Assembly: GCA_003133425.1 (NCBI GenBank)
Contig: PKXI01000392.1
Span: 1-7,140, forward strand
Length of the DNA: 7,140 bases
Direction of reading: 5' to 3'
DNA from: Acidobacteriaceae bacterium
GTDB lineage: Bacteria > Acidobacteriota > Terriglobia > Terriglobales > Acidobacteriaceae
In this document: positions 1 through 7,140 of the stretch, in pieces
Position numbering within the stretch: the stretch's first letter is position 1
Layout: every line of letters begins with the position of its first letter
Made by a program: the position numbers and the translations under genes
Notes under the pieces: generated by a model
What the model was told of the DNA's origin: nothing
Seen by the model: the letters and a program-made list of their open reading frames with translations, nothing else
Databases searched by the model: none

Positions 1-21
1 GCCAGCAAGCACAAGGCGATG
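1..21 (+). CDS. IS1182-family transposase, last codons of the 5' exon (partial)
   Basis: The seven codons read ASKHKAM. In IS1182-family transposases this string follows the first catalytic Asp (a DGTK-type motif) and directly precedes SYGRM, the five codons that open the frame at 682. The reading frame from the left edge is therefore the transposase itself, interrupted here by the group II intron. The initiator codon, the N-terminal DUF772-like region and the first catalytic Asp lie upstream of the window. The last six bases (16-21) also work as an intron-binding site, because they are the exact complement of 268-273 inside the intron. The exon is very short, but the match in sequence and frame makes coincidence unlikely. 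Confidence 0.8.
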
Positions 22-267
22 TTGTGCCATGAATGAGTTCGTAGTTTGAACTCAGTGCTGTATCCGAGATGGGGGTAGGTCCTCCGGAGTCGGCTTGCAG
101 GAGCGGGCTTCAAACAGCCGTAAGCTGCTGAACTGGAAACGGCAAGGTGGTGAACGTTACGGTTAAAAGGCGGGATTAAAACCCGTCATGTGTGGATTAG
201 AGAGCAGAGCGAAAGCAAACCACCGATGACGCATCGAAATGTGGAGACGACATCAAAACTGAGGACG

Positions 268-273
268 CATCGC
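268..273 (+). other. Candidate EBS1 of the group II intron
   Basis: CATCGC here is the exact reverse complement of GCGATG at 16-21, the last six bases of the 5' exon. Group II introns recognise their 5' splice site and insertion target through such an EBS1-IBS1 pairing, with IBS1 lying against the splice site. A G-U pair (267 with 22) could extend it by one. The position, about 250 nt into the intron in the 3' part of domain I, fits. A six-base match can occur by chance, so its location relative to the splice site is the main support. I could not identify a convincing EBS2. Confidence 0.55.
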
Positions 274-607
274 ACTCTCAGGAACAGCATAGCGAAGACC
301 TGTTTATTGGCTATGCGGTGTCCGGTGTATAGGTGGCTGGAATCTAATTCTGGCTTGGATATGGAACTTGGGAACTCTTCAGGTGATGTGAAGCGAAAAC
401 CCTATAAGTGAAGCCCACGAAGGGGGAAAGTAGTGATGCGCTTGAAGAGGACGGATTATCCCGCAGTAGTGTTGAAGCGCCTGTAATTGGCGGGGAGCGA
501 AGGGGATGACGCAGCTCAACGGAGGACTTGGCCAACTGGGAGACCAGGAAGAGCCTCTACTTCCAGAGAAGGCTTGTTTTCGCAAGAGGCAGGTGCATGG
601 CTGTGAC

Positions 608-681
608 GAGCCGTATGAACCGAGAGGTTCACGTACGGATCTGTGAGAGGCTGGGGGTGAAATTCCCCCGGCCTACTCGGC
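608..681 (+). ncRNA. Group II intron domains V and VI (catalytic core and branch point)
   Basis: Domain V spans 608-641, exactly 34 nt. Its lower stem is GAGCCGTAT with the matching 3' strand, the two-base AC bulge is at 631-632, and a five-pair upper stem (617-621 with 626-630) is closed by a GAGA tetraloop at 622-625. The catalytic AGC triad is at 609-611. Domain VI follows: bases 648-657 pair with 665-674 around a 7-nt loop, A675 is bulged out, and 645-647 pair with 676-678. A675 is the expected branch-point adenosine, six bases before the proposed last intron base at 681. There are two departures from consensus. G610 faces A639 where a G-U wobble is usual, and the intron ends in GC where AC or AT is usual. 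Confidence 0.9.
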
Positions 682-1620
682 AGTTATGGGCGCATGGGCG
701 AGGCGGAGAAACAGCTGAAGGATGAAATCGACGCGTTGTTGAAGCGGGCCGAGGCCGAGGATGCGGCCGAGGATGAAAAGTTCGGCAAGGGCCGCAGCGG
801 AGACGACCTGCCGGCGGAGTTGGCACGGCGGGAGAGCCGGTTGGCCAAGCTGCAAGAGGCCAAGAGGGCCTTGGAAGCCGAAGCCCGTCAGCAAGCCGAG
901 GAGAAGAAAGCGGCGGTGGAGGCCCGGATCGCCGAGCGCCACCAGCAGCAGGAGCGCACCGGCAAGAAGATACGCGGGGCAGAGCCTAAGGCGCCCGATC
1001 CGGATACGGAAACACCTAAGGCCAATGCGCAGCGCAACTTCACTGATCCGGAGAGCCGGATCATGCCCAGCGGCAGCCAGAAAGGCGCCTTCGTGCAGGG
1101 CTACAACGCGCAGATCGCCGTGGATGGGCAGGCGCAGATCATCGTGGCCGTGGACGTGATCCAGCAGACCACCGACAACCATCAACTGGCGCCGATGCTG
1201 GAGCAGACGGAGCGGAATACGGGAGCGTGGCCGCAGGCAGCCAGCGCCGATAGCGGCTACTGGAACCCGCAGCAGGTGGAGAAGATCCAGGGTCAGGGAA
1301 TCGATCTGCACGTGGCCACCGGCAAGCAGAAGCACGGAGAGACCGGCCAGCCGGTCGATGGAAGCCCGGTCGACGCTGGAGAAGAACTGTCTTTGCGGGA
1401 ACGGATGAAGAAAAAACTCGGGAGCGAAGCGGGACGGGACGTGTATCGAATGCGCAAGGCCATCGTGGAGCCGGTGTTCGGGCAGATCAAGGAATGGCGC
1501 GGGTTCCGGCGATTTTCGTTGCGTGGGCTGGACAAGGTTCGCGGCGAGTGGAAGCTGGTCTGCATGACCCACAATCTGCTCAAGCTGTTCCGATCAGGCT
1601 ACGTGCTTGAAACGTGCTGA
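682..1620 (+). CDS. IS1182-family transposase, 3' exon (catalytic domain)
   Basis: This is the C-terminal 312 codons of a DDE transposase that cuts and joins the IS ends. The frame opens with SYGRM directly at the intron junction, and an internal Met at 694 would be the first available start if unspliced. Residues below count from that Met. Residues 1-85 are Glu/Ala/Lys-rich and probably a helical coiled-coil insert. GYNAQIAVD (136-144) begins the catalytic fold, ADSGYW (185-190) carries the second catalytic Asp (D186), and the YRMRKAIVEPVFGQIKE block (251-267) carries the catalytic Glu (E259). It ends with a WKLVCMTHNLLKL helix. The first Asp lies upstream of the window. No stop or frameshift is seen in this exon. 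Without splicing the protein lacks the first Asp and the N-terminal domain and should be inactive. Similarity to the IS1182 / DDE_Tnp_1_6-type family is recognised from motifs, not from a search. Confidence 0.92.
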   Translation, partial: SYGRMGEAEKQLKDEIDALLKRAEAEDAAEDEKFGKGRSGDDLPAELARRESRLAKLQEAKRALEAEARQQAEEKKAAVEARIAERHQQQERTGKKIRGAEPKAPDPDTETPKANAQRNFTDPESRIMPSGSQKGAFVQGYNAQIAVDGQAQIIVAVDVIQQTTDNHQLAPMLEQTERNTGAWPQAASADSGYWNPQQVEKIQGQGIDLHVATGKQKHGETGQPVDGSPVDAGEELSLRERMKKKLGSEAGRDVYRMRKAIVEPVFGQIKEWRGFRRFSLRGLDKVRGEWKLVCMTHNLLKLFRSGYVLETC

Positions 1621-1780
1621 GGAAGACAGAAAGAAGCCGCGGCGGCGATAAAAGCCGGTGCCTGGGCGAAGGCGATGCTCAACGGCTGGCTGCTCGGCGT
1701 TTGCCTCCGTGAGCATCGACCAGAATCCGATGCCCACAAAGCCAAACCACAAAACCACTTCGGCTATCTCCGACAAACTC
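1621..1780. other. Convergent intergenic region, no gene
   Basis: These 160 nt separate the transposase stop from the stop of the minus-strand beta-barrel gene. Open frames crossing it are shadows of neighbouring genes. The right end of the IS should lie here, but no terminal repeat could be assigned. A short hairpin is possible at 1713-1733 (GCATCG pairing with CGATGC around a 9-nt loop). It has no following T-run in either direction, so it is not a convincing terminator. Confidence 0.5.
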
Positions 1781-2377
1781 CTAGAACACGCGCACGCGAA
1801 TGCCCGAGCTGACGCCAAGCGAAGACATGCTCCCAAAGGTGAACTGCGGCCAGAACTGATACTCAAAATCGGCCGCGCGGATGTAAATCCTGCGCGTGAG
1901 GTGATAGTCCAGACCGCCTCCGGCCGTAATCGTCAGGTATTTGCCCGTTGCCAGGTTATAAGGAAAATTGAAGTCGGCGAATCCCAACATCCCCTTGGCG
2001 TAGGGCTGCAGCTTGCCAAAGTTCCTGTGATACCGGGGCCCGATTGAATAGGTTTCCGCGTGTACATTGGCCGTCTGGTTCCACTCCAGCCAACGCCCCT
2101 CCGCTTCCAACCCAAACGGGCTCCGCGTGTCGACATCGACAAAACCTGTGATCCCGACCATTGTGCGCGCTCCGTATTGCAGGTAGTACCCTGACCCGGT
2201 GCCGCCCGCGGAAATCAGAAGCTTGCCTGAGTCCCCCGCCGGCACTACCTGGCCGTGCGCCGTGCCTGCCATGCCCAGCCACAATGCGAGTGCTACACAT
2301 GTACAGGCCAGGCGGACAGCGGGCCGCAAACTCCAATTCTCTTCACGGCGCGTTCTGAAATCGTGCAACATCTCCAT
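1781..2377 (-). CDS. Outer-membrane beta-barrel protein (OmpA/OmpX-like, about 8 strands)
   Basis: A 198-residue exported protein. Residues 1-19 are polar and basic, 20-38 form a hydrophobic signal core (VRLACTCVALALWLGMAG), and cleavage is likely after AHG at 42. The mature part of about 156 residues alternates polar and hydrophobic residues with many Gly and aromatic positions (YYLQYGARTMVG, GLEAEGRWLEW, YSIGPRYHRNF, LQPYAKGMLGFADF, YLTITAGGGLDYHL, IYIRAADFEYQFWP). It ends in VRVF, with the terminal Phe typical of outer-membrane proteins recognised by the BAM machinery. The size fits an eight-stranded barrel of the PF13505 kind. The start has an AGGAG at 2382-2386, 4 nt from the first ATG and 10 nt from a second ATG two codons in, so either may be used. 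It lies 45 nt downstream of the NHL/Ig gene on the same strand, probably cotranscribed. Its ligand or function is unknown. Confidence 0.87.
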   Translation of the reverse strand: MEMLHDFRTRREENWSLRPAVRLACTCVALALWLGMAGTAHGQVVPAGDSGKLLISAGGTGSGYYLQYGARTMVGITGFVDVDTRSPFGLEAEGRWLEWNQTANVHAETYSIGPRYHRNFGKLQPYAKGMLGFADFNFPYNLATGKYLTITAGGGLDYHLTRRIYIRAADFEYQFWPQFTFGSMSSLGVSSGIRVRVF

Positions 2378-2381
2378 CTCT

Positions 2382-2386
2382 CTCCT
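2382..2386 (-). promoter_or_regulatory. Ribosome binding site of the beta-barrel gene
   Basis: AGGAG on the minus strand, 4 nt before the ATG at 2377 and 10 nt before the in-frame ATG at 2371. A second AGGAG lies further upstream at 2395-2399. No promoter is apparent in the 45-nt gap, which is consistent with cotranscription from the upstream gene. Confidence 0.6.
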
Positions 2387-2422
2387 CGGGCCCTCTCCTG
2401 GGAATCACGCATCACGCCAGCT

Positions 2423-5400
2423 TCAGTTTGTGATGTTCAGAGTCACAGTCTGGTAGTGGATCGTGTTGGTGTTGGTTCCCGTGCCCGTTATCTGTATCAC
2501 GTATGTGCCCGGTGCCACACTGCCCATGCTGAACCCGCTGCAACCAGTCGCAAACAGAGCGGCCATTGAAAGAGCCATCACCAGCATCATCGTCAGCAGT
2601 CCCGTGTTCCGTTTGCGGAAGCGCCAGAAGACCCAGCCGAAGAACAGGCTGAAGGGCAGCAACAACCCCGCCAGATAAGTCCCGCGGCTGTCTCCACGCG
2701 CGTTCATGGCCGACGCGCCTCCACTTAACGGATTATTGGTGTCGATCGTGAGCTGATCGATGGCGATGCCGTTCGCCGGCAGAGCGATGCTGATGGGCGA
2801 GAAGTGGCACGTCACTCCCACCGGCAGCGATGCGCATCCCAGTCCGATCGTGTCTGCGAATCCATTGCTCGAGGTCAACGTGACGTTGATTGTGGCATTC
2901 TGCGTGGTCTTGATCGTCATTGTCGGCGGCGTCACGCCAACATTGAAGCTGCCGCCCGCGCCTGTGATCGAAACCGGAAGCGAAGTGGACGGGCTATGGG
3001 TTGCATCTCCGCCATAGACAGCCACAATGGTGTAGTTGCCGCTGCCCAGATTCGGAATCAGTGTCGCCACTCCGTTCGAATCCAGTGATGCCGTCCCCAC
3101 CACCGTAGTTCCACTGTTGAAGGTCACCGTGCCGGTCGGCACAGGTCCGGCGCCGGCCAGAACTGTGGCCACTAGGATTGGCTGCGGACTCGGACCGGCC
3201 GTCGCAGAGCCAACCAGGTCGGTTGTCGTGGCAATTCTCGACACCACCAGCTGATACTCACCGCTGCCAGTGCTCCCTTGGTCATTCGCGTCGCCGCCAT
3301 ACACCGCTGTAATTGTGTACGTGCCCGGCGCAAGTCCGGAGTAGGCCATCGTGGCTGTTCCGGTTGCGTCCAGCGTTGCCGGGGCGCCAAGCGCCGTGCC
3401 GTTCGCGCTGAAGGTAACGCTGCCCGTCGGAATCCCGCCGTTACCCGTGACCTTGGCCGTAAAGGTCACAGTGGCTCCAACGATTGTGGGATTCGGCGTA
3501 ACAATCACTGCCATCTGCGTCGCCGCCTGGATAACCGTCAGAGCCAGCGGCGCGGATGTGCTGGTGCCATCGTTGCCATCGCCCGCATACGCGGCCACAA
3601 TCGAGTACTGCCCAGGGGCCAGCATCGGATTGATCGTAGCCGTCCCCCCCGCGCCCAGCGCCACGCTGCCCAGCGTTGTTGTTCCACTCGTGAATGTCAC
3701 CATGCCCGTTGGCGTGGATGCGCCCGCAACCGGCTTTACCGTTGCCGTGATGGCCACTGCCGCTCCGGCCATGCCGGGATTCGGTGTGGCGCCCTCCGTC
3801 GTGGCCGTTTGCGTCTGATTCACCACCTGGCTCAGCGGCGAGGAGTTGCTGGCGGCGTTGTTCGCATCGCCCGCGTACGTTGCGGTGATGATATGCGTCG
3901 CGACATTCAGCGTAGACGTCGTGAACGTTGCAACTCCAGGGCTTCCCGCCAGTGTGCCCGTCCCAATTTTCACGCCCCCATCAAGAAAGTTCACACTTCC
4001 TGTAGCAGCCACGTTGCCGCCGGACGTAACGGCCGCGGCAAATGTAACCGGGGCTCCATAACTCGACGGGTTCTGCGAAGACACAACCGCGATCGTCGAC
4101 GCCGTTTGCACATTCTGGCTCAGAATTGTGGATGTACTGCCCTGAATATCGTTTGCCGCGTCGCCTCCGTAGGTCGCGGTAATGGAGTGTGCGCCGGACG
4201 TCAGCGCTGCGGTCGAGTAAGTTGCTGCCGCACTTCCATTCAGCACCACATTCCCCAGAATCGTGGTGCCGTCGAAGAACGTGATGGTGCCGTCTGGATT
4301 TACCCCACCGCCGCCTGGCGTCGTCACTGTCGCAGTAAACACGACGTTCTGGCCCAGGGCAGACGGGTTCACGCTGGATGCAAGATTGGTAACCGTGCCC
4401 TCAAGCACGTTCTGAATCAGAGGGAGCGTGGTCCCATTCGGGTCGGTCGAGTTGCTCGCCGAGTGGCCCACGTCCCCGCTGTACGACGCCGTGATCGTGT
4501 GTTTTCCCACCGCCAGCACAGCGCTCGTGAAAGTTGCAGTCGCGGTGGTGCCGGGAGCTCTCAAGGCAACGCCCGACGCCAGCGTAGCTGCTCCGTCGTA
4601 AAACGTCACCGTCCCGGTAAGATTCCCGGCGCTTGCGCCCGTGGTCACCGTCGCCGTGAAAGTCACGTTCTGGCCAAACCCCGATGGATTCAGGCTCGAC
4701 GTCACCGTCGTGGTCGTTGAGTTAACCGTGGTTGCATCCCCAGCCACTTGGATGTCGAGCGGCGAGTCGGTCGTGTCTCCCGGATTGCCGACAACAATAT
4801 TGCCCAACACTGGATTTCCGGCCACCGAGGGTGCAAAGACCGCGCCGATCGTGCAATCGCTCCCGACTGCCAGAAACGGACTGCCGGTCGTGCAGGTTGT
4901 CGTAGCGCCGTCCAGAGCCGCATTCGTGCCCGCAACCATGGCCGTCAGATCGAGGGGCAGATTCCCGTCGTTCTCAACCGTCTGGCTCATCGGCGTGGAT
5001 TTATCGAACTGGCGGACCGCCGTTTTGTCGTACAGCGAGGCAAAGTTGCCCTGGACCTCCCGAACCACCATGCTGAGCGTATCGGCAACAAACAGATTGC
5101 CCCTGCCGTCCAGGTAGAGACCCGTGGGTCCATAAAGGTACACCCCATTGACAGCGCCGTTGAAGTAACAGGTACCCACTCCGCTCACGATCAGAGTGGA
5201 GATAAACCCGGTTGCCGGAACCACCTTGCGGATCGCGCTGTTCTGCGTGTCGGCGACAAACACATTCCCGACAGCATCCACAGCCACTCCGGAGGGCCCC
5301 CACAACTCCGCCTTGTTGGCCGCCGCGCCGTCGCCCAAATAGCCCGACGACCCGTTTCCGGCAAATGTTGTCATCGTGCTGCCTGCGCTAATCGCGCCCC

Positions 5401-6634
5401 CTACGGCCGCAACCTCGCGAACCCGATTGTTCGCCGTGTCTGGGATATACATGTTGCCCGCAGCGTCGAACGCCACCGCGTGGGGAAAATTCAGTTCCGC
5501 CGCCGTAGCCGGTCCGTTATCCCCTGCGTAGCCTCCATTGCCGTTCATTTGGGTGAACCCGTTGCCGGCTACCGTGGAAATCATCCCGGTTGCGGCCGTC
5601 ACCATGCGGATGCGATGGTTCGACGTGTCGGCGATGTAGAGCGTGCCTTTGCTGTCCACCGTCACACCGTCGGGCAGGTTGAGTTGTGCTGAATTGGCCT
5701 GGCAGCCATCCCCAACCGTGTCGCTCTGCCCCGCACACCCGCTGCCGCCGCCGGCCGTCGTGGTAATCACGCCGGTTGACGCTGAAATCATCCGAATCAC
5801 ATTGTTCCCGGCATCCGCAATGTACAGATTGCCCGCCCCATCCAGAGCCACGCCTGAAGGATCGTTGACCGTCGCATTCGAGGCCAGCCCGCCATCCCCC
5901 GTATATGCAGGGTCTCCATTGCCGGCAATGGTTGAGATAATGCCCGCGCCGGAGCAGGTGGTTCCTTTGATCGTGGCGCTCGTGGCGCTGCCACAGACCA
6001 TGCGGATCCGGTTGTGGCCGCTGTCGGCAATATACATGTTGCCTGCGCCGTCCAGCACCGCGCTGGAGGGTAGGTAAAGCTCCGCTGACTTAGCCGCGGT
6101 CCCATCCCGCACCGAGCCCAGATATGTGCCATTGCCCGCAACCGGAAGCAGGTTCCCAGGAGCCAGTACACCCAACGATCCCGACCCCGTACCGGAGAGA
6201 TACGCTATCCCCAGAACGTTGCTCCCGGCATCCAGAAGCACCACCGCACCCACGCGCAGTCCGGGAACCGCGGGAGTGAACGTAACCGATTCCGTACAGG
6301 TTTGACCGGCGCTCGCAAACGACGCCGTCCCGCAAGTTGATGCGCCCAGGCCCTGCGCAAACTCCAGCCCCGTCGCTCCCAAAGCTAGTATCTCAACGCT
6401 GTTTACCGTTCCCGCAGCCTGCGCTGTAACCGTCACGCCTTGGGACCCGGACACAACACCGACAGCCTGCGTGCCGAATTGCGCCTGCGCGCCCGTCGCC
6501 ATCAGCAGAGCCGCCAGTCCCAGTGTCCAAATCCGCCTGCACCGCTGCCCCTGCGCTGACGCGTCTGCTGCTGGAGCCTGCAAACGGCTCCCATGATTCT
6601 GTTGAACGACAACTTCGGCTTGTGGGCGGCTCAT
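2423..6634 (-). CDS. Secreted NHL-propeller / Ig-like repeat surface protein with C-terminal membrane insert
   Basis: A 1403-residue protein. The ATG at 6634 is chosen because GGGAG lies 6 nt upstream. The frame extends back to a TTG at 6739 but without a comparable site. A long N-region precedes a signal core (35-48) with cleavage near AQA51. Segment 60-150, with Cys101/Cys113 and a VTFTP motif, resembles an ASPM/SPD-2/Hydin domain. Six NHL repeats (starting about 187, 257, 318, 380, 443 and 499, each with GNxYIADxxNxRIR-like cores) predict a six-bladed propeller. A second Hydin-like segment (545-633) has Cys581/Cys594. Six Big_3-type Ig-like repeats follow (about 641, 747, 845, 942, 1039 and 1136), each closing with an ITAxYxGDxN-like strand. 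A seventh, different Ig-like domain (1228-1300) leads into two hydrophobic helices (1320-1338 and 1346-1363) around a basic RFRKR turn, a lipobox-like ATGC (Cys1365), and a last PGTYVIQITG strand pair. It is probably a surface adhesin or scaffold; the ligand is unknown. Confidence 0.93.
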   Translation of the reverse strand: MSRPQAEVVVQQNHGSRLQAPAADASAQGQRCRRIWTLGLAALLMATGAQAQFGTQAVGVVSGSQGVTVTAQAAGTVNSVEILALGATGLEFAQGLGASTCGTASFASAGQTCTESVTFTPAVPGLRVGAVVLLDAGSNVLGIAYLSGTGSGSLGVLAPGNLLPVAGNGTYLGSVRDGTAAKSAELYLPSSAVLDGAGNMYIADSGHNRIRMVCGSATSATIKGTTCSGAGIISTIAGNGDPAYTGDGGLASNATVNDPSGVALDGAGNLYIADAGNNVIRMISASTGVITTTAGGGSGCAGQSDTVGDGCQANSAQLNLPDGVTVDSKGTLYIADTSNHRIRMVTAATGMISTVAGNGFTQMNGNGGYAGDNGPATAAELNFPHAVAFDAAGNMYIPDTANNRVREVAAVGGAISAGSTMTTFAGNGSSGYLGDGAAANKAELWGPSGVAVDAVGNVFVADTQNSAIRKVVPATGFISTLIVSGVGTCYFNGAVNGVYLYGPTGLYLDGRGNLFVADTLSMVVREVQGNFASLYDKTAVRQFDKSTPMSQTVENDGNLPLDLTAMVAGTNAALDGATTTCTTGSPFLAVGSDCTIGAVFAPSVAGNPVLGNIVVGNPGDTTDSPLDIQVAGDATTVNSTTTTVTSSLNPSGFGQNVTFTATVTTGASAGNLTGTVTFYDGAATLASGVALRAPGTTATATFTSAVLAVGKHTITASYSGDVGHSASNSTDPNGTTLPLIQNVLEGTVTNLASSVNPSALGQNVVFTATVTTPGGGGVNPDGTITFFDGTTILGNVVLNGSAAATYSTAALTSGAHSITATYGGDAANDIQGSTSTILSQNVQTASTIAVVSSQNPSSYGAPVTFAAAVTSGGNVAATGSVNFLDGGVKIGTGTLAGSPGVATFTTSTLNVATHIITATYAGDANNAASNSSPLSQVVNQTQTATTEGATPNPGMAGAAVAITATVKPVAGASTPTGMVTFTSGTTTLGSVALGAGGTATINPMLAPGQYSIVAAYAGDGNDGTSTSAPLALTVIQAATQMAVIVTPNPTIVGATVTFTAKVTGNGGIPTGSVTFSANGTALGAPATLDATGTATMAYSGLAPGTYTITAVYGGDANDQGSTGSGEYQLVVSRIATTTDLVGSATAGPSPQPILVATVLAGAGPVPTGTVTFNSGTTVVGTASLDSNGVATLIPNLGSGNYTIVAVYGGDATHSPSTSLPVSITGAGGSFNVGVTPPTMTIKTTQNATINVTLTSSNGFADTIGLGCASLPVGVTCHFSPISIALPANGIAIDQLTIDTNNPLSGGASAMNARGDSRGTYLAGLLLPFSLFFGWVFWRFRKRNTGLLTMMLVMALSMAALFATGCSGFSMGSVAPGTYVIQITGTGTNTNTIHYQTVTLNITN
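2540..2683 (-). other. Two-helix membrane insert with lipobox-like Cys in the surface protein
   Basis: This encodes residues 1318-1365 of the NHL/Ig protein. Hydrophobic helix one runs from about 1320 to 1338, a basic turn RFRKR at 1338-1342 would stay cytoplasmic, and helix two (about 1346-1363, Met/Leu-rich) ends in FATGC. Sequence on both sides looks like one Ig-type domain: 1228-1300 supplies the early strands (GFADTIGLGC, LPVGVTCHFSP) and 1375-1402 the last two (GTYVIQITGTG, HYQTVTLNIT). The insert therefore seems to sit inside a domain. I recall similar C-termini in other acidobacterial proteins. Whether the Cys is lipidated is unknown. Confidence 0.65.
2960..4714 (-). repeat. Six tandem Ig-like (Big_3 type) domains
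   Basis: This encodes residues 641-1225 of the surface protein. Each unit of 90-105 residues starts with a T-x-x-x-N/P-P strand, contains a TGxVTF core strand (variants: DGTITF, TGSVNF, TGMVTF), and ends with G-x-x-x-I-T/V-A-x-Y-x-G-D. The repeats have diverged at protein level and I see no long exact DNA repeats among them. This suggests an old duplication and not a recently expanding array. They probably form a rigid stalk between the propeller and the membrane insert. Confidence 0.85.
5048..6157 (-). repeat. Six NHL repeats encoding a beta-propeller
   Basis: This encodes residues 160-529 of the surface protein. Six related units are spaced 56-70 residues apart. Each has a P-x-G/A-V-x-x-D-x-x-GN-hydrophobic-aromatic-hydrophobic-A-D pattern followed by N-R/x-I-R. 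Most are linked by a Gly/Asn-rich AGNG...GDGG...A loop. Six units match a closed six-bladed propeller. The fifth and sixth are the most divergent, with NSAIRKV and SMVVREV in place of NRIRMV. Confidence 0.88.
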
Positions 6635-6640
6635 ATCCAA

Positions 6641-6645
6641 CTCCC
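6641..6645 (-). promoter_or_regulatory. Ribosome binding site of the NHL/Ig gene
   Basis: GGGAG on the minus strand, 6 nt before the ATG at 6634. It decides the start: the in-frame TTG at 6739 and ATG at 6718 lack a comparable site, and the 35 residues they would add are polar and would push the signal peptide deep inside the protein. Confidence 0.65.
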
Positions 6646-6877
6646 GATCCGATCTTCTGAAATGTGCGATTGTTGCCGTTGCTTGGCTGTGACCCGTTCC
6701 ATCCTCACCGCCGCGCATCGAGCGCTCCCGCCGATTCAAAGTTCCTGGGCGCCGTCCTGAGGTCTGGTCCTCGCGAACGTCGCCAAATCCTGATAGGGCC
6801 CTGTTCTCGCGCCAGCCGTCTGAATCTGGGGGCTTTTTCGCTCGAAATAATGTAAGAAACTGTCTTATTGTTCTTTA

Positions 6878-6922
6878 GTAACCAACATTATGTCCATCGG
6901 TAACTAGTTAGTTTGGTTACCA
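6878..6922. promoter_or_regulatory. Cluster of palindromic GTAAC sites, possible operator
   Basis: GTAACCAA at 6878-6885 is an exact inverted repeat of TTGGTTAC at 6913-6920. Between them GGTAAC (6899-6904) is inverted relative to GTTACC (6916-6921), and TAACTAGTTA (6901-6910) is a perfect 10-bp palindrome. The GTAAC core thus occurs three times, the first two 22 bp apart, about two helical turns. The cluster lies in the AT-rich part upstream of the minus-strand operon, where a regulator could bind. No known regulator site is recognised. Confidence 0.35.
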
Positions 6923-6943
6923 CATTTAGGGGATGTTCCTGGC

Positions 6944-6990
6944 GCCATTCTGGTGTCCGCATACCTAAGCGTGGCATCGACCAGAATGGC
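6944..6990. repeat. Perfect 11-bp inverted repeat (stem-loop)
   Basis: GCCATTCTGGT at 6944-6954 pairs exactly with ACCAGAATGGC at 6980-6990, leaving a 25-nt loop. No T-run follows on either strand, so it does not look like an intrinsic terminator. It could be a structured RNA element, a protein-binding site, or a remnant of a small repeat element. Confidence 0.5.
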
Positions 6991-7140
6991 CTGCGTGCAT
7001 TTCCACCGCTATTTTCCTGCAAGTGCAGAAACGGGAGACCCTCACAGGCAGCTTTATCAATTCAGCCTCGCACCCTTGGAAATTGACTAAGTTATCTATT
7101 TCATAATGAATGGTTTATCTAGGAGTATGTCGGGAATAGA

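What the first reader, a model, noticed from the sequence alone, without database searches (positions are those of the whole stretch)
1..700. Group II intron sits exactly between conserved codons of an IS1182 transposase and would splice in frame
Bases 1-21 read ASKHKAM and bases 682-696 read SYGRM. Together they rebuild a conserved IS1182 stretch just after the first catalytic Asp. The intron is 660 nt by this boundary, and removing it restores the frame without adding or losing a codon. The transposase can only be full length after splicing, so IS mobility would depend on intron splicing. Group II introns nested in mobile elements are known; insertion at this conserved catalytic site offers a target shared by many IS1182 copies.
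Basis: partly seen in the sequence, partly recalled or inferred. Interest (0 to 1): 0.7.

Follow-up and report, generated by a model that had tools for sequence, protein, structure and literature searches.

The report
ORF-less group II intron inside IS1182
A small self-splicing RNA with no protein gene of its own sits exactly between two codons of a jumping gene's transposase, and cutting it out would restore a protein identical to an uninterrupted copy known elsewhere; the arrangement is of a known kind, but the intron begins and ends with unusual bases that appear to have changed together.

Summary
Confirmed. Window 22-681 is a 660-nt group II intron without a protein gene, between codons M and S of an IS1182 transposase. 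All 19 of 66 loci readable at the site agree. Both splice sites are also fixed by coevolution with the exons: EBS1 268-273 with IBS1 16-21, EBS3 330 with IBS3 682.

An intron inside a transposase is known (RmInt1), and so are mobile ORF-less introns. Of 25 introns compared, 14 have a pyrimidine first, all with G second-last; 11 have G first, none with G second-last. The tree needs at least two switches of both ends together, as expected if these bases touch. Relatives sit at unlike sites (other introns, a CPBP-type and a DUF4440 gene), mostly with EBS1 refitted. Splicing and mobility are inferred; no RNA was seen.

The parts
1..21 (+). End of 5' exon: IS1182 transposase codons ASKHKAM; the window starts here
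   Evidence: Identical to P0001/P0002 at this place; 19 of 19 motif-matching empty sites
16..21 (+). IBS1 (GCGATG)
   Evidence: Six Watson-Crick pairs with EBS1 268-273; scoring over 33 introns peaks at this boundary
22..681 (+). ORF-less group II intron, 660 nt, starts UUGUG, ends GGC
   Evidence: Rfam, empty sites, EBS1/EBS3 coevolution, consensus fold
22..22 (+). First intron base: U where the consensus and the relative L069 have G
71..190 (+). Domain I segment matched by RF01999
   Evidence: 92.6 bits
268..273 (+). EBS1 (CATCGC)
330..330 (+). EBS3 (U), pairs with first base of 3' exon
   Evidence: Pairs with the +1 base in 23 of 24 introns, best of all testable columns, z 7.6 (L132a and L125 left out of that test)
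608..641 (+). Domain V, with AGC at 609-611 (catalytic triad, recalled)
   Evidence: RF00029 match 606-681; fold
644..679 (+). Domain VI hairpin with bulged A675, the likely branch point, seventh base from the 3' end
   Evidence: Fold; A675 the same in 20 of 20 aligned introns
680..680 (+). Second-last intron base: G where the consensus has A
682..1620 (+). 3' exon: IS1182 transposase from SYGRM to the stop codon (the mechanical ORF starts at ATG 694)
   Evidence: Pfam DDE_Tnp_1 5.1e-21; identical to P0001/P0002
682..682 (+). IBS3 (A)

Best explanation
A small group II intron of IIB-like exon recognition, lacking its own reverse transcriptase/maturase, inserted by reverse splicing into the sense strand of an IS1182 transposase gene between codons M and S. 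Target choice came from EBS1 pairing with GCGATG and EBS3 pairing with the next base. A maturase from a related intron elsewhere in the cell probably helps it splice and move. After splicing the transposase reading frame is whole; without splicing translation stops after four codons of intron. Its first and second-last bases (U and G) replace the usual G and A as a matched pair. Shown by sequence: identity, boundaries, frame, exon pairings, absence of an ORF, the joint difference at the ends. Inferred: splicing, help by a maturase in trans, dependence of IS movement on splicing, physical contact of the two end bases. The confidence given is for what the thing is and where its boundaries lie; it overlaps with the rival that this copy no longer splices.
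For: Rfam D1 and D5/D6. Joined exons identical, 319 of 319, to uninterrupted transposases, unique boundary. 19 of 19 motif-matching empty sites. EBS1-IBS1 over 33 introns: own pairs mean 10.59 of 12, exchanged pairs 5.65 (sd 0.38), 0 of 20,000 shuffles as high, best at offset 0. EBS3 found without prior position, 23 of 24. Fold of intron z -3.96 against 20 shuffles, D5-D6 z -5.15; 140 of 188 consensus pairs show double changes in at least one row. Related ORF-less introns whose removal leaves an open frame in other genes: L095 (PF02517 match spans the junction) and L096 (DUF4440 match begins 15 residues after it).
Against: No RNA evidence. The window's genome is not held, so no maturase gene could be sought in it. 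No EBS2-IBS2 pairing was found convincingly. At EBS1 the neighbouring offset -1 scores nearly as well on average (9.91 against 10.59), 4 of 33 introns pair poorly (L132a 3.0, L125 4.5, L124iep 6.0, L103 7.5) and 4 more score 9.0; some of the 33 are near copies sharing a target. First base and second-last base depart from GUGYG...AY.
Confidence: 0.93

Rival explanations
1. The intron starts at GUGCC (base 24) and TT is either exon or a 5' extension as in fungal rRNA introns that splice upstream of GUGYG; canonical splicing would then frameshift the transposase.
For: GUGCC at 24 resembles GUGYG; introns that splice 1-33 nt upstream of GUGYG are known (PMC4424553 passages).
Against: Close relative L069 aligns without a gap, GUGUGCCAUGA against UUGUGCCAUGA, so the change is a substitution at base 1. 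EBS1 pairing is best at 21/22, clearly worse at +2 (7.09). Only 21/22 with 681/682 gives the protein of the uninterrupted copies. A bulged branch-point A is present.
Confidence: 0.03
2. A dead insertion: the intron is what it seems but no longer splices, and the IS copy is a fossil. (Overlaps with the best explanation as to identity and boundaries.)
For: No maturase gene in the window; no RNA data; RmInt1 splices its IS poorly, under 1% of exons (PMC4238363 passages).
Against: The splicing elements that could be tested (EBS1-IBS1, EBS3-IBS3, D5, D6 with bulged A) are intact; EBS2 could not be tested. The 3' exon has no stop and is identical to uninterrupted copies, so the insertion is probably recent.
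Confidence: 0.2
3. Assembly chimera joining an intron from one place to a transposase from another.
For: Only 21 nt of upstream exon are in the window, at its edge.
Against: Both flanks match the same transposase codon for codon at a pairing-predicted site; P0003, a 98% relative starting at the same M on a 6,545-base contig, hints at a second interrupted copy (contig not read).
Confidence: 0.03

Closest known systems
RmInt1 in ISRm2011-2 (Sinorhizobium meliloti)
   Same: Group II intron inside an IS transposase gene with stops in the intron, so splicing is needed for the transposase; 3' end also departs from AY (CC) (PMC4238363 passages)
   Different: RmInt1 carries an ORF (class D) and sits in an IS630-family element (PMC5894124 passages); here no ORF, IS1182, start U and end GC
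ORF-less TeI3 introns of Thermosynechococcus elongatus
   Same: Mobile ORF-less introns with EBS fitted to their targets, driven by maturases of other introns, forming introns within introns (PMC2882425 passages)
Fungal rRNA introns and C.te.I1 with altered 5' splice sites
   Same: Deviation at the 5' end (PMC4424553 passages)
   Different: Those splice upstream of GUGYG and the fungal set lost EBS2 and branch-site motifs; here base 1 is substituted and the bulged A is kept
Caballeronia SBC1/SBC2 plasmid introns (L067, L068)
   Same: 79% identical, ORF-less, UUGUG...GGC ends
   Different: Inserted in domain I of an ltrA-bearing intron rather than in an IS

Membership tests
Group II intron | Domain V and VI at the 3' end with bulged A | tested here: met
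   RF00029 55.3 bits; bulged A675
Group II intron | Domain I with EBS1 pairing to IBS1 in the 5' exon | tested here: met
Group II intron | Consensus ends GUGYG...AY (a consensus, broken by accepted members such as RmInt1) | tested here: not met
   UUGUG...GC: bases 2-5 and the last base fit, base 1 and second-last base do not; RmInt1 ends CC
IIB-type exon recognition | EBS3-IBS3 pairing of the first 3' exon base (shared with IIC) | tested here: met
   23 of 24 introns
IIB-type exon recognition | EBS2-IBS2 pairing | tested here: inconclusive
   Best scan gains weak
Mobile group II retroelement | Encodes its own reverse transcriptase/maturase | tested here: not met
   No ORF over 73 aa lies within 22-681
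Intron mobilised in trans by another intron's maturase | A related maturase gene in the same cell | tested here: inconclusive
   Window genome not held; of 11 relatives' draft genomes 9 hold ltrA-like genes at E 1e-40 or better, 2 (G751, G597) do not
IS1182 transposase | NF033551 above cut-off | tested here: met
   Met by uninterrupted relative P0001 (383.8, cut-off 270); the window fragment alone scores 191.6, below it
Group II intron | Splices in vivo or in vitro | not testable with these tools
   No RNA data

The most novel reading that the evidence does not exclude
A lineage of mobile, ORF-less bacterial group II introns has swapped the near-universal first G and the usual second-last A for a pyrimidine-G pair (U1 or C1 with G at -2), with at least two switches of both ends together on the tree (gains or losses), so nature has made the double mutant of the first-to-second-last contact needed for the second splicing step, and the pair may act as a wobble or Watson-Crick pair. 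Such introns escape finders that rely on a maturase gene or on GUGYG...AY.
Probability: 0.55. Interest if true: 0.62.

Novelty: new variant of a known kind. Interest (0 to 1): 0.5.

Why it matters
The nested arrangement adds IS1182 to the transposons whose transposase gene is interrupted by an intron, and here the uninterrupted protein is known letter for letter. The joint change at the intron ends gives a natural test of the contact between the first and second-last intron bases, and points to a set of ORF-less introns that software can miss: one published pipeline states that introns without a maturase gene are missed (PMC4028801 passage).

Tried and rejected
A second case in IS1182: L118 (G747) ends CTCGGC|AGTTAC, which looked like the same site, but the exon is an IS5-like fragment (by eye) and the intron is cut short; rejected. 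Pattern search for the junction in viral contigs gave 72 stretches; none matches the intron at E 1e-5. Search of viral contigs with the transposase gave one locus, L219, uninterrupted. A maturase-bearing intron with U first was sought at 25 ltrA-like places in 11 genomes: BLAST tied 10 of the 25 loci to this intron family. Of these 10, 4 matched through the ORF-less U1/C1 introns already known (L227-L229, L238), 2 maturase introns show G1 (L223, L230), in 3 (L220-L222) the aligned part begins too far in to read base 1, and in 1 (L235) only a 57-nt piece matched. So none with U first was seen, which does not exclude one. EBS2 not found.

Papers: 'group II intron' with IS1182 gave 8 papers, none on this by title and start of abstract; UUGYG or UUGUG with group II intron gave none relevant in a listing of 18; group II intron, penultimate, covariation and splice site together gave 0; group II intron, Acidobacteri-, transposase and interrupt together gave 0. 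Chanfreau and Jacquier 1993 and Simon et al. 2008 are not held, so an earlier report of U1/G-2 introns cannot be excluded. All papers cited were seen as passages only.

Rows dropped: L125 (long branch, 915 extra bases) left out of the second tree and of the EBS3 test; L132a left out of the EBS3 test; L068 not counted beside L067 (sister strain); L101 not counted beside L127 (same place); L141 added to the second tree.

Full report
What was claimed and what is there. Both stretches are there and in the same frame. Rfam independently finds group II D1-D4 at 71-190 and D5/D6 at 606-681, the latter ending exactly at 681. The longest ORF of 60 aa or more that lies within the intron is 73 aa; none was searched as a protein. 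Frame 1 runs into a stop after four intron codons and has 9 stops in the intron.

Empty sites. A protein search (7,983 matches, best 120 listed) found two 472-aa transposases, P0001 and P0002, whose last 319 residues equal the window's joined exons with no difference. Of the 120 listed relatives 105 carry an uninterrupted ASKHKAxSY; the other 15 are shortened or differ in residues there, among them P0003 and P0010, which begin at the same methionine as the window's downstream ORF. At the DNA level, of 66 related loci in named genomes 19 matched the motif pattern, and all 19 read ATG (18) or CTG (1) then AG[CT]; 12 of 19 have the exact GCGATG and +1 A. None of the 66 holds the intron. P0001 is an IS1182 transposase by NCBIfam.

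Splice sites from coevolution. The nearest relative, on Caballeronia plasmids (79%), is also ORF-less and sits inside domain I of another group II intron that carries ltrA. Its EBS1 loop reads CACCAC against its own exon GTGGTG, where the window reads CATCGC against GCGATG; L069 reads TTAGGC against GCCTAA. Over 33 introns, pairing of EBS1 with the own exon averages 10.59 of 12 against 5.65 (sd 0.38) for exchanged exons, 0 of 20,000 shuffles as high, and is best when the 5' splice site is at 21/22 (means 9.91 one base before, 8.86 one base after); 25 of 33 score 9.5 or more, 4 score 9.0, 4 score 7.5 or less. These rows are not all independent, since some share a target. A scan of all testable alignment columns for one that pairs with the first 3' exon base picked window U330, 23 of 24 introns, z 7.6, next best 3.5. 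This behaves like EBS3 of IIB introns and fixes the 3' splice site at 681/682. The consensus fold of 20 ORF-less relatives has 188 pairs, 140 with changes on both sides in at least one row, on an ordinary MAFFT alignment.

The ends. With boundaries fixed three ways, the intron begins UUGUG and ends GGC. [quoted passage not shown] L069 aligns without a gap as GUGUGCC...CUCGAC, so base 1 and base -2 differ by substitution. In 25 introns with both ends (window included, L125 left out, L141 added) the counts are U1/G-2 13, C1/G-2 1, G1/A-2 8, G1/C-2 3, no other combination. The tree, built without three bases at each end, puts the window and the Caballeronia intron (both U/G) with L069, L092 and L116 (all G/A) in one starred group (100/100), away from the other U/G introns; holding all U/C introns together is rejected (AU p 0.0003). 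The grouping was formed after a first tree was seen, which weakens that p. At least two switches are needed, and both ends go together in both; two events cannot reach significance by a sign test. The first and second-last bases are reported to interact between the two splicing steps (PMC4238363 and PMC3669008 passages). Coupled replacement is the simplest account; chance in two events plus descent is not excluded.

An ORF-less family at many sites. The U1 introns lie at unlike sites, mostly with EBS1 fitted to each: a CPBP/Rce1-like gene (L095) and a DUF4440 gene (L096), both leaving an open frame when joined, the Pfam match spanning the junction in L095 but starting 15 residues after it in L096; domain VI of an ltrA-bearing intron (L097, domain by eye); domain I of another U1 intron (L099, where the inner one starts with C); and one shared site, GGTGGTGTGG[CG]AGG, in 5 genomes (L117, L123, L125, L127, L141). 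In L123 and L127 Rfam finds another class of group II domain I upstream (RF02001), and L123 has a TIGR04416 maturase there, so the shared site lies, by eye, just after domain V of that host intron. At that site the exon varies (GGCAGG or GGGAGG) and EBS1 varies with it (L099 outer and L141). One U/G member is on a Methylosinus plasmid (L129). Maturase-bearing relatives whose 5' ends could be read start with G.

How it most likely works. Reverse splicing into the IS, guided by EBS1/EBS3 and helped by a maturase in trans, then splicing from the transposase mRNA. ORF-less introns driven by other introns' maturases are shown in T. elongatus (PMC2882425 passages), and RmInt1 shows an intron in a transposase whose poor splicing may restrain the IS (PMC4238363 passages). 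Steps shown: sequence, boundaries, frame, pairings. Steps inferred: splicing, trans help, effect on the IS.

Novelty. Intron in an IS transposase: known. ORF-less, mobile, nested introns: known. IS1182 as host, and the matched U/G ends in a mobile lineage: not found in the searches listed, but the most relevant older papers are not held. Hence a new variant of a known kind.

Noticed in passing
window 2423-6739 (-) and 1781-2377 (-): A 1438-aa protein with NHL and six bacterial Ig-like repeats (Pfam Big_3_5) followed by an OMP_b-brl beta-barrel protein, beside the IS.
   Followed up: no
L132 798-2731 (Neochlamydia plasmid pS13): Three ORF-less group II introns head to tail, 644-645 nt each, the end of one touching the start of the next.
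   Followed up: partly
L124 about 1240-3790 (G740), also L111: An ORF-less intron (G1/A-2) directly followed by a related copy with a maturase gene.
   Followed up: partly
L117, L123, L125, L127, L141: Same target GGTGGTGTGG[CG]AGG used in 5 genomes, just after domain V of another class of group II intron where that could be read; looks like a homing site in other introns.
   Followed up: partly
L099 1163-2118 (G694): A C1/G-2 ORF-less intron inserted in domain I of a U1 ORF-less intron, itself apparently inside another group II intron: three nested layers.
   Followed up: partly
P0003 (308 aa, contig of 6,545 bases): 98% relative of the window's downstream ORF that starts at the same methionine: possible second intron-bearing copy of this IS.
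   Followed up: no
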